Source of the DNA: Candidatus Chloroploca asiatica
GTDB lineage: Bacteria; Chloroflexota; Chloroflexia; Chloroflexales; Chloroflexaceae
Length of the DNA: 64,000 bases
NCBI RefSeq assembly: GCF_002532075.1
Contig: NZ_LYXE01000063.1
Location: 186,001 to 250,000, forward strand
Direction of reading: 5' to 3'
Below the pieces are notes generated by a model, which worked only from the letters and a program-made list of their open reading frames with translations, was not told where the DNA came from and did no database searches. The position numbers were made by a program, and so were the translations under genes. Positions 1 to 64,000 of this stretch are shown one piece after another. Positions within the stretch are counted from its first letter, which is position 1, and the number at the start of each line of letters is the position of its first letter.

Positions 1-52
1 AGAAATTGTCATCAGTTTATCCACTCTCAGATAAGCTGACAAAGTAGGCACC

Positions 53-826
53 ATGCTCAGCCCATTGCCCGCTTGGCCCGATGTTTTGCTCTACCCACTG
101 CTCGCGGCGATGCTGCTCTGGGTTGGCTTGACGGTGATCGTGGGCAGTTTGAACCGACGCAGCCCATGGCCGGGCAGGGTTGCGCTCGTTGCGGTGCTGC
201 CCTTGCTGGCAATGGCCCACCACGAACTCTGGGTCGTGGCACACGATGCAAGCATTGCCGGAGCCTACCGCGCCTTTGTGGCGGGGACGTTTATCTGGGC
301 ATGGCACGAACTAGCTTTTTATAGCGGGGTCTTAACTGGGCCATGGCGCAAGCCCTGCCCACCCGAGGCACGAGGCATCAAACGCTTTGGCTATGCACTT
401 GGCACCCATCTTTATCACGAACTGGCCGTCCTTGCCGAAGTTGTGTTGATGCTGTGGCTGCTAGGTGGTGGAACAAATACCCTTGGGCTTCTGGTCTTTG
501 CTTTAAGCTGGGCAATGCAACATAGCGCCAAACTCAATGTCTTGCTTGGGGTACCACGGTTGAATGTCGAACTCTTTCCGCCACATCTGCGTTACCTGGG
601 GAGTTACTGGGCACCGCGGATGCCAAGCGGATTCTTCATTCCCTCGGTCTCGATTGCAACCATGCTTGCCATCATGCTGTGGCTCGCAACATGGGCCCAC
701 CGCCTCGATCCATCAGGCGTACGACTCGCCTTGCTCGCCTCACTGGTGACCCTCGGAGCGATCGAGCACTGGATGCTCGCCTTGCCCGCACGACGCACAG
801 TGGCCGTTGCTTCCAGCGTTGATTAA
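53..826 (+). CDS. puhE: PuhE-like photosynthetic complex assembly protein (DUF3623)
   Basis: Predicted 257-residue integral membrane protein with about six hydrophobic segments. It resembles the DUF3623/PuhE family (putative photosynthetic complex assembly protein 2) of bacteria with type-2 reaction centres. The recognisable parts are WHELAFYSG (84-92), HLYHELA (119-125), a KLN...LGV stretch near 160-167 and LRYLGSY near 179-185. In proteobacteria puhE lies near puhA and bch genes and supports reaction-centre/antenna assembly; its biochemical role is unsettled. No bch or puf gene is next to it here, although its left neighbours lie outside the window. The start is the ATG at 53; the ribosome site is weak (AGG). 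Family assignment is from remembered motifs. Confidence 0.8.
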   Translation: MLSPLPAWPDVLLYPLLAAMLLWVGLTVIVGSLNRRSPWPGRVALVAVLPLLAMAHHELWVVAHDASIAGAYRAFVAGTFIWAWHELAFYSGVLTGPWRKPCPPEARGIKRFGYALGTHLYHELAVLAEVVLMLWLLGGGTNTLGLLVFALSWAMQHSAKLNVLLGVPRLNVELFPPHLRYLGSYWAPRMPSGFFIPSVSIATMLAIMLWLATWAHRLDPSGVRLALLASLVTLGAIEHWMLALPARRTVAVASSVD

Positions 827-904
827 CTGGTGCGACCAGATGGGCTCACAACATACAAGAAGAGGCTGTAACCGGGCTTGCTATGCTGGCCTGGCTTTCA
901 CTTT

Positions 905-933
905 TTGCGCAGACAGGCGCATTGGAGTATGAT
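905..933 (+). promoter_or_regulatory. Candidate sigma-70 promoter for the acyl-CoA synthetase gene
   Basis: TTGCGC at 905-910 and TATGAT at 928-933 are separated by 17 bases, ending 26 bases before the ATG at 960. A strong purine-rich ribosome site (GGAGGGAGGG) directly precedes that start. Confidence 0.45.
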
Positions 934-959
934 GAAAGGCGCAGCGCAAGGAGGGAGGG

Positions 960-3050
960 ATGTTCGAGGCGATCTTTACGCCAGAGTCAGTCGCAGTGAT
1001 TGGGGCGTCGCCCAATCCTGAACGCGTAGGTTATGCCGTGCTCAAGAATATCCTGGACAATGGATATCCTGGTGCGGTCTACCCAATCAATCCACACATC
1101 CCCGAGATTCTGGGGTGTCAAGCATATGCAAGCGTGCTGGATGTGCCTGATCCCATTGAACTGGCTGTGCTGGTGGTTCCCATCGGTCAGGTCTTGCCTG
1201 TGGTTGAACAATGCGGGCAGAAGGGCGTGCGCGGTCTGGTTGTCATCACCGCTGGCTTCAAAGAGGCTGGCAGTGAAGGCAACGAGCTTGAACGCAAATT
1301 GTTGGCCCTGGTGCGTAGCTATGGTATGGATATGATCGGGCCAAATAGCCTCGGCGTGATTGACACGTTCAGCAAACTTAATGCTTCGTTTGCCGGAGTC
1401 ATGCCCAATCAGGGCAATATTGCCCTGATGTCGCAGTCGGGGGCTATCTGCGCGGCGATTCTTGACTGGAGCAAGAATCGCGGCATTGGCTTTTCACGGT
1501 TTGTGTCACTCGGCAATAAGACCGATATTAATGAGGTCACGCTGCTGCGGGCATGGGGTAGCGATCCCGAAAGCAAGGTGATTCTGGCCTATCTCGAAGA
1601 TATTAGCGATGGGGCGTCATTTATCGCGACGGCACGCGAGGTGACTCGTCAGGTTCCCGTGATTGCGATTAAGAGTGGCACAACGGCAGCCGGTTCACGC
1701 GCTGCATCATCACATACAGGTTCCCTCGCGGGCTCGGAACAAGCCTACGAAGCCGCCTTTGCGCAGAGTGGCATTCTGCGTGCCCGCACGGTGAGCGAGC
1801 TCTTTGATCTGGCTTTGATCTTTTCGTATCAGCCCTTGATTCAGGGTAATCGCGTTGCCGTGGTGACCAATTCAGGCGGGATGGGCATTATTGCCGCCGA
1901 TGCTGTTGAACGCAGTGGCCTGGCGATGGCCCTCTTTGCGCCAGCAACGATCGAGCGGCTGAATCATGATCTGCCCCCTTCGGCAAGTGTCTATAATCCT
2001 GTTGATATCCTCGGCGATGCGCGGAGCAATCGCTATCAGACAGCCATTACCGCCGTGCTTGAAGATCCGGGGGTTGATGGCCTGATTATTATGTTAACCC
2101 CACAGGCACAGAGTGCCCTCGTTGAGATTGCCGAGACGATTGGAGAGACAGTTGCATCGTACAAGAAGCCAGTTGTGACATGTTTTATGGGTGGTTATAG
2201 CCTCGGGCCGGCCTTGGCGGCCTTGAGTCGCGCCCATATTCCCAACTATACGTTCCCCGAACGAGCGGTGCAATCCATTGCCGGCATGCACCACTATTAT
2301 GAGCGTCGCCGTCGCCCTCAACGGATCTATCGAACCTTTGAGGCTGACCAGGAGCAGGTGCGCCAGATTTTTGCCGATGCACACGCTTCTGGGCGCGTTG
2401 AATTGAGTGAAGGCGAAGTCCGTGCGGTTCTCTCTGCCTATGGCCTGCGCCTCCCCGAGAGTCATCTCGCCCTGTCAACCGAGGAAGCGGTGCAACAAGC
2501 TGCTATGCTAGGTTTTCCGGTCGTGATGAAGATCGCCAGCCCCGATATTCTGCTCAAGACCGAGATCGGTGGGGTAAAATTGGGCATTACCGGTGAAGAA
2601 GCCGCCCGCGATAGCTTTGAGTTGATCGAGTATCGCACTCGCAAATATTGGCCCGAAGCGCGCGTGCATGGGGTCTTTGTCCAGGAGATGATTAAACCCG
2701 GTCAAGAGTTTTTGATCACCGTCCATCGCGATCCGCAGTTTGGCCCCCTCGTTGCCATTGGACTCGGCGGGATGTATGTCGAAGTCATGAAGGATGTCGC
2801 GTATCGGCTCGCCCCGATCAGCGAACAGGATGTTCGCGACCAGATCCGTTCGCTCCGCGCTTATCCGCTGCTACGTGGGGCCGGTGGCAATCCACCGGTT
2901 GATGTGCTCGCCGTCGAAGATTGTGTACTCAGGATTAGTCAACTCGTGACCGATTTTACCGAAATTGTTGAACTCGATATTAATCCGCTCGTGATCCACC
3001 ACGAAGGCGAAGGTGCCGTGGTGCTTGATGCACGGATCTTGATCCAATAA
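960..3050 (+). CDS. ADP-forming acetate/acyl-CoA synthetase (fused alpha-beta)
   Basis: 696 residues, matching the fused ADP-forming acyl-CoA synthetases that convert acyl-CoA, ADP and phosphate to acid, CoA and ATP, or the reverse. Domain order: CoA-binding Rossmann domain (about 5-130, with GPNSLG), two succinyl-CoA-ligase-like domains (about 145-450), and an ATP-grasp domain (about 480-690). SSHTGSLAGS carries His252, the expected phosphohistidine of the alpha part. There is no C-terminal GNAT domain, so it is not a Pat-type lysine acetyltransferase. The next gene has a phosphotransacetylase-like regulatory module, which suggests a common acetyl-CoA/acetate role. The substrate cannot be told from sequence. 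Confidence 0.85.
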   Translation: MFEAIFTPESVAVIGASPNPERVGYAVLKNILDNGYPGAVYPINPHIPEILGCQAYASVLDVPDPIELAVLVVPIGQVLPVVEQCGQKGVRGLVVITAGFKEAGSEGNELERKLLALVRSYGMDMIGPNSLGVIDTFSKLNASFAGVMPNQGNIALMSQSGAICAAILDWSKNRGIGFSRFVSLGNKTDINEVTLLRAWGSDPESKVILAYLEDISDGASFIATAREVTRQVPVIAIKSGTTAAGSRAASSHTGSLAGSEQAYEAAFAQSGILRARTVSELFDLALIFSYQPLIQGNRVAVVTNSGGMGIIAADAVERSGLAMALFAPATIERLNHDLPPSASVYNPVDILGDARSNRYQTAITAVLEDPGVDGLIIMLTPQAQSALVEIAETIGETVASYKKPVVTCFMGGYSLGPALAALSRAHIPNYTFPERAVQSIAGMHHYYERRRRPQRIYRTFEADQEQVRQIFADAHASGRVELSEGEVRAVLSAYGLRLPESHLALSTEEAVQQAAMLGFPVVMKIASPDILLKTEIGGVKLGITGEEAARDSFELIEYRTRKYWPEARVHGVFVQEMIKPGQEFLITVHRDPQFGPLVAIGLGGMYVEVMKDVAYRLAPISEQDVRDQIRSLRAYPLLRGAGGNPPVDVLAVEDCVLRISQLVTDFTEIVELDINPLVIHHEGEGAVVLDARILIQ

Positions 3051-3053
3051 GCG

Positions 3054-3095
3054 CCCTCTTTGCCCCTCCCGAAAAGTGAAAAGAGGGTCTATAAT
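3054..3095 (+). promoter_or_regulatory. Short inverted repeat followed by a TATAAT box
   Basis: CCCTCTTT at 3054-3061 is complementary to AAAGAGGG at 3079-3086. A consensus -10 hexamer TATAAT follows at 3090-3095, 37 bases before the ATG at 3132. No good -35 hexamer stands 17 bases upstream. It may be an attenuator plus internal promoter, or chance. Confidence 0.3.
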
Positions 3096-3131
3096 AGCAG
3101 GAGGAACGACATCTCTCCTGCGGAGGTTTGT

Positions 3132-4202
3132 ATGGCAACGCTCTATGTCGCCTCAACAGAGACGTTTGTGGGCAAAAGCGCTGTCTGTATCGGGTTACTG
3201 CGCCGGATGCAGCAGGATGGCTTCAGAATTGGGTATATGAAGCCGGTCAGCGTCGCGGTAGCGCATACCCGCGAGGCAGCAATCGATGAGGATGCTGCCT
3301 TTATTCGCGGTACCCTCGGGTTGGAAGCCTCCCTGGAACATATCGCGCCTGTCTTGATTACACCAGGTGTGGTCGAGTCGATTTTGCGTGGGCAGTCGGC
3401 AACCTATGCGCGCACACTCCGTGATGCGTATCTGACAATTGCTCGCGATAAAGATATCGTGGTGCTTGAAGGCACCAATACCTGGTCGGAAGGAGCCCTG
3501 GTTGATTTGACCTCTGACCAGGTGACCGATCTGTTGCAGGCCCCAACACTCCTGGTGACGCGCTATCGCTCGACCCTCAATGTTGATACGATCCTGTCGG
3601 TGCAACGGTATGTCGGTGATCGCCTGCTCGGTGTGTTGATCAATCAGATTGAAGAGCCGCATCTCGACTTTGTGCAGAGTCGCGTGATGCCCTTTCTCGA
3701 ACGACGCGGCATCCCTGTCTTTGGCTTGATGCCACGCGATTCAACCCTCGGCGGTGTGACGGTCAATGAACTGCTCGAACATCTCGGGGGGCAGTTGATT
3801 GGGCAACCAGCATGGTGTGCCCGTACGATCGAGGCGCTGATGATCGGGGCGATGGGGGCAGATGCGAGTATTTCGTTTTTCCGCCGCCGCGCCAATAAGG
3901 CCGTGATTACCGGCGGTGATCGCAGTGACCTGCAACTCGCTGCACTTGAGACAAGTACGACGGCCCTCGTGTTGACAGGGAATTTCCGCCCCAGTCCCCA
4001 GGTGCTCGACCGCGCCAACGAGCGGCAGGTGCCCATTGTGCTTGTCCCTGACGATACCCTGACAACCGTCGACCGGGCCGAACGGCTCTTTGGGCGCGTG
4101 CGCTTTCATCAGGCCGCCAAGCTGCAACGGTTTGCCGAGTTGTTGGAGGCAAGTTTTGATTTTGACCGTTTGTATGATGCGATGGGAATGAGATTGCGCT
4201 GA
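3132..4202 (+). CDS. AAA_26/DRTGG domain protein (phosphotransacetylase N-terminal-like)
   Basis: 356 residues from the ATG at 3132, preceded by CGGAGG; a longer frame opens upstream but lacks this signal. The N-terminal half (about 1-200) looks like a dethiobiotin/cobyrinate-synthetase P-loop fold with a degenerate P-loop (STETFVGKSAV). The second half matches the DRTGG regulatory domain, with a short segment near 265-290 resembling the DRTGG signature (TGGDRSD). This pair of domains forms the N-terminal regulatory part of long phosphotransacetylases such as Pta, but the catalytic acetyl/butyryltransferase domain is absent. The gene lies 81 bases after the ADP-forming synthetase. A sensing or regulatory role in acetyl-CoA metabolism is inferred. 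Confidence 0.72.
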   Translation: MATLYVASTETFVGKSAVCIGLLRRMQQDGFRIGYMKPVSVAVAHTREAAIDEDAAFIRGTLGLEASLEHIAPVLITPGVVESILRGQSATYARTLRDAYLTIARDKDIVVLEGTNTWSEGALVDLTSDQVTDLLQAPTLLVTRYRSTLNVDTILSVQRYVGDRLLGVLINQIEEPHLDFVQSRVMPFLERRGIPVFGLMPRDSTLGGVTVNELLEHLGGQLIGQPAWCARTIEALMIGAMGADASISFFRRRANKAVITGGDRSDLQLAALETSTTALVLTGNFRPSPQVLDRANERQVPIVLVPDDTLTTVDRAERLFGRVRFHQAAKLQRFAELLEASFDFDRLYDAMGMRLR

Positions 4203-4213
4203 GGAAAGCCTGC

Positions 4214-4591
4214 GTGGACGGGCTTTGGTCGGCGCTCTATACAAGTTGTGGGGTCTTTGAGCGTATGGAAGAACAGATTGGGCCGCTGGTCTTTGTGGAA
4301 AATCTTGAGTATCCTTATCCTTTTGCGGTGGAACAGCCACCTCGCTTCTGGATGGAGGAGACAACCGGGGCACTGGCGGCTGCCATTGAAGTCTATATGC
4401 GCGGTGAGAAACTCGCACCAGCGCAACTTGAGTTGATCCAGATCTATTTGCGCCAGTATCTCGAACGGGCGGTTATCGCGGAAGATGCGATGCGCTCACG
4501 GCTGCTTGACCGTATTGGGCGCGTACGGACTATCGGCGACCTCGAGCGCCTGGCTGATAGTCTCTCAGAGGCAGGTGTTGAGCCTTTCTGA
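4214..4591 (+). CDS. Small conserved-looking acidic protein of unknown function
   Basis: 125 residues from a GTG at 4214 with GAGG nine bases upstream. An in-frame ATG at 4265 with a GTGGGG upstream would give 108 residues starting [10 protein letters not shown]. No domain is recognised. The protein is mostly helical in appearance, with a Pro/aromatic-rich part near 25-50 ([16 protein letters not shown]) and a helical C-terminal half. It lies 11 bases after the DRTGG gene and 4 bases before pyrD, all on one strand, so it is probably co-transcribed. It is supported as a gene by position, coding-like composition and ribosome sites only. Confidence 0.55.
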
Positions 4592-4595
4592 CCTT

Positions 4596-5654
4596 ATGTA
4601 TCAGTATGTGTTACGTCCGGCTCTCTTTCGCCTGTATCGCGGTGATGCCGAAGGCGCGCACGAACGAACGCTTGCATTGCTGGCAATGGTTGCGCGTCGG
4701 CGGATGCTTCTGCACCTGATGCGGCGTTTGTATGCCGATCAACCCCCATCATTGGCCCGTACGCTTTTCGGGGTGCGGTTTCCCAACCCTGTCGGCCTCG
4801 CTGCCGGTATGGATAAAGATGGGGTTGCGTTGCCTGCCTGGGATGCGCTCGGTTTTGGTTTTGTTGAGATCGGAACCGTCACGCACCAGGCCCAACCCGG
4901 TAATCCACGTCCGCGGCTCTTCCGTCTTATCAAAGATGAAGCCATTATTAATCGGATGGGGTTCAATAATCACGGGGCCGATGCACTCGCCCTGCGCCTC
5001 AAGCAAGTCGGTACGCTCTCTATTCCGCTTGGTATTAGCATTGGCAAGTCGAAACAGACCCCGCTTGAGCACGCGATTGAAGATTATGTCGCCTCTTTCA
5101 CGACGCTCTTTCCCTATGCAAGCTATGTTGCGGTCAACGTCAGTTCACCCAATACACCCGGACTACGGAGCCTGCAGGATCGCGCGCAGCTGGATGCGTT
5201 GCTCGCCACGCTCACGGACGAGAATCGCCAACTGGCCGCACGTGAGGCCAGCCAACCCCGGCCAATCCTGGTCAAGATCGCACCAGATCTGAGTGAGTCG
5301 GCCCTGGGTGAAGTGCTGGACGTCTGCACAACCCACGCGATCAGTGGCGTCATTGCCACGAATACCACGCTGAGTCGCGAGGGCCTGTCTGAGCAAGATG
5401 CTTCGCTGCGAGGTGAAACCGGGGGGCTGAGTGGGCGACCACTCGCCGCAAAGGCGCTCGCGGTCGTGCGCTTTATTGCCCGTGAAACCGGGGGCGCACT
5501 GCCGATTATCGGGGTAGGGGGTATTGCATGTGGCGAGGATGCCCTCCGCATGCTTGAGGCCGGAGCAAGCCTCGTCCAGGTCTACACGGGACTCGTCTAT
5601 CAGGGTCCGGGATTGCCCCGCCAGATCAAACAGACCCTCGCGAGGAGAGTATGA
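4596..5654 (+). CDS. pyrD: Dihydroorotate dehydrogenase, class 2 (quinone-dependent)
   Basis: 352 residues. It oxidises dihydroorotate to orotate with FMN and passes electrons to membrane quinone, the fourth step of UMP synthesis. Class 2 features are the N-terminal helical membrane-docking extension (1-50, LRPALFRLY...AHE), AAGMDKDG (69-76), [18 protein letters not shown] (93-110), and [11 protein letters not shown] near 181-191 with the catalytic Ser typical of this class. FMN-phosphate glycines are seen in IGVGGI and VYTGL near the C terminus. The ATG at 4596 sits 4 bases after the previous stop and gives the usual family length. The 3' end overlaps pyrF by 4 bases. Confidence 0.95.
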
Positions 5655-6373
5655 TGAGTGTGCGCAGCATTGAACAACCCATCCTTGTAGCGCTGGATGT
5701 AGCGACGATCGAAACGGCCCTCGCTCTGGTCGGCCTGCTTCAACCATATGTTGGCGGTTTCAAGGTGGGCCTCGAACTCTGCACTGCGATGGGCACCCCG
5801 CAAGTGGTCGAAGCCGTGGGACAGGCGGGGGGCAACCTCTTTCTTGATCTGAAACTCCACGATATCCCAAACACCGTGGCAGCAAGTGTGCGCGCCGTCT
5901 GTGAACTGGGCTCAGCCGTGCGCATGTTGACCTTGCATTGCCAGGGCGGGGCCGCTATGCTGCGCGCCGCCGTCGCTGCGGCCCACACCGCGCCCCAACG
6001 CCCGCTCTTGCTTGGCGTCACGGTGCTGACGAGCATCGATGGAGAGGCCCTCCACAATGAACTCGGCGTTGGGGCCGACCTCGAAGCCCATGTTGTCCAC
6101 CTGGCCCGCCTCGCGCAAGCGTGTGGTCTCGACGGCGTCGTCGCTTCACCGCACGAAGTCGCAGCCATTCGCGCAGCCTGTGGCCCCGAGTTACTGATTG
6201 TGACCCCAGGAGTACGCCCGACCTGGGCTGCACGGGATGACCAGCGTCGGATCATGACGCCTACCGAGGCCATTGCAGCCGGAGCTGACTATCTCGTGGT
6301 GGGACGACCAATCACGGCAGCAGATGATCCTGTCGCCGCTGCCGCCCGTATCGTCGCTGAACTCGCCCGTTGA
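5651..6373 (+). CDS. pyrF: Orotidine 5'-phosphate decarboxylase
   Basis: 240 residues, normal for the compact bacterial enzyme that decarboxylates OMP to UMP. The catalytic DxKxxxD array is intact in [13 protein letters not shown] (Asp66, Lys68, Asp71), with LVALDV at the start of the barrel and TPGVRPTW and VVGRPI for phosphate binding at the end. ATGATGA joins the pyrD stop to this start, so the genes are translationally coupled. The second ATG at 5654 is equally possible; GAGGAGAG precedes both. It is followed 18 bases later by pyrE, giving three pyrimidine enzymes in a row. Confidence 0.95.
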
Positions 6374-6391
6374 ACAAAGAAACGATAGCTC

Positions 6392-7063
6392 ATGGAACAG
6401 GATCTTCTCGTCACCCTCGCCGATGTCGGTGCCTTGATCACCAATGACCACCTGGTCTATACCTCGGGCCGCCACGGCAGCAGTTATGTCAACAAAGACG
6501 CACTCTATCCGCATACGGGGGCAACGAGCGCAGTATGTGCGCGGCTAGCACACCATTTTGCGGACGCAGCGATTGATGTGGTGGCCGGGCCAACCGTTGG
6601 TGGCGTCATTATGGCCCAGTGGACGGCGCATCATCTGAGCAAGCTAAACAACCGCGATATCCTGGCGGTTTATGCCGAAGAAGAAGTGAGCGGAGGGAGC
6701 AAACAACGAATTTTTCGGCGGGGGTACGCCGAGCTCATTCGCGCTCAGCGGGTACTGGTCGTCGAAGATATCCTGACAACTGGCGGTTCGGTACGCATGG
6801 TGATCGAAGCAGTCAGGGCCGTCGGAGGCAGCGTCGTAGGCGTTGGAGCACTTTGCAATCGCGGGGGCATCACCGCCGCCGCCATCGATGCACCCGACCT
6901 TTTTTGCCTAACGAGCGTACCACTTGAGAGTTTTGACGCTGAGGCATGCCCGCTCTGCGCAGCAGGCCAGCCCATCAATACACGCCTCGGCAAAGGTGCC
7001 GCTTTCCTTGCCAACCAGCACGTAGCAAACGTTGAGAAACCAGAACGTCTTAGGGTTGAATAA
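6392..7063 (+). CDS. pyrE: Orotate phosphoribosyltransferase
   Basis: 223 residues. It joins orotate to PRPP to form OMP. The PRPP loop RVLVVEDILTTGGS lies at 120-133, and the SGRHGSSYVNKD segment (25-36) is the N-terminal substrate hood. A C-terminal stretch with CPLCAAGQP near 190-198 is typical of one bacterial subgroup that carries a CxxC there. It sits 18 bases after pyrF and completes pyrD-pyrF-pyrE. The order of catalysis is PyrD, PyrE, PyrF. No clear attenuator was found ahead of the operon. Confidence 0.94.
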   Translation: MEQDLLVTLADVGALITNDHLVYTSGRHGSSYVNKDALYPHTGATSAVCARLAHHFADAAIDVVAGPTVGGVIMAQWTAHHLSKLNNRDILAVYAEEEVSGGSKQRIFRRGYAELIRAQRVLVVEDILTTGGSVRMVIEAVRAVGGSVVGVGALCNRGGITAAAIDAPDLFCLTSVPLESFDAEACPLCAAGQPINTRLGKGAAFLANQHVANVEKPERLRVE

Positions 7064-7087
7064 CACAGGCACAGATGGATAAAAGCT

Positions 7088-9613
7088 ATGGCGGGTAGAA
7101 AAGAAAAGCCAACCCAGGAAGCACATGAACATCATCGCTTCGATCAAGACCGGGGGCCGCCACTCTGGCATCAAGCCCTCTGGATAGGAGGCATCTACTT
7201 TCTGCTCTCCTTTGCCTGGATCATCCTCTCAGACTGGATCCTGCTCCGTTTGGTACTAAACGAACAGACTCTAATCCAGGTCAGCATGTTCAAAGGGCTC
7301 GGCTTCATTAGCGTCACCACCATTCTGATCACTTTTCTCGCTCTACGCCTTACCAGAACGATCAAACAGACCACGCGGCTCTACGAACTACTCTTTGCGG
7401 TCAACCGGGCGATCATCTACGAACGCAATCCGACCACGATTGCGCAGCAAGCATGTCGCATTGCCGCCGAACGGGGCGGCTTTCAACTCGCCTGGGTGGC
7501 GCTGATCGATGGTGAAACCAGCCGCATCTACCCACTGGCGGCCTGGGGGCGGACAGCGTTTCTCGATCACCTCGTCCTTGACACAACCGATGATGCACAT
7601 ATGACCAGCCCCCTTGGGACGGCGTTACGCAGTGGTGAACCTCGCATCTGTGTTGATGTGCAAACAGCCGACTACATGGCGATCTGGCGAACGCGGTACG
7701 AAGCCCAGGGGCTACGGTCATCAGCCGCCTTTCCATTATGGATCGAGGAGAAGATCGTCGGGGCCTTCTGCTGTTATGCCGACCAACCACGCACCTTTAG
7801 CCCAGAGGAAATAAGCCTACTCACGGCCTTTACCGATGACCTAGCCTTTGCCATCGAGTCAGCCTACCGCGAGCGCGAGCGACGTAATGCCGTCGACGCC
7901 CTGGAAAGGAGTGAGCGGCGCTTCCGCACCCTGGCCGAATATGCACCTGACGCCATCTATCGCCTTGGCCTGCATCCTCACCGCTTCACCGAATACATCA
8001 GCCCTGCCATCACGAGCATCACCGGCTATGCACCAGAAGACTATTACCGCGACCCGAACCTCTGCATCGACATTGTGCATCCCGACGACCGCCCCCACTT
8101 CGAGGCCCTGCTGAATAGTCAGGCGCGCACAGATGGCCCACTGACCTTGCGCTGGTTGCACAAAAATGGCGCAATCATCTGGATCGAACAGCATCATACA
8201 CGGATCTACGATAAGCAAGGACATTTCGTGGCGCTTGAAGGCGTCGCCCGCGACATCACCGCCCGCATCGAAGCCCAGGCGATCCTCGAGCGCTATCGGC
8301 TGCTCTCGGAAAACATGCACGACATTGTGCTCTTTGTGCGCAAAGCCGACCGACGGATCATCGAAGCCAATGCAGCCGCCGAAGAAGTGTATGGCTACAG
8401 TCGCACGAGGTTGCTGCAATGCACCCTCGACGACCTGCGTGCTCCGAGTACGCGTCCAACCATTGGAGGCCAGTTGGCCGCCGCCGCCTCAGGTGGGCTC
8501 ATCTTTGAAACAGAGCATCAGCGCTCTGATGGTTCAACCTTTCCCGTCGAGGTGAGCACCACGAGCATGAGATACGGAGGCGAATCGGTGCTGCTCAGCG
8601 TCATTCGTGATCTGAGTCAACGTCGCGCCGCTGAAGCCCAGATCCGGCTTCAGGGCGAAGTGCTGGCAGCGGTCGCCAACGCGATTGTGATTACCGATAC
8701 GAAGGGAATCATCCAATGGGTGAACCCGGCTTTTACAACGCTGACCGGCTACCCCGCCGAAGAAGTGTTGGGCCAGAATCCCAGAATCTTCGCGTCAGGC
8801 CATCAGGATCGCCACTACTATGCCCAACTCTGGGCAACGATTGTCGACGGCAAGGTCTGGCAGGGTGAAACAATCAATCGGCGGCGTGACGGCACGATCT
8901 ATACCGAAGAGCAGGTCATTACCCCAGTGCAGATGCATGGCAATGGTATCACCCATTTTGTAGCCATCAAGCAGGATATCACCGAACGCAAAGAAGCAGA
9001 GGCGGCGTTGCGTACTGCTCACGATGCCTTGATCGCATCATACGATAGCACGCTGGCAGGCTGGTCACAGGCGCTCGACCTCCGTGACCGCGAGACCGAA
9101 GGCCATAGCAGTCGCGTGACCCTGTTGACCCTCCAACTTGCCCGGGTACTCGGTTTCAATGAAGACGAATTAGAGCATGTGCGACGCGGGGCGCTCTTGC
9201 ACGATATTGGCAAGATTGGCATTCCCGATGCCATCCTGCACAAACCCGGGCCACTGACCGACCACGAATGGCGGATCATGCGCCGCCACCCTGAATATGC
9301 CTATCAACTCTTGCAACCAATCGCTTTTCTGAGGCCCGCCCTCGCGATTCCCTACTGCCATCACGAACACTGGGACGGCAGCGGCTATCCACGAGGGCTA
9401 AAGGGTGACGAGATCCCCCTGGCCGCACGGATCTTTACCATTGTTGATGTCTGGGACGCCCTCACGTCGGATCGACCCTATCGTGCAGCCTTAAGCCACG
9501 AGGCAGCCCGTGAGTATATTGAAGCTCAGGCAGGCAGCATATTTGATCCGTGGATCGTCAAGACCTTCCTGGCGATGCTTGATCAAGCCGGGGCACCAGT
9601 TATGGTACACTAA
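7088..9613 (+). CDS. Membrane GAF/PAS sensor with HD-GYP output (c-di-GMP phosphodiesterase)
   Basis: 841 residues. Two membrane helices (about 30-52 and 66-86) enclose a short loop. They are followed by a GAF domain (about 105-255), three PAS/PAC units (about 270-390, 400-510 and 520-640) and an HD-GYP domain (about 655-835). HD-GYP signatures are intact: HDIGKIGIPD near 705 and HHEHWDGSGYP near 758, with the GYP present, so hydrolysis of cyclic di-GMP is expected. It lies 24 bases after pyrE on the same strand and may be read through, though its role is unrelated. The signal sensed is unknown; the extracytoplasmic loop is only about 13 residues, so sensing is probably cytoplasmic through GAF/PAS. 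Confidence 0.9.
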   Translation: MAGRKEKPTQEAHEHHRFDQDRGPPLWHQALWIGGIYFLLSFAWIILSDWILLRLVLNEQTLIQVSMFKGLGFISVTTILITFLALRLTRTIKQTTRLYELLFAVNRAIIYERNPTTIAQQACRIAAERGGFQLAWVALIDGETSRIYPLAAWGRTAFLDHLVLDTTDDAHMTSPLGTALRSGEPRICVDVQTADYMAIWRTRYEAQGLRSSAAFPLWIEEKIVGAFCCYADQPRTFSPEEISLLTAFTDDLAFAIESAYRERERRNAVDALERSERRFRTLAEYAPDAIYRLGLHPHRFTEYISPAITSITGYAPEDYYRDPNLCIDIVHPDDRPHFEALLNSQARTDGPLTLRWLHKNGAIIWIEQHHTRIYDKQGHFVALEGVARDITARIEAQAILERYRLLSENMHDIVLFVRKADRRIIEANAAAEEVYGYSRTRLLQCTLDDLRAPSTRPTIGGQLAAAASGGLIFETEHQRSDGSTFPVEVSTTSMRYGGESVLLSVIRDLSQRRAAEAQIRLQGEVLAAVANAIVITDTKGIIQWVNPAFTTLTGYPAEEVLGQNPRIFASGHQDRHYYAQLWATIVDGKVWQGETINRRRDGTIYTEEQVITPVQMHGNGITHFVAIKQDITERKEAEAALRTAHDALIASYDSTLAGWSQALDLRDRETEGHSSRVTLLTLQLARVLGFNEDELEHVRRGALLHDIGKIGIPDAILHKPGPLTDHEWRIMRRHPEYAYQLLQPIAFLRPALAIPYCHHEHWDGSGYPRGLKGDEIPLAARIFTIVDVWDALTSDRPYRAALSHEAAREYIEAQAGSIFDPWIVKTFLAMLDQAGAPVMVH

Positions 9614-9649
9614 GATGATTGTAAGTCGTTCCTGGTCCGGAGCATCACT

Positions 9650-10567
9650 GTGGAAGTTGTCCGTACGCTCAAACCTGGCCTTACCAGGCGTTCAACAATT
9701 CTTACGATGGGCAAGTTTGATGGGTTGCATCTGGGCCACCAGCAACTGATCAAAACCACGGTCGAACGAGCCAGAAGCCTCGATTTTTGTAGTGCCGTGT
9801 TGACCTGGGAACCCCACCCGAACACGGTGCTCCGCCCGGATCAACCGGTTCGTTTGCTTACCACCCTTGATGAAAAGATCGCCCTGATTGAACAGTATGC
9901 ACCCGATCTGCTCATTATCGCCCCTTTTACCGAAGAGACCCGGCGTACCAGTGCCGAGATATATATGGGAACCATTGCTGAAGCGGTGCAACTGCGCGAG
10001 CTCTGGGTGGGTGAAGGTTTTGCGATGGGCCGCGGGCGCAGTGGTGACATAGCCAGTCTGATGCAGATCGGGGCCAATCTGGGGTTTGCCGTGGGCACTG
10101 TTCGTCAACTCGTGATCGAGGGAACCCCAGTCAGTGCCTCACGCATACGTGAACTGCTTGACCAGGGCGAGGTAGGCATAGCTGGTCAATTGCTAGGGCG
10201 GCCCTTTGCACTACGGGGAACGGTGATCCAGGGTGATCAACGTGGCCGCACGATCGGTTTTCCTACCGCCAACTTGCAACTTGCGGAAGGGCGCATGCTG
10301 CCTGCCGATGGGGTCTATGCCTGCCACGTGATCACCGAGCAGATGCGGTGGCCTGCCGTAACCAACATCGGGTTGCGTCCAACCTTTGATGGCGTGCGAC
10401 GCACCATCGAGGCCCACCTGCTCGACTGGAGTGGAGATCTCTATGGGCAGACGTTACGCCTTGAATTTCGCCACTATCTGCGCGGCGAGCAGAAGTTCAG
10501 TGGCATTGAGGCCCTGGTAACCCAGATTGCCCAAGATGTAGCACGCACGCGCGCCCTCCTTGGGTAA
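9650..10567 (+). CDS. ribF: Bifunctional riboflavin kinase / FAD synthetase
   Basis: 305 residues, the normal length. It phosphorylates riboflavin to FMN and adenylates FMN to FAD. The N-terminal nucleotidyltransferase domain shows GKFDGLHLGH (21-30), the HxGH-type motif. The C-terminal kinase domain shows GRTIGFPTANL near 198-208 and TNIGLRPTFDG near 238-248. The start is a GTG at 9650, chosen because it fits the family N terminus, which begins just before the first beta strand. It follows the HD-GYP gene by 36 bases. Confidence 0.95.
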   Translation: MEVVRTLKPGLTRRSTILTMGKFDGLHLGHQQLIKTTVERARSLDFCSAVLTWEPHPNTVLRPDQPVRLLTTLDEKIALIEQYAPDLLIIAPFTEETRRTSAEIYMGTIAEAVQLRELWVGEGFAMGRGRSGDIASLMQIGANLGFAVGTVRQLVIEGTPVSASRIRELLDQGEVGIAGQLLGRPFALRGTVIQGDQRGRTIGFPTANLQLAEGRMLPADGVYACHVITEQMRWPAVTNIGLRPTFDGVRRTIEAHLLDWSGDLYGQTLRLEFRHYLRGEQKFSGIEALVTQIAQDVARTRALLG

Positions 10568-10628
10568 CCAGGCCTCCCCGTGGAACACCGCAGATTAGCA
10601 GATGGCGATCCCGCTATCTTTCTGAGCT

Positions 10629-11354
10629 ATGCTTGCACGACTCGCGTCTTTGTTGTTCTGTGGGCTACTGCTTCTGCTCGCTGCCTGCAGCAGCGAGCCT
10701 ACACCGGCCCCAACGATACTGCCAGCGCCAACAGTGCCCGTCGTTGGCGAAATCCTGGCTCAGCCACAACCAGGGGCGATCCAGACCATTGGCTTGCTTG
10801 TGCTGAGCGCAGAAGGGGCGCTACTCACCGACGGACTGAGTATCAGTGGGGCAACACCGCAGCCAGTTGGCTCCGCAGTGATCTGGCTTGAGGAGGTTCC
10901 GCCGTTGCCCCCCGAACCAACTCCAGTGGCGCTTGGCGCAATCAGCTATCTGGTCGTTGAAGCTCGCGGTATCCTCGAAGGCCCGGGCGCCTTCGGGCCT
11001 GCGGGGGCATATGCGTACCGCCTGACCTCACCAACTCTGATCTCACGTTCATCACGCGATCTCACCATCGATCTGCTCTTGCGCAACAGTGCGCTCTATA
11101 GTGGACAATCAGTACGTCTCAGTGGCGAACTGCTCGCCTCGCCGCAAAGCGCCCTGCTGGTCGAGCGGCTCGGACCAGGTGGCGTTCCTGCCGACAACAC
11201 ACGCCAGATCAAACTAAGCGCCCCCTTGCGCGACGACGCGGTACAACAGCAACTCGCCACCAGCAACGACGGACGCATCGTCTTTGGCTCAGTCGAAATC
11301 CTCGGCATCTGGCGCAACACAACCCTCTACCCGCTCATCATCGAGGTACGGTAG
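10629..11354 (+). CDS. Predicted lipoprotein of unknown function
   Basis: 241 residues. A signal peptide with a lipobox ends LLAAC (Cys20), so the mature protein should be lipid-anchored outside the membrane. A Pro/Thr-rich linker (about 23-45) follows. The rest is beta-rich, with no recognised domain and no cysteines after the anchor. The segment VRLSGELLASPQSALLVE looks like a short OB-fold or cytochrome-maturation type strand pattern, but this is too weak to name. It is convergent with the amino-acid ABC transporter operon, with only 6 bases between the stops. Confidence 0.7.
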   Translation: MLARLASLLFCGLLLLLAACSSEPTPAPTILPAPTVPVVGEILAQPQPGAIQTIGLLVLSAEGALLTDGLSISGATPQPVGSAVIWLEEVPPLPPEPTPVALGAISYLVVEARGILEGPGAFGPAGAYAYRLTSPTLISRSSRDLTIDLLLRNSALYSGQSVRLSGELLASPQSALLVERLGPGGVPADNTRQIKLSAPLRDDAVQQQLATSNDGRIVFGSVEILGIWRNTTLYPLIIEVR

Positions 11355-11360
11355 CAGACC

Positions 11361-12110
11361 TCAGTGCAAAATACGTGACAAAAAGAGTTGCGTGCGATCG
11401 TGTTGCGGCGTGCTAAAAATCTTGTCGGGGGGGCCCTGTTCAACAATCCGGCCCTGATCCATAAAAGCGACCCGGTGTGCCGCATTGCGGGCAAACCCCA
11501 TCTCGTGCGAAACGACAACCATCGTCATCCCCTCGTGGGCGAGGGCAAGCATCACATCAAGAACCTCTTTGATCATCTCGGGATCAAGGGCCGACGTCGG
11601 CTCATCAAAGAGCATAATCTTGGGCTGCATCGCCAGCGCCCTCGCAATCGCTACACGCTGCTGTTGACCACCCGAGAGCTGCTCGGGATACTTCTGCGCC
11701 TGTTCGGGAATGCCAACCTTTTCGAGCAAGGTACGCGCAATCGTCTGACTCTCGGCCCGTGAGCGACGACGTACCTTCTGCTGCGCCAAACAAATATTCT
11801 CGATAACCGTGAGGTGGGGAAAGAGTTCGAAGCGCTGAAAAACCATGCCCACCTCGGCGCGAACCGCATTGATATGCTTCTCATCATTATCGACCAGAAT
11901 ACCATCAACCACAATGCGTCCAGCGTCGGGAACCTCGAGGTGATTGATACAGCGTAACAGCGTTGATTTACCTGACCCCGACGGGCCAACAATCATCAAC
12001 ACCTCACCCGCCTGCACATCAAGACTGACCTGGTCAAGCGCCCGAAAATGACCATAAAACTTCGAGACGTTCTCGATCCTGATCATCGGGTCGGCTGAAG
12101 TTGCTACCAT
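11361..12110 (-). CDS. Polar amino-acid ABC transporter, ATP-binding protein
   Basis: 249 residues, GlnQ/HisP type. Walker A is GPSGSGKST (42-50), the signature is [15 protein letters not shown] from 145, and Walker B is IMLFDEPTS with Glu170. It energises import by the permease encoded 4 bases upstream; a ribosome site AAAGG precedes the ATG. The transcript order is binding protein, permease, ATPase. The substrate is not certain from the ATPase alone. Confidence 0.93.
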
Positions 12111-12114
12111 TACA

Positions 12115-12915
12115 CTACCTTTTGATTTTAGCGCGACGCTGGATCCACTGGAGCAGCAACGAGAGGATGAGCGTCATGCTCAGATAAAAGAGCGTCAAAA
12201 TGAAATAGGTCTCTTCATAACGAAACGACGTACTGACTGAGAGCCGCGAGACCTGCGTAATTTCGCGGACACCAAGCACCGAGACCAGGGACGTGTCTTT
12301 GAGCAAGGCAATCAGATCATTGCCAAGGGCTGGCAACATATTACGTGTCGCCTGAGGCAAAATGACATAGAGCATCGTCTGCCAGCGCGACATCCCAAGC
12401 GAGCGACCAGCCTCCATCTGCCCACGCCCAATTGCCTCGATCCCGGCCCGAAAGACCTCGGCGATATAGGCCCCATAGATCAAGACCAGCGCAATAATCG
12501 CTCGCGCCGTCAACGAGATGGCATTATTGGGCAAACCAAAGGTACGTGCGAGGAGCGGCACAACGGCATACGAGATCGTAAAGATCAGCACGAGCATTGG
12601 CACGCCGCGAATGAACTCAATATAGGTAATCGAGAGGTTGCGCAAAATCACGTTTGTCGAGACCCGGCCAAGCCCAAGAAAGAGGCCAAAGACAAGGGCA
12701 AAGACAAACGAGACAGCCGTTACGTAGAGGGTCGTGGAGAGGCCCTGGAGGATCGTGTTGAAAATATTACGATAAATCGGATCAACAATAATCCGAACCA
12801 CCATATACCCAATGACCGACAGAATGATCAGCAACCACCAGGGAAACTCATTCAAATGAGCACGCAGGTCACGCGGACGGGGCTGGATCTCGGGACGCTC
12901 GTGGTCAACCGCCAT
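12115..12915 (-). CDS. Polar amino-acid ABC transporter, permease
   Basis: 266 residues from the ATG at 12915, which has AGAGGAAA seven bases upstream. A longer frame to 13005 would run into the hairpin that separates it from the binding-protein gene and is rejected. About five membrane helices are seen. The HisM/GlnP loop is present ([26 protein letters not shown]; the EAA-type segment is [22 protein letters not shown] in part). The N-terminal 35 residues before the first helix are charged and cytoplasmic. It probably forms a homodimer with the ATPase encoded downstream. Confidence 0.92.
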
Positions 12916-12963
12916 ACAGCATTTCCTCTGTCTCAAGAGCATGTGTTGCGAGTGGTGACTATC

Positions 12964-13002
12964 GTCAGCGTCGGAAACCATGCATGGGTTCCCGACGCTG
13001 AC
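12964..13002 (-). promoter_or_regulatory. Intra-operon hairpin between binding-protein and permease genes
   Basis: An inverted repeat with 11 perfect base pairs (12964-12974 with 12992-13002) extends by four more pairs after one mismatch, and no U-tract follows in the direction of transcription. Its position just after the substrate-binding protein gene fits an mRNA-stabilising or partial-termination element. Such elements raise binding protein relative to permease in many ABC operons; that role is inferred. Confidence 0.7.
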
Positions 13003-13040
13003 CAACCATCAACTACATGCTGCGCGTCACCAGAAAGACC

Positions 13041-13886
13041 CTACTCGGGCAACTTGAAGTCATCGCTAAAGTAGCGCGCCGCCAACTCATCGAGCTTGCC
13101 ACTGCTGCGCATCTCGGCGAGGGCCAAATTGACTGGCTCAACGAGATCGCTGCCCCTGGGGAAGATGAAACCGAGCTCATCACTCGAGATCGACGGGCCG
13201 ATCAACTCGAGGCGCTCGGCATTGGTGCCAACGTAGCCCTGCCCGGCGGTTTCGTCCATAATGACGGCAGCAACATCGCCATTGAGCAGCGCGGCAACCG
13301 CAAAGGGGAACTGCTCAAAGGCCTGGATGCGATTCTCGGGCAACAGGTTCCGCGCCGTCTCATAGTTGGTCGTGCCAGTCTGCGTCCCGAGCAAGAGGCT
13401 CTCATTAGCAATGAAATCATCCATGCTCGCAAAGCGATCCTCGCCAACCAGGGCAAGCAAGCGCTGGCTGATCTGAATGTAGCCATCCGAGAAATCGACC
13501 TGCTGCGCACGATCTTCCGTGATCGTAATGCCATCGGCAGCCGCATCAAACTGCCCGTTGCTAACCGCCTGGATCATCCCCTCCCATGAGGCCTCTTGAT
13601 ACACTGGCGTACAGTTCAAAAGGCGGCAGATCTCATTCCAGGCATCGTAATCCCACCCTTCACCCTGCCCCGTCTGGGGATTGATATAGTTGAAGGGAGG
13701 ATACGCATTTTCAACTGCAACCGTCACACTGCGGCCCCCGAGATCGGGCAAGCCACCTTCCGTCTGAGTAGAGGAATCTGTTTCTGGCACACTTGTCGGC
13801 ACTTGAGCAGCGGGAGCTTGCCCACCACACGCCGCAACCAGCACAAGCAACAGGCTCACAAGAGCCACCACCGCCAACCGTCGCAT
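13041..13886 (-). CDS. Amino-acid ABC transporter substrate-binding lipoprotein
   Basis: 281 residues of the family 3 solute-binding proteins (SBP_bac_3). The signal peptide ends at a lipobox LVAAC (Cys20), followed by a Thr/Ser/Pro linker to about residue 48. The mature domain begins with [14 protein letters not shown] and contains the family pattern [27 protein letters not shown] in part, where the Asp and the following Thr/Arg contact the ligand amino group and carboxylate. AGGAG stands eight bases before the start. It is the first gene of a three-gene import operon. Confidence 0.92.
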
Positions 13887-14036
13887 AGGTCATTCTCCTT
13901 ACACTAACCTGAAACGAACCACCGAACCCTGCCACAGGCTACGATTCGCTGGCATGTGCATAGGATAACATATTTGATCTTGGTTGATGAGGGGATTTGT
14001 TGCAACATGAGTCATCCCGAATTTAAGGTGCGGGAA

Positions 14037-14067
14037 ACCTTCCTGAGGCCTGCGGCCCCAGGAAGGT
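14037..14067 (-). terminator. Hairpin downstream of folE
   Basis: ACCTTCCTG (14037-14045) pairs with CAGGAAGGT (14059-14067), and GGCC pairs with GGCC inside around a TGC loop. It lies between folE and the ABC operon, both on the minus strand, and probably ends folE transcription. There is no run of T after it. The GGCC-TGC-GGCC core recurs near 46140 and 61270. Confidence 0.6.
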
Positions 14068-14129
14068 CAATTTCAGGAAGCTGATGGAGAGGTTTTAGAG
14101 GCGGCCAACAACGTGGCCGATAGAGTACA

Positions 14130-14849
14130 TTACGCTTCAAATGAACGCGAACGCCCAACGTGAGCCATGAATTCTCCGCGGGTCTTGGAGTCATCGCGGA
14201 AGACGCCGCGCATCGCCGAGGTGACCATGCTCGCGTTGGCCTTCTTGACGCCACGCATTACCGAGCACATATGCACCCCTTCGGCGACCACCGCGACACC
14301 CTGCGGCTCGAGGTGCTCGTTGATGAAGTCAGCGATCTGCACGGTCATCCGCTCTTGCACCTGCAAACGCCGGGCAAACATTTCGACAATGCGCGGAATC
14401 TTGCTCAAGCCAACCACTTTGCCATTGGGAATGTAGGCAACATGCACCTGACCCATAAACGGCAGCATGTGGTGCTCACACAGGCTGTAGAAATCAATAT
14501 TCTTGACCACCACCATCTCGTCATAGCCAACCGTAAAGATCGCGTCGTTGATTAACGCGGCAGGATCGATGTGATAGCCAGCGGTCAACTCGGCATACAT
14601 CTTGGCGACCCGCGAAGGCGTCTTGAGCAGACCCTCACGATCCGGCTGCTCACCGATCCCGTCGAGGATTTCGCGCACTGCCCCCTCGATCTGCGGGTCA
14701 GAGGTGTAGGTCACACCCTCAAGCTTGCCACGCCCCGGCACAATCAACAAATCATAGTCGTGTCCATCAAGTTCAGCAACACTCTGATGATGTTGCCCAT
14801 TGCCATTGTGTCCGTTCCCGTTGTGTCCATTTCCGTTATGCATGCCCAT
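14130..14849 (-). CDS. folE: GTP cyclohydrolase I
   Basis: 239 residues. It opens GTP to dihydroneopterin triphosphate, the first step to folate and other pterins. The zinc and catalytic set is intact: [10 protein letters not shown] (Cys, His) and [10 protein letters not shown] (second Cys); the [10 protein letters not shown] helix and the QVQERMT region fit the family. The ATG at 14849 is preferred because GAGGAAA lies eight bases before it, while the longer frame to 14918 lacks a ribosome site. The first 18 residues carry three HNGNG units not typical of the family, then a linker. The core is about 180 residues, as expected. Confidence 0.93.
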
Positions 14850-15279
14850 TAGGTTTGTTTCCTCTTCAATCTTCGCGGCGATATCCTGGCAACCATTGCC
14901 AGCAATTACTTCAGTCATTTACGCAACAGCGTACTCAAAGATATTCTTGCGCGTCTCCCACAGTTTCAGGTGGCGCAAACGGCCTTCGAAAGGGGGGCGA
15001 ACTCCTCATGCCCATACGTACTCGTGGAAGCCCCAAAAACACACTTATTCTCTTCAGCACTCCCATCATTATACCAGTACCGGTGCGCAGAGGAAAAATC
15101 AAAACGACGCGTCGCCTGAACCATAGTCTCTTCTTTCTCTACAGGATCTTTGCGCCAGTCCCGGCGCTAAAATGCGGTGCCACAAACCATTCTTTTATCA
15201 CAGCGCTGGTATTAACAATACCACTTGCACAGAATTTGTCAAGTACTTGCACAGGATTAAAGAGAATGATTGCATCTCT
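14850..15279. other. 430-base gap upstream of folE
   Basis: No gene was found. It holds a candidate minus-strand promoter with two TTGCACAG direct repeats at its right end (15215-15254), and a second -10-like TATAAT on the minus strand (15073 to 15068) without a matching -35. The interval would give folE a long leader of about 350 bases. No riboswitch was recognised. Confidence 0.5.
15215..15254 (-). promoter_or_regulatory. Candidate leftward promoter overlapped by MarR-like half-sites
   Basis: On the minus strand TTGACA (15242 to 15237) and TATTGT (15220 to 15215) are separated by 16 bases. ACTTGCACAG occurs twice as a direct repeat on the plus strand, at 15223-15232 and 15245-15254, a 22-base spacing. 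One copy lies between the hexamers and one just upstream of -35. TTGCACAG is also the half-site of the inverted repeat at the marR gene (18837-18861). The expected target gene is folE; both the promoter and the regulator link are inferences. Confidence 0.4.
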
Positions 15280-15762
15280 TTAACGCAAGGTTCGGCCTGC
15301 CAAGCCTGCCCCCCAAAGATCATCATCAGGCAGGTCATCTTCATCCGGGTGATAGAGGTCACGCAGATCGCTTGCCCGACGTAGTTGCCCAAAGGTGGTC
15401 GCAATAAAGACGACCCGACGCAGGCGCGCCGATGGAATGGGCAACGGCAGTTCGCGCAACGGCCCCAGGGTGACACGATAGTAGCGCTCGTTGGCCCGCG
15501 GGTGCTCCGGTTCGTCGGGTAACAATTCGCGCCGCGTCTGGATCGTGTAGCGCAAGACTTCGGCATAGAAGCGAACTGACCAGCGCTCGTCGCCAAAGGC
15601 CGCCGTCTGGTAAAAGGCCAGGTAGTCGGCGGCAAACTGCGCCGGTGTATGGGCCAAGGGCACACGATACCAGCCCTCGTCACGAGCAAGCGCCAGATCA
15701 CGTGGCTGTGGCACAATGACCACAAGCACACGCGCCTGATCTTCAGGTTGGTCGTCAAGCAT
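15280..15762 (-). CDS. Conserved-looking protein of unknown function
   Basis: 160 residues from the ATG at 15762; a TTG at 15798 would add 12 residues. I do not recognise a named domain. The pattern is RVLVVIVPQPRDLALARDEGWYRVP at the N terminus (in part), LPDEPEHPRANERYY in the middle and RRVVFIATTFGQLRRASDL near the C terminus. I recall it from uncharacterised Chloroflexota and cyanobacterial proteins. No signal peptide or membrane helix is seen. It is divergent from the CrtC-like lipoprotein, with 56 bases between chosen starts. Confidence 0.6.
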   Translation of the reverse strand: MLDDQPEDQARVLVVIVPQPRDLALARDEGWYRVPLAHTPAQFAADYLAFYQTAAFGDERWSVRFYAEVLRYTIQTRRELLPDEPEHPRANERYYRVTLGPLRELPLPIPSARLRRVVFIATTFGQLRRASDLRDLYHPDEDDLPDDDLWGAGLAGRTLR

Positions 15763-15818
15763 AACAAAATCCAGGTACAATGAATTAGGTTGACACAATC
15801 ATATACCGCTAGAAGAGC

Positions 15819-16973
15819 GTGAAAGATATGCCCTATTGGCTCATTTTGATTGGTATCCTGCTGATCACAGGCTGCACCGCTCCGCCACCCTCAATTACGG
15901 CGCGCCTCGATGCGGTTGAGGCCATCAACCGTGGAAGTGACAGTGGGTTTGCCCGGGTGCTCGAACCACGTCCCTTTGTCTTCCCACAGGATCACGGCCC
16001 TCACCCTGAGTATGCGATTGAATGGTGGTACTATACAGGCAACCTTGACGCCGGTGAGCGCCATTTCGGTTATCAGTTGACTTTTTTTCGTAGTGCGCTG
16101 ACGCCTGAGCCGCCCGAACGGGCTTCGCCCTGGGGAACCAGTGCGATCTATATGGCTCATCTGGCGCTCAGTGATGTGGCGAATGGGCGCTTTTATGCCT
16201 TCGAACGCTTCAGCCGCGATGCAGTCGGCCTCGCCGGGGCGTCGGGTGAGCCGTTTCGGGTCTTCCTCGAAGATTGGTCAGCCGAGGGAAGTGGCCCCGA
16301 GGGAATGACAATGCGCCTCCGCGCCGCCGAAGCGGATGTTGCTCTCGATTTGACCCTCGTGAGCCGCAAAGCTCCGGCGCTTCAGGGCGACCAAGGCTTG
16401 AGCCAGAAGGGTTCGACCCTCGGCAATGCGTCGTTCTACTATTCGCTGACCCGGATGGAGACAAACGGCACCGTGCGCATCGGTGACGCACAGTATGCGG
16501 TCACCGGGTTCAGTTGGATGGACCACGAATGGGGCACCAGTGCCCTTGAAGATGGGGCCGTCGGGTGGGACTGGTTCAGCATTCAGCTTGATGATGGACG
16601 CGAAATAATGTACGCACAGGTGCGAACCGCCGATGCCATCAGCTACCGCCTCGGCTCACTCGTCGAGGCGGACGGCACGATACGCATCCTGGATCAAGCC
16701 CCAGTGACGCTCGAGGTTCTCGACACCTGGCGTAGCCCGCGTAGCGGGGCCGTCTACCCATCGGGCTGGCGTATGACCCTTCCTGAGCTTGACCTCGAAC
16801 TCACCATCCAACCCGTGTTGCGTGACCAGGAGTTACCCGTCACGATCATCTACTGGGAAGGCGCAGTGGATGTTCGCGGTTCACAGGGCGGGCAACCCCT
16901 TAGCGGGCGCGGCTATGTCGAATTGACCGGCTATGCAGGCGACGATTGTCGTTCGGTTGATTGTCGCTGGTAG
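15819..16973 (+). CDS. CrtC/AttH-like lipocalin-fold lipoprotein
   Basis: 384 residues. The N terminus is a lipoprotein signal with lipobox LITGC (Cys19). The mature part matches the carotenoid 1,2-hydratase/AttH-like fold: EWWYYTGNL near 68-76, the YQLTFFRSAL strand, and FSWMDHEWGTS near 230-240 carrying conserved Asp/His residues of the CrtC group. True CrtC hydrates carotenoids in purple bacteria. The lipoprotein form next to no crt gene is more often seen beside ABC exporters, so the substrate is open. The GTG at 15819 supplies a Lys; an ATG at 15828 has better spacing to GAAGAG. It is followed after 8 bases by a G3E GTPase gene. Confidence 0.7.
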   Translation: MKDMPYWLILIGILLITGCTAPPPSITARLDAVEAINRGSDSGFARVLEPRPFVFPQDHGPHPEYAIEWWYYTGNLDAGERHFGYQLTFFRSALTPEPPERASPWGTSAIYMAHLALSDVANGRFYAFERFSRDAVGLAGASGEPFRVFLEDWSAEGSGPEGMTMRLRAAEADVALDLTLVSRKAPALQGDQGLSQKGSTLGNASFYYSLTRMETNGTVRIGDAQYAVTGFSWMDHEWGTSALEDGAVGWDWFSIQLDDGREIMYAQVRTADAISYRLGSLVEADGTIRILDQAPVTLEVLDTWRSPRSGAVYPSGWRMTLPELDLELTIQPVLRDQELPVTIIYWEGAVDVRGSQGGQPLSGRGYVELTGYAGDDCRSVDCRW

Positions 16974-16981
16974 GTTGAACT

Positions 16982-17941
16982 ATGCAAACACCTTTGACAC
17001 TCGTGACAGGCTTTCTGGGCAGTGGCAAAACAACGCTCGTGCGCAGACTGGTGGCAGAGGGAAGCCCGCGTCGGCGGCTGGGCGTAATTGTCAACGAATT
17101 TGGCCAGATCGGCCTGGATGGCGCAACGCTCGCCCGCAGCGGTCACGCCCCGATCGTTGAACTCGCCGGAGGCTGCGTCTGTTGCGAAGCAGGCTCGGAT
17201 TTCCTGCTGGCCGTCGAAGAGTTGCTTGACTACCATCCCGAGCAAATTCTGGTCGAAACCAGTGGCCTCGCTGAACCAGGGGGCCTGGTGCGCCGCATCC
17301 GAGCCGCCGAACTGCCTCTCGATGCGATTGTGACGGTGGTTGATGCCGCCAATCTGGCAGCGGCGCTCGCCGCCTCGCCAGTCACTGCCTGGCAACTGCG
17401 GGCAGCCGATCTGATCATCCTCAACAAAACCGACCTTATTTCTACAGAAAGATGCAAACAGGTCAGCGAAGAGGTGCAACGCATCAATGCCCGTGCCGCG
17501 CTTGTCGCAACGATCCAGGGCCACGTTCCTGCTGATCTGCTCTTTAGCCTTCAGATGGAAGGGGAAGACCCGCCCGCGTACCCCGGGCACCGCACGCAAG
17601 ACGGGTTCAGTGCGCTCACCTGGAGCAACGACACGCCCTTGATACGCAGTGCATTCGAGCAAACCCTAGCGAGCCTGCCCGATCGGGTCTACCGAGCGAA
17701 GGGCCTCGTCCACTGCACTGATGCCCCTTGGCCCAACGAAGTCCACCACGTCTTTGGACGGCACAGCCTCACGAGCGTACGGCCACAAAGACACCAGCAA
17801 CCGCTCAACCGGCTCATCCTGATTGGGCCTGACCTCGAAACGCTTGCCCCGCACATCGTTGCCAACCTGGATCGCTGTGCGGACACGACCGAGCGGGCCA
17901 GCCATTGGCGCCAGCGGCACGACGAACTGCTAGATCAATAA
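16982..17941 (+). CDS. G3E-family GTPase / metallochaperone (CobW/YjiA type)
   Basis: 319 residues. P-loop GFLGSGKTT (10-18), metal-binding GGCVCC (63-68, CxCC), ETSGLAEP (92-99) as switch II, and NKTD near 149-152. A C-terminal CobW domain covers about 210-300. Such proteins use GTP to pass metal ions, usually Zn(II) or cobalt, to client enzymes. There is no His-rich loop and no neighbouring cobalamin gene, so the metal is not clear. Zinc-dependent FolE is encoded 2 kb away, a weak contextual hint only. The 3' end overlaps the convergent membrane-protein gene by 12 bases. Confidence 0.85.
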   Translation: MQTPLTLVTGFLGSGKTTLVRRLVAEGSPRRRLGVIVNEFGQIGLDGATLARSGHAPIVELAGGCVCCEAGSDFLLAVEELLDYHPEQILVETSGLAEPGGLVRRIRAAELPLDAIVTVVDAANLAAALAASPVTAWQLRAADLIILNKTDLISTERCKQVSEEVQRINARAALVATIQGHVPADLLFSLQMEGEDPPAYPGHRTQDGFSALTWSNDTPLIRSAFEQTLASLPDRVYRAKGLVHCTDAPWPNEVHHVFGRHSLTSVRPQRHQQPLNRLILIGPDLETLAPHIVANLDRCADTTERASHWRQRHDELLDQ

Positions 17942-18793
17942 CGCAACATAGGCAATCGTCACAAAAAGAGCCCCGCCCAGCACGCCGTACTCCAGCAACA
18001 TCCGGCGCTGCAGGCGACCGGCAGCCTGATGTTGCAACAGACTGACCACCACATAAAAGAGCACCAGGAGCACTGTTCCGGCGATCAAAAAAGAGGTAGC
18101 CCAGTAATTCAGCGCCCACGTCGCTTCAGCAAGCACGAGACCAACCAGCAGCGCGAGGAGCACCGTACTCGTACGCGGATGATACGCCAGCAACGCATAG
18201 GCAAGCAGCGCACCAGTCAACCCAATCATCGAGGCTGAATAGAGCGTACGATAGCCCGTATAACTCACTGCACTAAAGATACCAAACGCCAGCAGATAGC
18301 CCACCGCTTGCAAGACCACCTGCGCAAGCTGACTGACCCTGGGCGTACGATCAAGCACATAATGCTGGGCAAGCAAGACAATCAAAAGCGAACTGCCAGC
18401 AGCAACCAGGGCCAGCACAAAAGCCAGGCCCTCGAAGGCATTGCTAAAGAGCCTGAAAAACGCAAACGAACCAACCACACTCAACGAGGGCAACACCCAG
18501 AAGTTGGGCACCACTTCAAAACGCACAAAGCCAAGGTTGACCTCGGGCAGCGTACGTGTCTGCAACTGTGGATGCGCCCGAGCCAACAGATCGGCAGCAG
18601 CACTCGTAATGATGGTCAGCAACGCAACCAGAAACCACGACAGGGTAATCGTTGGCAGATCACCTCCCGGCACAATCCGCAGGGTGTCAGGATTCCCATC
18701 AATAAGAAAAATCACCCCCAGGCCGATCAAGATCACAAAGATCAGCGAAACAATGCGATCAAAACGCGGCACTGGTGAACTCGCCGAGAGCAT
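17930..18793 (-). CDS. Multi-pass membrane protein of unknown function (DUF5656-like)
   Basis: 287 residues, with about eight predicted membrane helices and short loops. The ATG at 18793 is chosen because GAGGAGG stands six bases upstream; a GTG at 18808 lies within that signal. The only polar part is near residues 65-95 (LLARAHPQLQTRTLPEVNLGF). I recall similar sequences in Chloroflexota under DUF5656, but the match is from memory. It is divergent from marR; the MarR-like operator lies 44 bases upstream of the start, so regulation by that MarR protein is plausible. Confidence 0.65.
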   Translation of the reverse strand: MLSASSPVPRFDRIVSLIFVILIGLGVIFLIDGNPDTLRIVPGGDLPTITLSWFLVALLTIITSAAADLLARAHPQLQTRTLPEVNLGFVRFEVVPNFWVLPSLSVVGSFAFFRLFSNAFEGLAFVLALVAAGSSLLIVLLAQHYVLDRTPRVSQLAQVVLQAVGYLLAFGIFSAVSYTGYRTLYSASMIGLTGALLAYALLAYHPRTSTVLLALLVGLVLAEATWALNYWATSFLIAGTVLLVLFYVVVSLLQHQAAGRLQRRMLLEYGVLGGALFVTIAYVALLI

Positions 18794-18836
18794 ACACGTC
18801 CTCCTCACCCCGGAAAGGTTTCATGCTTGTCCCACA

Positions 18837-18861
18837 TTTTGCACAGGTTTGCTGTGCAAAA
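18837..18861. promoter_or_regulatory. Inverted repeat, probable MarR operator
   Basis: Perfect 10-base arms TTTTGCACAG and CTGTGCAAAA are separated by five bases, between the divergent marR and membrane-protein genes. The site lies just upstream of the marR -35 element. Size and symmetry fit a MarR dimer site. AAAACATGT also occurs twice, at 18858-18866 and from 18890, flanking the -35/-10 region. Confidence 0.65.
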
Positions 18862-18874
18862 CATGTATGACTTA

Positions 18875-18903
18875 TTGACATTGTGCGGTAAAACATGTTA
18901 TAG
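18875..18903 (+). promoter_or_regulatory. marR promoter
   Basis: A consensus -35 TTGACA (18875-18880), 17-base spacer and TTATAG -10 (18898-18903) make this one of the clearest promoters in the window. The -10 box downstream of 18827 argues against the longer reading frame starting there and supports the ATG at 18968. Confidence 0.75.
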
Positions 18904-18967
18904 TTTGAGCTATCAAAAGAGTGATCCCCAAATTGTCTCATTCGAAACAGTACACGAAAGTCATGTT

Positions 18968-19441
18968 ATGAGTCTGCCTTCTGAGCTACCCTCACCAGAA
19001 CTGCTCACTCCTGAACTTGAGGCGTACACTCTGATCCGCCAGATTAGTTCGATGATGGAGACCTACAATCGGTACGATTTACGTAGCGAGGCTCTGACGG
19101 TACCTCAGTTCATGATTTTGACCTACGCCAACGCCCAGGGGGTTCCGCTGAGCGAAATCAGCAGTCGCATGCTCTGTGACAACAGCAATTTGACTGGCAT
19201 CGTCGACCGCCTGATCAGCAAAGGGTTCGTTGAACGTCGTCCCGACCCGCAGGATCGTCGGGTGAGCCTGATCTGTCTCACCGAAGCTGGGGCGGAAAAG
19301 CTCCGCCATATCCGACCACGCCATCATGCGGGTGTGCATCGGCGCATGCGAACTCTCTCGCAGCCACAGGTTCAGGAATTGCGTAATCTTTTGCAACAAC
19401 TCTTCACCGGTCTCCAGGAAGTGCCTCCTGATACCGTCTGA
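18968..19441 (+). CDS. MarR-family transcriptional regulator
   Basis: 157 residues, typical for MarR. The winged helix-turn-helix is clear: SEISSRMLCDNSNLTGIVDRL for the recognition region (in part), then GFVERRPDPQDRRVSLICLTEAG for the wing (in part), with the conserved DxRxxxLxLT pattern. Terminal helices form the dimer interface. The start at 18968 follows GAAAG by seven bases and lies downstream of the -10 box. Autoregulation through the inverted repeat at 18837-18861 is likely. The ligand is unknown, and there is no cysteine pair that would suggest an OhrR-type redox switch. Confidence 0.9.
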   Translation: MSLPSELPSPELLTPELEAYTLIRQISSMMETYNRYDLRSEALTVPQFMILTYANAQGVPLSEISSRMLCDNSNLTGIVDRLISKGFVERRPDPQDRRVSLICLTEAGAEKLRHIRPRHHAGVHRRMRTLSQPQVQELRNLLQQLFTGLQEVPPDTV

Positions 19442-19451
19442 CCTGATGGCC

Positions 19452-19494
19452 CGCCAAAACGCTGCTGGACAGAAGTCCGAGCAGCCTTTTGGCG
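19452..19494. terminator. Bidirectional terminator hairpin between convergent genes
   Basis: An inverted repeat of about 19 base pairs with one mismatch and one bulge (19452-19470 with 19475-19494) and a four-base loop fills the gap between marR and the next minus-strand gene. A TTTT lies inside the right arm near the base of the stem. Confidence 0.7.
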
Positions 19495-19496
19495 AT

Positions 19497-19994
19497 TCAG
19501 TTATTCTCCTGGCGCTGCAACTGTTCGGCGCGCTGAAGTTGCACATAAAGTGGGGGCACAGCAAATAGGGCACGCTCGAGATCACTAATAGCCGGATCAA
19601 CAACCCCGAGTGACCAACGTCCGTGCTGTTTAATAATTTGGGTACCAAAGCGTTGTGGTTTCCCTCCGGCTACCAGCCAGCGATCCCACGCCATCGCCCA
19701 CAACGTCCAGGCCCGATCTTCACCAAGTTCAGCCGACCGGCGCGCAAAGAGTTGCGCCAGGCTAAAATGACCCTGACTTTCACCGCAGATCATCACCCAT
19801 GCGGCATGAAAATTGTCACGTTCATTCTGAACCCAGCCACCAGCATAGAGATCAATGACACGCTGGCAACGTTGGCGGGTCGCAATAGGATCATTCGTCT
19901 CTGCTTGTGCCTCCAGTGCTTCACGAGCAAGCCGCTCTAATTCACCACTGGGATCTTCCTGCTGGGAATCCAGCGGATCAAGGAATTCATCCAT
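19497..19994 (-). CDS. Protein of unknown function (DUF6624-like)
   Basis: 165 residues; GGGAGG lies five bases before the ATG. It is a soluble, mostly helical protein. The pattern NFHAAWVMICG...LAQLFARRSAELG...DRWLVAGGKPQRFGTQ resembles DUF6624 proteins, whose conserved QRFGTQ end is seen at about 112-117; that resemblance is from memory. The function of that family is not established. It is the last gene of a minus-strand run starting at rplS, though 29 bases separate it from the preceding gene and it may have its own promoter. Confidence 0.6.
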   Translation of the reverse strand: MDEFLDPLDSQQEDPSGELERLAREALEAQAETNDPIATRQRCQRVIDLYAGGWVQNERDNFHAAWVMICGESQGHFSLAQLFARRSAELGEDRAWTLWAMAWDRWLVAGGKPQRFGTQIIKQHGRWSLGVVDPAISDLERALFAVPPLYVQLQRAEQLQRQENN

Positions 19995-20023
19995 CCTGGC
20001 CTCCCTTCTTGATTGCTTGATCT

Positions 20024-20401
20024 TCAGTGTACCACAGAACCCTTCCAGCGACGATCAAGGATCAAATGGAGGGTCACTCCCAGGGCCACTGGGCGCAAGG
20101 CAGGATACCGCCAGGCGAGCCCCCAGCAGAGGGGCAGGCTCAAGAGGGGGCGATGCAACCACGAACGCAAAAAGCCATAGCGCGGGCGATGATCACCTGG
20201 CTGCAACGGTAGGTGACGATAGCGATCATACCGCAGTGCCCCAACGATGCTCCAATCACCAGTACGCAGCGCATAGATCACCAGATGATCAAGATCAATC
20301 AACGTCCCCCCAACCACGACAGACGCAAATTGAACAGGCTGCCGAGGATAGCAGACCGCACCGAGAAGCAACGAAGTGATCAGGTGGGTACGAAAGCGCA
20401 T
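20024..20401 (-). CDS. Small membrane protein resembling DUF457/YdjM hydrolase-like family
   Basis: 125 residues from the ATG at 20401, with GAGGGAG six bases upstream; this overlaps no part of rnhB, whose stop is at 20403. Hydrophobic segments lie at about 5-25 and 85-110. The early GGTLIDLDHLVIYAL segment (Asp-Leu-Asp-His) is the metal-site-like motif of the DUF457 family of membrane-bound metal-dependent hydrolases. GDHRPRYGFLRSWLHRP follows at about 70-86. The protein is shorter than typical members, about 170-200 residues, so it may be a reduced version. Confidence 0.6.
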   Translation of the reverse strand: MRFRTHLITSLLLGAVCYPRQPVQFASVVVGGTLIDLDHLVIYALRTGDWSIVGALRYDRYRHLPLQPGDHRPRYGFLRSWLHRPLLSLPLCWGLAWRYPALRPVALGVTLHLILDRRWKGSVVH

Positions 20402-20402
20402 G

Positions 20403-21035
20403 TCAGGCTCCCTCGGCGTGCAGGGCAAGCAACGGGGCAAAGGTACGCCGATGCAACACACATGCGCCGTGCTGATCCAGCATGCGTTGATGGCGAGCCG
20501 TGCCATAGCCTTTGTGCGCGGCAAAACCGTACACCGGAAAGGCCCGATCCGCAGTCTGCATCAGGCGATCGCGGGTCACTTTGGCGACCAGCGAGGCAGC
20601 AGCAATCGAGAGTGAGCGGGCGTCACCTTTGATCAACGGCTGCTGTGGCACGCGGAGCGTTGGCAAGACCAGGGCATCAAGCAAAAGGGCATGAGGTTGA
20701 CAGGGCAACTGCAACAACGCAACTGTCATTGCCAGCCTCGTCGCAGCAATGATGCCATAGGCATCAATCAGGTAGGCCGGGACAATGCCAACGCCAACAC
20801 CTGAGGCCCATCGCCGCACCTGCGCATAGCCCTGCTCACGCGCAAGAGCAGAGAGTTGCTTGGAGTCGTCAATGCCGCGCAGAGTCTCCGAGTTCATCAA
20901 CAGATCACGCGGAAAGACGACCGCAGCCGCCACGACCGGCCCGGCCCAGCACCCACGACCGGCCTCGTCAAGACCAGCAATCACCTGATAGCCCTGCGCC
21001 ACGAGATCGCGTTCGTATTCACAGGTCGGTGCCAT
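20403..21035 (-). CDS. rnhB: Ribonuclease HII
   Basis: 210 residues. It cleaves RNA in RNA-DNA hybrids, including single ribonucleotides. [14 protein letters not shown] (21-34) carries the first Asp-Glu pair; the third and fourth acidic sites are in LLLDALVLP and in the [10 protein letters not shown] segment. [11 protein letters not shown] near 175-185 is the family C-terminal motif. The ATG at 21035 has AGGAGG only three bases upstream, an unusually short spacing. It overlaps the methyltransferase gene by 17 bases, so coupling is likely. rplS and rnhB are neighbours in many bacteria. Confidence 0.93.
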
Positions 21036-21696
21036 ATGCCTCCTGACCGTGAGTACCAACCATCACCATCACCCGACTCGCCCCGACCCTCACCCAGCGG
21101 CCATGAAGCACGATCCCGGCCAGTTCGAGGCGCTCGGGCGTCCCAGTCAAGGAGGATTCCTGGTCGGATTGGTGATCGGCACGCGGGCGGAACTGAAGCG
21201 TCAGGCGGTACGCCAGCGCCATCAACCGTTGATACCAACCGGCATCCAGTTCGGCAAACGGCACCAGCACCAACCGTCCGCCGGGCATCAACACGCGGCG
21301 AATTTCAGCCTGCGTTGCGGGATCAACGATATATTCCGAGGGAAAGGTGGCAAAAACCGTTGCACAAGCCGCCGAGCACACAGGCAGCGCAGCGGCATCA
21401 GCACGCATCAAACGGGGGGGTATCCCTGCCCGACGCAGACGTCTGGCAGCAAGGGCAAGCATCGTGGGCGAGCGATCCAACCCAAAAGTCGCGACGCGGT
21501 TGGACAGAGCCAGTTGCATGTGGCCCGGCCCCACACCAAGCTCAAGCGTAACACCCTGCAACTCTGGCAGCGCTGCTGCTGTCCAGCGCTGCCAATACCC
21601 ACGTGACACCAGCGCCGCTACAGCATCATAACTCCACGCAAACTCGTGGTAGAGCATATGAAAGGCCCAGCGCACCACCTGGCGATAGAACAACAC
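21019..21696 (-). CDS. Class I SAM-dependent methyltransferase
   Basis: About 225 residues from a GTG at 21696; upstream of this the frame runs into rplS, whose stop is at 21701. An ATG at 21657 is another option. [14 protein letters not shown] is SAM motif [13 protein letters not shown] gives the acidic strand-2 end, and [12 protein letters not shown] is the post-V strand of the UbiE/type-11 methyltransferase group. [16 protein letters not shown] before the core is usual for that group. The target is unknown. It lies between rplS and rnhB on the same strand with a 4-base gap and a 17-base overlap. Confidence 0.8.
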
Positions 21697-21700
21697 CAGA

Positions 21701-22066
21701 TTAGCGACGCACCGTATCGCGACGCTCTTTGATCCGCGCCGCTTTGCCCGAACGCCCACGCAGATAGTAGAGCTTGGCCCGACGCACCTTACCACGCCGA
21801 ATCACCTTGATCGAATCAACCCGAGGAGCATGCACCAAAAAGGTACGCTCAACACCGATCCCGTGGGAAGCAATGCGGCGCACCGTAAAATTCTCATTCA
21901 AGCCACCACTGCGGCGGCGAATCACCACACCCTCAAAATCCTGCACACGCTCACGAGTTCCTTCAACCACCTTCACCCCAACGCGAACCGTATCACCAAC
22001 CTGAAACTCAGGAAGAGCAGGCTTGAGATAGCGTTGGGCCAAATCGTCCAGGGTTTGCTGCGACAT
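21701..22066 (-). CDS. rplS: Large ribosomal subunit protein bL19
   Basis: 121 residues, normal for L19. The body is fully conserved: [37 protein letters not shown] in part, [13 protein letters not shown] and the C-terminal [23 protein letters not shown] in part. The ATG at 22066 begins [17 protein letters not shown] lies about 11 bases upstream. It is the first gene of a minus-strand group with methyltransferase and rnhB; trmD is not beside it. Confidence 0.97.
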
Positions 22067-22189
22067 GACGATGTCGTTCCTTTCAGCATCAACCTCCACC
22101 AGGCGCCCGCACCAACGCGGGACTGATGAGGCAACAGAATAAGCAAGCAGAGCAGCATAAGACGCTGCCAGTGCAGTTCACAAGCGTTC

Positions 22190-22218
22190 AGTATACCATA
22201 GGGTTTCATCCAAGACAA
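22190..22218 (-). promoter_or_regulatory. rplS: Candidate rplS promoter
   Basis: Reading leftward, TTGTCT (22218 to 22213) and TATACT (22195 to 22190) are 17 bases apart. This leaves a leader of about 120 bases before the rplS start, long enough for ribosomal-protein feedback, although no known L19 leader structure is recognised. Confidence 0.5.
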
Positions 22219-22250
22219 CTTTTTAGCCTTAGAGGCTGTCGCCCTAAAAA

Positions 22251-22291
22251 CCCGTGCTTGTGCTGGGGCAAACGGCCAGCACAAGCACGGG
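22251..22291. repeat. Palindrome with 16-bp perfect arms
   Basis: Arms 22251-22266 and 22276-22291 are exact reverse complements around nine bases. The site lies between divergent genes, so it is unlikely to be a simple terminator for either. The left arm and loop (to 22280) are related to the palindrome at 49715-49767. Confidence 0.8.
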
Positions 22292-22375
22292 TAGCATTCT
22301 GGTACAACCCTGGTTCTTCCAGGTACGTATAATAGAACAAGGCAAAGAGAGAAAAGACCTGGAAGGAAATGGGAT

Positions 22376-23542
22376 ATGGCGAGCAAAACCGCAACGGTCA
22401 ATGAAACTGCCACGAGGAGACCAACATCACCAGGCTCCGAAGCCCCACTCGCCTTTGCACCTATTCCGACTGATGATCCAGAAGCGGCTCTCCACTTTTG
22501 CCGCACCCTGGCAGCTTTGACAGGGGCCAACAACTCGAGCATAGGGCTGGCGCAAACAAGCATTCTTGCCCCTCAATTGCCCCCGCGACGACCACCAACC
22601 GTTGAACTCTCGCTGGTGATCCCGGCCTTCAACGAAGCACAGAATCTGCCAACGCTCTATCAACGGATCATCGCAGCCCTTGACCCGCTGGATCTTAGCT
22701 ACGAGATCATCTTTGTCAACGATGGCAGCCGCGACCAGACGCTCGCGCTATTGCAAGATCTGGCCCGCCAGGATGAGCGTGTATTAGTCGTTGATCTGGC
22801 TCGTAACTTTGGGCATCAGGTGGCCATCAGTGCCGGGATGGACTATAGTCATGGGCAGGCAGTCGCCATTATGGACGCTGATCTGCAAGATCCACCCGAG
22901 ATATTGCCGGCTTTTATCGCCAAATGGCGCGAAGGCTACGAGGTGGTCTATGCCATCCGCGAACAACGCAAAGAATGCATGCTCAAGCAACTCGCCTACC
23001 TGAGTTTTTACCGCATCCTGAAGCGCATCGCCCAAATTGACATCCCCCTTGATGCGGGCGACTTCTGCGTGATGGATCGCCGGGTCGTTGACATCCTCAA
23101 CGGGATGCCCGAACGCAACCGGTTTGTTCGCGGCATCCGGAGCTGGGTTGGCTTTCGGCAAACCGGACTCGCCTATGAACGGCACGCTCGTTATGCTGGC
23201 AAGCCCAAATATACGATCAGCAAACTGATCTACCTCGCCCTCGATGGCCTCGTCTCATTCAGTTACATTCCGTTGCGCATGATCTCAGTCGCCGGCCTCA
23301 TCGTCTCGCTGCTCTCGATCCTCATCGCCATTGGCTACGCCATCCAACGCCTCACCATCGGCCTCTCGCCACCCGGCTTTGCCACGCTCGTCGTCGCCGT
23401 CTTCTTCTTTGCCGGCATCCAACTCATCACCATCGGCGTCATCGGTGAATACGTCGGGCGTATCTTTGAAGAAGTGAAGCACCGGCCACTCTACGTTGTT
23501 AGAAAAGTATTTCGAAATTATGCGCATTCTCATGCTCAATAA
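22376..23542 (+). CDS. Polyprenyl-phosphate glycosyltransferase, GT2 (DPM1/GtrB type)
   Basis: 388 residues. A low-complexity N-terminal extension of about 75 residues precedes the GT2 domain (LSLVIPAFNEAQNL, VNDGSRDQT, the DADLQDPPEI metal and nucleotide site near 163-172). Two C-terminal membrane helices (about 298-325 and 336-364) end in IGEYVGRIFEEVKHRP, typical of enzymes that load a sugar onto undecaprenyl phosphate. AAGGAAATGGG precedes the ATG. It begins the rightward polysaccharide locus and overlaps the next glycosyltransferase gene by 23 bases. The donor sugar is not known. The long N-terminal extension is unusual for the family. Confidence 0.85.
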   Translation: MASKTATVNETATRRPTSPGSEAPLAFAPIPTDDPEAALHFCRTLAALTGANNSSIGLAQTSILAPQLPPRRPPTVELSLVIPAFNEAQNLPTLYQRIIAALDPLDLSYEIIFVNDGSRDQTLALLQDLARQDERVLVVDLARNFGHQVAISAGMDYSHGQAVAIMDADLQDPPEILPAFIAKWREGYEVVYAIREQRKECMLKQLAYLSFYRILKRIAQIDIPLDAGDFCVMDRRVVDILNGMPERNRFVRGIRSWVGFRQTGLAYERHARYAGKPKYTISKLIYLALDGLVSFSYIPLRMISVAGLIVSLLSILIAIGYAIQRLTIGLSPPGFATLVVAVFFFAGIQLITIGVIGEYVGRIFEEVKHRPLYVVRKVFRNYAHSHAQ

Positions 23543-24662
23543 TGAGTTCCCTCCGTTGGGTGGGGGGACGGGGACGGTGAACCGGGCGATTCTGGCGCGC
23601 CTGGCGGATGTGCCAGGGTTGCAGATTGACCTGGTGACGTCGGCGCTCGGGCGAGCGGTTGAGCATGAGCAGTTTGCCGAACGCGTGCGGATCTATAAGG
23701 TGCCGGTGAGAAACCGGAATTTGCACCATTCCAGTAACCGCGAGTTGCTGACGTATGCGGCACGTGCGCTGCCCCTGGCGTTGCGTTTGCAGCGCAGGCA
23801 TCCCTACGATGCCGTTTTTGCGTGGAGTGCCGTGCCTGCCGGGGGGGTCGCGCTGGCCCTGCGTAAACTTACGGGTTTACCGTACCTGGTGCGGGTCTGT
23901 GGCCCCGATATTCCTGGTTTCGAACGACGGTATGGGCCACTCTATCCGGTGCTGACGCCGGTGATCAAGGCGATCTGGCTTGGGGCGTCGCATCTGGTGG
24001 CTAAATGTCAGGGCGAGGCTGAAATGATGCTGGCGGTTGCGCCTGGGCTGACGATTGATCTGATTCCCAATGGGGTTGATCTGGCCCAGTTCCCCCAGGC
24101 CCCGATCCATGATGATGGCCCGCTGCACCTGCTAAGCGTGGCGCGGCTCATTGAGCGGAAAGGCCAGCACCATCTCATTGAAGCCGTGCGCCGTCTGGTC
24201 GCCGAAGGGTATGATGTTGTCCTGGAACTCGTTGGTACCGGCGATGCCGAACCAGCGCTGCGCGAGCAGGCAGAGCAGGCCGGGGTGAGTCAGCGCGTTC
24301 AATTTGCTGGTTATGTGCCGCGTGAAGCGATTCCTGGGCGCTATGCAGCGGCGCATGTCTTTGTGCTTGCGTCGTTCAACGAGGGGATGAGCGTTGCGAC
24401 GCTTGAGTCGATGGCGGCTGGCTTGCCCGCTGTGGTGACAAAGACGAGTGGGACTGACGAATTGATTGACGACGGTGTTTCGGGTTTCCGGTTCGCCTGG
24501 GCGGATCTTGAGGCCCTGACTGAGTACTTGCGCCATTTTGCGAACGACCGCACCCTGGCGCGCCAGATGGGGGACGCTGCCCGGATGCGTGCCCGCGCTT
24601 TTACCTGGGAACATGCGGCGGCACGCTATCTGGCGATCTTTGAGCGAGGACTGTCACGCTAA
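23520..24662 (+). CDS. Glycosyltransferase, GT4 family
   Basis: 380 residues from the ATG at 23520 (MRILMLNNEFPPLGGGTG), the usual GT4 N terminus. GT-B fold: the acceptor half runs to about 180, the donor half shows LLSVARLIERKGQHHLIEA and SFNEGMSVATLESMAAGLPAV with the E-x7-E pattern that binds the nucleotide sugar. It overlaps the preceding gene by 23 bases and is probably coupled to it. The specificity is unknown. Confidence 0.88.
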   Translation: MRILMLNNEFPPLGGGTGTVNRAILARLADVPGLQIDLVTSALGRAVEHEQFAERVRIYKVPVRNRNLHHSSNRELLTYAARALPLALRLQRRHPYDAVFAWSAVPAGGVALALRKLTGLPYLVRVCGPDIPGFERRYGPLYPVLTPVIKAIWLGASHLVAKCQGEAEMMLAVAPGLTIDLIPNGVDLAQFPQAPIHDDGPLHLLSVARLIERKGQHHLIEAVRRLVAEGYDVVLELVGTGDAEPALREQAEQAGVSQRVQFAGYVPREAIPGRYAAAHVFVLASFNEGMSVATLESMAAGLPAVVTKTSGTDELIDDGVSGFRFAWADLEALTEYLRHFANDRTLARQMGDAARMRARAFTWEHAAARYLAIFERGLSR

Positions 24663-24699
24663 GCCAAGGTTGCAGAAAGAGCCTTTGAGCGTGACCTTT

Positions 24700-24745
24700 G
24701 TAGTGCCGACTTCAGTCGGCTGAGGCCGACTAAAGTCGGCACTAC
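24700..24745. repeat. Palindrome with 21-bp arms, one mismatch
   Basis: Arms 24700-24720 and 24725-24745 pair with a single mismatch around TGAG. It lies between a glycosyltransferase and asnB in the same direction. A related sequence (GTAGTGCCGACT...) is familiar to me as a widespread intergenic repeat in other GC-rich genomes; only one copy is seen here. Confidence 0.8.
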
Positions 24746-24799
24746 GTAGGGCAGCAAACTGTCAAGTGCCTACGAAGCTTATCTGGGGTGGAGAAACGC

Positions 24800-26710
24800 A
24801 TGTGTGGAATTTGCGGCGTGCTCTATCGTGATCCTGAACGCCCTGTCGAGCAGGCGTTGCTCGAGCGACTCAATGCGACGCTGAACCATCGTGGCCCTGA
24901 TAGCGCTGGTTTCCTGGTGCAAGGGGCGCTGGGCATGGCGATGCGGCGCCTGGCGATCATTGATGTACGCGGTGGGCACCAGCCGGTCTTCAATGAGGAT
25001 GGCACCATTGCGCTGGTCTTTAACGGCGAGATCTACAATTTTCAGGAGTTACGTGAAGCATTGCGCACTTGTGGGCATCGTTTTGCGAGCGACAGCGATA
25101 CCGAGGTGATCGTGCATGCCTATGAAGAGTGGGGCGACGCGATGCTGCTGCGACTCAAGGGCATGTTTGCGGTTGCGCTCTGGGATGGGCGGCGGCGCAG
25201 ATTACTGCTGGCGCGTGACCGTATGGGCGAAAAGCCGCTCTATTGGCACGACAGCGACCACGGCCTCGTCTGGGGTTCTGAGGCCAAGGCGGTGCTGGCG
25301 GCGCCCTGGGTGGAACGGCGCATTGACCCGGTGGCGCTGCATCACTATTTGAGTTTGCAGTACACCCCTGACCCGCTGACGATTTACGCCGATATCAAGC
25401 AATTGCCGGCGGCACACAAATTAGTGGTAGAAGATGGCAAACCGCCGCGAATCGAGCGCTGGTGGCAACTCCAGTTTGAGCCAAAAGAGGAACTGAGCGA
25501 CGCCGACGCGATTGAGCAAGCACGTGCATTGTTGACTGCGGCAGTCGAGCGTCAGTTGATCAGCGAAGTACCGCTCGGGGCGTTTCTCAGTGGCGGGATC
25601 GACTCGTCGATCATTGTCGCACTGATGGCCGAACGCACCCGCGAGCCAGTGCGCACCTTTTCGATTGGCTTTGTCGAACGCCACTTTTCCGAGGTCGGCT
25701 ATGCGCGCCAATTGGCCGAACGGTACGGCACCCATCACTACGAATTTATCTTTCGGCCCGAGGATCTCGTGCGCGTGATTGAAGGTGTGGCCGCTGCCGC
25801 TGACGAGCCTTTTGCCGACCCGGCCGCCCTGCCGCTCTACGAGTTGGCCCGTCAGACCAGCCAGCATGTCACGGTTGCCCTGAGTGGCGACGGCGGCGAC
25901 GAAACCCTTGCCGGGTACCGGCGCTACCTGCTTGACGGGTGGCTGCGGCCTTATGCCGCCCTTCCAAACTGGATTACCCAGCAGGCAATACCTGGGATGG
26001 CCGCAATGATCCCAGAACCCGCGTGGCTCCCAGAAGATCGCAACCCGATCACGGGCTTGAAGCGTCTTGGTCATTTCGCTTCTGTCACCCACAAAGCCTC
26101 GTTGGTACGCTGGGGCTCGTACTTCAACCACGCCGAAAAACTGGCCTTGTACCACGAACGATGGCGGGAAGAGCCGGGCGCACGCGACAGCGCGGCTTGG
26201 CTGGCGGCAGCGTATGATGCGGCGCAGGCACGCAGCCAACTCGACCGCACCCTGGCCGCAGATCATGCCACCTATCTCGCGGGCGACCTTCTCCCCAAAA
26301 CTGACCGCATGACGATGGCGCACTCGATCGAAGCACGCGCACCGTTTCTGGATGTGGACTGGGTCACCTGGACGGCGCAGTTACCGAGGCGCTACAAAAT
26401 CCGTGGAGGCACCACCAAATGGTTGCTCAAAGCCGCTTTTGGCGCTACACTACCACCGGCAATTGCTGCCCGCGGCAAACAGGGCTTTGGCGTACCAATC
26501 AGTCACTGGCTACGCAACGATCTCTGCACCTGGGCCCGCGAACGACTACTTGGCAATCCAGCGCTTGACGAATGGTTTCAACCGATGGCCGTCCAGACCC
26601 TCTTTGAAGACCACTGCGCAGGGCGGGCCAACCACGGCAAAAAGCTCTGGGCGCTCTTGATGTTCGGACTCTGGGCCGAACAACGCATGCAGGGAGGTGT
26701 CCATGCCTAA
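24800..26710 (+). CDS. asnB: Asparagine-synthase-type glutamine amidotransferase
   Basis: 636 residues. The N-terminal class II glutaminase begins MCGICGV, with Cys2 as nucleophile once Met is removed; the ATG at 24800 follows from this. The synthetase domain shows SGGIDSS near 264-270 for the ATP pyrophosphate loop. In polysaccharide loci these enzymes often amidate the carboxyl of uronic acid residues rather than make asparagine. The neighbouring genes for diacetamido-uronic acid sugars make that plausible here. It overlaps the next gene by 8 bases. AsnB for ordinary asparagine synthesis remains an alternative. Confidence 0.88.
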   Translation: MCGICGVLYRDPERPVEQALLERLNATLNHRGPDSAGFLVQGALGMAMRRLAIIDVRGGHQPVFNEDGTIALVFNGEIYNFQELREALRTCGHRFASDSDTEVIVHAYEEWGDAMLLRLKGMFAVALWDGRRRRLLLARDRMGEKPLYWHDSDHGLVWGSEAKAVLAAPWVERRIDPVALHHYLSLQYTPDPLTIYADIKQLPAAHKLVVEDGKPPRIERWWQLQFEPKEELSDADAIEQARALLTAAVERQLISEVPLGAFLSGGIDSSIIVALMAERTREPVRTFSIGFVERHFSEVGYARQLAERYGTHHYEFIFRPEDLVRVIEGVAAAADEPFADPAALPLYELARQTSQHVTVALSGDGGDETLAGYRRYLLDGWLRPYAALPNWITQQAIPGMAAMIPEPAWLPEDRNPITGLKRLGHFASVTHKASLVRWGSYFNHAEKLALYHERWREEPGARDSAAWLAAAYDAAQARSQLDRTLAADHATYLAGDLLPKTDRMTMAHSIEARAPFLDVDWVTWTAQLPRRYKIRGGTTKWLLKAAFGATLPPAIAARGKQGFGVPISHWLRNDLCTWARERLLGNPALDEWFQPMAVQTLFEDHCAGRANHGKKLWALLMFGLWAEQRMQGGVHA

Positions 26711-27650
26711 AAACTTCGCCATGACGGGCGTGGCGGGGTACATTGCCCCACGTCACCTCAAGGCCATCAAAGAGACGGGTAACCGCCTGGTGGCGGCGAT
26801 CGACCCGAATGATGCGGTTGGCATTCTTGATCAATATGCTTTTGATGTCAGATTCTTTACTGAATTTGAGCGTTTTGATCGTCACCTCGAAAAACTACGG
26901 CGCGGCCCGGCAGAGCAACGGGTTCACTACCTAAGCATCTGCGCACCAAACTACCTGCACGACGCGCACTGCCGGGCGGCACTGCGCATTGGTGCCGACG
27001 CCATCTGCGAAAAACCGCTGGTGATCAACCCGTGGAACCTTGATCCACTGCAAGAACTTGAGCAAGAGAGCGGCAAACGCATCTACACGATCCTGCAGCT
27101 TCGGCTCCATCCACGGCTCATCGCCCTGCGTGAACAGCTACAGCAAGCACCACGAGGTCACCGTCACGACGTGGTACTCACCTACATTACCGCACGCGGC
27201 TTCTGGTACCACATCTCATGGAAAGGGATCAGCGAAAAATCGGGGGGGATCGCCACCAACATTGGCATCCACTTCTTTGATCTGCTGATCTGGCTTTTTG
27301 GCGATGTGCTTGAGCAGCGGGTGCATCACAACGATCCACAGCGAATGGGGGGCATCCTCGAACTCGAACGCGCCCGCGTGCGCTGGTTTCTCTCGGTGGA
27401 TCATCGCGACCTGCCCTTTACGGCCCAGGCCGGAAGCAAAACAACCTACCGCTCGATCACCATTGACGAACAAGAGGTTGAATTCACCGCAGGATTTACC
27501 GACCTGCACACCCGCGTCTACGAAGACATCCTGGCTGGCGGGGGCTTTGGCATTGACGAGGTGCGACCATCGATTGAACTGGTGCATCAACTACGTAACG
27601 CCCCGATCGTCACCGACGAACCACCACTGCGGCATCCATTGTTACCGTGA
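26703..27650 (+). CDS. Gfo/Idh/MocA oxidoreductase, WlbA/WbpB-like
   Basis: 315 residues from the ATG at 26703, with AGGGAGG six bases upstream. The N terminus FAMTGVAGYIAPRHLKAI is an NAD-binding Rossmann start of the form seen in WlbA/WbpB, which oxidise C3 of UDP-N-acetylglucosaminuronate. EKPLV near 102-106 contains the conserved Lys of the family, and GGIATNIGIHFFDLL near 185-199 gives the Lys/His-type active-site segment. The next genes encode a WbpD-like acetyltransferase and a DegT aminotransferase. The combination supports the 3-keto step; the substrate is inferred from context. Confidence 0.85.
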   Translation: MPKNFAMTGVAGYIAPRHLKAIKETGNRLVAAIDPNDAVGILDQYAFDVRFFTEFERFDRHLEKLRRGPAEQRVHYLSICAPNYLHDAHCRAALRIGADAICEKPLVINPWNLDPLQELEQESGKRIYTILQLRLHPRLIALREQLQQAPRGHRHDVVLTYITARGFWYHISWKGISEKSGGIATNIGIHFFDLLIWLFGDVLEQRVHHNDPQRMGGILELERARVRWFLSVDHRDLPFTAQAGSKTTYRSITIDEQEVEFTAGFTDLHTRVYEDILAGGGFGIDEVRPSIELVHQLRNAPIVTDEPPLRHPLLP

Positions 27651-27664
27651 CAGGGAGCTGGCTT

Positions 27665-27711
27665 TTCTTTGCTGGAACAAGCCAGCGTAGCTGGCTTGTT
27701 CCAGCAAAGAA
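27665..27711. repeat. Perfect 22-bp palindrome with GTA loop inside the operon
   Basis: Arms 27665-27686 and 27690-27711 match exactly around three bases. It stands 14 bases after one stop codon and ends 9 bases before the next start, so it would sequester the region ahead of the acetyltransferase ribosome site. Its core GCCAGC-GTA-GCTGGC is shared with 46168-46210. Confidence 0.9.
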
Positions 27712-27720
27712 GAAAACCAT

Positions 27721-28329
27721 ATGACTCTATATTTCGCCCACGAAAGTGCCTATCTTGATCAACCCTGCACGATAGGGGAAGGCACAAAAATCTGGCATTT
27801 CTGCCACATCATGCCCCACGCAAGCATCGGCGCACACTGCACCCTGGGGCAAAATGTCATGGTTGCGTCACACGTACAAATTGGCAACAACGTCAAAATC
27901 CAGAACAACGTCAGCCTCTACACCGGCGTCGAACTCGAAGACGACGTCTTTTGCGGGCCATCGTGTGTCTTCACCAACGTGGTCAACCCACGTGCACAGA
28001 TCAACCGCCAGCGCGAGTACCAGCCAACGCTTGTCCGGCGCGGGGCCACCATCGGAGCCAACGCGACGATCGTCTGCGGAGCGACCATCGGGCGTTACGC
28101 CTTCATAGGTGCAGGAGCCGTCATACGTGGCAACGTCCCCGACTATGCCCTGATCGTCGGCGTCCCTGGCAAACAACGAGGCTGGATGAGTCGCCACGGG
28201 CAACGCTTGCCACTGCCAGACGAGAATGGTATCATGACGTGCCAGATAAGCGGTTGGCGTTATCGTGAAGAACAACCGAGCCTCGTACGCTGCCTCGACT
28301 GGCCCGAAGACCAGGCCCTGACGGGATAA
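27721..28329 (+). CDS. Left-handed beta-helix acetyltransferase, WbpD/WlbB-like
   Basis: 202 residues made largely of hexapeptide repeats ([40 protein letters not shown]). The beginning [21 protein letters not shown] and the [12 protein letters not shown]-like stretch near 80-95 are the pattern of WbpD/WlbB, which acetylate the 3-amino group of UDP-GlcNAc(3N)A using acetyl-CoA. The AAGAAGAAAA ahead of the ATG is a weak ribosome site and part of it lies in the preceding palindrome. The DegT aminotransferase that would make its substrate follows. Confidence 0.87.
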
Positions 28330-28410
28330 AGAACCAGGCGTGTGCGCATCGCAGTCAGGTGTCCACACACGCCCCAACCGCTGCCTGCGGCTGAAACCAG
28401 GAACAAGCCC

Positions 28411-29535
28411 ATGACAACAGGATCACATCAAGAGCCAATCCCACTGCTCGACCTGAAGGCCCAGTATGCAACACTGCGTGAAGAGATCGCGGCAGCGATC
28501 GAACGGGTCGTTGCGAGTCAACAGTTCATCCTGGGGCCAGAGGTTGAAGCCTTCGAACAGGAAGTCGCTGCGTACAGCCAGTGTACCTATGGCATTGGCG
28601 TCTCTTCGGGCACCGACGCGCTGCTGGTTGCCCTGATGGCAATTGACTTGCAACCGGGCGACGAAATCATCACCACGCCGTACACCTTCTTTGCCACAGC
28701 CGGCTCGATCGCGCGTCTCGGCGGGCACCCAGTCTTTGTTGACATTGACCCCATAACCTACAACATCGACCCGGCGGGCATCGAGGCAGCGATCACCTCG
28801 CGCACCAGAGCGATCATGCCGGTGCATCTCTTTGGGCAAATGGCCGACATGGAACCGATCATGGGCCTCGCAGAATATCACGGCCTCTATGTCATCGAGG
28901 ATGCAGCGCAGGCGATCGGCGCGGAATACCGCGGGCGGCGAGCCGGATCGATTGGGCACATGGGCTGTTTCAGCTTCTTCCCCTCAAAAAACCTAGGCGG
29001 CTTTGGCGACGGGGGCATGGTAACAACGAACGACCCCAAACTCGCCGAACGGATCAGACTGCTACGCGGCCATGGTGCGCACCCAAAATACTACCACCGC
29101 ATCATCGGCGGCAACTTCCGGCTCGACGCGCTGCAAGCGGCCGTCTTGCGGGTCAAGCTCACCTATCTCGACGAGTGGACAGCAGCGCGACAGCAGAACG
29201 CCGAGCGCTACCGCCAACTCTTCAGCGCAGCCGGAGCGAACATCGGGCTACCAGAGGATGCGGGCTACGGGCGCCACATCTACAACCAGTTTGTGATTCG
29301 GAGCGAGCGCCGCGACGACCTCATGGCCCACCTAAAGGCACACCAGATCGGATGTGAAATCTACTACCCGGTACCGATCCACCTACAAGAATGCTTTAGC
29401 AGGCTAGGCTACGAAGTAGGCAACTTCCCGGCGAGCGAAGACGCGGCCGAGGAGACCCTAGCGATCCCGGTGTATCCGGAACTGGGGGAGGAGCGACAAG
29501 CCAGGATTGTCGATACCATTCATACCTGGATCTAA
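28411..29535 (+). CDS. DegT/DnrJ/EryC1 aminotransferase, WbpE/WlbC-like
   Basis: 374 residues from the ATG at 28411 (CAGGAAC nine bases upstream). PLP-binding Lys193 sits in [21 protein letters not shown] supplies the Asp that pairs with the pyridine nitrogen, and [10 protein letters not shown] is the phosphate-binding stretch. This family aminates 3-keto or 4-keto nucleotide sugars. With WbpB-like and WbpD-like neighbours it most likely makes UDP-GlcNAc(3N)A from the 3-keto intermediate. It is followed 6 bases later by an AT-rich gene, an abrupt change of base composition. Confidence 0.88.
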
Positions 29536-29541
29536 AAAATC

Positions 29542-30216
29542 ATGTTGATTTCTGAAGAAGCGCACAAGTACCTTCGTGGAGAGCATTTTTCAAACGGATG
29601 GTCGCTTGCGATACCCAAGCAACAGCGCATCGTTTCGCGCAACAAGCGTCTGGTTGAGCTTGCCCAGAACAAATCCGTTCTTCACATCGGATGTGCTGAT
29701 CATACCATTTTAATTCAGCGCAAAATCAAAGAGGGCACGTACCTGCATGAGTTATTACAACATAGCAGCAGCAAACTCGTAGGAGTAGATATAAATCCTG
29801 AAGGTATAGAGGTGATGCAAAAGCTAGGTTTTCCACATATTTACCATCCCTCAATGGTACCAGAAGGAAAATACGATCTTCTCATTGCTGCTGATGTCAT
29901 TGAACATGTACCAAATGTCAATGTTTTTTTGACCGATCTGAAACGATACAACTTTGACAGACTGATTATTACAACCCCGAATGCCTACCGAAGAATAAAC
30001 CGAAGACAATACAAAGCAGAAATCATCAACACCGATCATCGGTACTGGTTTTCGCCTTTTACGTTAGCAAAAGCAGTAACAGACGCACAATACCAAGTCG
30101 AAGCGATCGAATTCACCGATTACCCATCAAAATTTAGATTATACCGCAACGTACTCCTCAAAAAATATCCTTTACTTCAGGATGGCCTGCTCATCATTGC
30201 AACGAAACAGGCTTAA
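29542..30216 (+). CDS. SAM-dependent methyltransferase-like protein
   Basis: 224 residues. VLHIGCADH is SAM motif I, LVGVDINPEG the strand-2 acidic loop, and YDLLIAADVIEHVPNV the motif-II region. It is probably a class I methyltransferase in glycan modification. Base composition is much more AT-rich than the preceding genes, and the ribosome site is not clear. It begins a three-gene AT-rich stretch (to 32878) that looks imported. Confidence 0.75.
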   Translation: MLISEEAHKYLRGEHFSNGWSLAIPKQQRIVSRNKRLVELAQNKSVLHIGCADHTILIQRKIKEGTYLHELLQHSSSKLVGVDINPEGIEVMQKLGFPHIYHPSMVPEGKYDLLIAADVIEHVPNVNVFLTDLKRYNFDRLIITTPNAYRRINRRQYKAEIINTDHRYWFSPFTLAKAVTDAQYQVEAIEFTDYPSKFRLYRNVLLKKYPLLQDGLLIIATKQA

Positions 30217-30222
30217 CGACCT

Positions 30223-31482
30223 ATGAAAGAGATCTGGATTCTGACGAGTTCATTTCCTTATGGATCCGGCGAACAATTCTTAGAGACAGAGATTGGATAT
30301 TGGTGTCAATTAGAGGGAGTTAAAGTCACTTGTCTTCCAATACTTGCGAAGGGGGAGATACGACCGGTTCCAACAAATATCTCAATCGATCGCTGCATTG
30401 CTCACAACAATCCCTCAACAAAAATTCTTTCACTTTTTCAAGCGCTATTTTCTGTAATCTTTCTACGTGAAGTTATCTGGTTACAACAAAACAGAGCTTG
30501 CTCGCTCCATAGTATCTTGCTTGCCTGGCGCATGACAGCAACAGTCATACGCATATATACAAGCTTAAAGCACAAGCGCAAAAAAACAGACGCCGAGTCC
30601 GTAGTTTGTTATAGCTACTGGTTTGACATTGCAACGTATGGATCTGCGTTGTTAAAACAGCAAAATTTATTACAAAAAGTTGTCACACGAGCACACAGTT
30701 CAGATGTGTATCAAGAGCGTCAAAAAGAGCATTATATGGCTCTTAAAAGACAATTCAGAGATAAAGTTGATAAGATTTTCGCCATTTCGCAAGCAAGTTA
30801 CGATTATCTGCACAAGGAATATGCTATATCCCAGGATCGGCTTACCATTGCGCGGCTTGGTGTTCGCATTGCGCAGGAGCTAACGCCACCATCACCAGAT
30901 GGCAAGGTGGCGATTGCATCCATTGCCTTCTGTACACCTATCAAACGAATTGATCGCATCATTGATGCGCTTGCTTTTGCATCAGAACAGATCGGACAAG
31001 AAATAGATATAGATTGGGTGCATCTTGGGGGTGGAGATCTTCAGGATGAACTGAGGACATATGCCCAAAAGATTCTTGGAAAACGCAGCAAAGTCAGGTT
31101 TACATTTATGGGTCATCTTGAAAATCAAGAAGTCTTACGTTACCTCAAAACACATTCTATTGATGTGCTAATCAATACAAGTGAGTCTGAAGGTATACCT
31201 GTTTCAATTATGGAAGCAATGGCGCACGGCATTCCAAGCATTGCACCGGCTGTAGGTGGTATTCCAGAACTGGTACGACCGGAACATGGATGGTTATTAT
31301 CAGCGCAACCCTCAATAGAAGAGATAGCTTGCGCCGTGTGTGCCTATGATCACTATAAAGATAACCAGACACGTCAGGCAGCAAAACAATGGATCATCAA
31401 ACACTTCAACGCCGAGAGCAATTACACATCATTCGTACAGCAGGTTATTGATGATATGAAACCGGTGGCGGGGAAAGAATAA
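30223..31482 (+). CDS. Glycosyltransferase, GT4 family
   Basis: 419 residues. MKEIWILTSSFPYGSGEQFLETE is the acceptor-domain start seen in exopolysaccharide GT4 enzymes (in part). The donor half shows FCTPIKRIDRIIDAL and SESEGIPVSIMEAMAHGIPSI, with the E-x7-E pair. It lies 6 bases after the methyltransferase and 1 base before the flippase gene. AT-rich like its neighbours. Sugar specificity is unknown. Confidence 0.87.
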   Translation: MKEIWILTSSFPYGSGEQFLETEIGYWCQLEGVKVTCLPILAKGEIRPVPTNISIDRCIAHNNPSTKILSLFQALFSVIFLREVIWLQQNRACSLHSILLAWRMTATVIRIYTSLKHKRKKTDAESVVCYSYWFDIATYGSALLKQQNLLQKVVTRAHSSDVYQERQKEHYMALKRQFRDKVDKIFAISQASYDYLHKEYAISQDRLTIARLGVRIAQELTPPSPDGKVAIASIAFCTPIKRIDRIIDALAFASEQIGQEIDIDWVHLGGGDLQDELRTYAQKILGKRSKVRFTFMGHLENQEVLRYLKTHSIDVLINTSESEGIPVSIMEAMAHGIPSIAPAVGGIPELVRPEHGWLLSAQPSIEEIACAVCAYDHYKDNQTRQAAKQWIIKHFNAESNYTSFVQQVIDDMKPVAGKE

Positions 31483-31483
31483 C

Positions 31484-32878
31484 ATGGGTTCCAAGGACGA
31501 CAAGCCACCACGTCAACTGGGTCTGAGCAAAATAGCGACAAATATTGGGCATACTCTTGGGCGTCAATTGCTTGGCTTTCTGTTTGGTCTTGGAACCGTT
31601 GTCGTTATAGCCCGGGTACTTGGTCCTGAAGGCAATGGACAGTATGCCATTGCTCTGCTCCTCCCAACATTTCTCTTGACCATGTTAGAATTAGGCATTG
31701 GGGCAGCAAATGTGTATTATGTAGGTGGTCAAGTAGTAAGACTGCATACTGCTTTTAAGGCTAGTCTCTATATATGGATAGGCCTTACATGTATTGGTAT
31801 GCTTCTTGGGAGTTTATCAGTCATATTCTATGCTGATATCCTCTTTCCTGGGATGCCAACCCTACTCCTCTGGTTAGCCATCCTCTCCTTCCCATCAGGA
31901 CTACTACAATTTTATCTTGGCAGTTTGCTGCAAGCAGTACAAGATTTTCGTCGTTATAATCTCGCAACCATTTCCTTACCTGCCATGATGTTTGGCGTCG
32001 TATCATTACTCTTTGTCATCGGGGGAGGGATTACCTCCGTTATGGTTGCTCTCGTGCTTGTTCAGATTGTCAACGTCATCATCCATTATCTGTTAGTTCG
32101 CCATCATCTGAGATCTGATGTAAATGAGATGCTGAAGACAGAACAAGACATCAATCATAAACAATATACAATCCAAGCCGCAAAGTATGGCATAAAAGCC
32201 CACGGAAGTGGAATTTTGACTTTTATCAATTACCGAGCAGACCTATTCCTGGTTAATTTAATCCTAAATCCAGCTACAGCGGGTATTTATGTGATTGCAA
32301 TATCGCTCAGTGAAAAGTTATGGTTTCTTTCACAGTCGATCAGCACTGTCCTGCTCCCGCGCCTAGCAGAACTACATCATGATGACGAGATTCGCAAGCA
32401 ACTAACCCCCTTAATTGCCCGTTGGACGCTCATCTTCACAACCGCAGGAGCTATTGTGCTTGCCATTATCGCCCCATCTTTGATTATGATCTTATTTGGC
32501 CCAGCCTATAGAGAAACCCTCAAGCCTCTTCTTTTTTTACTACCGGGCATTGTAAGTTGGAGTCTCGTGCGGATTTTAGCGAATGACCTGGCATCACGTG
32601 GACGCCCTGAATTAAATATGTACAATATGGCAGTTGTTGTGGTGATTAATATCGTAGGAAACATTGTTTTGATACCACGCATGGGCATCACAGGTGCCGC
32701 CCTTGCGACGACTATTGCATATCTTGTAGCTTGTGTTATTCAAGTTTCGATGTATGCACAGGTGAGTAAAAACTCTTGGTATGAAGTTTTCCTTTTCAAT
32801 GCATATGATGCACAGATTATTCATCAATTACACCTTGTCTTAGCTAAAATCACCCGCCCGAAATCAGTGAATCCATGA
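31484..32878 (+). CDS. Polysaccharide flippase (Wzx-like, MOP superfamily)
   Basis: 464 residues with about 12-14 membrane helices, typical of O-antigen/exopolysaccharide flippases that move lipid-linked repeat units across the membrane. The N-terminal GRQLLGFLFGLGTVVVIARVLGPEGNGQYA segment (in part) is the family start. No polymerase of Wzy type is recognised with confidence in the window. The last 4 bases overlap the epimerase start (ATGA). Confidence 0.85.
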   Translation: MGSKDDKPPRQLGLSKIATNIGHTLGRQLLGFLFGLGTVVVIARVLGPEGNGQYAIALLLPTFLLTMLELGIGAANVYYVGGQVVRLHTAFKASLYIWIGLTCIGMLLGSLSVIFYADILFPGMPTLLLWLAILSFPSGLLQFYLGSLLQAVQDFRRYNLATISLPAMMFGVVSLLFVIGGGITSVMVALVLVQIVNVIIHYLLVRHHLRSDVNEMLKTEQDINHKQYTIQAAKYGIKAHGSGILTFINYRADLFLVNLILNPATAGIYVIAISLSEKLWFLSQSISTVLLPRLAELHHDDEIRKQLTPLIARWTLIFTTAGAIVLAIIAPSLIMILFGPAYRETLKPLLFLLPGIVSWSLVRILANDLASRGRPELNMYNMAVVVVINIVGNIVLIPRMGITGAALATTIAYLVACVIQVSMYAQVSKNSWYEVFLFNAYDAQIIHQLHLVLAKITRPKSVNP

Positions 32879-33966
32879 TTATGCATATCCTCACCGTCCT
32901 CGGCGCTCGCCCGCAATTCATCAAAGCCGCGCCCGTCAGCAAGGCGCTGCGCGAGGCCGGTCACCATGAATACCTGGTGCATACCGGTCAGCACTACGAC
33001 CACGCGATGTCACAGATCTTCTTTGATGAGCTTGGCATTCCGCAGCCGGACGTCAACCTGGGGGTTGGTTCGGGTGGGCATGGCAAACAGACCGGCGCGA
33101 TGCTGATGCGGCTGGAAGAGGTGATCCTTGAGCAACGGCCGGATTGGGTGCTCGTCTATGGCGATACAAATTCCACGCTGGCTGGCGCACTGGCTGCGAT
33201 CAAATTGCACGTGCCCGTCGCCCACGTAGAGTCCGGGCTGCGCTCTTTCAACCGCACGATGCCCGAGGAGCACAATCGAATCTTGACCGACCACTGCGCC
33301 GACCTGCTCTTCTGCCCCACCCAGACTGCGGTGGATAACCTGGCACGGGAAGGGATCACCCAGGGTGTTCACTTGGTCGGTGATACGATGTATGACGCTG
33401 TCTTGCAGTTCGGCGAGCTTGCCCGCCATCGCTCGCGCATCCTGGAAACTCTTGACCTGACGCCCAAACAGTATCTGCTGGCGACCGCGCATCGGCCCTA
33501 CAACACCGATAACCCAGAGAATCTACGCTCCATCATATCGGCCTTTGTCACATGCGGCGAAACGGTGATTTTTCCGGTGCACCCGCGCACACAGGCGCGG
33601 ATGGTAGAGGCTGACGTGATGGAGATGCTCAAAGATTCACCGCAGGTTCGATTGATCGAGCCGGTGGGCTACCTGGATATGTTGATGCTAGAGCAGAACG
33701 CTCGAATGATCCTGACCGATTCGGGTGGGATGCAAAAGGAAGCCTATTTTTTTGCGGTACCATGTGTGACCCTGCGGCCAGAGACAGAGTGGGTGGAGAC
33801 GGTCGAGGCGGGGTGGAATGTGGTGGTTGGGGCACATACAGAGAAAGTATTGGAAGCGCTTACTCGTAGTCTGCCGGCTGAATACTCATTTGGCTATTAC
33901 GGGGCAGGCAATGCGAGTAGAAAGATAATGGAAACCCTTGAGGATCAACATAACAGATCGCACTAG
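32875..33966 (+). CDS. UDP-GlcNAc 2-epimerase family, WecB/WbpI-like
   Basis: 363 residues. VLGARPQFIKAAPV at the N terminus, VYGDTNSTLAG, HVESGLRSFNRTMPEE and the later LTDSGGMQKEA are the conserved blocks of non-hydrolysing epimerases. Two substrates are possible: UDP-GlcNAc (WecB, giving UDP-ManNAc) or UDP-GlcNAc(3NAc)A (WbpI). HTGQHYD..MSQIFFDELGIP resembles the WbpI side, and the other three genes of that pathway are present. The gene returns abruptly to high GC after the AT-rich genes. The ATG at 32875 overlaps the flippase stop. Confidence 0.87.
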   Translation: MIMHILTVLGARPQFIKAAPVSKALREAGHHEYLVHTGQHYDHAMSQIFFDELGIPQPDVNLGVGSGGHGKQTGAMLMRLEEVILEQRPDWVLVYGDTNSTLAGALAAIKLHVPVAHVESGLRSFNRTMPEEHNRILTDHCADLLFCPTQTAVDNLAREGITQGVHLVGDTMYDAVLQFGELARHRSRILETLDLTPKQYLLATAHRPYNTDNPENLRSIISAFVTCGETVIFPVHPRTQARMVEADVMEMLKDSPQVRLIEPVGYLDMLMLEQNARMILTDSGGMQKEAYFFAVPCVTLRPETEWVETVEAGWNVVVGAHTEKVLEALTRSLPAEYSFGYYGAGNASRKIMETLEDQHNRSH

Positions 33967-34051
33967 ATATATATTCAGAAGTTAATCTCATTTCAAGAAC
34001 GAAAAATTTTCAGATCCGAAAAGCAAACTGTAGACAATATAGGAATCATAA

Positions 34052-35407
34052 ATGAGTGAAATGCGAAAGGTTTTGATCTTGGCTTACTATTTCCCGCCGC
34101 AAGGAGGTTCAGGCACTCTTCGAGTGGCAAAATTCTGTAAATACTTGCAGGAATATGGTTGGGAACCAGTCGTAATCACCACTTCATTTATTTCCCACTA
34201 TGATTGGGGGTTGCTGCATGATTTGAATAAAAATCTAGAGATTTATCGCACTTATGACCTATATTTAACCTTGAGCAGACTAGGTATCATTAAAATATTT
34301 GGACGATCTTCAAGTAATCTAAATAATATCCAGAAAATATCCACATCTTCAGAATTGATTTCAGTTATCAAAAGATTACTCATTTCTGGAATAAAACCAT
34401 CCATACAAAATATAATTAACCTAGAGGTTAATGTTAGGTCTTGGCGTTTTTCTGCATACCACAAAGCATGTTCGGTGATTGAACAAGGTAAGATCAACGC
34501 GATTTTTACCACCTCTCCTCCTCATTTGCTTCAATCTGTTGGATATCGATTGGCAAAACGATACCCACATCTACCCTGGATCATGGATTTGCGGGATCTG
34601 TGGAGCCAGAGTCACTTGATTGTTGGTACGTCTTCGTACAACAAAACATATCTCCAAGAGCAGGAGTATCTACGCTCCGCAGACAAGACCTTAGTTGTGA
34701 CCGAGGGTATTCGCAGATTGACCTTGAAAAAGTTTCCGGAATTGCGAGAAGACAAGGTATTCACACTAACCAATGGCTACGACGTTGATGATTTTCGTGA
34801 TATTAAAGTTAAATTTATCAACAAAAAATTCACACTAACATTTATAGGATCATGGTATAAGGCGCGCAGTGAAAATTCGTTTATCTCTGCACTATATCAA
34901 TTAGCCACCAATTCTAACTTTTTACAACGTATCCAGTTTAGATTTGTGGGCAATATTTCTGCAGATATTCAGAAACAATTAGCACCTCTTGCTGACACTG
35001 GTTTTATAGTGTTTCGACCTCAAGTAACACATCGAGAAGCGCTATCTGAAGTGCTTAACGCTGATGTGGTTATCCTTATTGAGTCAAATCTATTTGAGTT
35101 GAAATTAAACCATTCCAATAAATTGTTCGAGTATCTAGGTAGTGGCAAACCAATTTTGGCTATTGCCCCTATAGACGGTGAAGCTGCGCAACTGATTCGG
35201 CAAGAGAGGGCAGGGATTGTAGTAGATCCCGATAATCCTAACGAGATATGCTATGGCATAGTTGATCTCTTTAATCGTTTTGAGCATAATCCACACCGTG
35301 ATATCGTACTGGGGACTTATCCTAATTACAACAGAAAAAATCTCACAAGGGAATTGGCCAATATCCTAGACGAGGTGTGTGCCCAAAAGATACTGGATAG
35401 GGAGTAA
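34052..35407 (+). CDS. Glycosyltransferase, GT4-like
   Basis: 451 residues. The ATG at 34052 follows AGGAATCATAA. The N terminus KVLILAYYFPPQGGSGTLRVAKF is a GT4-like start with the glycine loop (in part). The donor domain shows LTFIGSWY, and NKLFEYLGSGKPILAIAP with the conserved Glu. This is one of the most AT-rich genes in the window and follows an 85-base AT-rich gap, so separate acquisition is likely. Function within the glycan pathway is unassigned. Confidence 0.8.
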   Translation: MSEMRKVLILAYYFPPQGGSGTLRVAKFCKYLQEYGWEPVVITTSFISHYDWGLLHDLNKNLEIYRTYDLYLTLSRLGIIKIFGRSSSNLNNIQKISTSSELISVIKRLLISGIKPSIQNIINLEVNVRSWRFSAYHKACSVIEQGKINAIFTTSPPHLLQSVGYRLAKRYPHLPWIMDLRDLWSQSHLIVGTSSYNKTYLQEQEYLRSADKTLVVTEGIRRLTLKKFPELREDKVFTLTNGYDVDDFRDIKVKFINKKFTLTFIGSWYKARSENSFISALYQLATNSNFLQRIQFRFVGNISADIQKQLAPLADTGFIVFRPQVTHREALSEVLNADVVILIESNLFELKLNHSNKLFEYLGSGKPILAIAPIDGEAAQLIRQERAGIVVDPDNPNEICYGIVDLFNRFEHNPHRDIVLGTYPNYNRKNLTRELANILDEVCAQKILDRE

Positions 35408-35410
35408 ACT

Positions 35411-36229
35411 ATGAACCATGAGCTTCAGGTAAAACAAAACGAACGAAGTGGCTACGGTGATGCTATTGCATTTCTGCGGTCTTTGCCGAATGGGGAAAGC
35501 ATAATCACAGAAAATTTCCTTTATGAGGATGTTGACCTTGCGCTTGAGCAGTTCTGCCAGAGTCAGGAATGGCACAACACCTTGGCTGAATTGAAAGTAA
35601 AATCAGGAATGAAAGTTCTTGACTATGGAGCAGGGCGTTGCCTTGCTTCGGCTGCCTTTGCCAAAGAGGGATGCCAAGTCACGGCCATTGACATCAACTC
35701 GAGTGAAGACGTGGGACTTGGTCTGCTGCATACGTCTCGGGCATTTGAACCGTACAGAGATAGAATTCACGCTGTTGTTACCGACGGTGAATACCTTCCA
35801 CTTGCAAGTAACACTTTCGATATTGTCTACTGTCGTGAAGCGCTCCACCATGCATTTGATCTCGGAAAACTCGTAATAAATCTGACTCAAACATTAAAAT
35901 ATGGTGGGACATTCTACGCCTACGGCGATCATCGTCGCCCATGGTGGAGTAGCGATGAACAGTTTCGTCAACGCCATCCCGCCGTTCCGTTTGGGGTAAA
36001 TGAACATAGTTATCTCGAGTCTGAGTATGTGCAGACCCTGCGGAAGGCTGGTCTGCGCAAGATTGCGGTCAAGCCAATTGTGCGTGGACAACCCCAGCAT
36101 TGGGTTCATCGCATGGTCGTAGCAATAACACAGATGCCTCTGCTGGGACAAGGACTGCGACCGTTGTATGATCGCTTCCTGCATTACACATCAATCGGCA
36201 GTCAAATCATTATTGTCGGTAGAAAATAG
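35411..36229 (+). CDS. SAM-dependent methyltransferase
   Basis: 272 residues. GMKVLDYGAGRCLASAAFAKEG is SAM motif I (in part), TAIDINSSEDVGLG the strand-2 region, and LASNTFDIVYCREALHHAFD the post-II region, all of the type-11 class. GGGAG stands seven bases before the ATG. It lies 3 bases after a GT4-like gene and 9 before another. The C terminus has one hydrophobic stretch (about 235-265). Substrate unknown; sugar O-methylation is a context guess. Confidence 0.8.
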   Translation: MNHELQVKQNERSGYGDAIAFLRSLPNGESIITENFLYEDVDLALEQFCQSQEWHNTLAELKVKSGMKVLDYGAGRCLASAAFAKEGCQVTAIDINSSEDVGLGLLHTSRAFEPYRDRIHAVVTDGEYLPLASNTFDIVYCREALHHAFDLGKLVINLTQTLKYGGTFYAYGDHRRPWWSSDEQFRQRHPAVPFGVNEHSYLESEYVQTLRKAGLRKIAVKPIVRGQPQHWVHRMVVAITQMPLLGQGLRPLYDRFLHYTSIGSQIIIVGRK

Positions 36230-36238
36230 CCCATTGCT

Positions 36239-37432
36239 GTGAAGATCCTTTTTGTTACACCCTATTTTCCCTATCCAACGGTGGCCCATGCAGGTGGCGT
36301 GTATGTGTTTCAGATGATCAAGGGATTGACCGAACGTGGTCATCACGTTGCCTTGCTTTCCCTTGTTACTGAGGCCGAAGCATGCCATCTGGCAGCAATG
36401 AAGGCGATCTGTAGCCGTGTTGTTTCGATTCCTACCGATCCGCACTGGCGCCATGCGGTGCAGTATTTGCCACGCCACGTGCTCGCTCCGGCAACCTTTC
36501 CAGGCTGGCATCCGAAGCTGGCAATGGTCTTGCAAAACCTGATGAATCAGGAAACCTTTGACGTTGTGCAACTTAATTGGAGTGAACTGGGCCAGTACGT
36601 AGGCTTATTCAAGCGAAAAAGTGCGACGGTGTTATGTGCAATTGATGTATTGTCGACGACGCTTGAACGGGACTGTGTCAACGAGAAGAATTTTGTGCGT
36701 AAGCTCTGGCTATATTGGTATGCCAAGGATGCCAAGCGCTATGAAAATAAGATCTATCCTCAGATAGACCATATCATCACGCTGTCGCAGAAAGATCACA
36801 ACTATCTGATGACCCATATGCGTCATGTGCAAGCAAGTGCCTTGCTGCCTGGTGTTGATGAGGCCCTTCTGCAACTGTCACTCCAGTTGCATCAATCCAA
36901 AGATATTGTGTTTGTTGGCCATATGCAACGGCCATTCAATGTAAGTTCTGTTTTATGGTTTTATCACCAGGTCTTTCCGTATGTACGCCAGCAGGTGCCT
37001 GAGGCCCGTTTATTGGTGGTCGGCGCAGATCCTCCGCATACCATTACAAGCCTGACAAAGGATCCAGGTGTTGTTGTGACAGGTTCAGTTGAACGAATCG
37101 AGGGCTTTTATGCTTCATCGCGGCTCGCCATCGTCCCTCTTTTTGTTGGGGGCGGCATTATCAAGAAGGCAATTGATGCGCTGGCAGCCGGATGTCCAAT
37201 CGTTACGACAAGCATTGGGGTGGAAGGCATTGCGGTACGCGACGAACAAGAAGTGCTTGTTGCTGACGATGCCGCAGCCTTTGGGCGTGCGGTAGTACGC
37301 TTGCTGCACGATGATCTGTTGTGGCTGCAATTAGCCCGCGCAGGTCGAGAACGTGTGCTGCGTGACCATGCCTGGCCCTCAACGATTGCAACTCTCGAAT
37401 CGATCTACCAGAAGGTCTGCGATCGTGCCTGA
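36239..37432 (+). CDS. Glycosyltransferase, GT4-like
   Basis: 397 residues from a GTG at 36239. The start KILFVTPYFPYPTVAHAGGVYVF and the end GRERVLRDHAWPSTIATLESIY, with FVGGGIIKKAIDALAAGCPIVTT carrying the donor-site motif (in parts), fit GT4 enzymes with a GT1_4-type second domain. The middle part, MQRPFNVSSVLWFY, gives the donor-domain start. It overlaps or abuts the GT2 fragment that follows. GC content is intermediate. Confidence 0.85.
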   Translation: MKILFVTPYFPYPTVAHAGGVYVFQMIKGLTERGHHVALLSLVTEAEACHLAAMKAICSRVVSIPTDPHWRHAVQYLPRHVLAPATFPGWHPKLAMVLQNLMNQETFDVVQLNWSELGQYVGLFKRKSATVLCAIDVLSTTLERDCVNEKNFVRKLWLYWYAKDAKRYENKIYPQIDHIITLSQKDHNYLMTHMRHVQASALLPGVDEALLQLSLQLHQSKDIVFVGHMQRPFNVSSVLWFYHQVFPYVRQQVPEARLLVVGADPPHTITSLTKDPGVVVTGSVERIEGFYASSRLAIVPLFVGGGIIKKAIDALAAGCPIVTTSIGVEGIAVRDEQEVLVADDAAAFGRAVVRLLHDDLLWLQLARAGRERVLRDHAWPSTIATLESIYQKVCDRA

Positions 37433-37436
37433 TGCC

Positions 37437-37622
37437 ATGCCTCAACTCTCCATCATTATCGTCAACTGGAATACCCGCTCCCTGCTGCACGCGCTTTTGA
37501 CTACGCTTGTGCCACATCTTCAACAGGATCAGGCTGAGATCATTGTTGTTGATAATGCGTCAGATGATGGCAGTGGGGCGATGGTGGCCGCTGGTTTTCA
37601 GAAAAAACGACATCTTTTTTAG
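37437..37622 (+). pseudogene. Truncated 5' fragment of a GT2 glycosyltransferase gene
   Basis: 61 codons starting at the ATG at 37437. The reading LSIIIVNWNTRSLLHALL...VVDNASDDGS matches the N terminus of the intact GT2 protein at 40253, but the homology ends after VAAGF and unrelated AT-rich sequence brings a stop at 37622. At DNA level 37445-37599 and 40273-40427 differ at 7 of 155 positions. It cannot make a functional enzyme because the metal- and acceptor-binding parts are missing. It is taken as a duplication remnant. Confidence 0.85.
37445..37599 (+). repeat. 155-bp direct repeat, left copy
   Basis: Aligned without gaps to 40273-40427 with 148 identical bases. The copies are 2.8 kb apart and flank the 841-residue membrane-protein gene. 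Left boundary sequences differ immediately outside the repeat. Confidence 0.9.
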
Positions 37623-37725
37623 CGACGAAATTTAACTCAAAAAAAGCCCAAATTCTTTTCAAAAACATACGATAAAAGGTCAAATGGGAGACACCCTGTT
37701 AACCGACAGCGAGGCTTATTGAAGA

Positions 37726-40251
37726 ATGGAAGAAAGTGCAATGCCAAAGTCGCTCGTTTCAAGAGAGTTTGGCCGTGTGCGCAGGAATATGTTCGCCCTG
37801 CTAGGTATTTTGTTGATCTTGGTGCTCATGCTCCCATCTCTATTGCCAGATAATGCATTGTTACCTGCAGATTTGTTGTTCGATCAATCTCCTTGGCAAG
37901 CGGTTGCCCCAACGAGCTTTCATACGCCTGGCAACAATCTTCTGGTGGATCAGGTCTTTCAGTTTTACCCATGGCGCCTCTTGGCTATAGATGAGTTACA
38001 TGCCGGACGTTGGCCTCTCTGGAATCCGCTGATCTACGCAGGCACACCTCTCGTGGCTAATGATCAATCCGCTGTCTTCTATCCCATAAACCTTCTTCTC
38101 GCCTGGATGCCGCCACATATGGTATCAGGATGGAGTGCGCTGTTCCGGCTATGGACAGCCTTCGGCGGAATGTACATCTTATTACGCCACTGGAAACAGA
38201 CACCTCCCGCAAGCTTTGTTGGCGGGATGAGCTTTGCACTGGGAGCCTTCACGATGCCGCTACTCGGTCATCCCCACACCAACGTAGGTGTATGGCTCCC
38301 CTGGATGCTGCTCACTGCTGATAAGGTCGTTTTCTCGGCGCACCCCTGGCGCTGGGTTGGCTGGGGAGCAGTGGTCATCAGCGTCCAATTCTTGGGGGGC
38401 CATGCAGAGACCTCCTTTTTTAGTCTGATGTTGTGGGGAATCTATAGTCTCGCTGCGCTTATTGTTTCAGAGCATTCACTTGAAGGGCAGATCAGCCGAT
38501 TTGCAATGTTAGCCATTTCATTCCTCATTGGCTCTGGCATTGCAGCAGTTCAACTCATCCCTTTTCTGGAATTATTACCCCTCACCAACTATTATCTCGC
38601 TCGTTCAGCAGCAACTGAGACGCACCCGTGGCTATATACGGGTTTCTGGCGCAATGTGGCGATGGCTATCACCCTTTTCCTTCCCGACTTTTTCGGCAAC
38701 CCTACCCGCAGTGGTTGGTGGATTGGAACTGGATTTGGAAATTATACACAAGTTTTATATATGGGGATTGCGCCTCTCTTCCTCGCTGGAATAGCAGCAC
38801 TAGAGATACGACGAACGGAGGTGGAATGGCGAGTTCGTTTCTTCACAATTTTTGGTCTGATCTGGCTGGGTGTTCTCATGCGTCTACCGATTCTAGATCT
38901 GCTGCAACATCTACCTCTGTTCAATATTGCAGCAATGAGTATTGTTGTCTTCAGTGCATCGCTTGCCATTCTGGCTGGCTATGGATTCGATGCAGTCTTT
39001 GGATTAACCACTGGAAATAGCCAGATTCGAACCCTGAGACGCGCACTTCTGATCTTTGGGCTTCTCACCGGTGGTGGATTGCTCGTGTTTTATGCGATGC
39101 TACGCCTTTTTAAAGACTTCTTTCTAAACCTGGGACGAATCTATGTCGAGGAGCGAGTCGTCAGTCATCCCCCGCATCCCTTTCCGTTGCCATACTACCT
39201 TGATCAGTTGGAAACCCGCTATCAGCAAATAACAGCAAACTTGGATCCCCTGCAGGTCTGGTTATATGCGCCGGTGCTGGTCGCATTGACGATTGCCGTG
39301 TTGCTATGGGGCTGGAACAAAGGCAAGGTGAGCACAATCAGTGTCCAAAGGTTGATTGGATTGCTGGTTTTTGTCGATCTGTGGGCTTTTGGTGCAGGCT
39401 TCAACCCGGTCATCCCCGCAACCAAGGTCTTTCCACCAACGCCAGCGCTATCGTTTCTAAACGAAGCGATGGCCAAAGATCCAAATTATTCGCGGATCTT
39501 GGCATTGAGTAATCTCCTCCCACCTAACACACTTATGCCCTACAACCTGCCTGATGCGAGGGGCTATGATGTGACCATTGGACGGTACACGCAAATCCTG
39601 GACGCATTGGATCGAGAACCACTCGGGGTTGTGTGGTCGGAACGCAATGATCGGTTTTTTGATCTGGTTGGGGTACGCTACCTGCTTACTACCGGTGCAG
39701 TGGAAGCAAATACTAAGATGACGCTGGTTTACGATGGAGAGATCAAAGTCTATGAACGTACAACCCCCCTGCCAAGAGCCTATCTTGTTTCGTCTGCAAG
39801 CGTGTTCAACGATGACGAGGCGCTGCTAAACGCTCTATTGGCCGAAGATGTGGCTGCTGGTCAGCGGGTGTTGCTCGAAGAACCACCGCCATTTCCACTG
39901 GTTACAACCAGGCTCACTGTTGGTACGGCGCAGATCATCGACTACCAACCTGATAAAGTAGAGATAGCTGTGGAGACATCAGCACCAGCCTTATTGGTGT
40001 TGTCCGATGCCTACTTTCCAGGTTGGCGAGCTTTGGTAGATGGTGTAGAAACACCCATCCTGCGTACAAACTATGCATTTCGAGGAGTTCCTGTTTCTGC
40101 TGGTGTTCATAACGTAATATTTATCTATAATCCAATCAGTTTTAAGATAGGTTTTTTGATTACTATTTCTTCCTTAGGCGTATTGGTGCTTCTAGCTGCA
40201 ACACTCTTCGTGTCTCGCAATGAGAAGACGCTGAAGCGAATCTTGCACTAA
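37726..40251 (+). CDS. YfhO-like multi-pass membrane protein
   Basis: 841 residues, with a dozen or more membrane helices followed by a C-terminal extracytoplasmic part. The plan, a first loop with DLLFDQSPW and FYPWRLLAIDELHAGRWPLWNP followed by helices, and a C-terminal beta-rich segment with SDAYFPGWRALVDGV (in parts), is that of YfhO-type GT-C-like proteins. Bacillus YfhO is implicated in lipoteichoic acid glycosylation; the substrate here is unknown. The ATG at 37741, with GGAAGAAAG upstream, is an alternative start. It lies between the two copies of the 155-bp repeat. Confidence 0.8.
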   Translation: MEESAMPKSLVSREFGRVRRNMFALLGILLILVLMLPSLLPDNALLPADLLFDQSPWQAVAPTSFHTPGNNLLVDQVFQFYPWRLLAIDELHAGRWPLWNPLIYAGTPLVANDQSAVFYPINLLLAWMPPHMVSGWSALFRLWTAFGGMYILLRHWKQTPPASFVGGMSFALGAFTMPLLGHPHTNVGVWLPWMLLTADKVVFSAHPWRWVGWGAVVISVQFLGGHAETSFFSLMLWGIYSLAALIVSEHSLEGQISRFAMLAISFLIGSGIAAVQLIPFLELLPLTNYYLARSAATETHPWLYTGFWRNVAMAITLFLPDFFGNPTRSGWWIGTGFGNYTQVLYMGIAPLFLAGIAALEIRRTEVEWRVRFFTIFGLIWLGVLMRLPILDLLQHLPLFNIAAMSIVVFSASLAILAGYGFDAVFGLTTGNSQIRTLRRALLIFGLLTGGGLLVFYAMLRLFKDFFLNLGRIYVEERVVSHPPHPFPLPYYLDQLETRYQQITANLDPLQVWLYAPVLVALTIAVLLWGWNKGKVSTISVQRLIGLLVFVDLWAFGAGFNPVIPATKVFPPTPALSFLNEAMAKDPNYSRILALSNLLPPNTLMPYNLPDARGYDVTIGRYTQILDALDREPLGVVWSERNDRFFDLVGVRYLLTTGAVEANTKMTLVYDGEIKVYERTTPLPRAYLVSSASVFNDDEALLNALLAEDVAAGQRVLLEEPPPFPLVTTRLTVGTAQIIDYQPDKVEIAVETSAPALLVLSDAYFPGWRALVDGVETPILRTNYAFRGVPVSAGVHNVIFIYNPISFKIGFLITISSLGVLVLLAATLFVSRNEKTLKRILH

Positions 40252-40252
40252 G

Positions 40253-41074
40253 ATGGCGGTTATCAACATGATACTCTCCATCATTATCGTCAACTGGAAT
40301 ACCCACGCCCTGCTGCACGCGCTTTTGACTACGCTTGTGCCACATCTTCAACAGGATCAGGCTGAGATCATTGTTGTTGATAATGCGTCAGAGGATGGGA
40401 GCGCGGCGATGGTGGCCGCTGATTTTCCGGAGGTGACGCTGATCCAGAATGCGCAGAATGTGGGGTTTGCCCGTGCAAATAATCAGGCGCTCACAGTTGC
40501 CCAGGGGCGCTATCTGCTCTTGCTCAATACTGATACGCTCGTGCCGCCCGGGGCAATCGAGGGGTTGCTGCATTTTATGGATACGCATCCAGCGGTGGGG
40601 GCTTGCAGTCCGCGTCTGTTGACCGCTGAGGGTCAGCCTCAGGCGTTTGCGTTCGGTGATGATCCAACGCCTGCCTATCTGCTGCGTCGCGGTCTGTGGC
40701 GCTTGCTCTTGAAGCGCCCGCTCCATGACTGGGGTGTCGCGCAGGTGCTTGAAGTGGCTTGGGTTGCCGGAACCTGTCTAATGCTCCGGCGCGAGGCCCT
40801 GGCCAGGGTCAAGGGTTTCGATGAGGCGTTTTTTATGTATTTTGAGGATGTTGATCTCTGTCGGCGGATCAGGCATCATGGCTGGAAGATCTGTTATGTG
40901 CCTACCGTTGCAATTACCCATCTCGGTGGGCAGAGTTTGCAACAGAATCCGGCGGCGCAAGACGTGTATTATGAAAGCCTGCGCTCCTTTTATGGACGGC
41001 ATTATCCACCGTCGTTCCGGCTGTGGCTCGTGCTCGGTTTGATGATCTATCAGCGGATGAAAGCGTTGCCATGA
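40253..41074 (+). CDS. Glycosyltransferase, GT2 (rhamnosyltransferase-like)
   Basis: 273 residues. LSIIIVNWNT (9-18), VVDNASEDGS, the LLLNTDTLVPPGAIE metal-site region and FFMYFEDVDLCRRI near 195-209 are the hallmarks of GT2 rhamnosyltransferase-type enzymes. An ATG at 40268, closer to the core, is also possible; upstream of 40273 the sequence is not shared with the fragment at 37437. The stop overlaps the next start (ATGA), so translation is coupled. Confidence 0.88.
   Translation: MAVINMILSIIIVNWNTHALLHALLTTLVPHLQQDQAEIIVVDNASEDGSAAMVAADFPEVTLIQNAQNVGFARANNQALTVAQGRYLLLLNTDTLVPPGAIEGLLHFMDTHPAVGACSPRLLTAEGQPQAFAFGDDPTPAYLLRRGLWRLLLKRPLHDWGVAQVLEVAWVAGTCLMLRREALARVKGFDEAFFMYFEDVDLCRRIRHHGWKICYVPTVAITHLGGQSLQQNPAAQDVYYESLRSFYGRHYPPSFRLWLVLGLMIYQRMKALP
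40273..40427 (+). repeat. 155-bp direct repeat, right copy (inside the intact GT2 gene)
   Basis: Seven mismatches to 37445-37599. It covers codons 7-58 or so of the intact GT2 gene. The right copy is continuous with a full coding sequence, so the left one is the derived fragment or the remnant left after an insertion. Confidence 0.9.
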
Positions 41075-42501
41075 GCACTGTGAAGTCTACCTTCCCTGAT
41101 CGGCTGATCCTCGCCTGGGCGATCCTAAGCGCTGCGGTGCTCTTTGTGCTCTTCCGCGATACCGGCTTTGATGATCCTTTCATTACCTATCGCTACGCGG
41201 TCAATCTCGCGAACGGCAACGGGTTTGTCTATAATCCTGGTGAACGGGTGCTCAGTACAACAGCGCCGCTCTATGCGTTGCTGCTGGTGCCGTTTGCAAT
41301 GGTCGGGGCAGATCTGCCGCTCGTGAGCAATCTGATCGGCACAATGAGTCTCGGCGCAGGTTCGGTGGCGCTCTGGCGGATGGGCCGGATGGGGGGGATG
41401 CCCGTCGCCGGTGCAGCGGCAGCACTGCTCTTTCCGTTGACGCCGCTGCTGATCAATACGCTCGGGGCTGAAACGATGCTCTTTCTGGCCCTGGTGTTCT
41501 GGGGGTTCGAGGCGGCCTGGCACGAACGGCCCTGGCTCGCCGGGGTGCTGCTCGCAGCAGCCACGCTGACTCGCGCCGATGCGGGGTTGGCCGTGGTGAT
41601 GGCCGGTCTGCTCTTGCTCAAACGCAATGGTTTGCGTCCGGCGCTGACTTTTGGGGCGGTTGTGGCGCTGACCGCCCTGCCTTTTGTGGCGGCGGCCTGG
41701 TGGTATTTTGGCTCGCCTTTGCCGGTGACGCTGGGGGCTAAGCAGAGCCAGGCCGATATTCCAGGTGGGCGCAGCTATCTGGCGGGCCTGGTGTTGCGCC
41801 TGGGCAACCTCTGGAACTGGATACCGTGGCGTCCTTTTGCCGTCCTCATCGTCATCGGGTGCGTCCAGGCACTCTGGAAACGTGGCCCGTTGGCGCTGGT
41901 TGCCGGATGGTCACTGGCTCACGCGCTGGCCTATAGTCTGCTGGGGGTGACCGACTATTTCTGGTACTTTGGGCCGGTGATGACCGGCCTGACCATCCTG
42001 GGGGCGCTGGGCATCCAGTTGCTGGCTGATCTTGGGGAGCGTGTCGGCGGGCGAAGAGCGGGGCTGAGCGTGGCAACGGGGTTGATCGTGCTCGCCCTGG
42101 CTGGCTATGGCAGCATCGTCACCTTTGCGGCTCGCAACCCGGATCTCCGTATCCCGGCATACCGTGAGGCTGGCGAGTGGCTCGCCGCCAATACCGAGCC
42201 CGACGCCCGTGTTGGCACCCTCGAAATCGGGGTCATTGGCTACTATAGTCAACGCCCCATGATTGATTTCGCCGGACTGATCCAGCCCGAGGTGAACGCG
42301 ATCTTTCGCGAGGGGGGCGGCTACCGCGACGCGGCGCTCGCTGCCCTTGGGCACCACCGGCCAGCGTACGTCGTCAACCACGAAGAAGCCTTCCCACTAA
42401 TCACACATGATCCTACGCTGGCTGCAGCATGTGAAGAAGTTGCCGCCCTGCCCGATCCACGGTTTGCCACCCCGCTCCAGATCTATCATTGCACCTGGTA
42501 G
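41071..42501 (+). CDS. GT-C-type membrane glycosyltransferase-like protein
   Basis: 476 residues from the ATG at 41071, which overlaps the GT2 stop by 4 bases; a longer frame back to 41023 is rejected. About 11 membrane helices. The first extracytoplasmic loop has RDTGFDDPFITYRYAVNLANG near 26-46 (in part), with the paired acidic residues expected at the active site of polyprenyl-phosphate-dependent GT-C enzymes. It closes the polysaccharide locus. The 3' end overlaps the convergent DtxR gene by 16 bases. Confidence 0.78.
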   Translation: MSTVKSTFPDRLILAWAILSAAVLFVLFRDTGFDDPFITYRYAVNLANGNGFVYNPGERVLSTTAPLYALLLVPFAMVGADLPLVSNLIGTMSLGAGSVALWRMGRMGGMPVAGAAAALLFPLTPLLINTLGAETMLFLALVFWGFEAAWHERPWLAGVLLAAATLTRADAGLAVVMAGLLLLKRNGLRPALTFGAVVALTALPFVAAAWWYFGSPLPVTLGAKQSQADIPGGRSYLAGLVLRLGNLWNWIPWRPFAVLIVIGCVQALWKRGPLALVAGWSLAHALAYSLLGVTDYFWYFGPVMTGLTILGALGIQLLADLGERVGGRRAGLSVATGLIVLALAGYGSIVTFAARNPDLRIPAYREAGEWLAANTEPDARVGTLEIGVIGYYSQRPMIDFAGLIQPEVNAIFREGGGYRDAALAALGHHRPAYVVNHEEAFPLITHDPTLAAACEEVAALPDPRFATPLQIYHCTW

Positions 42502-43217
42502 TCGAGGACGCAATCACAAGCGTCACTGTGTGGACACGACCAGTAGGCACTGCAACGGGCCCAGGCACGATGACGTGAGCTCTGATCAGTTGAAGGTGGG
42601 GCAAGCACAATCTGCGTCGCCATCGAAGGGGCAAGGGCAACGTGGCGGTCGCCAAGTCCGACGAGAACAGCACCTTCGGCGCTGATCGCGAGCACCTCGA
42701 CCATCGTACCAGGTACGACCCCCTGGGCACGCAGAAACGCAGCCACCATCGGCTCGGTGGCGACCGACGCCACGATGCCACGGGTTCCCGCTGTGCAATG
42801 GGCAAGTTCCTGGGTCGGCACTGCCTCAAACTCACGCTGCCCCGCACCGGGCGCGTGCTCGAGAAAGGCCTTAAGCGCCGTCACCAGCCGTTCCGACGTA
42901 ATATGTTCAAGCTGACAGGCGAGGTCATCGGCCTCTTCCGGTTCAATCCCCAGATTTTCGACCAAAAACATCACCCAGAGACGGCGACGCGAAAGGATCT
43001 GCTGGGCCTGCGTCTCGCCATGTTCGGTCAATGTCACCCCTTTGTAGGGTTGATAGGCAAGAAGGCCGCGCTCATCGAGTTTGTGACACATCTCGTTGGC
43101 CGAGACCTGCGAGACGCCAAGCTTATTCGCCAATAACGATACTGGTACTGGCTGCTGCGGCTCGCTGCGGAGCAGCGCCGTCATCACCAGGTACATCTCA
43201 ATACTTTCACTCATCAT
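42486..43217 (-). CDS. DtxR-family metal-dependent repressor with FeoA-like C-terminal domain
   Basis: 243 residues. Winged HTH (about 1-65, with LLANKLGVSQVSANEMCHKLDERGLL in part), dimerisation/metal domain with the LEHITSERLVTAL segment near 105-117, and a C-terminal SH3-like FeoA domain (about 150-215, VVPGTMVEVLAISAEGAVLVGLGDRHVALA in part). The last 28 residues form a tail with Cys spaced C-x5-C-x5-C-x-C that I do not recall from typical family members. Two ATGs (43217, 43214) fit AGGAG. It faces feoA across a 402-base gap, so control of Fe(II) uptake is likely. IdeR/MntR specificity cannot be told from sequence. Confidence 0.88.
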   Translation of the reverse strand: MMSESIEMYLVMTALLRSEPQQPVPVSLLANKLGVSQVSANEMCHKLDERGLLAYQPYKGVTLTEHGETQAQQILSRRRLWVMFLVENLGIEPEEADDLACQLEHITSERLVTALKAFLEHAPGAGQREFEAVPTQELAHCTAGTRGIVASVATEPMVAAFLRAQGVVPGTMVEVLAISAEGAVLVGLGDRHVALAPSMATQIVLAPPSTDQSSRHRAWARCSAYWSCPHSDACDCVLDYQVQ

Positions 43218-43276
43218 CCACTCCTACCCTGGAGCATGCTATACGATATCTCTGCAGCAAGGCGTTCAACATCCGC

Positions 43277-43329
43277 TCTTCTACTGGTGGAAAATGTCAG
43301 TTCCACTGACATTTTCCACCAGTAGAAGA
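43277..43329. repeat. Perfect 25-bp palindrome with TCC loop between divergent genes
   Basis: Arms 43277-43301 and 43305-43329 are exact reverse complements around three bases. It lies 60 bases upstream of the DtxR-family start and 290 bases upstream of feoA. As the flanking genes point away from it, it does not look like a terminator. Operator, cruciform or hairpin roles are possible. Confidence 0.9.
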
Positions 43330-43333
43330 AAAA

Positions 43334-43348
43334 TAAGGTAAACCTATA
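43334..43348. promoter_or_regulatory. Candidate DtxR-type operator
   Basis: TAAGGTAAACCTATA contains AGGT-AA-ACCT, which resembles the inverted AGGT/ACCT halves of DtxR-family sites. It lies 5 bases from the large palindrome. Binding by the adjacent repressor is inferred. Confidence 0.35.
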
Positions 43349-43434
43349 CTATCGAGTGAGACAAAAGTAGTATACCGTACTTTCGGGAGGGTAGATAGTG
43401 AATTTTTCTCTCCTGGTAGTTGTGTTGCCACTAC

Positions 43435-43463
43435 TTGTTCAGCCTTACCCAAAGTGATATACC
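43435..43463 (+). promoter_or_regulatory. feoA: Candidate feo promoter
   Basis: TTGTTC (43435-43440), a 17-base spacer and TATACC (43458-43463). The implied leader to feoA is about 150 bases. Confidence 0.4.
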
Positions 43464-43619
43464 TCTAATGTACAGGCACGCCCAAAGATCGCCGGCCGAT
43501 CCGCTCTCATTGTGATCGCAAGGGAGGTGCCACATCAACAATGAAAGAGTCCCATGCATACTATACCCTCCGGGAACGACCAGTGTCATCAAGAGAGAGG
43601 CCCAGGGCAAAGGCTAGCA

Positions 43620-43874
43620 ATGCACATCGCAGATGAAACAACGCTCCCACTCTCGCTTGTCGAGGTCGGTGCGTATGTCCGTATCGTTCGGTTCAATGGT
43701 GGGATGCGTAGCGCTCATCGGTTGGCAGAACTTGGGGTGATTCCTGGCACAGAACTGACGATCATTACTACCCATGGCGGCGGGATGGTCATCGGAATTG
43801 GGGATACACGCTTAGCTCTTGGGCGTGGCCTGGCGCATAAGGTACTGGTAACGTTCCTGGAGAGGAAGCAGTAA
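43620..43874 (+). CDS. feoA: Fe(II) transport accessory protein FeoA
   Basis: 84 residues, a single SH3-like FeoA domain: [18 protein letters not shown] followed by [23 protein letters not shown] (in part). The ATG at 43620 gives the usual length and is preceded by AAAGG six bases upstream. The frame extends back to 43554, but residues added there do not look like the family. FeoA binds FeoB and modulates transport. Its last base overlaps the feoB GTPase start (TAATG). Confidence 0.9.
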
Positions 43875-44407
43875 TGGCTGATCTAACCATTGCCCTTGCC
43901 GGCAATCCCAATGTGGGCAAAAGTACCCTCTTTAATGCCCTGACTGGCAGACACCAACATGTAGGGAACTGGCCGGGGAAGACGGTCGCCAAACAAGAGG
44001 GCAAGCTGATGATTGAGGGAAAACACCTGACGATCATCGATCTGCCAGGAACCTACAGCCTTTCAGCGCATTCGCCTGAGGAAGAGATCGCCCGCAATTT
44101 CATTGTCTGTGGACGCCCCGATGCAGTGGTCAATGTCCTCGATGCGGCAAATCTTGAGCGCAATCTCTATCTCTCCGCCCAGATTCTTGAAACTGGGGTA
44201 CCTATGATCCTTGTCCTCAATATGACCGATGTGGCAACGGCACGTGGCCTCCAGATCCATCCCGAAGTGCTCAGTACACGGCTTGGGATTCCAGTCATTA
44301 CGATGGCCGCTAGTCGCGGACAGGGCTTGGGTGAACTGAAACGCTTGCTGGCAACCATCGCACGTACCCCTCGTGAGGCGATGCTTGGTAGCTCGGTATG
44401 TGCATAG
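43874..44407 (+). CDS. feoB: FeoB GTPase domain as a separate polypeptide
   Basis: 177 residues comprising only the FeoB G domain: GNPNVGKS (10-17, G1), DLPGT near 56 (G3), NMTD near 118 (G4) and [12 protein letters not shown] (G5 and after). It ends where a complete FeoB (about 650-750 residues) would continue into the helical GDI region. The stop at 44405-44407 and the start of the next gene are in different frames, with an AGGAGG between them, so this is a clean split at a domain boundary rather than a simple sequencing frameshift. Both parts are needed for transport; association is assumed. Confidence 0.88.
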
Positions 44408-44418
44408 GAGGCGAGGCA

Positions 44419-46140
44419 ATGACGAGTTTTGCGCTCACGCCGTCACTGCGGATGACCTATGCGTCACCGATTGAAGTTGAACTGACCAGGTTGAGTGAAG
44501 CCCTCGGGCATTGCCCAGACCTTGTTGCGCGGTATCCGATGCGCTGGCTGGCGATCCAGTTGCTGGAAGGTGATACGTTGCTGCAGGCCGAGGTTGAACG
44601 CCTTGGGGGATCAGTGGCAAGCGAGGCGCTCGCAGCGAGTCGGATGCGCCTGGAAACACACTATGGCGAGGATCTTGATGTTGCCATGGTTGACCAGCGC
44701 TATCGCTTTGTCCACGATCTTGCCGCACAGGCCCTGACCCGCCCCAAGACACCCTCCCTGACCATGTCCGACCGCGTTGATCGCATTGTCACCAATCGCT
44801 GGTTAGGCATTCCGATCTTTCTCGGGCTCATGTGGGTGGTTTTCAAACTGACCACTGATGTTGCCGCACCCTTTGTTGACTGGATTGATGCAGTTTTGAC
44901 CGGGCCAGTCAGCCACTGGATTACCAGCTTGTTGTCAATCACCGGGCTCAGCGGAGGTTGGCTCGAATCGCTCCTCATTGATGGTGTTATCGCCGGTGTG
45001 GGCGGGGTGCTCGTCTTTATTCCTGTGCTCTTTTCCCTCTATTTTGCGTTGGCGATCCTTGAGGACTCAGGCTATATGGCCCGCTCAGCCTTTGTGATGG
45101 ATCGCTTGATGCATCGCCTCGGGCTGCATGGCAAGAGTTTCTTGCCGATGGTTGTGGGTTTTGGTTGTTCGGTTCCTGCGATCTATGCCACCCGTACGCT
45201 CGAAAATGAACGTGACCGCATCCTGACAGGGTTGTTGGTGCCCTTTATGAGTTGTAGTGCTCGTTTGCCGGTGTATGTCCTCGTTGCGGCGATCTTTTTT
45301 CCAACGATGGCGGGCCTGGTCATCTTCGGGCTTTATCTAACGGGGATCCTGGTGGCGATCGGCCTGGGGATGCTGCTCAAGCGTACCCTTTTTGGCAATG
45401 AACTACCGACACCGTTTGTGATCGAGTTGCCACCGTACCGCCTGCCAACCTTGCGCAATATCTGGCACCAAATGTGGGAACGAACTTCGGCTTTTCTCCA
45501 GCATGCCTGGACAATTATTCTGGGTACCAGTATGGTCGTCTGGCTGCTGCTCGCACTTCCCGTCAGCGGCGAAGGCAGTTTCGCTGACACTGACGTTGAC
45601 CAGAGTGCCTTCGCAGCCGTTTCAGGGGTTATGACGCCCGTCTTTGCCCCCCTTGGCTTTGGTAGTTGGGAGACGAGTGGGGCGCTGTTGACCGGCTTTG
45701 TCGCCAAAGAAGTCGTGGTGAGCACGATGATCCAGGTCTATAATGTGCCTGGGGCAGAGGAAGAAGAGGTTGGGGCAACAACCATTGGCGAAGATCTGCT
45801 GGCAATCGGCGGCGGTTTTCTCAGCGCCACCGGCGACGCACTCAAAGCACTTCCCTCGATCATCGGGATCAATCTCGCTGCAGAAGAGGACGAGCAAGCC
45901 CCAGATGGCCTCACCGGGGCGATTCGCCAGGGTTTTGACGCCAGTAGCGGTGGGCACGGGGCGCTCGCGGCGCTCGCCTTCCTGGTCTTTGTCTTGCTTT
46001 ATACGCCCTGTATGGTCGCCGTCGCGGCTGCCCGCCAGGAATTTGGCTCGCGCTGGATGTGGGTCAGCATTATCGGCCAGTTTGTGATTGCCTGGCTCGC
46101 GGCGTTGATCGTCTTCCAGGGGGGACGTTTCTTTTTGTAG
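44419..46140 (+). CDS. feoB: FeoB membrane permease part (helical spacer plus core)
   Basis: 573 residues from the ATG at 44419, with AGGAGG seven bases upstream; an ATG at 44398 is in frame but overlaps the previous stop. The N-terminal 130 residues correspond to the FeoB GDI/spacer region (RYPMRWLAIQLLEGD is recognisable). The core then has Gate motifs: GGVLVFIPVLFSLYFALAILEDSGYMAR, GFGCSVPAIYATRTL (with the Cys of Gate 1) and SCSARLPVYVL, all in part. About 8-9 membrane helices follow. The loop near 470-520 is acidic (EEEEVGA, AAEEDEQ). With the separate G protein it makes a two-polypeptide FeoB. Confidence 0.9.
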   Translation: MTSFALTPSLRMTYASPIEVELTRLSEALGHCPDLVARYPMRWLAIQLLEGDTLLQAEVERLGGSVASEALAASRMRLETHYGEDLDVAMVDQRYRFVHDLAAQALTRPKTPSLTMSDRVDRIVTNRWLGIPIFLGLMWVVFKLTTDVAAPFVDWIDAVLTGPVSHWITSLLSITGLSGGWLESLLIDGVIAGVGGVLVFIPVLFSLYFALAILEDSGYMARSAFVMDRLMHRLGLHGKSFLPMVVGFGCSVPAIYATRTLENERDRILTGLLVPFMSCSARLPVYVLVAAIFFPTMAGLVIFGLYLTGILVAIGLGMLLKRTLFGNELPTPFVIELPPYRLPTLRNIWHQMWERTSAFLQHAWTIILGTSMVVWLLLALPVSGEGSFADTDVDQSAFAAVSGVMTPVFAPLGFGSWETSGALLTGFVAKEVVVSTMIQVYNVPGAEEEEVGATTIGEDLLAIGGGFLSATGDALKALPSIIGINLAAEEDEQAPDGLTGAIRQGFDASSGGHGALAALAFLVFVLLYTPCMVAVAAARQEFGSRWMWVSIIGQFVIAWLAALIVFQGGRFFL

Positions 46141-46152
46141 GGCCTGCGGCCC
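46140..46152. repeat. Short GGCC hairpin overlapping the feoB stop
   Basis: GGGCC-TGC-GGCCC begins at the last base of the feoB stop codon and is followed by CCCAAACCC. The same GGCC-TGC/TAC-GGCC form recurs at 14047-14057, 49775-49795 and 61266-61281. Confidence 0.6.
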
Positions 46153-46167
46153 CCAAACCCGGCTTCC

Positions 46168-46210
46168 TTCGCTGGAAAAAAGCCAGCGTAGCTGGCTTTT
46201 TTCCAGCGAA
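46168..46210. repeat. Perfect 20-bp palindrome with GTA loop between feoB and feoC
   Basis: Arms 46168-46187 and 46191-46210 match exactly. It shares the inner GCCAGC-GTA-GCTGGC and outer GCTGGAA with the palindrome at 27665-27711. It lies within the feo operon, 28 bases after the stop of the FeoB permease, so partial termination or mRNA processing is possible. Confidence 0.9.
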
Positions 46211-46249
46211 ACGAACCGTTTATGCCAGGCAAAGAAAGAAAAGAATCAC

Positions 46250-46492
46250 ATGCTTCAAAAAGTCTTACAAGCCCTCGAAGAGACGCAAGGCCCGGTGTCA
46301 CTTGATGAGTTGAGTCGCCAACTTGAGCTTGATGTGGGGGTACTCGAGGGAATGATTGATTTCTGGGTGCGCAAAGGCAAACTGAAAGATAGCCGCCTAG
46401 CTGCATGTGCCGGAGGATGCGGAAATTGCAACCCCGGTGCGCAAGGCTGTACGTTTGACCGCGGTAGACCACGATCGATTACCCTCACCTGA
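46250..46492 (+). CDS. feoC: FeoC-like winged-helix protein with four-Cys cluster
   Basis: 80 residues, usual for FeoC. A winged-helix N terminus (LQKVLQALEETQGPVSLDELSRQL in part) is followed by Cys53, Cys57, Cys60 and Cys67 in CAGGCGNCNPGAQGC. Such Cys sets in FeoC can hold an iron-sulfur cluster and are tied to FeoB stability and redox or oxygen sensing. It completes the feo set and lies 6 bases before the nuclease-like gene. Confidence 0.85.
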   Translation: MLQKVLQALEETQGPVSLDELSRQLELDVGVLEGMIDFWVRKGKLKDSRLAACAGGCGNCNPGAQGCTFDRGRPRSITLT

Positions 46493-46498
46493 AGCCGT

Positions 46499-47998
46499 AT
46501 GCCGATCGATCTGTTGCTTGATGGACAGTTGTACCCTGAACCCTCTTCCGTCGTTGAGGGAACATCAGTTGAGTTGCACGCGGTGCCACCAACCGGGGCC
46601 GCTTCCCTTAGCCTGTTCATCAACGGGGTACCTCTAGAGCCATTTTTGCGGCCTGGCGATCCGGCCTGGCGCTGGCACTGGCCTGCTCCAGCAAGTACAG
46701 GTGCGTACGAGGTGGTGCTGAGCACCCACTGGCCTGATGGTCGCACCGAGGAGGTGCGTACGCAGATCGTGGTTGCGCCACGTAAGCTCGATGTTGAACA
46801 CTATGCGCTGCTCCTTGAGGATCTGCAAGCAGTGGCCCCCCGCTTGGTCTTTGCGCTCACTGGTGGACGGCACGGGGTAAAACCTGATCCAGCTTCACCG
46901 AGTGCGCATGCCACCGCGATGCTCGACGCCCTCTGTCGCGACGAAATCCCGCGCCTCGTGGCGGCAGTGGAACGCCTCGCCCAACGCCCCCCCGAGCGCC
47001 TACAGACGCGTACCATCGCGGTCGATCCAGGCACAGCGCAGCGACCGGCCCTTCACCGGGGCGAGTTGATCAATCTATCACCAGCGCCGTCGCCTGAATC
47101 GGAGCATCCGTCGCCAGCGTCCTTGAGTAGCATACCGGAAGAGACAACCGAGGCCAGCTATGATAGCTATGAGGCACGTCTGTTGCGACGACTCATCGAA
47201 GTGCTGCTGCATCGCCTTGGGCAACTGGCGAACCTGACCAACCCGACGCCAGAACTGGAGGCAACCCGGCAGCGCCTGCGCGAACTGAGGTCACTACCCC
47301 TGCTTACCGAGGTGCCTCCGCTGCAAGCCTATCGCGGCATCACATCGCGTATGCAGCGCGACCCCGACTACCGCATTGTCGCCCGGGTCTGGCAATGGCT
47401 CCGGCGACACCCACTGATCACCTGGGACGCCGCGACCCTGACCTTGCCCATCAGCCAGTTACCCCGCCTCTACGAGCGCTGGTGCGCTGTGCGTGTCGCC
47501 CTCACCTTGCTTGAAAGGCCAGGGTATACGCTGATCAGCCAGGCACTGTGGAACGACGACGCCGCCGAGCAGGGACTGACGTTGACGGAGGGAACGGCGC
47601 TCCTTGGTCTGACGCACGAAGATGGGAGCATCTTGACCTTGCGCTATCATCCCCGCTACCCACCTGACGGTGACAACGTGCGCTCACTCGACCGGCACAC
47701 ACGCATCCCCGATCTTGCGCTTGAAATGCTCCCGCCTGACGGCTCGCCGCGGATCAGCCTGCTCGACGCCAAATATCGCCTTGATCCCAGTGGCGGAGTG
47801 CCTGCCGACGCCCTGGCCGACGGATACAGCTATCTGGGCGCCATCGGGAACAGCGCAGGGCGACGCCTCGTCGAACGCGTCGCGTTGCTCTATCCAGGGC
47901 ACGGCAAAGCGGAACACTATGCCAGTGGCATCGCCGCTCTACCGCTCTTGCCAGGAAATGATGATGCACTGCGGGCATGGCTTGCATATGCAGGATGA
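46499..47998 (+). CDS. DUF2357 / PD-(D/E)XK nuclease-like protein
   Basis: 499 residues. The N-terminal 90 residues form a beta-sandwich-like domain (LLDGQLYPEP, TGAYEVVLS). The middle is helical with VARVWQWLRRHPLITWDAATLTLP near 300-322 (in part). The C-terminal part contains RIPDLALEML (Asp405) and LLDAKYRLD (Asp423, Lys425), the D-(D/E)xK arrangement of the PDDEXK_7/DUF2357 proteins. Relatives are often paired with a McrB-like AAA ATPase in restriction-type defence; none is seen here. It follows feoC by 6 bases but has only a weak ribosome site. Confidence 0.7.
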   Translation: MPIDLLLDGQLYPEPSSVVEGTSVELHAVPPTGAASLSLFINGVPLEPFLRPGDPAWRWHWPAPASTGAYEVVLSTHWPDGRTEEVRTQIVVAPRKLDVEHYALLLEDLQAVAPRLVFALTGGRHGVKPDPASPSAHATAMLDALCRDEIPRLVAAVERLAQRPPERLQTRTIAVDPGTAQRPALHRGELINLSPAPSPESEHPSPASLSSIPEETTEASYDSYEARLLRRLIEVLLHRLGQLANLTNPTPELEATRQRLRELRSLPLLTEVPPLQAYRGITSRMQRDPDYRIVARVWQWLRRHPLITWDAATLTLPISQLPRLYERWCAVRVALTLLERPGYTLISQALWNDDAAEQGLTLTEGTALLGLTHEDGSILTLRYHPRYPPDGDNVRSLDRHTRIPDLALEMLPPDGSPRISLLDAKYRLDPSGGVPADALADGYSYLGAIGNSAGRRLVERVALLYPGHGKAEHYASGIAALPLLPGNDDALRAWLAYAG

Positions 47999-48002
47999 GC
48001 CT

Positions 48003-48051
48003 CTCTTGCCGTAAAAAAAGCCAGCTGCGCTGGCTTTTTTCACGGCAAGAG
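48003..48051. terminator. 23-bp hairpin with TGC loop between convergent genes
   Basis: Arms 48003-48025 and 48029-48051 pair with one A/C mismatch. The right arm carries GCTGGC then six T, so on the plus strand a stem ending in a U-run is available. It shares the GCCAGC/GCTGGC core with 27665-27711 and 46168-46210. A bidirectional terminator is the simplest reading. Confidence 0.8.
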
Positions 48052-48078
48052 GTTGGGTATGGCGGCGCAGCCCCAAAA

Positions 48079-48822
48079 TCATCCCTTCGGACGAAAAAGG
48101 CTGCCAATCATCTCAAAAATCGGGTTGCCGCTCGCAGCAGGCTGTGCGGCAGGTTCATTGGAGCCTGCCGCATTGCCGCCCTGATTCAGGGCACCTTTGA
48201 GCAAAGCCCCAAAGAGCCCTTCGAGCAACGAGGCCGCACCAGCAGCACCTGGATCGATTTCGCCCTGGGTATTGCGACCCGAACCACGCCCATGCCCCTG
48301 GGATGACTGAGCCGTATGATTCGCCGCCCGGCGCGCCTCGAGCAGCGCCGTGAGGATCGCATCGAGATCGCCATCGCCCTTCTTCTTCGCCTGACTGAAG
48401 GCCCCAATCGCGGGCAACAAGACATCAAGCAGGGTACCCTGGCCGGGAGCCGCACCACTCGACTGCTGAGCACCACCCAGGAGACCTTCAAGCATCGGTT
48501 GGAGATCATTGAGACTAAAATCCGAGCGCCCGGACAGATTCGATGCGGCCTGATCAAGCCCTTGAGCATAGATCGGTGCCGTCGCCCCTTTGCCATTGTC
48601 ACGCAAGACCTGAGCCGCCTGAGCCAGCGCGGCACCGAGGTCACTGCCAGCGCCAGTATTGATCTGTTGCTGCAAGGCATTCGTGACGAGACGAAAATTA
48701 TTGACCATATTGTCGCCGCTATCGCCATCATCGCGATCAAGCTGGTTGAGATCGGGGCGATCGCGCTCAAGATTCTCGGTCATCGCCTCAAATAGGGCAA
48801 CCAAACTTTTTGCATCAGCCAT
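48079..48822 (-). CDS. DAK2/DhaL-like domain protein
   Basis: 247 residues. LNQLDRDDGDSGDNMVNN near 25-42 resembles the GDGDHG-type nucleotide/Mg site of the DAK2 (DhaL) domain of dihydroxyacetone kinases, with Asp31, Asp32, Asp34 and Asn38. The later part is Gly/Ala/Gln-rich and lower in complexity (about 165-220) than a true DhaL. No DhaK-like partner is nearby. GAGAGGAG stands eight bases before the ATG. It lies 18 bases before the acyltransferase gene in reading order after plsC. Whether it is an active kinase-like protein or a divergent fold is open. Confidence 0.65.
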   Translation of the reverse strand: MADAKSLVALFEAMTENLERDRPDLNQLDRDDGDSGDNMVNNFRLVTNALQQQINTGAGSDLGAALAQAAQVLRDNGKGATAPIYAQGLDQAASNLSGRSDFSLNDLQPMLEGLLGGAQQSSGAAPGQGTLLDVLLPAIGAFSQAKKKGDGDLDAILTALLEARRAANHTAQSSQGHGRGSGRNTQGEIDPGAAGAASLLEGLFGALLKGALNQGGNAAGSNEPAAQPAASGNPIFEMIGSLFRPKG

Positions 48823-48840
48823 ACTGCAAACTCCTCTCGC

Positions 48841-49536
48841 TTATTCATCATCCTGGACAAAATCATCGGTTTGATCGGGCGTTTCGGGCGGATACTCACC
48901 CAGCGCAAGGATCGCATTGCGAATCTGGTCAGCAGCAGTCTGCCACGAACGCCGCATCCGTGGATGCGCCTCGACGTGCAGCGGTTCACCAAACCGAACC
49001 GTCACCTGCACCGGGCGGGGCACAAACTTGCCCTTGGGCATCACCCTCGTTGTACCGCCGATCCAGGTTGGGATCACTGGAATCTGAGGAAAATCAGCTA
49101 GCAACTTGCCAATGCCTGCCCGAAACGGCCCCAGCGAGCCATCCTTGCTGCGCGTCCCTTCGGGAAAGAGCAAGAGCGCATACCCTTCGCGCAGCGCCCG
49201 CGCCGCATGGCGCAGTGGATCTTGCCCACCGCGGCGATCGCGGGCAATTGGAATTGCATTAAACAAGACACGGGAAAAATATTGCTGCGGCCCCCCCTGA
49301 AAAAAATAGTCCTGAGCCGCTGCCGCCACAAAATGGTCGCGAATAGCGAGGGGAAGACTTGCAAAGATGACAGCCGTATCGGCGTGACTCTGGTGGTTGG
49401 CAGCAATGACAAACCCACCCTCGTGAGGAAGATATTCAAGCCCACTGATGCGCGGCCGCACATACATTTGTACAAAACGCACAAACATGCCGGGCAGAAA
49501 ACGCGCCGCAGCATGGCGGCTCCGATAGAGGCTCAT
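48841..49536 (-). CDS. plsC: 1-acylglycerol-3-phosphate O-acyltransferase
   Basis: 231 residues. NHQSHAD with His48 and Asp53 is the HX4D catalytic pair, and FPEGTRS near 124-130 is the glycerol-3-phosphate-binding block. It adds the second acyl chain to form phosphatidic acid. GGAG lies seven bases upstream. The C-terminal tail is acidic (PETPDQTDDFVQDDE). It is the first of two minus-strand genes; the region upstream carries four palindromes. Confidence 0.9.
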   Translation of the reverse strand: MSLYRSRHAAARFLPGMFVRFVQMYVRPRISGLEYLPHEGGFVIAANHQSHADTAVIFASLPLAIRDHFVAAAAQDYFFQGGPQQYFSRVLFNAIPIARDRRGGQDPLRHAARALREGYALLLFPEGTRSKDGSLGPFRAGIGKLLADFPQIPVIPTWIGGTTRVMPKGKFVPRPVQVTVRFGEPLHVEAHPRMRRSWQTAADQIRNAILALGEYPPETPDQTDDFVQDDE

Positions 49537-49684
49537 CGCGTGCTCCGCACGCCGTTCATCAGGTGAATCACGGCTAATCCCTGGCTCAACTTTGTTTCTG
49601 GCATGAATGGTATCTGCCGGGAGAACTCATCGTCCAGATACGCTTGAGTTATTATACCGCTAAGTTGAGAAAGTGGGGGATGGG

Positions 49685-49712
49685 GGGCGTTAGGGCGATC
49701 GCCCTAACGCCC
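49685..49712. repeat. 28-bp perfect palindrome
   Basis: The 28 bases 49685-49712 are their own reverse complement, with GGGCGATCGCCC at the centre. This is the first of four tandem palindromes. Confidence 0.9.
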
Positions 49713-49714
49713 AG

Positions 49715-49767
49715 GCTTATGCTGGTGCAAACGGCCAGCTTCGCTGGCCGTTTGTACCAGCATAAGC
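49715..49767. repeat. 25-bp hairpin with TTC loop
   Basis: Arms 49715-49739 and 49743-49767 pair with one G/T wobble position. The left part is related to 22239-22280, with six substitutions and one gap over about 42 bases when counted from 49699. Confidence 0.9.
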
Positions 49768-49774
49768 GCGATGC

Positions 49775-49795
49775 TTGGGGGCCTACGGTCCCCAA
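49775..49795. repeat. 9-bp GGCC-TAC-GGTCC hairpin
   Basis: TTGGGGGCC pairs with GGTCCCCAA around TAC, with one wobble. It belongs to the short module that recurs at 14047, 46140, 61266 and (inverted) 61340. Confidence 0.7.
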
Positions 49796-49818
49796 ACCCT
49801 TTTTGCCTACAAAGGCAA

Positions 49819-49857
49819 GTGCCTGGGCACGGGGCATAGAGCCCCGTGTCCAGGCAC
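49819..49857. repeat. 17-bp hairpin with ATAGA loop
   Basis: Arms 49819-49835 and 49841-49857 pair with one wobble. It begins 18 bases downstream of the gcvPB stop in reading direction and could end that operon. Confidence 0.8.
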
Positions 49858-49874
49858 GCTTGCACCTACATTCA

Positions 49875-51350
49875 CTACCGCTCGTTGAGGATCTGCGCAA
49901 AGGCTTCGGCGTTGTAGCGCAAAATTGGCTGACGAGCGGCCCGCACTTCGTCGAGCCGACGCACTGGTGCGGTCGTCGGAGCGTCATGCAGGACGTCGGG
50001 AGTCTCAACGGCTTCGCGGGCAATGTCGCGCATGGCCTGAATGAAAATGTCCAGGGTGCGTTTGCCTTCCGTTTCGGTCGGCTCGATCATTAGTGCTTCG
50101 GGCACGATCAGGGGGAAGTAGACCGTTGGTGGGTGAAACCCGTAGTCAATCAACCGCTTGGCGATGTCGAGCGTGCGAATGCCCTGCGCACCGGCAATCT
50201 GCCCTCTGAGCACGGTCTCGTGCATGCAGATCCGGTCAATAGCCTGCGGGTAGAGGTCTTTCAGTTTGACCCGAACGTAGTTGGCGTTGAGGACGGCGAT
50301 TTCACTCACTTCGCGCAACCCTGCCGCCCCTAGGGTGCGAATATAGGTCCACGCCCGCACCAGCATCGCAAAGTTACCATGAAAGGCTTTCATGCGCCCG
50401 ATGCTCTTCTCGGGGGTAAAGAGTTCGTAGCTGCCACTCGCCGTCTGGCGTACCCGCGGCCCGGGTAAAAAGGGCGCAAGTTCTGCCGTGCAACCGACGG
50501 CCCCTGAGCCAGGACCACCGCCACCGTGCGGGGTCGTAAAGGTCTTGTGCAAGTTATAGTGCATAAAATCAAAACCAAGCTTACCTGGTTTTGCAATACC
50601 AAGAATTGCGTTGAAATTAGCACCATCCCCGTACATCAAGCCACCCGCCTCGTGGACAAGCTGACAGATCTCGACAATCTGGTCTTCAAAGAGCCCGAGC
50701 GTATTGGGGTTTGTCAGCATCATACCAGCCGTACGTGGCGAAAGTTTCGCCCGCAGATCGTCCATATCCACGTTGCCCCGGGCGTCACTCTTCAACTCGA
50801 CAACCTTCAGCCCGACCATCGCCGCCGTCGCAGGGTTGGTTCCGTGCGCAGCGTTGGGCACCAGCACTTCGGTGCGATCAGGGTCGCCGCGATCGAGGTG
50901 ATACGCCCGAAACGCCAGAATGCCCGTAAGCTCACCCTGTGCGCCCGCCGCCGGTTGCAACGAGACGGCCTCGAACCCCGAGATTTCACCAAGGTAGTCT
51001 TGCAATTCGTACATCAATTGCAACGCACCCTGGCTTAGGCTCTCGTCTTGCAACGGGTGTACCGCCGCAAACCCGGCATAACGGGCCACTTCCTCGTGCA
51101 GCTTGGGCGTCGCTTTCATCGTACACGAGCCCAGCGGATACATCATCGTATCTGGTGAAGCATTGCGCTGGCTGATCCGCGTGTAGTGACGCATGACCTC
51201 AGGCTCGGTCAGTTCGGGAAAGTCATTCATCCCGTCCTGCCGCAGCAATGCGGTCGGCAACGCTGCTTCCGGAACATCCAGGCGCGGCAGGTTGGTGCCA
51301 TGCTTGCCCGGAGCCGAAAGTTCATAAATATGTGGTTCGTACGTATCCAC
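49875..51350 (-). CDS. gcvPB: Glycine dehydrogenase (decarboxylating) subunit 2
   Basis: 491 residues, the C-terminal half-type P protein. Lys269 in NLHKTFTTPHGGGGPGSG is the PLP lysine. YPLGSCTMKATPKL near 70-84 is a further signature. The GTG start at 51350 is preceded by GGAGAG. It works with GcvPA to decarboxylate glycine and load aminomethyl on GcvH. It is the last gene of the gcv operon, separated from gcvPA by an Uma2-family gene. Confidence 0.95.
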   Translation of the reverse strand: MDTYEPHIYELSAPGKHGTNLPRLDVPEAALPTALLRQDGMNDFPELTEPEVMRHYTRISQRNASPDTMMYPLGSCTMKATPKLHEEVARYAGFAAVHPLQDESLSQGALQLMYELQDYLGEISGFEAVSLQPAAGAQGELTGILAFRAYHLDRGDPDRTEVLVPNAAHGTNPATAAMVGLKVVELKSDARGNVDMDDLRAKLSPRTAGMMLTNPNTLGLFEDQIVEICQLVHEAGGLMYGDGANFNAILGIAKPGKLGFDFMHYNLHKTFTTPHGGGGPGSGAVGCTAELAPFLPGPRVRQTASGSYELFTPEKSIGRMKAFHGNFAMLVRAWTYIRTLGAAGLREVSEIAVLNANYVRVKLKDLYPQAIDRICMHETVLRGQIAGAQGIRTLDIAKRLIDYGFHPPTVYFPLIVPEALMIEPTETEGKRTLDIFIQAMRDIAREAVETPDVLHDAPTTAPVRRLDEVRAARQPILRYNAEAFAQILNER

Positions 51351-51406
51351 GTAGCTCTCCTTATTTCACACGTATCGTTGCCGCAAAGCCCTCGATACAT
51401 GCCCCG

Positions 51407-51949
51407 TTAAAACAAATCTTTAATCGGCAACACAAAACCCGGCAAAAACGCAACGGACTCTAGCGTTGCCTCAAGGCCATAGGTACGCGCCAGACCATCT
51501 GGCGTATGTACCACCAGCAGGCGCGTGGTCGGATAGACCATCCAGACGGCAAGCGTACCAGCGTGCAGGTATGCACCCACTTTGGCTTGTACTTCATCGG
51601 CTGTATCATGAGGTGACACAATCTCGACGGCAAGGTCAGGCGCAAAAGGCCAGAAGCCCTCGGGAAGGCCATTCTTGGGCAGTCGCTCGGCACGAACGTA
51701 ATAGACATCAGGGCTGCGCACCGTGTCCGGATCGTGCGCAAGCACAAACCCCGACTCAACGCCAATAAAACCCTGGTTCGTTTGCCTGTTCCACTGGATC
51801 AAAAGGGCCGCAAGCATAGCGGCCACAACCCCATGCACACCACCAGGCGGCACATGATCAATAACCTCTCCAGCTACAAGTTCCTGATGTCGTGAACCAG
51901 GTACAAGGGCAAAGGTTTCAGCTGTCAGTAAGCGCGTGAGCGTACTCAT
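51407..51949 (-). CDS. Uma2-family putative endonuclease (DUF820)
   Basis: 180 residues, PD-(D/E)XK fold of the Uma2/DUF820 type abundant in cyanobacteria and Chloroflexota. LVAGEVIDHVPPGG, DTVRSPDVYYV, PDLAVEIVSPHDTADEVQAKVGAYL and VWMVYP follow the family order, with Asp and Glu residues of SPDV and VEIVSP plus the following Lys in the site. GAGGTG precedes the ATG. Its biological role is unknown. It sits between gcvPA and gcvPB on the same strand, an unusual place. Confidence 0.87.
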   Translation of the reverse strand: MSTLTRLLTAETFALVPGSRHQELVAGEVIDHVPPGGVHGVVAAMLAALLIQWNRQTNQGFIGVESGFVLAHDPDTVRSPDVYYVRAERLPKNGLPEGFWPFAPDLAVEIVSPHDTADEVQAKVGAYLHAGTLAVWMVYPTTRLLVVHTPDGLARTYGLEATLESVAFLPGFVLPIKDLF

Positions 51950-52006
51950 CGTGTCACCTCTTCACCTCTCAGTAGTGCCATCGCAAGAGTGGGTTCGCTC
52001 ACCAAA

Positions 52007-52027
52007 GGGCTGCGTGCTCAGCAGCCC
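52007..52027 (-). terminator. Short hairpin between gcvPA and the Uma2 gene
   Basis: GGGCTGC (52007-52013) pairs with GCAGCCC (52021-52027) around seven bases, 92 bases after the gcvPA stop. It may reduce read-through into the Uma2 gene and gcvPB; no T-run is evident. Confidence 0.45.
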
Positions 52028-52118
52028 TGCCCCCGGCAAGGCATGGGCAACGATTGACCTGAGTTCGGCCTCTGTGCACAAGCATGAGGCCTGTCCAGAC
52101 ACCCAACGTTCGTCGGCA

Positions 52119-53453
52119 TCAATCAAACTGACCAAGCAGTTCCACCAGGCGATCAATCTCAGCTTTGCTATTCATCTCAGTTACGGCGAGCAGCATCGCG
52201 TTGCCAAGCGTCGGTTCATCCTCAGCCAGATCATAGCCGCCAATCATCTGATGCTCACGCAACGCCGCATTAATCTCGGCCACCGGTCGTGGGCAATGCA
52301 CCACAAACTCCTTGAAGAACGTCCCCGGCTCAACCTGATACCCGGGCAAGCGGGCAATCGCCTCGGCAGCATAGTGCGCCCGATGATAACAAAGCTCGGC
52401 CACTTTGCGCATCCCCTGGCGCCCCATCAGGCTCATATAGACCGTCGCGGCAAGCGCCATCAGGCCCTGGTTGGTACAGATATTGCTCGTCGCCCGCTCA
52501 CGCCGAATATCCTGCTCACGCGCGCGCAGGGTCAACACATAGGCCAGTTGCCCATCAACATCTTTGGTAACACCAACAATGCGTCCGGCAATCTTATGGA
52601 CATGCTTCTGGCGCGTGGTAAAGATCCCGAGGTACGGCCCACCAAAATTCAGCCCAAGACCCAGCGGTTGCCCTTCAGCGGTCGCGATATCGGCCCCCAC
52701 TTCAGCGGGCGTCTGAAAGAGCCCCAACGCAAGCGGGTCGAAATGGACACACAGCAGGGCACCATGAGCCTGGACTTTGTCGGCCAGACCACGCAGATCA
52801 TGCATCCGCCCAAGGAAATCAGGACTCTGCACGATCAACAGGGCCGTCTGGTTATCCACGAGCGCCAGCGCATCGTCGATACTGCTGCCCGGCGTCTCAT
52901 CACCGACAACCTCAATCTCAAGCCCCTGCAGGTACGTACGCAACACCGCCCGGTACTGCGGATTGACACCACGAGCCACGACGATCTTGCGCCGATTGCG
53001 GGTCACGTTAAGCGCCATGATCGCCGCCTCGGCCAGCGCCGTCGCACCATCGTAGTGCGACGCATTGGCAATCTCCATCCCGGTCAGCGAGCAGATCATG
53101 CTCTGGTACTCAAAAATCGCCTGGAGCGTTCCCTGACTAATTTCAGGTTGATAGGGGGTATACGAGGTGTAATATTCACCACGACGCAGGATCTGGTCAA
53201 CCGCCGTCGGCACAAAATGGTTGTACGCCCCGGCCCCCAGAAAGATGCTGTGGGTATGGGCATGCGCATTCTTATTACTCCGCTCGAGCAACGCCCGTAC
53301 CAATTCTGGTTCAGACATTGGCGCGGGTAGATCAAGGGCCGGGAAGCGCCATGCTTCCGGCACATCAACAAACATATCATCAGTTGACGCAATTCCGATC
53401 GCCTTGAGCATCTCGGCGCGTTCCGTCGCGGTAATCGAAATATAATGGGACAT
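52119..53453 (-). CDS. gcvPA: Glycine dehydrogenase (decarboxylating) subunit 1
   Basis: 444 residues from the ATG at 53453, with GGAG seven bases upstream. FLGAGAYNHFVPTAVDQIL near 76-94 and TPYQPEISQGTLQAIFEYQ near 104-122 (in parts) are signatures of the N-terminal-half P protein. GMEIANASHYDGATALAEA follows. It lacks the PLP lysine, which is in GcvPB, as expected. A long open frame exists on the opposite strand here and is a shadow. Confidence 0.95.
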   Translation of the reverse strand: MSHYISITATERAEMLKAIGIASTDDMFVDVPEAWRFPALDLPAPMSEPELVRALLERSNKNAHAHTHSIFLGAGAYNHFVPTAVDQILRRGEYYTSYTPYQPEISQGTLQAIFEYQSMICSLTGMEIANASHYDGATALAEAAIMALNVTRNRRKIVVARGVNPQYRAVLRTYLQGLEIEVVGDETPGSSIDDALALVDNQTALLIVQSPDFLGRMHDLRGLADKVQAHGALLCVHFDPLALGLFQTPAEVGADIATAEGQPLGLGLNFGGPYLGIFTTRQKHVHKIAGRIVGVTKDVDGQLAYVLTLRAREQDIRRERATSNICTNQGLMALAATVYMSLMGRQGMRKVAELCYHRAHYAAEAIARLPGYQVEPGTFFKEFVVHCPRPVAEINAALREHQMIGGYDLAEDEPTLGNAMLLAVTEMNSKAEIDRLVELLGQFD

Positions 53454-53464
53454 GCTCTGCTCCA

Positions 53465-53854
53465 CTAGTGGGCTCGTTCTTCACAATAGGCGGCATAGGC
53501 CGTCGCATCCATCAACGGCTCTTCTTCACCTGACGGGCGGATGCGCAACAGCCATCCGGCACCATAGGGATCCTGATTAATCGGCTCTTGATTGGCTTCA
53601 AGGTCACTATTCACCGCCACAACCTCACCGCCGATTGGCGCATAGAGATCAGAACTGGCTTTGACCGACTCGATGACACCAAACGATTCCCCCGGGGTCA
53701 ATACCGTACCTACAGCAGGCAGTTCGATATAGACCACATCGCCAAGCGCATCCTGGGCATAATCGGTGATCCCAATCACCACTTCCTCACCCTCGGTGCG
53801 CACCCACTCGTCAGACGTGCTGTAGCGAAGATCGCCTGGGATACTGATGCTCAT
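53465..53854 (-). CDS. gcvH: Glycine cleavage system H protein
   Basis: 129 residues, normal length. Lys65 in GVIESVKASSDLYAP is the lipoylated lysine. The protein carries the aminomethyl group from the P protein to the T protein. 11 bases separate it from the gcvPA start and 9 from the gcvT stop. Confidence 0.96.
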   Translation of the reverse strand: MSISIPGDLRYSTSDEWVRTEGEEVVIGITDYAQDALGDVVYIELPAVGTVLTPGESFGVIESVKASSDLYAPIGGEVVAVNSDLEANQEPINQDPYGAGWLLRIRPSGEEEPLMDATAYAAYCEERAH

Positions 53855-53863
53855 GGACTCCTC

Positions 53864-54961
53864 TTATTTCTTATAGCGCGGCTTATAGAACGGCATTTTC
53901 ACGGCACGCGCACGAACCGGTCGGTCGCGAATAATAACCTCGAAGGCACTACCTTCACTGCTGAGCGCTGTCGGCACCAGAGCGATGCCCAATGGCTTGC
54001 CGAGCGTTGGTGAAGGCATGCCAGTGGTCACAACACCGACAGGTTCCCCTTCCACCGAATGCACGGCATAGTCACCACGGGCAATGCCCTTGCCAACAAG
54101 CTCAAACCCGGTTAAACGACGAGATGGTCCGGCTTGCTTGATCGCGGCCAGCGCCTCACGCCCCACAAAATCACCCTTATCAAGCTTGACGACCCAACCA
54201 AGGCGGGCCTCGTACGGGTTGATCGTCGCGCTAATCTCGTGCCCATAGAGCGCAAGACACGGCTCAAAACGCAGGCTATCACGCGACCCAAGGCCACACG
54301 GCTTGACGTCACCAAGGGCCAGCAGGCGCTGCCACATCTCAGGCGCTGCACCCGCCGCAAAAAAGAGTTCGAAGCCATCTTCACCCGTATAACCGGTACG
54401 CGCAATCAGCGCCGTCTGACCAAAGACCGTCGTCAGCGCCACCCCGTGAAACGGCAGATGGGTCAGATCGTGGGTGGTTGAGTCTTCAGCCTGAGCAAGC
54501 AACTGCTCGGCGGCAGGCCCCTGCAGCGCGAGCATCGCCCAGCGCTCGGAACGATCTTCAAGCTCAACATCAAACCCGGCACTATGCTGCTGCAACCAGG
54601 CCCAATCCTTGTCGCGGTTCGACGCATTCACCACCACCATATATTCGTCAAGCAGGTGGTAGATGAAAATATCATCGACAATGCCACCGTCGGGCTGACA
54701 GAGCAAGCCATAATTGGCCTGGCCCAGCGTAATCGCGGCGACATTGCACGTCGCCACATATTGCAAAAAGGCCTCGGCCTGCGGCCCGCGCACCATAAAA
54801 CGCCCCATATGGCTGATATCAAAGAGACCCGCCCCCTGACGTACTGCCCTATGTTCATCAATAATCCCGCTATACTGTACCGGCATCTCCCAGCCGCCAA
54901 ACTCGACCATGCGGGCGCCCATGCCAACATGGGTTGCAAAAAGCGGCGTGCGTTTGAGCAT
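53864..54961 (-). CDS. gcvT: Aminomethyltransferase (glycine cleavage T protein)
   Basis: 365 residues. FDISHMGRFMVRGPQAEAFLQ and GYTGEDGFELFFA (in part) are T-protein blocks; LDKGDFVGREAL is a C-terminal motif. It transfers the methylene unit to tetrahydrofolate and releases ammonia. AAGGAAAG precedes the ATG. It follows the CpXC gene by 15 bases and leads gcvH by 9. Confidence 0.95.
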   Translation of the reverse strand: MLKRTPLFATHVGMGARMVEFGGWEMPVQYSGIIDEHRAVRQGAGLFDISHMGRFMVRGPQAEAFLQYVATCNVAAITLGQANYGLLCQPDGGIVDDIFIYHLLDEYMVVVNASNRDKDWAWLQQHSAGFDVELEDRSERWAMLALQGPAAEQLLAQAEDSTTHDLTHLPFHGVALTTVFGQTALIARTGYTGEDGFELFFAAGAAPEMWQRLLALGDVKPCGLGSRDSLRFEPCLALYGHEISATINPYEARLGWVVKLDKGDFVGREALAAIKQAGPSRRLTGFELVGKGIARGDYAVHSVEGEPVGVVTTGMPSPTLGKPLGIALVPTALSSEGSAFEVIIRDRPVRARAVKMPFYKPRYKK

Positions 54962-54976
54962 GGCATCTTTCCTTGC

Positions 54977-56209
54977 TTACGACGAATTCAGTCCCTTACG
55001 AACACGAAGCAACATCTCACGACACTCGACGGCATAACGGGCCAGGTCTTGATCATCAACGGCACGCGCCTCGGCGGCAAATTGCCAGAGCGCCTGCAAC
55101 GCAATCTCTTCGAGCAAAATCGGGTAGCGATCCAGTACCTGCGAAAGACCGTCAGCCCCATCGGCCAGCAAGAGTGCTTCCAGCGCTTCATCAAGCTCTC
55201 CGGATCCACCAGCAGCCTGCTCACGCACCTGGGCAAGCGCCTCACGACGATCTTCGAGCAGCTGCGCCAGGCGCTCGTGCTGATCATCAAGGGCCTGCTC
55301 TACTCGCTCTGCCAGCAATTGATCAACCTCTGGCTGCAACAACAGCGGATACTGCGCGGCAACCTGCGCAACTTCTGCGGCACTCTGGGTTTGCAATAAC
55401 GCCTGGAGCACCTCATCAGGCACGTAGGTGAGCAGAGCAGGGAGGACAGGCTCACCGGCAACCAGAGAAGGCGGCGGAGCAACGCTGAGGCGCTGACTCA
55501 TCCGGGCGAGCAAAGCCCGCGCTTCACGCAGGCTCTCGGCGATTTCGAAGGCGCGTTGATTGACGGCGACCTCAGCAAGTTCGTTGAGCACCGCATCAGT
55601 TGTCGGCTCAAAGAGGATGGGGTACTGTGCCACGACCTGCTCAAGTTCTTCGGCGCTATTAGCCCCCAACAACGCCTCGACCGCCATTAACAACGGAGGA
55701 ACTTCTTCCTCATCGGCTGGCGGGCGAACCTGCGCCGCCTCAACAGGTTCATGCACAGACGGCACAACAGGTGCCGCAGGCACATCTGAATCTGCGGGCG
55801 CTGGCCTAACCGGACGACGCTGCATCCGGCGCAACAGGTGGGCAATACCGGCCAGATCCTGAGCAATATCAACATCCGCCAGATAGGGGCGGCGCGCTTC
55901 TTCAGGCATCGAGCCAACAAGCACCGCATGCAACTCACGTGCCTGCTCACCCCAAGCATGCTCGGGCAAGCCCGGTGCAGGCGCAAAGATTACGCGGCGC
56001 GCCAGACCATCGTGAAAAAGTAACGGCGCACCGGCCGGACCACGCCGCTGGCACGCCGGACAGGTCACCAGATTGAGGGTACCCTCAAGCAACGCCTCGA
56101 CCGCTGCGGGCTCTTCCTGCGCATCTAGGATGAGCCAGACTGGTGCCTCGAAATCGGCACCACAGTCGGGGCACACAAACGCTTCAGGCTCTTGATAAGC
56201 AATGGGCAT
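54977..56209 (-). CDS. CpXC-domain protein
   Basis: 410 residues. Cys13, Cys16, Cys50 and Cys53 make the paired CPxC zinc-knuckle of the CpXC family. The rest is helical with three or more copies of a unit of the form 'L.....AEELEQVVAQYPILFEP' (near 180-200, 265-290 and 345-370), alternating with acidic and Gln-rich stretches. No enzyme motif is seen. It is the first gene of the strand run leading into gcvT. The function is unknown. Confidence 0.7.
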   Translation of the reverse strand: MPIAYQEPEAFVCPDCGADFEAPVWLILDAQEEPAAVEALLEGTLNLVTCPACQRRGPAGAPLLFHDGLARRVIFAPAPGLPEHAWGEQARELHAVLVGSMPEEARRPYLADVDIAQDLAGIAHLLRRMQRRPVRPAPADSDVPAAPVVPSVHEPVEAAQVRPPADEEEVPPLLMAVEALLGANSAEELEQVVAQYPILFEPTTDAVLNELAEVAVNQRAFEIAESLREARALLARMSQRLSVAPPPSLVAGEPVLPALLTYVPDEVLQALLQTQSAAEVAQVAAQYPLLLQPEVDQLLAERVEQALDDQHERLAQLLEDRREALAQVREQAAGGSGELDEALEALLLADGADGLSQVLDRYPILLEEIALQALWQFAAEARAVDDQDLARYAVECREMLLRVRKGLNSS

Positions 56210-56228
56210 AGAACTCTACGCTAAACAC

Positions 56229-56264
56229 ATAGAACAACTGGAGCACGCCTGTATGATGTTCTAT
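56229..56264. repeat. Inverted repeat ATAGAACA/TGTTCTAT
   Basis: Eight-base arms 56229-56236 and 56257-56264 are separated by 20 bases, between the minus-strand membrane-protein gene and the CpXC-gcv operon start. An operator for the gcv group is possible; not proven. Confidence 0.4.
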
Positions 56265-56292
56265 TGTACCATCACTCAGACGACTCTGTTAA
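56263..56292 (-). promoter_or_regulatory. Candidate promoter of the CpXC-gcv operon
   Basis: Leftward TTAACA (56292 to 56287), 18-base spacer and TACAAT (56268 to 56263). The -35 lies inside the 3' end of the upstream membrane-protein gene. The inverted repeat at 56229-56264 starts at the -10 box, which would suit a repressor. Confidence 0.45.
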
Positions 56293-57220
56293 GCTGAGCA
56301 GCGAGGTCTTCGCCACGTCGCGCAATGCGCCGCTGCTGGTAAAAGAGGGCCATCCAGATCGGCAACAGCGGCATCGCCGCCGCCAGACCCGTGACCCAGG
56401 CCGCCGCCGTGATCGCCTGGGCCACCGCCGACTCTTCGCCCAGTAAAAAGAAGGTCGGCAAGGGAACCAACACCCCGATCGCCAGGGTGGTCGCCAACGC
56501 GGCCGCCCCAAAGACCAAGCTCGCACAGAAAAACATCAACAGGTTCTGCCCCAACCGATAGGTCACCAGATCGAGGCTCCGCTGCATCGCGGCACGTACC
56601 CCAATCTGATCCTGCACAAACGGCTGCAAGGCATAGATCGCACTGCTATAGACCGCCCCGTTCGCAACGAGGCTCACCACATAACTGGCGATAAAGATGA
56701 GCACAACCACAATCACTAGCAACCCAGCCGTCGCCTGCTCAATAGCTCCCCCGCCAAGCGGCAAGGCCGTCGCCGCGATAATGCCAACAAAGACGACAAG
56801 GTAGGCAAGAAAGATGCACGCCAGGCTTGCAATGCTCATCATCGTACTCGCGACCACCAGAAAAAGCGTGCCATAACAGCCCATCCCGGCCAGATGCCGC
56901 GGCTTAATCGTCAGCGCAGCACGCAGACGTACCGGCTCACCTGCAACCGCCATCACCGCCGCACGACTCAGGGCCCCCATAATATAAAAGCTCAGCGGGA
57001 GGGTGAGAAGAAGGCCGCCAAGAATGAGCAACACGACAACCGACTCACTCACGCGATCCGCTAACAAGAACAGGCCAAACAGCGCCGCCCCCAGGGGCAA
57101 AGCAAGCATGCCAACCAGCAAGAGAAACCGCGTCAAATGACGCCGGTAGAGCCGCAACCCCGCGTCAAGCAACTCAAGAAGAGGGGTAATATGCTGTTGT
57201 AGCCGCAGGAATTGTTGCAT
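56276..57220 (-). CDS. Multi-pass membrane protein, GPDPase-membrane-domain-like
   Basis: 314 residues from the ATG at 57220; a TTG at 57235 would add five residues. Six hydrophobic segments lie at about 35-60, 65-90, 120-160, 175-200, 225-260 and 270-290. The pattern with RAALTIKPRHLAGM and AMQRSLDLVTYRL resembles the glycerophosphodiester phosphodiesterase membrane-domain group. No catalytic domain is attached. The function is unknown. Confidence 0.6.
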   Translation of the reverse strand: MQQFLRLQQHITPLLELLDAGLRLYRRHLTRFLLLVGMLALPLGAALFGLFLLADRVSESVVVLLILGGLLLTLPLSFYIMGALSRAAVMAVAGEPVRLRAALTIKPRHLAGMGCYGTLFLVVASTMMSIASLACIFLAYLVVFVGIIAATALPLGGGAIEQATAGLLVIVVVLIFIASYVVSLVANGAVYSSAIYALQPFVQDQIGVRAAMQRSLDLVTYRLGQNLLMFFCASLVFGAAALATTLAIGVLVPLPTFFLLGEESAVAQAITAAAWVTGLAAAMPLLPIWMALFYQQRRIARRGEDLAAQLNRVV

Positions 57221-57252
57221 CAAAATGATATCCAAGCCTATCTGAACTGACG

Positions 57253-57266
57253 TATAATGAATTATA
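57253..57266. promoter_or_regulatory. Facing TATAAT boxes in the divergent gap
   Basis: TATAAT reads rightward at 57253-57258 and leftward at 57266 to 57261. Neither has a convincing -35 at the usual distance. They could serve the two divergent genes. Confidence 0.3.
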
Positions 57267-57336
57267 ACATTCTGTATCGATGACAGCTTCGGTGTCGTTC
57301 TGCCCTGCTGATCGTCTTTGTCTGGAGATCCATACT

Positions 57337-58305
57337 ATGCCTACACGCGATGAGTGGAATGCCATTCTCGAGCACGAACTTCCTCCGCAATCAACCTATA
57401 TTGCCCGTAATCGAGCCATTACTGCCTGTTATGCCGGGTGGTATCTGCAAGAGCCGTGGCTCTTCAAATGGGCTGGTATGGCAGCGTTTGCCTCCTTCCA
57501 GGTAGGTGTCGGCCTCGCAATGGTCGAGTTGCTCCTTGCCCCACACAAGGCTGTGCGCGTCGAAGAGGCGCTCGCGAGCGGCCAGTCAGGAGCCAATAAC
57601 GAGATGGCAGCACGGGTCTTCAAGCTGATGCTCTCACTTCCGCTGGCTCTCCACGATGCCGCCACCCGCCCCCTGCTGCTCGCTGACCTCGAACTGGTCA
57701 AGCAGGCTAACGACGCCATCTTCAACGATATTGGCTGGGCCCACCTGGCCTATCTCTACGGGGGCCTGGATACCGTGGAGGCGAATCTTACGTCAAGTGA
57801 TCAATCCGGGTTGCGCGAGGCGTTCCGGATGCTCGATGCAGGGGTTCACTTGCTCTGCAAACCAGAGGAGTATCAGGCAGGCCTCGCCCTGATCAACCAG
57901 GCGGCGGTGACAATGCTGCGCCACGAGCAAATGACCGTCTTGCCCCGGTATATGGAAAAGATGTCGGATCTGGGGCGACGCATTGCTTCACTTGGTTCGT
58001 GGCTCGACTTTGAAGGCGGCACCAGTCTGGAAAGCCAGGCCTCGTTCACGTTCTATTATGGGCCGCTCGCGGTGCTCACCGGAACACGCAGTGTCACCAA
58101 TGCCGCCGACCGCTGGCAGTGGATCGAGCAGGATGTCTTGCCTAAATGGGCCAAGGTTAATGCGACCTATGACGAAGGCACACCGATGCACAACCGCCTG
58201 ATCAGCCTTGCCCACGAAACCCCGACCATGCTCCAGCAGACGGCTGGCTTGATGAACCGGTTCTATCCGGCGCTCACGTTACAAGCATCGTCACCAGTCG
58301 CGTGA
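57337..58305 (+). CDS. Protein of unknown function upstream of an M16 protease
   Basis: 322 residues from the ATG at 57337, with GGAG about ten bases upstream; a longer frame back to 57280 is less likely. It is soluble and mostly helical, with an apolar segment near 45-65 (FKWAGMAAFASFQVGVGLAMVEL) that is probably not a membrane span. The RNRAITACYAGWY pattern recalls DUF2515-type proteins, but this is weak. It is followed 30 bases later by the M16C protease gene. Confidence 0.6.
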   Translation: MPTRDEWNAILEHELPPQSTYIARNRAITACYAGWYLQEPWLFKWAGMAAFASFQVGVGLAMVELLLAPHKAVRVEEALASGQSGANNEMAARVFKLMLSLPLALHDAATRPLLLADLELVKQANDAIFNDIGWAHLAYLYGGLDTVEANLTSSDQSGLREAFRMLDAGVHLLCKPEEYQAGLALINQAAVTMLRHEQMTVLPRYMEKMSDLGRRIASLGSWLDFEGGTSLESQASFTFYYGPLAVLTGTRSVTNAADRWQWIEQDVLPKWAKVNATYDEGTPMHNRLISLAHETPTMLQQTAGLMNRFYPALTLQASSPVA

Positions 58306-58335
58306 AACTGATTCTTGTGTTTGATGGAGGTTGCA

Positions 58336-61254
58336 ATGACGCGTAGCCACGATTTTGAATTGCTCCGCGATGAGCAGATCACCGAACTGAATACCCGCGC
58401 CCGGCTGTATCGCCACACGCGCACCGGGGCCGAACTGCTCTCGCTCGAGTGCGATGATGAAAATAAATGTTTTGGTATCACCTTTCGTACGCCGCCCTCC
58501 GATCATACCGGCATTGCCCATATCCTCGAACATTCTGTGCTCTGTGGCTCACGCAAGTATCCCGTCAAGAAGCCCTTCTTTGAGTTAATCAAGAGTTCAG
58601 TCAAGACCTTCCTCAATGCGATGACCTACCCGGATAAGACGACCTATCCCGTCGCATCAACGAATCTTGCCGATTTTTATCATCTCGTTGATGTCTATCT
58701 TGATGCGGTCTTTTTCCCGCGCATCACGCCCGAAGTGCTCAAGCAGGAGGGTTGGCACTACGAACTGACCCGCAAAGATGAGCCGCTCTCTTTCCACGGG
58801 GTGGTCTTTAACGAGATGAAGGGGCAGTATTCGTCACCTGATTATCTGCTCTATCGCACCAGTCAGGCCGCGCTCTTCCCCGCGACAACCTATGGCATGG
58901 CCTCGGGAGGCGATCCAAAATACATTCCCGATCTCACCTTTGAGGCATTCCAAAACTTCCACACGACGCTCTACCATCCTTCCAATGCACGGATCTATTT
59001 TTATGGTGATGACGATCCCGAGCGCCGCCTCGAACTGCTTGACGAGTACCTCGCGCAGTTCGACGCTCTGCCGATCCCATCCGACGTGGCCCTGCAACCT
59101 CGCTTCCCCGAGCCTCGCATTGTCGAAGAGACCTATACGGCGCCCTCTGAAGAGAGTGGCAAGAAGGGGATGGTGACGATCAACTGGATGATCGGTGAAG
59201 AAGACGACGAAACCCGTGTCCTCGCGATGGCAATCCTGAGCTATCTGTTGCTCGGCACGCCAGCCGCACCGCTCTACAAGGCGCTAACTGACTCGGGCCT
59301 CGGTGATAGCCTGACCGGCGGCGGCTATAACGATGGGCTACGGCAACACACCTTTTCGGTGGGGCTCAAAGGCATTGATCCGACCGATGCACCGGCCATC
59401 GAGGATCTCGTTCTGACCACGTTGCAGCGCCTGGCCGACGAAGGCTTTGATGCCGACCAATTGGCCTCTGCACTCAACACGGTCGAGTTTTCGCTGCGTG
59501 AGAATAATACCGGCGGCTTCCCTCGCGGGCTGAGCATCATGCTCCGGGCGCTCGATACCTGGCTCTACGATGGCGACCCGCTGGCCCCGCTGCGCTTCGA
59601 GACACCGCTGGCAACGATCAAGGCTGCCCTGACCAACGGCGAACGAATTTTCGAAGATCTGATCCGGCGCACCCTGCTCGAAAATACGCACCGGGTACGC
59701 GTGATGCTGCGCCCCGATCCCGAACAGGCAGCCCGCGATGCGGCCGAAGAACGCGCTCGGCTCGATGCCGTCCAAGCGACCCTGAACGACCAGGAGCTTG
59801 AACAAATTATTGCCGACACCCAGGCCTTGAAGATCATGCAAGAGACCCCGGATCGCCCCGAAGATCTCGCCCGGATTCCTACGCTGACCCTGGGCGACCT
59901 CGATCGTCAGGGCAAGACACTTCCAACGGTACAACTGATCAGCGGTGAAGTGCCCCTGCTCTATCACGATCTCTTTACCAACGGCATCGTCTATCTCGAT
60001 CTCGTCTTTGATCTGCGGGCCGTTCCGGCGCACCTGCTCGGCTATGTTCCGCTCTTCGCCCGCGCCCTGACCGAGATGGGCACCGCCAACGAGGATTTTG
60101 TGCGCCTTGTGCAGCGCATCGGGCGCGACACCGGTGGCATCTATGCCTCAACAAGCACCTCCACCCATCTCCAGACCGGCGAACCACTGGGGCACTTCGT
60201 GATCCGGGGCAAGGCGACCGTCGCCCAGACCGAGGCGATGCTCGCCCTGATGCGCGACATCCTGCTGACCGTCAACCTCAATGACCGTGAGCGGTTCCGC
60301 CAGATCGCCACCCGCAGCCGGGCTATGCGTGAATCAGCCCTTGTGCCAAGTGGCAATGCCTTCGCCCGCAAGCGCATCCTCGCTCGACTCGCCCCCGCCG
60401 AATGGGCCGACGAGCAACTCGGTGGCATCAGCGCCCTCTTCTTTGTCCGTCAACTGGTGCAACGCATCGACGAGGACTGGCCGGGTGTCCTCGCCGATCT
60501 CGAACTGATCCGCACCAGCCTGATCAATCGCAGCACGATGGTGGCGAATCTGACGCTCGACGAAGCCAATCAGCGCCAGGTGGCACCGGCCCTCGCCGCC
60601 TTCCTCGGCGCATTGCCTTCCACCCCGTACGAACCATCCCCGTGGCCGATCACCGAGCCAGGCCCCGGTGAAGGCCTGATCGTCCCCGCGAAAGTCAATT
60701 ATGTCGCCAAAGCTGCAAGCCTCTACCCGTTGGGTCTCAAGGTTAGTGGGGCCGCAAGTGCCATCACCCGCTTCTTGAATATCGGCTACTACCTCGAAAA
60801 AGTGCGTGTTCAAGGCGGTGCCTATGGGGTCGGAGCCAGTTTTGAACGGAGTACGGGCATCTTCGGGGCTGTCTCATATCGTGACCCGCATCTGCTCAAA
60901 ACCCTTGCCGTCTATGACCGGGCCGGCGACTATCTGCGCACGGTAGCAATGGATGCAACGGCGATCGAACGCAGCATCATCGGAACCATTGGCGACATCG
61001 ACGGCTACCAACTGCCCGACGCCAAAGGCTACACCGCTATGATGCGCCACCTCAACGGCATTACCGACGCCTACCGTCAAAATCTGCGCGAACAGATCCT
61101 CGACGCGACCGAAGCCGACTTCCGTGCCTTCGCCGAGATCCTCGACACCGTGCGAGATCATGGTATCATTGCCGTCGTTGGTTCCGCCGAGGCGATCGCC
61201 ACCGCTAACCGCGAGCACCCCGGATTACTCAATCCGGTGAACGTGATGGGCTAG
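58336..61254 (+). CDS. M16C peptidase (presequence protease / insulinase-like)
   Basis: 972 residues from the ATG at 58336 (GGAGG five bases upstream). The HXXEH zinc motif is HILEH (62-66), with the second Glu of the site expected about 75 residues later. Length and the LEHSVLCGSRKYPVKKPFFEL context fit M16C enzymes such as presequence protease PreP, which degrade short peptides in a closed chamber. A C-terminal M16C-associated domain follows. The small number of Cys residues does not suggest redox control. Its substrate is unknown. Confidence 0.92.
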   Translation: MTRSHDFELLRDEQITELNTRARLYRHTRTGAELLSLECDDENKCFGITFRTPPSDHTGIAHILEHSVLCGSRKYPVKKPFFELIKSSVKTFLNAMTYPDKTTYPVASTNLADFYHLVDVYLDAVFFPRITPEVLKQEGWHYELTRKDEPLSFHGVVFNEMKGQYSSPDYLLYRTSQAALFPATTYGMASGGDPKYIPDLTFEAFQNFHTTLYHPSNARIYFYGDDDPERRLELLDEYLAQFDALPIPSDVALQPRFPEPRIVEETYTAPSEESGKKGMVTINWMIGEEDDETRVLAMAILSYLLLGTPAAPLYKALTDSGLGDSLTGGGYNDGLRQHTFSVGLKGIDPTDAPAIEDLVLTTLQRLADEGFDADQLASALNTVEFSLRENNTGGFPRGLSIMLRALDTWLYDGDPLAPLRFETPLATIKAALTNGERIFEDLIRRTLLENTHRVRVMLRPDPEQAARDAAEERARLDAVQATLNDQELEQIIADTQALKIMQETPDRPEDLARIPTLTLGDLDRQGKTLPTVQLISGEVPLLYHDLFTNGIVYLDLVFDLRAVPAHLLGYVPLFARALTEMGTANEDFVRLVQRIGRDTGGIYASTSTSTHLQTGEPLGHFVIRGKATVAQTEAMLALMRDILLTVNLNDRERFRQIATRSRAMRESALVPSGNAFARKRILARLAPAEWADEQLGGISALFFVRQLVQRIDEDWPGVLADLELIRTSLINRSTMVANLTLDEANQRQVAPALAAFLGALPSTPYEPSPWPITEPGPGEGLIVPAKVNYVAKAASLYPLGLKVSGAASAITRFLNIGYYLEKVRVQGGAYGVGASFERSTGIFGAVSYRDPHLLKTLAVYDRAGDYLRTVAMDATAIERSIIGTIGDIDGYQLPDAKGYTAMMRHLNGITDAYRQNLREQILDATEADFRAFAEILDTVRDHGIIAVVGSAEAIATANREHPGLLNPVNVMG

Positions 61255-61265
61255 GGGTGCTTTCT

Positions 61266-61281
61266 GGGGTCCTGCGGCCCC
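61266..61281. repeat. Short GGGGTCC-TGC-GGCCCC hairpin
   Basis: It lies 12 bases after the M16C stop and belongs to the recurrent GGCC-TGC module. The inverse form is at 61340-61357, so the large palindrome at 61291-61331 is flanked by two related elements. Confidence 0.6.
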
Positions 61282-61290
61282 GCGGAAAGA

Positions 61291-61331
61291 TCTGGCGCAA
61301 GATGCCAACGTTGCTGGCATCTTGCGCCAGA
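61291..61331. repeat. 17-bp perfect palindrome after the M16C gene
   Basis: Arms 61291-61307 and 61315-61331 match exactly around seven bases (ACGTTGC). Between two plus-strand genes, so a terminator for the protease gene is the simplest reading. Confidence 0.85.
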
Positions 61332-61339
61332 AACATGAT

Positions 61340-61357
61340 GGGGTCGTAGCCTCCCAA
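61340..61357. repeat. Inverted copy of the GGCC-TAC module
   Basis: Read on the minus strand, TTGGGAGGCTACGACCCC resembles TTGGGGGCC-TAC-GGTCCCC at 49775. It faces the related element at 61266-61281 across the 61291-61331 palindrome. Confidence 0.45.
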
Positions 61358-61406
61358 GGATGTCGCTCGTGCTGGGGGTTCATGCATCTGAGCAGAAAGA
61401 GTCGCT

Positions 61407-62762
61407 ATGAGTGCCGAGCAAACGGCCACAACCGAGTATCCCATTGATGATCGACGTGAACTGGTTGGCTGGTATTTTTATGACTGGGCCAACTCGACCT
61501 TTTCGACCACGGTGGTGACAGTCTTTCTTGGCCCCTATCTTACCTCGATTGCTCGGGCCGCAGCCGATGCCGATGGAATGATCTATCCGCTCGGTATTCC
61601 AGTCGCAGCAGGTTCCTATTTCGCCTATATCGTCTCGCTCTCAGTGCTCCTCCAGGTCTTCTTCCTGCCCATCCTCGGGGCTATTGCTGACTACTCGCGT
61701 GCCAAAAAGCTCATGCTCGGGATCTTTGCCTATATCGGGGCCTTTGCCACGATGGGCATGTTTTTTCTTCAGGGCGAACGCTATATCCTTGGCGGCTCGC
61801 TCTTTTTGATCGCCAATCTCGCTTTTGGTGCTTCCATTGTCTTCTACAATGCCTTCTTGCCCGAAATTGCTAGCCCCGATAACCGCGACCGGGCCTCGTC
61901 ACGGGGTTGGGCCATGGGCTACCTTGGCGGCGGCTTGCTCTTGTTCCTGAATCTGATCCTCTTTACCAATGCCGCGGCTCTGGGTATCGATGAAGGCACA
62001 GCAGTCCGCATCTGTATCACCTCCGCAGGTCTCTGGTGGGCTATCTTTACGATTTTGCCTCTGATTCGCTTGCGTACCCGGGGTGCCATCAAGCGCCTGC
62101 CCCCGGGCGAGCGCTACCTGACGATTGGCTTCAAGCAACTGGCCCATACGTTTAGCCAGATGCGGCACTATCGCCAGACACTGCTCTTTTTGCTGGCCTA
62201 CCTGCTCTATAACGATGGCATTCAGGCCGTCATTGCGCTGGCTGCCCTCTTTGGAGCCGAAGAGCTCGGTATGCCCCAGGGCGTGATCATTCAGGCGATC
62301 CTGATGGTGCAGTTTGTCGCCTTTTTTGGTGCCCTCGCTTTTGGCTGGCTGGCGCAGCGGATCGGCACCAAGAGGGCGATTATGCTCAGTCTTGTAATCT
62401 GGACGGTGGTGGTCACCTATAGTTATGTGATGCCCGCAGGGGTGCCAGCTCAATTTTTCTTGCTTGCCGCAGCGATTGCCGTCGTTCTCGGGGGCAGTCA
62501 GGCGCTCAGTCGTTCGCTCTTTTCGCTCATGATCCCGAAGGGGCAGGAAGCCGAATATTTCAGCATTTACGAGATCAGCGAACGTGGCACGAGCTGGCTC
62601 GCCCCGCTCTTGTTTGGCCTCGCCTTCCAAATGACGGGCAGTTACCGCATTGCGCTCATCTCGCTGATGGTCTTCTTCATTGCCGGCATTGTCTTGCTCT
62701 TCTTTGTCAATGTCCGTCGTGCGATCGAAGAAGTGGGCAATGAAGCCCCAGCCCTGGTGTAA
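61407..62762 (+). CDS. MFS permease, UMF1/Atg22-like
   Basis: 451 residues with about 12 membrane helices. ELVGWYFYDWANSTFSTTVVT at the N terminus (in part) is the signature start of UMF1-family permeases, and GGSQALSRSLFSLMIPKGQEAEYFSIYEISERG near 370-400 is the later conserved block (in part). Substrate unknown; amino-acid or peptide efflux is reported for the eukaryotic Atg22 relatives. The next hairpin (62770-62812) ends it. Confidence 0.87.
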   Translation: MSAEQTATTEYPIDDRRELVGWYFYDWANSTFSTTVVTVFLGPYLTSIARAAADADGMIYPLGIPVAAGSYFAYIVSLSVLLQVFFLPILGAIADYSRAKKLMLGIFAYIGAFATMGMFFLQGERYILGGSLFLIANLAFGASIVFYNAFLPEIASPDNRDRASSRGWAMGYLGGGLLLFLNLILFTNAAALGIDEGTAVRICITSAGLWWAIFTILPLIRLRTRGAIKRLPPGERYLTIGFKQLAHTFSQMRHYRQTLLFLLAYLLYNDGIQAVIALAALFGAEELGMPQGVIIQAILMVQFVAFFGALAFGWLAQRIGTKRAIMLSLVIWTVVVTYSYVMPAGVPAQFFLLAAAIAVVLGGSQALSRSLFSLMIPKGQEAEYFSIYEISERGTSWLAPLLFGLAFQMTGSYRIALISLMVFFIAGIVLLFFVNVRRAIEEVGNEAPALV

Positions 62763-62769
62763 GAATCTT

Positions 62770-62812
62770 TCGTGCCCCCCAAACCCGCTGCGCGGGTTTG
62801 GGGGGCACGAAG
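62770..62812. terminator. Perfect 20-bp hairpin with TGC loop between convergent genes
   Basis: Arms 62770-62789 and 62793-62812 match exactly. It lies 7 bases after the UMF1 stop and 7 bases before the end of the minus-strand small gene, as expected for a bidirectional terminator. No T-run follows. Confidence 0.85.
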
Positions 62813-62819
62813 AATGAAC

Positions 62820-63083
62820 TCAACGCCGTCGTCGTTTGGTGCGACGTGGCGGTGCGTTCCCTCGTTGCACCATCGTCTGCCAGGCGGTATCCGTGTCGGG
62901 AACCTGCGTCAGTTGCTCATCACTGAACCGGTTGGCCTGGGCATCATTGAGCGACGCCAGCGCCCGCTCATGCTCTTGCTCAGCAGGGCTCCGGCGCACA
63001 AACGTGAACCAGGCATACCAGACGAGGCCAATCAGGCCGATGAGCAACACGGCAGCACCGAAGAAGAACACATACGCACTCAC
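62820..63083 (-). CDS. Small membrane protein of unknown function
   Basis: 87 residues. One membrane helix near 5-28 (VFFFGAAVLLIGLIGLVWYAW in part) is followed by a charged cytoplasmic tail ending RRTKRRRR. Its ATG overlaps the response-regulator stop by 4 bases (ATGA), so it is translated after it. Function unknown; a role linked to the two-component system is only positional. Confidence 0.6.
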   Translation of the reverse strand: MSAYVFFFGAAVLLIGLIGLVWYAWFTFVRRSPAEQEHERALASLNDAQANRFSDEQLTQVPDTDTAWQTMVQRGNAPPRRTKRRRR

Positions 63084-63709
63084 CGCCGACCTTCCTGACG
63101 CAGCTTGAAGAAGATCCCGGCTGCTTCGGTGCGATTGCTCACACCCAGCTTCTGGTAGATATTCTGCAGATGGAATTTGACCGTATTATCGCTGACCTGC
63201 AGGCGCTGGGCGATCTGCGTATTCGTCAACCCCTGAGCCACCAGGTTCAAGACCTCGGCTTCGCGATCGGAGAGATCAGAGGCCGGGCTCGGGCGCTGGC
63301 GGTGTTGCCGTAACCAGCGCTTGGCTGCCTGCGGAAAGACAAGCTGACCCTGGTAGACCTGACGAATACAGGCCAAGGTCTGTTGTGGGGCCTCGGTTTT
63401 GAGCGCAAAGCCATCGGCTTCGGCCTCAAGTGCCGATTGCATCGTATCGCCGTCATAGAAGGCCGAGAGAATCAACACCTTCGCAGGCACATTCGCCGCC
63501 CGGATACTCTGCAGACACGCAATCCCACCAACGGTCGGCATCTGAAGATCGAGCACCACCACATCCGGCGCAAGCGCACGAACTCGTTCGAGCACCTGAT
63601 CGCCGTCACTGGCCGTCCCCACAACCTCCATGTCGCCTTCACTCTCGATCAGCGAACGCAGACCTTCAAGGACAAGCGCATGGTCATCCGCAAGAAAGAC
63701 TTTGATCAT
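63080..63709 (-). CDS. NarL/LuxR-type response regulator
   Basis: 209 residues from the ATG at 63709 (IKVFLADDHALVLEGL). Asp54 in VVLDLQMP is the phosphoacceptor. The C-terminal LuxR helix-turn-helix is clear in LSDREAEVLNLVAQGLTNTQIA and VSDNTVKFHLQNIYQKLGVSNRTEA (in parts). It overlaps the histidine-kinase stop by 26 bases. Confidence 0.92.
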   Translation of the reverse strand: MIKVFLADDHALVLEGLRSLIESEGDMEVVGTASDGDQVLERVRALAPDVVVLDLQMPTVGGIACLQSIRAANVPAKVLILSAFYDGDTMQSALEAEADGFALKTEAPQQTLACIRQVYQGQLVFPQAAKRWLRQHRQRPSPASDLSDREAEVLNLVAQGLTNTQIAQRLQVSDNTVKFHLQNIYQKLGVSNRTEAAGIFFKLRQEGRR

Positions 63710-64000
63710 TGTCACCACATGGCACGATAACCCGCACACACGTCCCAAGACCAGGGCTACTCTCGATCATAAAGGTACCCCCGAGCAGACTCACCCGTTC
63801 ACGCATCCCTTGCAGCCCAAAATGACCAGTAAGCGCCTGCTGCAACACCGACGAAGCATCAAAGCCACAGCCATTGTCGCGTACTTCCATGATCACATTG
63901 TGACCCTTGCAACGCAGACTCACCGTATGATGATCGGCTTCGCCATGGCGTACCGCATTCGAAAGCGCCTCTTGCAAGATACGATAGAAGCTGATCTTTA
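63684..64000 (-). CDS. Sensor histidine kinase, C-terminal part (cut by window end)
   Basis: The frame is open from the window edge (KISFYRILQEALSNAVRHG...) to the stop at 63684, about 105 codons. EALSNAVRHGEA is the N box of the HATPase_c domain of NarX/DesK-type kinases, DNGCGFD the G1 box, and GHFGLQGMRERVSLLGG the G2 region. The remainder lies beyond 64000. It is the upstream partner of the response regulator and the two genes overlap. Confidence 0.92.
   Translation of the reverse strand, partial: KISFYRILQEALSNAVRHGEADHHTVSLRCKGHNVIMEVRDNGCGFDASSVLQQALTGHFGLQGMRERVSLLGGTFMIESSPGLGTCVRVIVPCGDNDQSLSCG

Follow-up and report, generated by a model that had tools for sequence, protein, structure and literature searches.

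The intergenic region between gcvPB and plsC in Candidatus Chloroploca asiatica carries four near-perfect hairpins in tandem, which raises the question of where such an array comes from and what keeps the arms of its hairpins paired. In the window, the whole stretch of 64,000 nucleotides that we analysed, all four hairpins reported by the initial annotation were found at the coordinates given there (Table 1), and a small fifth one, absent from that annotation, was seen at 49803-49818. The array sits in the 3' intergenic region of gcvPB, 18 bp downstream of this gene, beyond which lies gcvPA, likewise on the - strand. The hairpins are not due to chance, since those with arms of at least 14 bp number 53 in 380 kb of the contig against 0 in 200 kb of first-order Markov sequence, and the fold of the array region (-131.2 kcal/mol) lies far below that of its shuffles (-78.1 kcal/mol, sd 4.5; z = -11.8).

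Table 1. Hairpins of the array, the composite repeat copy and the neighbouring genes (positions in the window)
Feature	Coordinates	Strand	Arms	Loop	Mismatch	Remarks
plsC-like acyltransferase gene	48841..49536	-				PF01553; downstream neighbour of the array
Composite repeat copy (hairpins 1, 2, 3)	49683..49799	+				R1 covariance-model match G000:C62:235683-235799; 111 bits, E 2.6e-30
Hairpin 1	49685..49712					28-bp perfect palindrome
Hairpin 2	49715..49767		49715-49739/49743-49767, 25 bp	TTC	one, G49727/T49755	core of the repeat
Hairpin 3	49775..49795	+	49775-49783/49787-49795, 9 bp	TAC	one, G49781/T49789	
Small fifth hairpin	49803..49818		TTGCCT/AGGCAA on the - strand			between hairpins 3 and 4
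Hairpin 4	49819..49857		49819-49835/49841-49857, 17 bp	ATAGA	one, G49827/T49849	
gcvPB, glycine dehydrogenase subunit 2	49875..51350	-				PF21478, PF02347; upstream neighbour of the array

What lies here is a single copy of a palindromic repeat, intergenic, family-level and composed of three hairpins, with an unrelated, single-copy hairpin 4 at its side; the earlier description of a tandem array of unrelated sequences is thus wrong for hairpins 1-3, which make up one composite dispersed repeat. When positions 49670-49870 were used as a query, dozens of dispersed matches were obtained in the organism's own genome and in those of two congeners, Candidatus Chloroploca mongolica M50-1 and strain Khr17. 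Hairpins 1, 2 and 3 align in this fixed order across 52 copies, with the orientation of the repeat being defined by hairpin 1 at the left and hairpin 3 at the right. Searches with a covariance model built from these copies (R1), each of which scored the best 150 candidates and hence gives lower bounds, recovered at least 147 strand matches at no fewer than 93 separate positions of the own genome, together with at least 143 and at least 146 strand matches in the congeners. Relatives of the repeat occur in 7 of the 18 genera of the family, and 17 of the 22 stem pairs covary across its copies. The window has no match in Rfam at the gathering score, and our search of the literature returned no description of the repeat. 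Hairpin 4, in contrast to this dispersed family, is present once in the genome and has an orthologous copy only in Khr17; its single copy rules out a second repeat family. Long hairpins reach a density of 0-0.1 per kb in small samples from other relatives, against 0.14 here, and 0.30 per kb in the contigs of one genome (G015) that were partly chosen for holding matches.

At the orthologous locus, the congeners differ in what they retain. Khr17 has all four hairpins in the same intergenic region; its hairpin 2 has the loop GAA, the inverse of TTC in the window, and the window mismatches of hairpins 2 and 4 are paired there, though its hairpin 2 has other defects. C. mongolica retains hairpins 1 and 3 and is without hairpins 2 and 4, which appear to have been lost by slippage deletion, because short direct repeats (GCTT at hairpin 2 and TTGC at hairpin 4) bound the missing stretches. 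Both congeners, like most copies of the family, have hairpin 1 in an imperfect form. Compared with the two congeners and with the family consensus, the window's lineage shows at least three derived changes, a T replaced by G at the centre and AA replaced by CG in the right arm, every one of which completes the 28-bp palindrome. A single template switch copying the left arm would suffice to complete it, and this is probably how hairpin 1 was made perfect in the window's lineage. The recent origin earlier suggested for these hairpins survives for hairpin 1 alone, which appears to be a recent result of template switching, and not for hairpin 2, which comes from an old repeat family.

All hairpins with arms of at least 14 bp, taken from three long contig stretches and other loci, were paired between the three species on the basis of their two flanks, with ortholog pairs of poor ungapped alignment (non-orthologous or gapped) being excluded from the counts. 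Among the 59 ortholog pairs that could be aligned, which hold 1352 base pairs and have flanks of 92.6% identity, both partners of the base pair differ in 85 cases and a single partner in 50, against about 7 and 186 expected under independence; as hairpins enter this count only if paired in both species, one-sided changes are undercounted, but this bias cannot by itself give rise to a paired excess under independence. Watson-Crick pairing is kept in both species at 81 of the 85. The compensatory arm substitutions that the initial annotation proposed to look for in relatives are thus largely there, with 81 paired against 50 one-sided changes. Taking one pair per locus (43 loci), there are 61 both-side changes in register, in excess of independence, versus 2-14 once the partner is shifted by 1-6 bases. 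Hairpins outside the repeat family behave alike (57 paired and 30 one-sided changes), so that a donor copy elsewhere is not needed, and gene conversion from other copies can be ruled out as the sole cause. The paired changes comprise 29 transitions and 28 transversions, and those of the transversion type cannot pass through a G-U intermediate.

A few loci (L063/L064 and L184/L225) have changed on both arms over much of the stem, which exceeds a single switch and needs several events or another process. The window hairpin at 48003-48051, also represented by L063 and L064, differs between congeners at up to 6 positions on both arms of its outer stem, while its apex, GCCAGCNNNGCTGGC, is unchanged. 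An apex of the form GCCAGC-NNN-GCTGGC is common to the hairpins at 27665-27711, 46168-46210, 48003-48051 and 49715-49767, the stems of which are otherwise different. In the same part of the window, positions 46499-47998 hold a gene that carries DUF2357 together with a PDDEXK_7 nuclease domain.

The loops bear a distinct signature. At 11 of the 41 loci with odd loops, the central trinucleotide is the exact reverse complement of its ortholog, whereas shuffling the loops among loci gave on average 2.9 inverted loops, and never more than 9, in 2000 trials; 8 of the 11 have two or more base differences. In some cases the loop is all that differs: the long intergenic window hairpin at 43277-43329 and its C. 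mongolica ortholog are distinguished by GGA/TCC (by orientation), the likewise long and intergenic one at 46168-46210 and its C. mongolica ortholog by GTA/TAC, and the two members of one pair of repeat copies (1/40) by an inverted loop and nothing else. Hairpins within the repeat family and outside it do not differ in this behaviour.

The mismatches that remain in the stems point in the same direction. All three in the array (49727/49755, 49781/49789 and 49827/49849) are G-T on the + strand, and the pairing had accordingly been read as kept through G/U wobble. This argument fails because the neighbouring genes plsC, gcvPB and gcvPA lie on the - strand, where these positions read C-A and are unpaired in the fold. 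More generally, standing mismatches in the hairpins comprise 56 transitions and 4 transversions; at loci in tandem gene contexts, as assigned by a crude ORF caller and in small numbers, those on the transcribed strand amount to 3 G-U and 10 A-C, with no G-U excess being seen.

Homogenization of arms and inversion of spacers have been attributed to polymerase template switching between the arms of inverted repeats, with spacer inversion requiring an intermolecular switch (PMC8604942, PMC8794818). Because loops are inverted alone, half of the paired changes are transversions and the transcribed strand has no G-U excess, we consider it likely, on the strength of these sequence comparisons, that the preserved pairing is mainly due to template switching in replication and not to protection of an RNA structure. 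The nascent strand would switch template within or across the palindrome and so copy one arm anew from the other. If the switch stays on one strand, an arm would be corrected with the loop left as it was; if it goes to the opposite strand, the loop would be inverted as well. Loss of whole hairpins appears to go back to slippage from one short direct repeat to another. Selection for a DNA or RNA hairpin could act on top of this. Of the two origins of the pairing that had been left side by side, RNA-structure selection and template switching, the loop-only inversions and transversions thus favour the latter.

The competing view that the hairpins act in RNA, in 3' end formation, mRNA stability or as a structured RNA, with selection on the transcript keeping the pairing by compensatory mutations, can draw on the strength of the fold, on the covariation of the stem pairs across copies and on a somewhat greater frequency of hairpins in convergent gaps (50 of 163 hairpins, with such gaps being 20 of 115). 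Yet it predicts neither exactly inverted loops nor the half of the paired changes that have no path through G-U, and it has to contend with a transcribed strand that shows no G-U excess, with the lack of a T-tract on the gene-bearing strand and with a congener that does without hairpins 2 and 4 at this locus; we hold it to be quite improbable. Even less probable is that the array consists of ordinary tandem intrinsic terminators. Its position close behind gcvPB would suit them, as would a T-tract at hairpin 3 on the + strand, where ACCCTTTTTG stands directly 3' of the hairpin. However, none of the four is a GC-rich hairpin with a T-tract behind it on the transcribed strand: the single T-tract, that of hairpin 3, is antisense to the genes, and the - strand on which these lie has none. 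Further, long hairpins of this kind are found in tandem, convergent and divergent gaps alike. It is very unlikely that the loop inversions are artefacts of assembly or sequencing. The assemblies are short-read drafts split into many contigs, perfect palindromes pose difficulties for assembly, and a 3-nt loop between perfect arms could in principle be misplaced; against this, the loops lie inside hairpins of about 53 nt, below the usual read length, and the same set of loci also displays paired arm changes and loop changes other than inversions.

A different kind of explanation takes the repeat for a mobile palindrome, REP/BIME-like or derived from IS200/IS605, whose pairing is kept for recognition of the single-stranded hairpin by an HUH transposase. 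The repeat is dispersed, intergenic, hairpin-based and present in high copy, the presence of hairpins differs between congeners, and the genome has IS200-type TnpA genes, with RAYT-like genes in both congeners below the NCBI cut-off. Still, we regard this explanation as unlikely. The stems are without an adjacent GTAG or CGTC tag: the tetranucleotide stands beside hairpin 2 in 0-1 of the 52 copies and flanks hairpins 1 and 3 on the outside in at most 6 of the 52. Matches to tyrosine transposases all fall below the REP cut-off, and none of the four genomes searched has a transposase above the RAYT cut-off (80 bits for NF047646); the window genome has only IS200-type TnpA and fragments (best score 42.9 bits), and the congeners have longer RAYT-like genes at 64 and 55.6 bits. 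The transposase genes examined, both IS200 and RAYT-like, are not flanked by the element, apart from a 29-nt match to hairpin 3 near L299, which argues against a transposase as neighbour of the repeat at these loci. The same paired changes in hairpins outside the family also speak against a mobile palindrome, as does the lack of an established target-site duplication. The RAYT-like tyrosine transposase genes of the congeners (G002:C70:449-871 and G001:C32:3855-4247) specify about 180-200 aa, and those found in the window genome are fragments (C122:12102-12272 and C171:20245-20328). Two IS200/IS605-type transposase genes of the latter (L019 and L020, on contigs C71 and C77) run off contig ends, as assembly-breaking repeats would, and at L021 2677-3122, near an IS200-type transposase gene, lies a low-complexity, GC-rich tandem array in whose frames repeats such as GALAGALAG and ARAPARAP can be read.

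The template-switching reading has a wider bearing. When stem pairs covary, this is usually read as strong evidence of a functional RNA; here, covariation is widespread in bacterial intergenic hairpins and comes with inverted loops, paired changes of the transversion type and no strand-specific wobble, a combination that points to a mutational origin. Such hairpins could hence be mistaken for RNA families. We also entertain, as a speculation that is rather unlikely to be right, that template switching turns intergenic hairpins over unusually fast in this lineage, with loops perhaps flipping within populations, because the repeats or a host factor keep these palindromes extruded in replication. 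If so, the genus would offer a natural setting for 'compensatory covariation' in the absence of any RNA selection. The three sequenced congeners offer a ready comparative set for rates of template switching, and the repeat, being absent from Rfam, should be useful in annotating Chloroflexales genomes.

The sequences show the family, its copy number and the fixed hairpin order, as well as paired changes and inverted loops in orthologous hairpins. We would class the repeat as a new family of palindromic repeats that is probably maintained by an already known mutational mechanism. It resembles the REP/BIME elements (GTAG and CGTC super-families, PMC3733652; RAYT-associated, PMC2817692) in being intergenic, palindromic, composite and present in about 100 copies per genome. 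Unlike them, it has three different hairpins in a fixed order and a stem of 25 bp as opposed to mostly 6-9 bp; the GTAG/CGTC tag is missing, and the four genomes searched gave no transposase above the RAYT cut-off. With non-autonomous IS derivatives of the MITE/PATE type it shares a small size, a non-coding and dispersed nature and a hairpin structure, but no parent IS with shared ends was present among the transposase loci examined. The closest parallel in process is the template-switch correction of quasipalindromes (PMC8604942, PMC8794818), which likewise features homogenized arms, clustered paired changes and exactly inverted spacers in palindromes with long arms and short spacers. The published cases were reported from yeast coding genes and rRNA genes and seldom include inverted loops; in contrast, the hairpins described here are intergenic and bacterial, and about a quarter of the tested orthologous loci with odd loops are inverted.
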